Shown piece after piece: positions 1-8,969 of a stretch of DNA of 8,969 nucleotides. The notes beneath the pieces were generated by a model that saw nothing but the letters and a program-made list of their open reading frames with translations, searched no databases and was not told where the DNA came from. Made by a program: the position numbers and the translations under genes. The stretch is from the NCBI GenBank assembly GCA_947372155.1, contig CANBSM010000113.1:1-8969 (forward strand), written 5' to 3'. Numbering within the stretch: position 1 is the stretch's first letter; every line of letters starts with the position of its first letter. Source of the stretch: Burkholderiaceae bacterium. GTDB taxonomy: Bacteria; Pseudomonadota; Gammaproteobacteria; Burkholderiales; Burkholderiaceae.

Positions 1-133
1 TCTATGAGTACTATTTATTTACATCTGTCCCGAAGGACTTGATGCTTTCACTTAGTACCCACAATTATCGGTTCACTAATTTTTAAAGAGGGCTGGCTTG
101 TTTCGTATTTCTTAATAACATCCAGCAGAGAGA
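1..133 (-). other. rRNA operon leader (5' of a 16S gene outside the window)
   Basis: Read on the minus strand, this stretch has the layout of a betaproteobacterial rRNA leader. A boxA-like CTCTTTAAAAATT (about 78-90) is followed by a segment resembling the conserved block with CCGATAA and TGTGGG just before 16S in Burkholderiales. Then comes a compact hairpin (21-45) with stem GTCC/GGAC and a TTCG tetraloop, extended by GCATC/GATGT. BoxA recruits the Nus antitermination complex in known rrn operons. The 16S gene itself is not in the window; it should begin just left of position 1. I infer the transcription start near 133 from the promoter spacing. Confidence 0.8.
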
Positions 134-139
134 TGAGAC

Positions 140-168
140 TATATCCCACATTTACAGGGTCGTCAACA
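140..168 (-). promoter_or_regulatory. rRNA operon P1-type promoter
   Basis: On the minus strand there is a -35 box TTGACG (163-168), a spacer of exactly 17 bp, and a -10 box TATAGT (140-145). Each box is one base from the sigma-70 consensus. It drives transcription leftward into the rRNA leader. The DNA upstream (about 190-290) is very A/T rich with several A and T tracts, as expected for UP-element and Fis-type activation, although no single Fis site is clear. Confidence 0.85.
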
Positions 169-408
169 CCTTTCGTACTCTTTTACGCTAAATAGACGAT
201 GTTTTTTCTGATTTTAAAAATAAGCTCAATCAAATCAATTAGATAGAAATCAAAAAAATATTCAACTTTTTTTGAAAATTTAAGGGTTTTGGAGCATTTG
301 GTCTATTTTCCTCTTCAAAAACGCTCTTTTTTTGCATTCTGAGCTGGTATTTTTTGAAAAACTAGGGATTACCCTGTGTTTTTCTGTATTCCCTGCTACT
401 ATGTTGCT

Positions 409-1065
409 ATGCACAATAAATTTTCCAAGAGTCGCTTGCCCGGCAACCCACATGTTGCCCGGGTTCCCGTGCCGGTGCGCGAGCTTCACGCCGGTCATAG
501 GGCGGCCATTCTTGAGCATTTTTTACAACTGAATGATGACGATCGTCACCTCCGCTTTGGGACACACACCCCTGATGAAGTGATAGAGCGCTATGTTGAA
601 GGCCTAGACTTCAACCAGGACACGATATTTGGCATATTTGATGCACAGCTCAATATCGTTGGCCTCGCACATCTAGCCTACCTACCGGTCTTTAAGAGCC
701 AAGCACGTGCAGCAGAGTTTGGCGTATCCGTGCTGGCCGAAGGCAGGGCCCAGGGCTTTGGTACCGCCTTGTTAGGGCGTGCTGCTGTGCACTCACGCAA
801 TACGCGCATTGAAACTTTATTTGTTCATTGCTTAGCAAACAACAAAGCCATGATGCATTTGGCGCAAAAGGCCAGCATGAGTGTTGAATACGCTTATGGT
901 GATGCCGATGCCTATCTCAAATTACCCCCTGCAAATTCCAGCACGATCGTGGAAGAGGCGGCTAACGAGCAATGGGCTGACTTTGATTACGCAGTCAAAG
1001 CAAATTTGAAGCGCTCTAATGCTGCTTGGTGGTGGTTCTTGGGCAGGCCCGCACTAGCGTCTTAG
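409..1065 (+). CDS. GNAT family N-acetyltransferase
   Basis: A 218-residue protein if started at ATG 409. An in-frame GTG at 376 would add 11 residues rich in Cys and aromatics (MFFCIPCYYVA), which look unlike a protein start. Neither start has a clear Shine-Dalgarno. The acetyl-CoA pyrophosphate-loop motif R-x-x-G-x-G is visible as RAQGFGT in the middle of the protein, preceded by a strand like FGVSVLAEG, as expected for motif A of GNAT enzymes. The substrate cannot be predicted. It points away from the rRNA promoter, and its TAG stop overlaps the convergent cytochrome gene's stop (TTAG shared at 1062-1065), with no room for a terminator between them. The family call is firm; the function is unknown. 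Confidence 0.85.
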   Translation: MHNKFSKSRLPGNPHVARVPVPVRELHAGHRAAILEHFLQLNDDDRHLRFGTHTPDEVIERYVEGLDFNQDTIFGIFDAQLNIVGLAHLAYLPVFKSQARAAEFGVSVLAEGRAQGFGTALLGRAAVHSRNTRIETLFVHCLANNKAMMHLAQKASMSVEYAYGDADAYLKLPPANSSTIVEEAANEQWADFDYAVKANLKRSNAAWWWFLGRPALAS

Positions 1066-1415
1066 TTGTTGCTGGGGGCGCCTTGCAAAATCCAAGGCAC
1101 CAAGATCGAGAGCTCCGCATCGCTTAACTTAGCATTCGCAGGCATCGGCACTACGCCCCAAGATCCCGCACCACCTTTTTGAATCTTATTTTTTAACAGG
1201 GCTTTTGCGCTAGGCCTATTTTTATATTTGGCGGCAATATCTTGAAAGCTTGGCCCAACAATTTTTTTATTGATTGCGTGACAACCTAAGCATGCATTTT
1301 GTTTAGCAATTGCAAATGCATTAGCGTTCTCACTAGATGCATACGCAGTAGGTGCTCCAACAAAGAGAAGGGCAGCCAAAAAAGCCGCCCTCACATGAAC
1401 CCCTACTGAAATCAT
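1062..1415 (-). CDS. periplasmic class I cytochrome c, c551/c552-like
   Basis: A 117-residue precursor. Residues 1-26 form a signal peptide with an hydrophobic core (AAFLAALLFVG) and likely cleavage after AYA. The heme-binding motif is CLGCH at residues 42-46, and the probable axial methionine is Met91 in VVPMPAN, so this is a small monoheme class I cytochrome of about 10 kDa when mature. Such proteins shuttle electrons in the periplasm; the partner is not shown by the sequence. It starts 22 nt after the BON lipoprotein stop on the same strand, so the two are probably co-transcribed, with a weak GGA-type ribosome site. Its 3' end meets the GNAT gene tail to tail. Confidence 0.9.
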   Translation of the reverse strand: MISVGVHVRAAFLAALLFVGAPTAYASSENANAFAIAKQNACLGCHAINKKIVGPSFQDIAAKYKNRPSAKALLKNKIQKGGAGSWGVVPMPANAKLSDAELSILVPWILQGAPSNN

Positions 1416-1437
1416 TTATTCCGCTGCTGATAATTTC

Positions 1438-2085
1438 TTACTGAAATTTTGGGCTAGTCGGTTGTGATTCATCGGCCTTACCTTGTTTGTCTAATCGCGC
1501 TTTCTCTGCGTCAGAGATGATGTCAAAGTAAACAAATACTTCTTTCACGCCGCTAGCATTACTCGCAACTTTCTTTGCAATATCAGCTTCTTTTTGCGTT
1601 AAGATTCCCAACAGGTAAACACTGCCGCCTTCAGCAACAATCGCCATTGAGTTCGATGGTAATTGCTCTGTAAAAATCATTTGGGTTTTTATTTTCGACT
1701 CAAGGTAAGAGTCATTGGCGCGGGCTGTATAAGTGCTATTAGAGCCTATTACCAACTCGTTGTATACGCTACGGGCATTCTTCATCGCTTTAACATAAGC
1801 GCCAGCTTCACCCTTGATATCGGCGTCTTTTGCTTCGCCCGTGATCAACACTTTTTGATTGAACGAAGTAATGTTGATGTGTGCGTTATCACCAAATCGC
1901 TTAGACAGTGCATTGCCGGCCTCTAGCTCGATGCCTTTGTCAATGGCCTGCACGTTCGGACTACGACGGTCAGCTAGGACGGCTGCACTTGCAGCAACGC
2001 CGCCAACAGCCAGAACGCCACATGCCGATAAGAATGAAGTGAGCATTAAAGCAATGAGTAATTTACTTGCGAGTTTGATTTGCAT
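1438..2085 (-). CDS. dolP: double-BON-domain outer-membrane lipoprotein, DolP/YraP-like
   Basis: A 215-residue lipoprotein. The N-terminus is a lipoprotein signal with lipobox LSAC, so Cys22 would be lipidated. A small-residue segment and a DRRSP motif (39-43) follow, then two BON domains at about 45-115 and 124-190, each with the GxVxLxG-like strand (KVLITGEA and SVYLLGIL). The polar tail after 195 is probably disordered. DolP binds anionic phospholipids at the inner face of the outer membrane and supports envelope integrity in E. coli. The gene sits 29 nt downstream of the DiaA-type gene, matching the E. coli diaA-yraP order. The symbol is by domain layout and synteny; other BON lipoproteins are the alternative. 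Confidence 0.88.
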   Translation of the reverse strand: MQIKLASKLLIALMLTSFLSACGVLAVGGVAASAAVLADRRSPNVQAIDKGIELEAGNALSKRFGDNAHINITSFNQKVLITGEAKDADIKGEAGAYVKAMKNARSVYNELVIGSNSTYTARANDSYLESKIKTQMIFTEQLPSNSMAIVAEGGSVYLLGILTQKEADIAKKVASNASGVKEVFVYFDIISDAEKARLDKQGKADESQPTSPKFQ

Positions 2086-2114
2086 CGTGAATGCTTTCTA
2101 TTGTTAGGGCGCTA

Positions 2115-2735
2115 TTAATCAAGCAATATGTGATCAACACCATCACACAAACTATGCAACAACACTAAATGTGTTTCCTGAATGCGTGCGGTACGTGTAG
2201 AGGGGGCGCAAAGATGGATATCGTCTTTGTCCAAGAGACTTGCAATTTTTCCGCCACCGTTACCTGTCAGCGCAATAATTTTGATGCCCATTTTTTTTGC
2301 TACTTCAATTGCCTTCACCACATTCTTAGAGTTGCCTGACGTCGAAATACCCAAGAGGATGTCGCCTTTTTTTCCAAGGCCGCGGACTTGTTTACTAAAA
2401 ATCTCATCGTAGCTGTAATCATTGCCAACAGCAGTCAAGATAGAAGTATCCGTTGTCAATGCAATCGCAGCAAGCTCTTGACGTTCACGTTCAAAGCGGC
2501 CAATCAACTCGGCTGCAAAGTGCTGCGCATCAGCGGCTGAGCCGCCGTTTCCGCAAGCCATCACCTTACCGCCAGCTCGCAAACACTCAACCATCGCGAG
2601 CACGCCATGCGCTACCACTTCTGGAAGAATTTTCTCAGCGTCTTGCTTAACGGCAATGCTGTCTAAAAAATGTTGGGATGCGCGCTTGCGCAAGCGTTCA
2701 ATCGTATTTTTATCCATAACAATATTATGCGCCAA
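2115..2735 (-). CDS. diaA: SIS-domain protein, DiaA / phosphoheptose isomerase-like
   Basis: A 206-residue single SIS-domain protein. Visible family motifs are CGNGGSAADAQHFAAEL (61-77), STSGNS (131-136), ARIQETHL (183-190) and ALTG (155-158). DiaA binds DnaA and times replication initiation. Its paralogue GmhA isomerises sedoheptulose 7-phosphate, and the motifs alone do not separate them. The neighbourhood (dolP downstream, rsmI divergent) favours DiaA. Start choice: TTG at 2735 has AAGGA six bases upstream, whereas the ATG at 2717, which would remove six residues, has no good ribosome site. A TTG start is therefore preferred. It is the first gene of a probable diaA-dolP-cytochrome operon. 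Confidence 0.9.
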   Translation of the reverse strand: MAHNIVMDKNTIERLRKRASQHFLDSIAVKQDAEKILPEVVAHGVLAMVECLRAGGKVMACGNGGSAADAQHFAAELIGRFERERQELAAIALTTDTSILTAVGNDYSYDEIFSKQVRGLGKKGDILLGISTSGNSKNVVKAIEVAKKMGIKIIALTGNGGGKIASLLDKDDIHLCAPSTRTARIQETHLVLLHSLCDGVDHILLD

Positions 2736-2823
2736 AGCAGGTCCTTTTTCCGCAACCCACTAATCAAACCAAAAGCAACGTATTCTCTTACTTATTGATT
2801 AATCCAGCGCAAAACTTCTACCC

Positions 2824-3729
2824 ATGGACCTGAGCTCATTTGACTTTCTGCAGCAGCAAGATTTACCTGCCGGGGCTCTCTATATGGTTGCCACCCCGAT
2901 TGGTAATTTAGGGGATATCACCCTGCGTGCTTTGCATGTTCTCAATGCTGTCGATGGCATTGCCTGCGAAGATACTAGGCATAGTGCTGCACTACTGCAG
3001 CAATTTGGTATTCATAAGAAATGCCTAGCTCTGCATGAGCACAATGAAATGGGTGGGGCGCAAACGGTAATCCAGCATCTGGCACAGAACGAGCGCTGGG
3101 CTTACATTTCTGATGCGGGTACGCCTGGGGTATCCGATCCCGGAGCCCGACTGGTGGATGAGGTTCAAAAGGCAGGCTTTCGCGTTGTGCCGATTCCAGG
3201 GGCGAGCGCAGTATCTTCGGCGGTCTCTATCGGTGGCGCCGTCATGCTGAACTCAGAAGGGCGCTTTCAGTTTGTAGGCTTTTGGCCCAACAAAACCAAA
3301 GAACGCGACGCGCTAATTCATGACATTCGCAGCAGTACAAAAACCAGTATCTTTTTTGAGTCTCCTCACCACATTAAAGAAACCCTTCTAGTCCTAGCAA
3401 ATGCGCTTGAGCCAGATCGACAGATAGTAGTAGGGCGCGAGCTGACGAAAAAATTTGAGCAAATTATTTCTGTGCGGGCAAGTGCAATTCCACAGTGGCT
3501 TGAAACTGCAAGCAGTCTCAAAGGAGAATTCATTATTTTGGTGGCAGGGCGCCCAGCTAATGCTGATGAGGCTCCTGAGCACGCCTCTCTTTTGCTGTGG
3601 GCAAACGCTTTAAGCCCTTACCTTGGCAGTAAAGAGATTGCTGCTGTGCTTGCGCAGGCTTTAGGACTTTCAAAGAAAGAAGCCTATCAAATTGCGCTCG
3701 ATGCAAAAGCTAGCGATGATGAGAAATAA
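2824..3729 (+). CDS. rsmI: 16S rRNA (cytidine(1402)-2'-O)-methyltransferase
   Basis: A 301-residue protein of the tetrapyrrole-methylase fold. Family motifs are all present: VATPIGNLGDIT at 22-33, EDTR at 49-52, SDAGTPGVSDPG at 96-107, PGASA near 125, and FFESPHH in the second half. RsmI uses S-adenosylmethionine to 2'-O-methylate C1402 in the 16S rRNA decoding centre. The length is slightly above the usual 280-290, mostly from an N-terminal lead of about 18 residues. ATG 2824 is the only convincing start before Met21, but it has no clear Shine-Dalgarno. The 88-bp gap to the divergent diaA must hold promoters for both, though I could not fix the boxes. It ends just before a strong terminator. 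Confidence 0.96.
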   Translation: MDLSSFDFLQQQDLPAGALYMVATPIGNLGDITLRALHVLNAVDGIACEDTRHSAALLQQFGIHKKCLALHEHNEMGGAQTVIQHLAQNERWAYISDAGTPGVSDPGARLVDEVQKAGFRVVPIPGASAVSSAVSIGGAVMLNSEGRFQFVGFWPNKTKERDALIHDIRSSTKTSIFFESPHHIKETLLVLANALEPDRQIVVGRELTKKFEQIISVRASAIPQWLETASSLKGEFIILVAGRPANADEAPEHASLLLWANALSPYLGSKEIAAVLAQALGLSKKEAYQIALDAKASDDEK

Positions 3730-3758
3730 AAAAGCTGGCTTTGAGCCAGCTTTTTCTT
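3729..3758. terminator. bidirectional intrinsic terminator between rsmI and the cytochrome gene
   Basis: A perfect stem AGCTGGCT / AGCCAGCT (3733-3740 with 3744-3751) has a TTG loop and is lengthened by an A-run on the left pairing with a T-run on the right (3729-3755). It starts at the rsmI stop codon and is followed by T's on the plus strand. On the minus strand it is followed by TTTTTTATTT, so it can also end the convergent cytochrome transcript, whose stop lies about 20 nt away. Confidence 0.92.
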
Positions 3759-3773
3759 TAAGGCAGAAAAAAT

Positions 3774-4286
3774 TTATTTTGTAGCTGCTGCAGGCGCCTT
3801 AGGCTCTGGTAATTTACCGCCAGCAGAATTAGCCATATAGACAACTGCGCGACCCAATTCGTAATCACTAATATCTGCAGGGTTAGAACCGCCGCGAGCT
3901 GGCATCGCGCCCTTGCCCTTAAGTACAGAAGTCATCAAAGAGTCATAGCCCTTAGCAATACGTGGCGCCCAGGCGCTTGCATCACCAAATTTAGGTGCAC
4001 CTGCCGCACCCGTGGCGTGGCAAGAAGAACAAACCGCTTTGTAAACCTGCTCACCCGTTTGAAGTTCGCGTGGAGCGCTTGCATCTTTAAAATTTAACTG
4101 GGCAACTGGCTTAATCAATTGCTCGGTAGACTTGGCAGCGTCTGCGCTTTCCCCGCCATCGCGCTTGCCGCTATTCACATACACCATCAGTAACAAAATA
4201 ATAATCAAGGGCACAAAAAAGCTTGCGAAGACCATGATGATCAATTGTTTAGGGGACTTAATTAGGCTACCGTGCTCGTTGCTCAT
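3774..4286 (-). CDS. membrane-anchored cytochrome c5-family protein
   Basis: A 170-residue protein. A short cytoplasmic head (MSNEHGSLIKSPKQ) is followed by one transmembrane helix at about 15-37, not followed by a signal cleavage site, so it stays anchored with the heme domain in the periplasm. After a polar linker comes the cytochrome c domain with heme motif CSSCH (86-90) and probable axial Met128 in GAMPARGG. The tail (158-170) is rich in Pro, Ala and Lys. This resembles cytochrome c5-like electron carriers of Burkholderiales; the redox partner is not evident. The gene has no partner on its strand and is convergent with rsmI. The ribosome site upstream of ATG 4286 is weak. Confidence 0.9.
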   Translation of the reverse strand: MSNEHGSLIKSPKQLIIMVFASFFVPLIIILLLMVYVNSGKRDGGESADAAKSTEQLIKPVAQLNFKDASAPRELQTGEQVYKAVCSSCHATGAAGAPKFGDASAWAPRIAKGYDSLMTSVLKGKGAMPARGGSNPADISDYELGRAVVYMANSAGGKLPEPKAPAAATK

Positions 4287-4331
4287 AGGACTTTTATCGT
4301 TTGACGGGGTTGAGAGGGTTACTTTGCCGTG

Positions 4332-4355
4332 ATTATAACGAGAGCTTGCGTTATA
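4332..4355. promoter_or_regulatory. 7-8-7 dyad overlapping a TATAAT box, upstream of the cytochrome c5 gene and the tRNA
   Basis: TATAACG (4334-4340) and CGTTATA (4349-4355) form a perfect inverted repeat around an 8-bp spacer. On the minus strand its left part overlaps a consensus TATAAT (4332-4337) that lies 45 nt before the cytochrome start. I do not find a good -35 at 17 bp for that box. The dyad could be an operator or chance; it lies in the divergent region between the cytochrome and tRNA-Arg. Confidence 0.35.
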
Positions 4356-4392
4356 GGCACTTACAATAGCCAGATGATTGTTTTTGCTACTG

Positions 4393-4468
4393 GCGCCCGT
4401 AGCTCAGTGGATAGAGTATTGGCCTCCGAAGCCAAGGGTCGCAGGTTCGATTCCTGCCGGGCGCACCA
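4393..4468 (+). tRNA. tRNA-Arg (anticodon CCG)
   Basis: A 76-nt tRNA with all arms. The acceptor stem GCGCCCG pairs with CGGGCGC. The anticodon stem TTGGC/GCCAA encloses loop CTCCGAA with anticodon CCG. The T arm is GCAGG-TTCGATT-CCTGC, and the 3' ACCA is encoded at 4465-4468. It decodes CGG arginine codons. The accessory DNA with an integrase starts immediately after it, so its 3' half is the probable attachment site. Confidence 0.97.
4441..4468 (+). other. probable attachment site (attL) in the tRNA-Arg 3' end
   Basis: A tyrosine recombinase gene, an Xis-like gene and a repressor lie within 2.5 kb downstream of an intact tRNA 3' end. This is the usual signature of integration at a tRNA that keeps the gene whole. 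The exact core cannot be set because no second copy of this segment is visible in the window. The coordinates simply cover the T arm and acceptor end. Confidence 0.45.
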
Positions 4469-4498
4469 GTCTTTTGGGCACATAGTTTTTAAAAAACT

Positions 4499-4535
4499 GC
4501 ATTGAAAGCTATTTTTTGCAGCTTTTAATGCTTTT
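4499..4535 (+). terminator. hairpin after tRNA-Arg, possible terminator
   Basis: GCATTGAAAGCT (4499-4510) pairs with AGCTTTTAATGC (4520-4531) over 12 positions with one G-U wobble and a 9-base loop, followed by TTTT. It lies about 30 nt after the tRNA end, in the element. It could stop tRNA readthrough. The stem is AT-rich and the T run short, so the call is tentative. Confidence 0.35.
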
Positions 4536-4558
4536 GCTATCTCTTCATTTATAAATCA

Positions 4559-4656
4559 GGCCAATACTCAAATGGTCTTTTGTGCCCAAACCGTGCCCAT
4601 TTTGTGCCTGCTCTGTGCCCACCCTTTTTGATTTGTGCTGGTTTTGAGTATTAGCC
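4559..4656. repeat. 14-bp inverted repeat bracketing the 11-bp repeat array
   Basis: GGCCAATACTCAAA (4559-4572) and TTTGAGTATTAGCC (4643-4656) are reverse complements at 13 of 14 positions. They enclose exactly the four-copy 11-bp array. Both repeats lie between the tRNA 3' end and the repressor gene, the position where recombinase accessory sites are expected. A role in integration or excision is inference. Confidence 0.75.
4582..4625 (+). repeat. four tandem 11-bp GTGCCC repeats, candidate integrase arm sites
   Basis: Units begin GTGCCCA, GTGCCCA, GTGCCTG and GTGCCCA at 4582, 4593, 4604 and 4615, exactly 11 bp apart, about one helical turn, so the same face of DNA is presented each time. 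The last five bases of each unit vary. A reverse-oriented copy next to the tRNA (TTTGGGCACA, 4473-4482) mirrors TGTGCCCAAA at 4581-4590 perfectly. A looser GTGCCT occurs at 4696. The hexamer is only sporadic elsewhere in the window. The recombinase encoded downstream has an N-terminal arm-binding domain, which makes arm-type sites the leading reading. Confidence 0.75.
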
Positions 4657-4674
4657 TCAAATTGACACACTTAC

Positions 4675-4707
4675 CGCCTTAATACCTAGATTTCTGTGCC
4701 TAAGGCG
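4675..4707. repeat. 7-bp inverted repeat downstream of the repressor gene
   Basis: CGCCTTA (4675-4681) and TAAGGCG (4701-4707) are perfect reverse complements around a 19-base loop, just after the repressor stop on the minus strand. No T run follows on either side, so it is not a standard terminator. AATTGAC also occurs as a direct repeat flanking it (4660-4666 and 4708-4714). Confidence 0.4.
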
Positions 4708-4713
4708 AATTGA

Positions 4714-4929
4714 CTAGTCGTTTTGAGCATCTGGTAGGTATTCAAATAGATCTTCGACTTTGCAATCGAAAAATTTGCATAGCTTACTAATTGCATCTAA
4801 ATCGACCCTTGCAGCAGTTTCATCGTAAAGCAGGGTGATGGTGTTCCGATGCAAGCCAGTCTCACGAGCGACATCTACCAACTTAAGTTTTCTTTCGCCC
4901 ATAAGGGTCGATAAATGGCATTTTATCAT
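4714..4929 (-). CDS. small Xre-family HTH repressor
   Basis: A 71-residue, nearly all helix-turn-helix protein of the Cro/CI (HTH_26-like) type. The HTH lies around residues 15-40 (KLKLVDVARETGL, then HRNTITLLYDE), followed by DLDAISKLCKFFDCKVEDLFEYLP, which is characteristic of this family. The opening MIKCHLSTLMGERK is typical for such proteins, so ATG 4929 is preferred over internal Met10. It is divergent from the Xis/integrase pair across a 142-bp region packed with palindromes, one of which overlaps its own first codons. That arrangement suggests autorepression and control of excision; this is inference. Confidence 0.9.
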   Translation of the reverse strand: MIKCHLSTLMGERKLKLVDVARETGLHRNTITLLYDETAARVDLDAISKLCKFFDCKVEDLFEYLPDAQND

Positions 4930-5004
4930 TCTGAATAGCTTTTTTTAATATTAAATGTAAAAAGTGCTTGCTAAATGTCATTTACTCATGCATAATGTCA
5001 TTTA
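4912..5004. promoter_or_regulatory. operator array TAAATG-N-CATTTA on a 20-bp grid
   Basis: A perfect palindrome TAAATGTCATTTA (4972-4984) is joined by two near copies, at 4912-4924 (one mismatch in the right half) and 4992-5004 (two mismatches at the left end). A clean half-site TAAATGT lies at 4952-4958. Their centres are 4918, 4958, 4978 and 4998, all on a 20-bp grid of about two helical turns. A weak 8-of-12 match sits at the missing grid point, 4938. The array covers the repressor's start and the divergent intergenic region. The Xre-type repressor is the obvious ligand; this is inference. Confidence 0.75.
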
Positions 5005-5071
5005 GGATGGCAAAAGTTAATTAAGGATTACTTTTCGCCACTTTGATTGATTTTACTACATGGAGTTAACA

Positions 5072-5308
5072 ATGGCACAGACCTATCTCACCACCGAAGA
5101 GCTATCAGCTCGCATTAAATACGACCCCCGCACAATTCGGGATCAACTTAAAGATTCTGTCTTATTAGAGGGACGTCATTATTTCCGGCCTTTTGGCGGA
5201 AGAAAGATTCTCTATATCTGGGAAGTTATTGAGGATGACATGACAAACGCGATCTCTTCGACCCTAAATCAAATCCCAATGGCGAGAGGGGGTGTTGTTC
5301 ATGTCTAA
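5072..5308 (+). CDS. AlpA/Xis-like HTH protein, probable excisionase
   Basis: A 78-residue protein starting MAQTYLTTEELSARIKYD. The winged-HTH (MerR/AlpA-like) fold of excisionases is suggested by LTTEELSARI, the helix RTIRDQL, and the wing-like HYFRPFGGRKILYIW. Start choice: ATG 5072 has GGAG six bases upstream. An in-frame ATG at 5060 would add four residues but overlaps that ribosome site, so 5072 is preferred. The last codons overlap the integrase start by 8 nt (ATGTCTAA), so translation is probably coupled. Similar small HTH genes often precede DUF3596-type integrases. The role may be directionality factor, activator of int, or both. Confidence 0.85.
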   Translation: MAQTYLTTEELSARIKYDPRTIRDQLKDSVLLEGRHYFRPFGGRKILYIWEVIEDDMTNAISSTLNQIPMARGGVVHV

Positions 5309-6959
5309 CATTCGCATCAGAAAAGAAACTGGGCGCCTCTTTCTAGATTTCCGGGTTTTTGGGATTCGCTGTAGAGAGCAAACGGAATTGGGTGATTCCA
5401 AGGCTAACCGCAAATTACTGGCCAAGCTGGATGAAAACATCAAAGTAGCTGTAGCCAATGGCTCTTACCACCATGAGCACTTCTTTCCAATGAGTAAACG
5501 CATTTCAGAAGTAGAAGAAGCGCGACTGGCTAGTGCCCCCGCCATTAATAAGGAGCGCGCCAACTTGGCCTTAGCCATTGCTGGAGCACCACCCGACCGA
5601 CCGCCATTAACCCATTCTCAAACCCCACTATTTTCTGACTTTGCCAATCAATGGTACTCAGAGATGGAAGTAGGGTGGAAGCGTTCTCATAGAACGACCA
5701 CGAGAGGTGTGCTGGATAACTCCTTAATTCCTCAATTTGGCCCTAGACTAGTAAATGAAATCAAAAAGGGTGACATTCTTACCTTTCGGGCATCTTTAGC
5801 TAAGTTGCCGGGAATTAAGAACAAAAAGAGTCTTTCTGCTTCCCGTATTAATCACATCATGACTCCATTGCGGATGATATTGACAGAGGCTGCCGACCGA
5901 TATGAATTTGCCCCGGCCTTTATCAATATCAAGCCTTTAAGAGTGGGCAAGACCGATGTGCAGCCATTCACGATGCAAGAAGTCCAAGACATTCTTCGCA
6001 CGGTTCGAGCTGACTTTCGCAATTACTACATTGTTCGGTTCTTTACGGGCACTCGTACCGGTGAGATTGATGGCCTCAAATGGCAGTACGTGGATTTTGA
6101 GCGGCGCACGATTTCCATTAAAGAGACGATTGTGAATGACTATGAGGAAACTCCCAAAACCGGAGAATCTGAGCGCGACATTCAAATATCTCAGATGGTC
6201 TTTGATGCGCTCTTGGCGCAACACAAAGTGACTGGGCAGGGCGTTTATGTTTTTGCTACTAACGCCGGAACGCCCATTTCTCATCGTAATATTTCTAAGC
6301 GGGTTTGGTATCCGCTATTGCGATTATTGGGACTGAAAAAACGTGTGCCGTATCAAACTCGCCATACCTTTGCCACCCTCATGTTGGCTTCGGGTGAGGC
6401 CCCTGAATGGATCGCTCGGCAGATGGGACACACCACCACAGAGATGCTCTTTCGGGTGTATTCCCGATTTATTCCGAACTTGACCCGTCAGGACGGAAGC
6501 GCCTTTGAGCGACTCATGGCAGCGCAGATGCAAGACCAGCCACACCCCATTATTGACCCTAATTTAGTTAATGAAGTAAGTGCACACTCAGGAATAAATA
6601 TCAACAGCATTGGAGTTAATCGCTTTCCGAAAACTCAAACCCGCGTAACCGAGAAAAATGAGGAAGGGCCAGAATTACCCGAACCCGTAGTACCGGTACC
6701 CTCCTTACAAGCCAGCTTTGCCCCTGCGAACTTACCCGATGCGCCGCCAAATGCGCTACCCAATACCCAGGCAAATCCAAGTGCTGATACCGGGCTAATT
6801 GCTAATCCTTGGTTAGAAATTGCCAGACATTCTGGTCTTTCTGTGCCCCCTCCTGCTGACCCAATCCCAGCTTCAGATCACCCAACGGAAGACCTTTATG
6901 AAACTGCCAAATCGGCCTGCACCCCTCAACCAACCCAAGAAACCTACCCGGCGAGATGA
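5301..6959 (+). CDS. tyrosine recombinase / phage-type integrase with DUF3596 arm-binding domain
   Basis: A 552-residue protein from ATG 5301, which has GAGAGGGGG eight bases upstream; an in-frame GTG at 5292 overlaps that site. Residues 1-70 match the DUF3596-type arm-binding domain (RLFLDFRVFGIRCREQTEL, then a FP-SKR end). A SAM-like core-binding domain covers about 107-205 and the catalytic domain about 220-400. Catalytic residues are Arg252 (GTRTGE), Lys286, Arg354 and His355 (YQTRHTFAT, with Tyr351 where many families have His), His377 (MGH) and nucleophile Tyr387. All are present, so it looks active. The tail after about 410 is a Pro/Ala/Asn-rich, low-complexity extension of some 140 residues with no recognised domain. 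It integrates or excises the element at tRNA-Arg. Confidence 0.95.
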   Translation: MSNIRIRKETGRLFLDFRVFGIRCREQTELGDSKANRKLLAKLDENIKVAVANGSYHHEHFFPMSKRISEVEEARLASAPAINKERANLALAIAGAPPDRPPLTHSQTPLFSDFANQWYSEMEVGWKRSHRTTTRGVLDNSLIPQFGPRLVNEIKKGDILTFRASLAKLPGIKNKKSLSASRINHIMTPLRMILTEAADRYEFAPAFINIKPLRVGKTDVQPFTMQEVQDILRTVRADFRNYYIVRFFTGTRTGEIDGLKWQYVDFERRTISIKETIVNDYEETPKTGESERDIQISQMVFDALLAQHKVTGQGVYVFATNAGTPISHRNISKRVWYPLLRLLGLKKRVPYQTRHTFATLMLASGEAPEWIARQMGHTTTEMLFRVYSRFIPNLTRQDGSAFERLMAAQMQDQPHPIIDPNLVNEVSAHSGININSIGVNRFPKTQTRVTEKNEEGPELPEPVVPVPSLQASFAPANLPDAPPNALPNTQANPSADTGLIANPWLEIARHSGLSVPPPADPIPASDHPTEDLYETAKSACTPQPTQETYPAR

Positions 6960-7261
6960 CGTTTTGGCATCGCCGACACTAACCCCCCTAACAAACCTAT
7001 GATGTTCATGATCTACATAATCATATCGGTTTCACCAAGGGTAATGAACCTAATCAAAATCACTATTATGGTCAATAGTACAAATAATGAAATCGTTATC
7101 AAGCAGTGCCTTATGCCCAAGGGCTGCACATTGCCGTCCAGTGCTTTGCCCGGATAGTAGATGGATCACGCATTTTTCGGCAGAGAGTAACCTCCTTTCG
7201 ATCGCAATCTATACATAATTTCATAAAGCAATACTAAGTATCAATTTAAAGGGGCGTAGAT
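6960..7261. other. non-coding gap after the integrase
   Basis: No supported gene, RNA or terminator is seen. Reading frames are short: the longest I traced is 37 codons (7044-7157), with an AAGGG only a base or two from its ATG. A ribosome-binding AGGGG near 7250-7254 belongs to the small frame that follows. GGGCGTA (7252-7258) and TACGCCC (7278-7284) form a 7-bp inverted repeat around that frame's start. Confidence 0.5.
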
Positions 7262-7572
7262 ATGACAGTCGATGGATTACGCCCTACAATTATCAAAATC
7301 GATGTATATACAAAAGACCGAGTCAATTGCTTGGGGGATGCTCGCAATGGCAGCCCCCATTGGATATTTTGGGATCGCTCGGCAGTATATTGGATGCGAA
7401 GAACAGCGTGAATCAATGCGGCAAGATGCTCTTGCTCATAACGTATACGCCAACGATAGAAGGTGGAATGGCTAATAGCGCGCTGCTTTAGAAAAACTTG
7501 AATGCTGAGTTCGCTAGCGCCCCATTCTTGTACGAGGCCAAACCATCTAGCTTTTTGTTCTTCATCTGTCAT
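7246..7572 (-). pseudogene. IS66-type tnpA remnant
   Basis: From ATG 7572, with ATGAGGA upstream as ribosome site, the first 45 residues or so (MTDEEQKARWFGLVQEWGAS, then SIQVFLKQR and STFYRWRIRY) match the pattern of the IS66 accessory protein TnpA, a small HTH protein. After roughly 7437 the reading frame continues but no longer resembles the family. The expected tnpB and tnpC genes do not follow. No IS66 terminal inverted repeats were found either side. This is the start of an insertion sequence cut off by deletion or recombination, not a working transposon. Confidence 0.7.
7262..7411 (+). CDS. possible 49-residue small protein, unrecognised
   Basis: ATG 7262 follows AAAGGGGCG with about seven bases between the G run and the start, one of the better ribosome sites in the accessory half. 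The product begins MTVDGLRPTIIKIDVYTKD and ends FWDRSAVYWMRRTA: mixed, basic at the end, with three Trp and no signal or membrane segment. I do not recognise the family. It lies antisense to the non-homologous 3' part of the broken tnpA, and its stop is about 25 bases from where the tnpA similarity ends. It may be a real small gene, the head of a gene truncated by the IS insertion, or chance. Confidence 0.35.
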   Translation: MTVDGLRPTIIKIDVYTKDRVNCLGDARNGSPHWIFWDRSAVYWMRRTA

Positions 7573-7716
7573 TTGGTTCCTCATAAAAAATGGAGGATGC
7601 CGTATTGAAGATTAATTAGGCAGGTGTATTGGCTGGAGGCTTACTAGTTAATTTGGTCGCCAGCGACTCTAAAAGATATTGAGTTTTATGCCAATTTTTA
7701 ACCTAAAAGAATATAG

Positions 7717-7902
7717 ATGCTGAAACGCGGGGGTTACAGGCCATTCACCGTAAAATTAGGATATTGCCAAGCAGTCTCATTGGTTGTCACGCTCAAGAAA
7801 TAGAGTCAGAGTATCGAGGATAGTATCTACGTTGATTTATACCGCAATAATGACAATGCTGTAATCCTAGTTATTGGACTTCAGCGGGAAGTGTATTGCT
7901 GA
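7717..7902 (+). pseudogene. amber-interrupted short reading frame
   Basis: ATG 7717 opens 28 codons (MLKRGGYRPFTVKLGYCQAV onward) to TAG at 7801. The same frame then continues for 32 codons with protein-like composition (SQSIEDSIYVDLYRNNDNAV, then ILVIGLQREVYC) to TGA at 7900. Together they could be one 61-codon gene broken by a stop, but there is no ribosome site and no family match. Chance is a real alternative. Confidence 0.2.
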
Positions 7903-7914
7903 GTTAATTTAGTC

Positions 7915-7942
7915 GCAGGGCGGTGGGCAACCATCGCCCTGC
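7915..7942. repeat. 12-bp stem hairpin with GCAA tetraloop
   Basis: GCAGGGCGGTGG (7915-7926) pairs with CCATCGCCCTGC (7931-7942) over 12 positions, 11 Watson-Crick and one G-U, around a GCAA loop of the stable GNRA class. No T run follows on either strand, so it is not a standard terminator. It begins 12 bases after the TGA of the interrupted frame. It is the most stable hairpin of the accessory half. Confidence 0.75.
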
Positions 7943-7988
7943 ACATATCCGTACTTGCAGAATTGCCGCATACTGCCCCTAATAGGCT

Positions 7989-8036
7989 TGTACTAACGTA
8001 CACACCTTTCTATTGGAAAGGTCGAGGCCACTCGAC
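7989..8036. repeat. three consecutive small perfect hairpins
   Basis: TGTAC-TAAC-GTACA (7989-8002), ACCTTTC-TATTG-GAAAGGT (8004-8022) and GTCGAG-GCCA-CTCGAC (8021-8036) follow one another with at most one base between them; the last two overlap by two bases. Stems are 5, 7 and 6 bp, loops 4 to 5 bases. A fourth, ATTGGATA-AAGGC-TATCCAAT, lies at 8143-8163. The function is unknown. Confidence 0.55.
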
Positions 8037-8273
8037 GTGATCAATACACAACCTAAAACAGAATACATCTCCCTTGTATGTGAGCGCTTAACTGAGCACC
8101 CACCCCGTTTTGCCGTTTTCACATTGCAACCCCTCTGATGCGATTGGATAAAGGCTATCCAATAACCAAAGGTGCCAGCCAGATGCAATGAACCATTTTT
8201 ATCTACCCGGCTTCCGAGGCAAATCGCCCCCTATTACAAAATGTAAAAAACAAAAAATTATATTTGAAAGGCT

Positions 8274-8969
8274 CTAGTAGACACAGGACATATAGCTACT
8301 GTTGCCCGTAGAGAGGCTAACGACGACACTAGTATTAAGGTAAACGTTGTTGTAGTTTGAGCCATTCGGCGTGGAGGACCACGTACGACTCAACGTCCAA
8401 CCAGCAGCCGTCCCCGCAGACAGTGCGGCGCTAGTGCTGCTCAACGCCGAAAGCTCGACCTGTGACGCCATGCGCCAACCCGTTCCAATGGCAGAGCACT
8501 GAGTTGATGCGGTTGACCAATTTACTGTTGGGCCAGTTACTGTCGACCACACCAGTGTTCCGCTACCACTCAACGTGCTTCCTGATACGCTCATAGTTTT
8601 GATATAGCCGACTGGCAACAATGTTGCAGGGAACAATGCTGTAATGGTTCCCGAGTTAGCTGAGTTGATAGCAGTAGCGCCACTAACTTTAAAGAAGTTT
8701 GCTGTTACGCCTGTGAATGTGTAGCCCACAGCTGGCGTTAGGGTGATTGTGGCGGTGTAGGCGTCATCGTATCCAAACCTAGTTGGGCTGCTAGACCAAG
8801 TAACCGTTCCGGTATATTGCGCAACAGCAGTAATAGTGGTTACCGGTATTGCATTGGATACCGGAGCAGTCACGCCTGTAATTACTGACGATGTAATCGT
8901 AATAGCAGTGACCGTTAAGATGGTGGTGGTGGTCATTTGAGCATAGTTACCATTTGCGGCTTGGGTAGC
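8274..8969 (-). CDS. C-terminal part of a large secreted/surface protein with lectin-like end (partial)
   Basis: The frame is open from the right window edge to TAG at 8274-8276, giving 231 residues with no start in the window. The Met at 8936 is internal, since the upstream codons ATQAANGNYAQ continue in frame. Composition is strongly Ser/Thr/Ala/Gly-rich. The first half looks like one beta-sandwich repeat of a surface protein (APVSNAIPVTTITAVAQYTG, then YTATITLTPAVGYTFTGV, ANFF and NSGTITALFPAT). The last 85 residues resemble the Lcl/DUF1566-DUF823 lectin-like fold: QCSAIGTGWRMASQVEL, a TWSSTPNG core and a final SCVY, whose Cys could pair with the Cys in TQC. It is probably an adhesin-like protein exported to the surface. 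Whether it belongs to the element or the host cannot be told. Confidence 0.8.
   Translation of the reverse strand, partial: ATQAANGNYAQMTTTTILTVTAITITSSVITGVTAPVSNAIPVTTITAVAQYTGTVTWSSSPTRFGYDDAYTATITLTPAVGYTFTGVTANFFKVSGATAINSANSGTITALFPATLLPVGYIKTMSVSGSTLSGSGTLVWSTVTGPTVNWSTASTQCSAIGTGWRMASQVELSALSSTSAALSAGTAAGWTLSRTWSSTPNGSNYNNVYLNTSVVVSLSTGNSSYMSCVY

Follow-up and report, generated by a model that had tools for sequence, protein, structure and literature searches.

Organisation of the locus

The window, by which is meant the whole stretch of 8,969 nucleotides analysed here, has its nearest named relatives in Polynucleobacter. It holds, in order, a gene for tRNA-Arg(CCG), an array of short direct repeats, a repressor gene on the minus strand, a gene for an Xis-like protein of 82 amino acids and the gene for an integrase. 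The features are listed below.

4393..4468, plus strand: tRNA-Arg(CCG), called by ARAGORN, attachment site of the element family; its 3' part is duplicated in the related locus L005
4475..4482, minus strand: single inverted unit-like sequence TGGGCACA, immediately 3' of the tRNA
4558..4572, plus strand: left arm of an inverted repeat, holding a 12-nt reverse copy of tRNA segment 4414-4425
4582..4588, plus strand: putative arm-site unit 1, GTGCCCA, found by pattern and motif-free scans
4593..4599, plus strand: putative arm-site unit 2, GTGCCCA; GCGCCCA at the matching place in L001
4604..4610, plus strand: putative arm-site unit 3, GTGCCTG, found by unit-chain and pattern searches
4615..4621, plus strand: putative arm-site unit 4, GTGCCCA, found by unit-chain and pattern searches
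4643..4657, minus strand: right arm of the inverted repeat; class-2 Polynucleobacter elements have a related GAGTRCTAGCC stretch
4696..4701, plus strand: lone GTGCCT, a fifth unit-like sequence with poor conservation in relatives (compare L001 and L006)
4714..4929, minus strand: Cro/C1-type repressor (HTH_26; Pfam PF13443, E 3.3e-19)
5060..5308, plus strand: Xis-like 82-aa protein, so named from position and size, well conserved across unit classes
5301..6959, plus strand: tyrosine integrase with an Arm-DNA-bind_2 domain (PF12167, E 3.7e-14; PF00589, E 1.7e-15)
5301..5444, plus strand: putative arm-binding part of the integrase, residues 1-48, which relatives exchange as one module; the units are tracked by residues 5, 7, 14, 18 and 27

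An earlier note on this DNA had described four GTGCCC repeats in a perfect 11-bp period. The period, with unit starts at 4582, 4593, 4604 and 4615, was recovered by pattern and motif-free scans alike, whilst the motif is exact in three of the four units, the third (4604) reading GTGCCT. A 39-bp pattern drawn up from the array itself has a single match in the window and is absent from all of 200 dinucleotide shuffles. The motif-free scan (4469-4713, periods 8-15) found the array at period 11, with a score matched by none of 2000 such shuffles. The window shows no enrichment of GTGCC as such (20 seen, 17.9 expected); it is thus the arrangement and not the frequency of the motif that is unusual. 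Repetition is confined to units of 6-7 bp, the spacers being AAACC, ATTTT and GCTCT when the seventh base is counted in. At the place of the inverted unit-like TGGGCACA, the related loci L001, L006 and L092 carry CGGGCACA.

The inverted repeat around the array, given earlier as 14 bp with 13 positions complementary, is present but measures 15 nt, of which 14 are complementary (4558-4572 and 4643-4657). Its arms match the D-stem/anticodon part of the tRNA over 12 of 12 and 12 of 13 nucleotides. In terms of position, 4558-4569 and 4646-4658 each nearly repeat, in opposite orientations, the tRNA-Arg segment GAGTATTGGCCTC at 4414-4426, beside the anticodon loop. Between tRNA and array, at 4499-4531, lies a hairpin followed by a T-rich stretch, as though the tRNA gene received a terminator from the element, and by eye a similar hairpin and T-rich sequence lies between tRNA and array in L027 (about 9200-9235).

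The N-terminal domain of the integrase is predicted by AlphaFold2 (pLDDT 95) to consist of three strands (residues 3-7, 12-19 and 22-31) and one helix; the N-terminal domains of Tn916 and lambda are absent among the structural-search matches listed. At the thresholds applied, the Xis-like protein matches no family of Pfam, PHROG or PADLOC. Some further features of the region were recorded. A C-terminal extension of the integrase of more than 100 residues (6531-6959) is predicted to be disordered, with pLDDT mostly below 50, and is missing in the listed integrase relatives of 395-451 amino acids that are 52-57% identical. Behind the integrase gene, at 7246-7584, lies an open reading frame matching an IS66-type TnpA accessory protein (NCBIfam NF047593). 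In the gap between repressor and xis (4912-5005), several similar palindromic stretches resembling AAATG[GT]CATTT look by eye like repressor operators.

The attachment site and the ends of the element

In locus L005 a 33-nt duplicate of the 3' part of the tRNA (nt 44-76), about 8 kb from the tRNA and preceded by the anticodon-loop sequence CTCCGAAGC, bounds a related element. This marks the tRNA as an attachment site. The L005 element itself, some 8 kb from tRNA-Arg to partial copy (9165-17170), carries an AbiEi/AbiEii-type pair. No second copy of the tRNA end was found within the window, nor was a far end found for the element that the window carries. The tRNA-Arg adjoins the array, an integrase with PF12167 and PF00589 lies downstream, and a far end is known for the related element in L005.

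There are no arm units in the 400 bp left of the L005 attR, nor in the 400 bp left of the tRNA copy at the junction of two further elements, L009 and L027. At these two ends, neither of which is the window's own, a lambda-like two-armed attP is not seen, and the arm units therefore seem to be confined to the tRNA side in these two cases. Among the tRNAs next to loci of the family are Arg(CCG), Pro(CGG), Met(CAT), Val(CAC) and Val(GAC). The group at tRNA-Val(GAC) (L096-L099) has a tRNA gene that runs opposite to int, so that the array falls at the 5' side of the tRNA.

Distribution of the array among related integrases

Loci encoding PF12167 integrases were drawn from the best 80 of 577 confirmed genome-contig matches, from one viral locus and from 186 same-genus genomes. 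The first set, which includes the window, comprised 88 loci, 87 of them with at least 500 bp upstream. A four-unit array scoring at least 5.0 was found upstream of int in 32 of the 87, in every case at period 11; over eight periods a score of 5.0 was reached by 16 of 3480 shuffles, two of them at period 11. The set was extended from 399 further genomes, from which 26 loci were taken and 3 duplicates dropped. Left out of the counts were L002, the partial loci L087, L093, L100, L136 and L137, loci fetched again from genomes that the set already covered (L082-L086, L126, L140 and L224) and the duplicates L115, L117, L119 and L216.

A unit-chain search found arrays in 46 of the 111 loci examined, all in the sense of int. 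This search fixes unit bases 3 and 5 and allows A or C at base 4, and so would miss other unit classes. Its controls gave 0 of 111 inside the int gene and, on the reverse strand, 4 of 111, each of them a TGGCCC array read backwards. L033 and L034, not caught by the unit-chain rule, were added from inspection of the first set, bringing the total to 48 of 111 integrases with an upstream array of three or four units, at a step of about 11 bp and in the int sense. Four units are present in 37 of these loci and three in 11. The array loci agree in where the array lies, how it is oriented and what period it has, and their units fall into the classes GTGCCC, GTGACC/T, GTGACA, TGGCCC, GGGCCC, GGGACA and GAGACA. 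All four Polynucleobacter loci of the window's class (the window, L001, L006 and L092) have the array.

The comparison of related elements that the earlier note had proposed as a check thus gives a divided answer, the array being kept in 48 of 111 loci while 63 have none upstream of the integrase. Among these 63, L003 has less than 700 bp of upstream DNA and many have no tRNA within 2.5 kb. Furthermore, two genomes with array-less integrase loci have an array elsewhere on the contig, about 3.2 kb upstream in G374 and about 46 kb away in G308. The family integrase is almost absent from viral contigs, one search giving no match and another a single locus.

The inverted repeat is distributed differently from the array. 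It is found in 4 of the 48 array loci, which are the window, L001, L006 and L092 and so belong to one Polynucleobacter class; L118, L069 and L122 have other, shorter inverted repeats at the array. Of the 29 array loci that have a tRNA close enough for comparison, 4 have arms matching it exactly over 12 nt, and L066 has one further match of 10 nt. Both the inverted repeat and its tRNA-like arms were accordingly rejected as features of the family. The architecture of the array does without the repeat in 44 loci, and the idea of a nested design of array and inverted repeat as a recombination complex is not supported by this comparison. The repeat may represent core-type or accessory sites, or a by-product.

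A search of the 399 genomes for three GTGCCC at 11-bp steps returned 12 distinct sites in 11 genomes, against one match for a reversed control pattern. Three sites are minisatellites with a constant spacer and nine have variable spacers; for seven of the latter a tRNA gene is 46-123 bp away. The nine sites fall in eight genomes, five of which carry the integrase family (E <= 1e-70), as against 19 of 399 overall. The family integrase is on the contig of four variable-spacer sites, within 1.5 kb in two cases, at about 3.2 kb in another and at about 46 kb in the last. In G374, with the array at a tRNA, the 3.2 kb between array and int contain another open reading frame, methyltransferase-like by eye; in these genome cases it is the tRNA, and not the int promoter, that the array keeps company with. 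For four more sites no family integrase was found in the 18-20 kb scanned downstream, one of them (G247) having a weak catalytic-domain match (E 5.9e-4), and one of the nine lies near a contig end. In L236 and L242 (G210 and G319), arrays lie by tRNA-Arg(CCG) or tRNA-Val(CAC) with no family integrase in about 19 kb scanned downstream; they may be what is left of lost elements.

The motif alone is not diagnostic, since viral contigs contain 74 stretches with 11-bp arrays of GTGCCC or GTGACY and none of the 74 has a recombinase within 3 kb. Many of them repeat the spacer as well. In 43 viral-contig stretches (L141-L183), four GTGCCC/GTGCC stand at 11 bp, many with the common spacer TTGCT and with no recombinase nearby.

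Covariation of the units with the integrase

The sequence of the unit follows the N-terminal domain of the integrase. Over 36 non-redundant loci (630 pairs), the Spearman correlation of unit distance with N-domain distance is 0.446, compared with 0.139 for the catalytic domain, 0.113 for the Xis-like protein and 0.153 for the repressor, whose ORFs were taken by length only and are in some cases wrong. The most informative N-domain columns are residue 7 for base 1, residue 27 for base 2, and residues 14, 18 and 5 for bases 4 and 6. Mapped on a tree of the catalytic domains of the 48 loci, the class of unit has changed at least 20 times. Base 4 is A when residue 14 is not F in 48 of 48 array loci, and when residue 18 is not R/K in 46 (exceptions L017 and L131). 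A base 2 other than T goes with Y/L at residue 27 in 47 of 48 (exception L060), and T at base 1 goes with a residue 7 other than R in 46 of 48 (exceptions L060 and L127). In phylogenetically independent pairs, taken on supported branches and averaged over 200 pairings, concordant outnumber discordant pairs by 7:0 for residue 14 (p 0.016) and by 5.8:0 for each of residues 27 and 7 (median p 0.031 each).

A residue-base rule was fixed in writing before the sequences of the test loci were viewed. Arrays were present in 10 of 23 non-duplicate loci of a first test set and in 6 of 15 of a second, from which L216 was dropped as a duplicate of L036. On these 16 loci the rule gave base 2 correctly in 11 of 12 (L127 wrong), base 6 in 11 of 12 (L215 wrong) and base 4 in 12 of 12 (nine C, three A), residues 14 and 18 yielding no prediction in four loci. 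Base 1 was correct in 14 of 14 cases, each of them predicted as G and hence uninformative. The off-step fourth member of the L222 chain was left out of the tally, and L131 was entered with three units.

A seventeenth locus, L139, was added after this tally. Its residues L7, F14, R18 and Y27 predict TGGCCC, and its array, beside tRNA-Arg(CCG), is made up of three TGGCCC and one TGGCCT at 11-bp steps; its integrase is 74% identical to that of L023, a TGGCCC element. Over the 17 loci the totals are 13 of 13 for base 4, 12 of 13 for base 2, 12 of 13 for base 6 and 15 of 15 for base 1, the last with one informative T (L139). A rule made after the fact, by which residue 14 alone gives base 4, holds in 15 of 16 cases. 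It is broken by L223 (Y14, R18, unit GTGCCC), which points to residue 18 as a partner.

Exchange of cassettes between elements

The array, the repressor, xis and the N-terminal domain are exchanged together between elements, while the tRNA and the catalytic domain stay. The Zoogloea loci L009 (GTGACC) and L023 (TGGCCC) use one tRNA-Arg, and their integrases are 99% identical over residues 76-400 but 54% over residues 1-48. Measured in 60-nt windows, their DNA identity is 82-97% in the stretch that precedes the array (-970 to -760), falls to 43-85% across array, repressor, xis and N-domain, and is 85-100% from about nt 140 of int. L009 and L033 (GTGCCC), measured likewise, have a similar profile, in which identity within int rises earlier and to a lower level (73-98%). 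Between the window's class (GTGCCC) and class 2 (GTGACA) of Polynucleobacter, the catalytic domains are 95-98% identical and residues 1-48 are 54-56% identical.

Five integrase pairs lie within 60 kb of each other on one contig, and all five differ at the key residues; L112 and L129, in one genome but on different contigs, share them. One Zoogloea oleivorans contig (NZ_SDKK01000004.1) carries two elements about 52 kb apart, L009 with a GTGACC array at the tRNA and L027 with a TGGCCC array at a 33-nt copy of the tRNA 3' end. The thought that different key residues enable such elements to reside together is only suggestive, since 60 of 100 pairs with catalytic identity of at least 90%, many of them non-independent and the five co-resident pairs excluded, differ at these residues too; of the two pairs in which the second element was inspected for a tRNA copy beside it, L027 has one and none was found for L138.

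Interpretation of the array

Taken together, this evidence makes it very probable that the array is a P'-type arm-site cluster, within the attL of an integrative element at tRNA-Arg(CCG), for the N-terminal domain of the integrase. The earlier proposal of tandem arm sites for the DUF3596 (PF12167) domain is thereby upheld at the level of sequence comparison, in that the array recurs with the integrase family and its unit covaries with the domain. Each 11-bp step would present one 6-7-bp unit, on the same face of the DNA, to one Arm-DNA-bind_2 domain. The three-stranded sheet of this domain would read the unit, residue 7 corresponding to base 1, residue 27 to base 2, and residues 14 and 18, along with 5, to bases 4 and 6. 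N-domains bound to the array could hold the integrase protomers in a position from which the core within the tRNA is in reach of their catalytic domains; Xis would presumably control the direction of recombination. Since the cassette of array, repressor, xis and N-domain passes between elements as a whole, an exchange would change arm specificity while tRNA target and catalytic domain stay. More tentatively, and with considerable doubt, it may be proposed that a one-sided phased array of four units docks all four protomers of the integrase tetramer from one arm, and that array, repressor, xis and N-domain make up a portable cassette with a residue-base code, swapped so that elements with near-identical catalytic domains coexist without mutual excision.

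Two other readings assign the units to a neighbouring protein. Xis-type proteins can line up on phased repeats, and the Xis-like protein, as recombination directionality factor, might oligomerise along the array. Both xis and the repressor gene, which adjoins the array, ride in the exchanged cassette, and linkage alone could therefore couple either of them to the units. In favour of the N-domain as the reader are the weak correlation of both proteins with the units, a value that for the repressor includes some wrongly called reading frames, and the likeness of Xis across unit classes. Elements whose units differ have closely similar Xis proteins (L009 and L023, among further examples), and Xis distance hardly tracks the units, whereas in the tRNA-Val group a diverged Xis accompanies an unchanged layout of four units at 11 bp. 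Sites for the Xis-like protein, which the earlier note had offered as an alternative, are thus very unlikely. An operator role for the units, serving the HTH repressor or a regulator that acts on tRNA or int transcription, is held to be equally improbable. Relative to the repressor gene, the array sits at the 3' end and so at a distance from the interval between repressor and xis; the tRNA-Val group, with a different small regulator, still has it; and in G374 it is separated from int by about 3.2 kb and another open reading frame.

That the array is a product of chance, or a decaying 11-bp minisatellite without function, is suggested by the recombinase-free arrays of viral contigs and by the three constant-spacer genome sites. 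In a minisatellite, however, the whole period would be repeated, spacer included, and the spacers differ both in the window and in its relatives. With position, orientation and period conserved and the units covarying with a protein, this origin is extremely unlikely. The same low weight is given to the inverted repeat as the functional unit in place of the array, whether as a cruciform or as core-type sites around it. Its arms are kept in all four loci of the class and match the tRNA by the anticodon loop, but it is missing from 44 of 48 array loci and only its right arm resembles a stretch in class 2.

Implications and comparison with known systems

Arm sites are hard to predict, being short and different between elements. 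The finding that unit letters change in step with a few integrase residues provides a testable recognition code. If binding holds, arm sites could be predicted from protein sequence, the natural domain-swap pairs could be used in experiments, and island ends and array remnants beside tRNA genes could be marked. It would also become testable whether arm specificity sets the compatibility of elements at one attachment site.

The P' sites of phage lambda stand in tandem about 10 bp, or about one helical turn, apart. Three putative arm sites in direct orientation on one side are also described for Pixie (PMC3203893), and the earlier claim that the present array is denser than the lambda layout is not supported. 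In lambda attP, P'1-P'3 are, like the array units, short sites away from the core that are read by a small N-terminal domain of the integrase, as set out in PMC4880445. There are however three P' sites, compared with four units in 37 of the 48 array loci, and the sequences differ. Lambda furthermore has sites in both P and P' (PMC4880445), whereas no units were seen on the other side in the two elements checked here. In the KplE1 prophage (IntS, TorI), integrase arm-type sites in attL likewise lie beside a tRNA gene, argW (PMC2951348). The KplE1 int promoter overlaps attL and is autoregulated (PMC2951348), whilst here repressor and xis, or other reading frames, lie between array and int.

Smyshlyaev et al. 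placed PF12167 in the IntBPP-1 subgroup, with a domain of three strands and a helix, and the accessible text contains no arm-site sequence for this subgroup (PMC8138268). The window's integrase resembles it, having PF12167 followed by PF00589 and an N-terminal domain predicted to have this fold. No earlier description of the array or the code was found in the titles and abstracts listed by the searches of open-licence full texts.

A further parallel comes from the Cluster K mycobacteriophages CrimD, Anaya, Adephagia and Pixie. In these, 11-bp repeats were proposed as arm sites, and changes in them were found to correspond to substitutions of integrase residues 17 and 19 (PMC3203893), a direct precedent for the covariation described here. 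The Cluster K sites form pairs on both sides of the core (three and three in Pixie) and were compared among a handful of close relatives (PMC3203893). The present case, by contrast, extends over several genera and involves a tRNA-side array of three or four units, a number of residue-base pairs and swaps of whole cassettes. An arm-site array as such belongs to a known kind, while its unusually regular geometry, the residue-base code read from these sequences and its modular swapping appear to be new.
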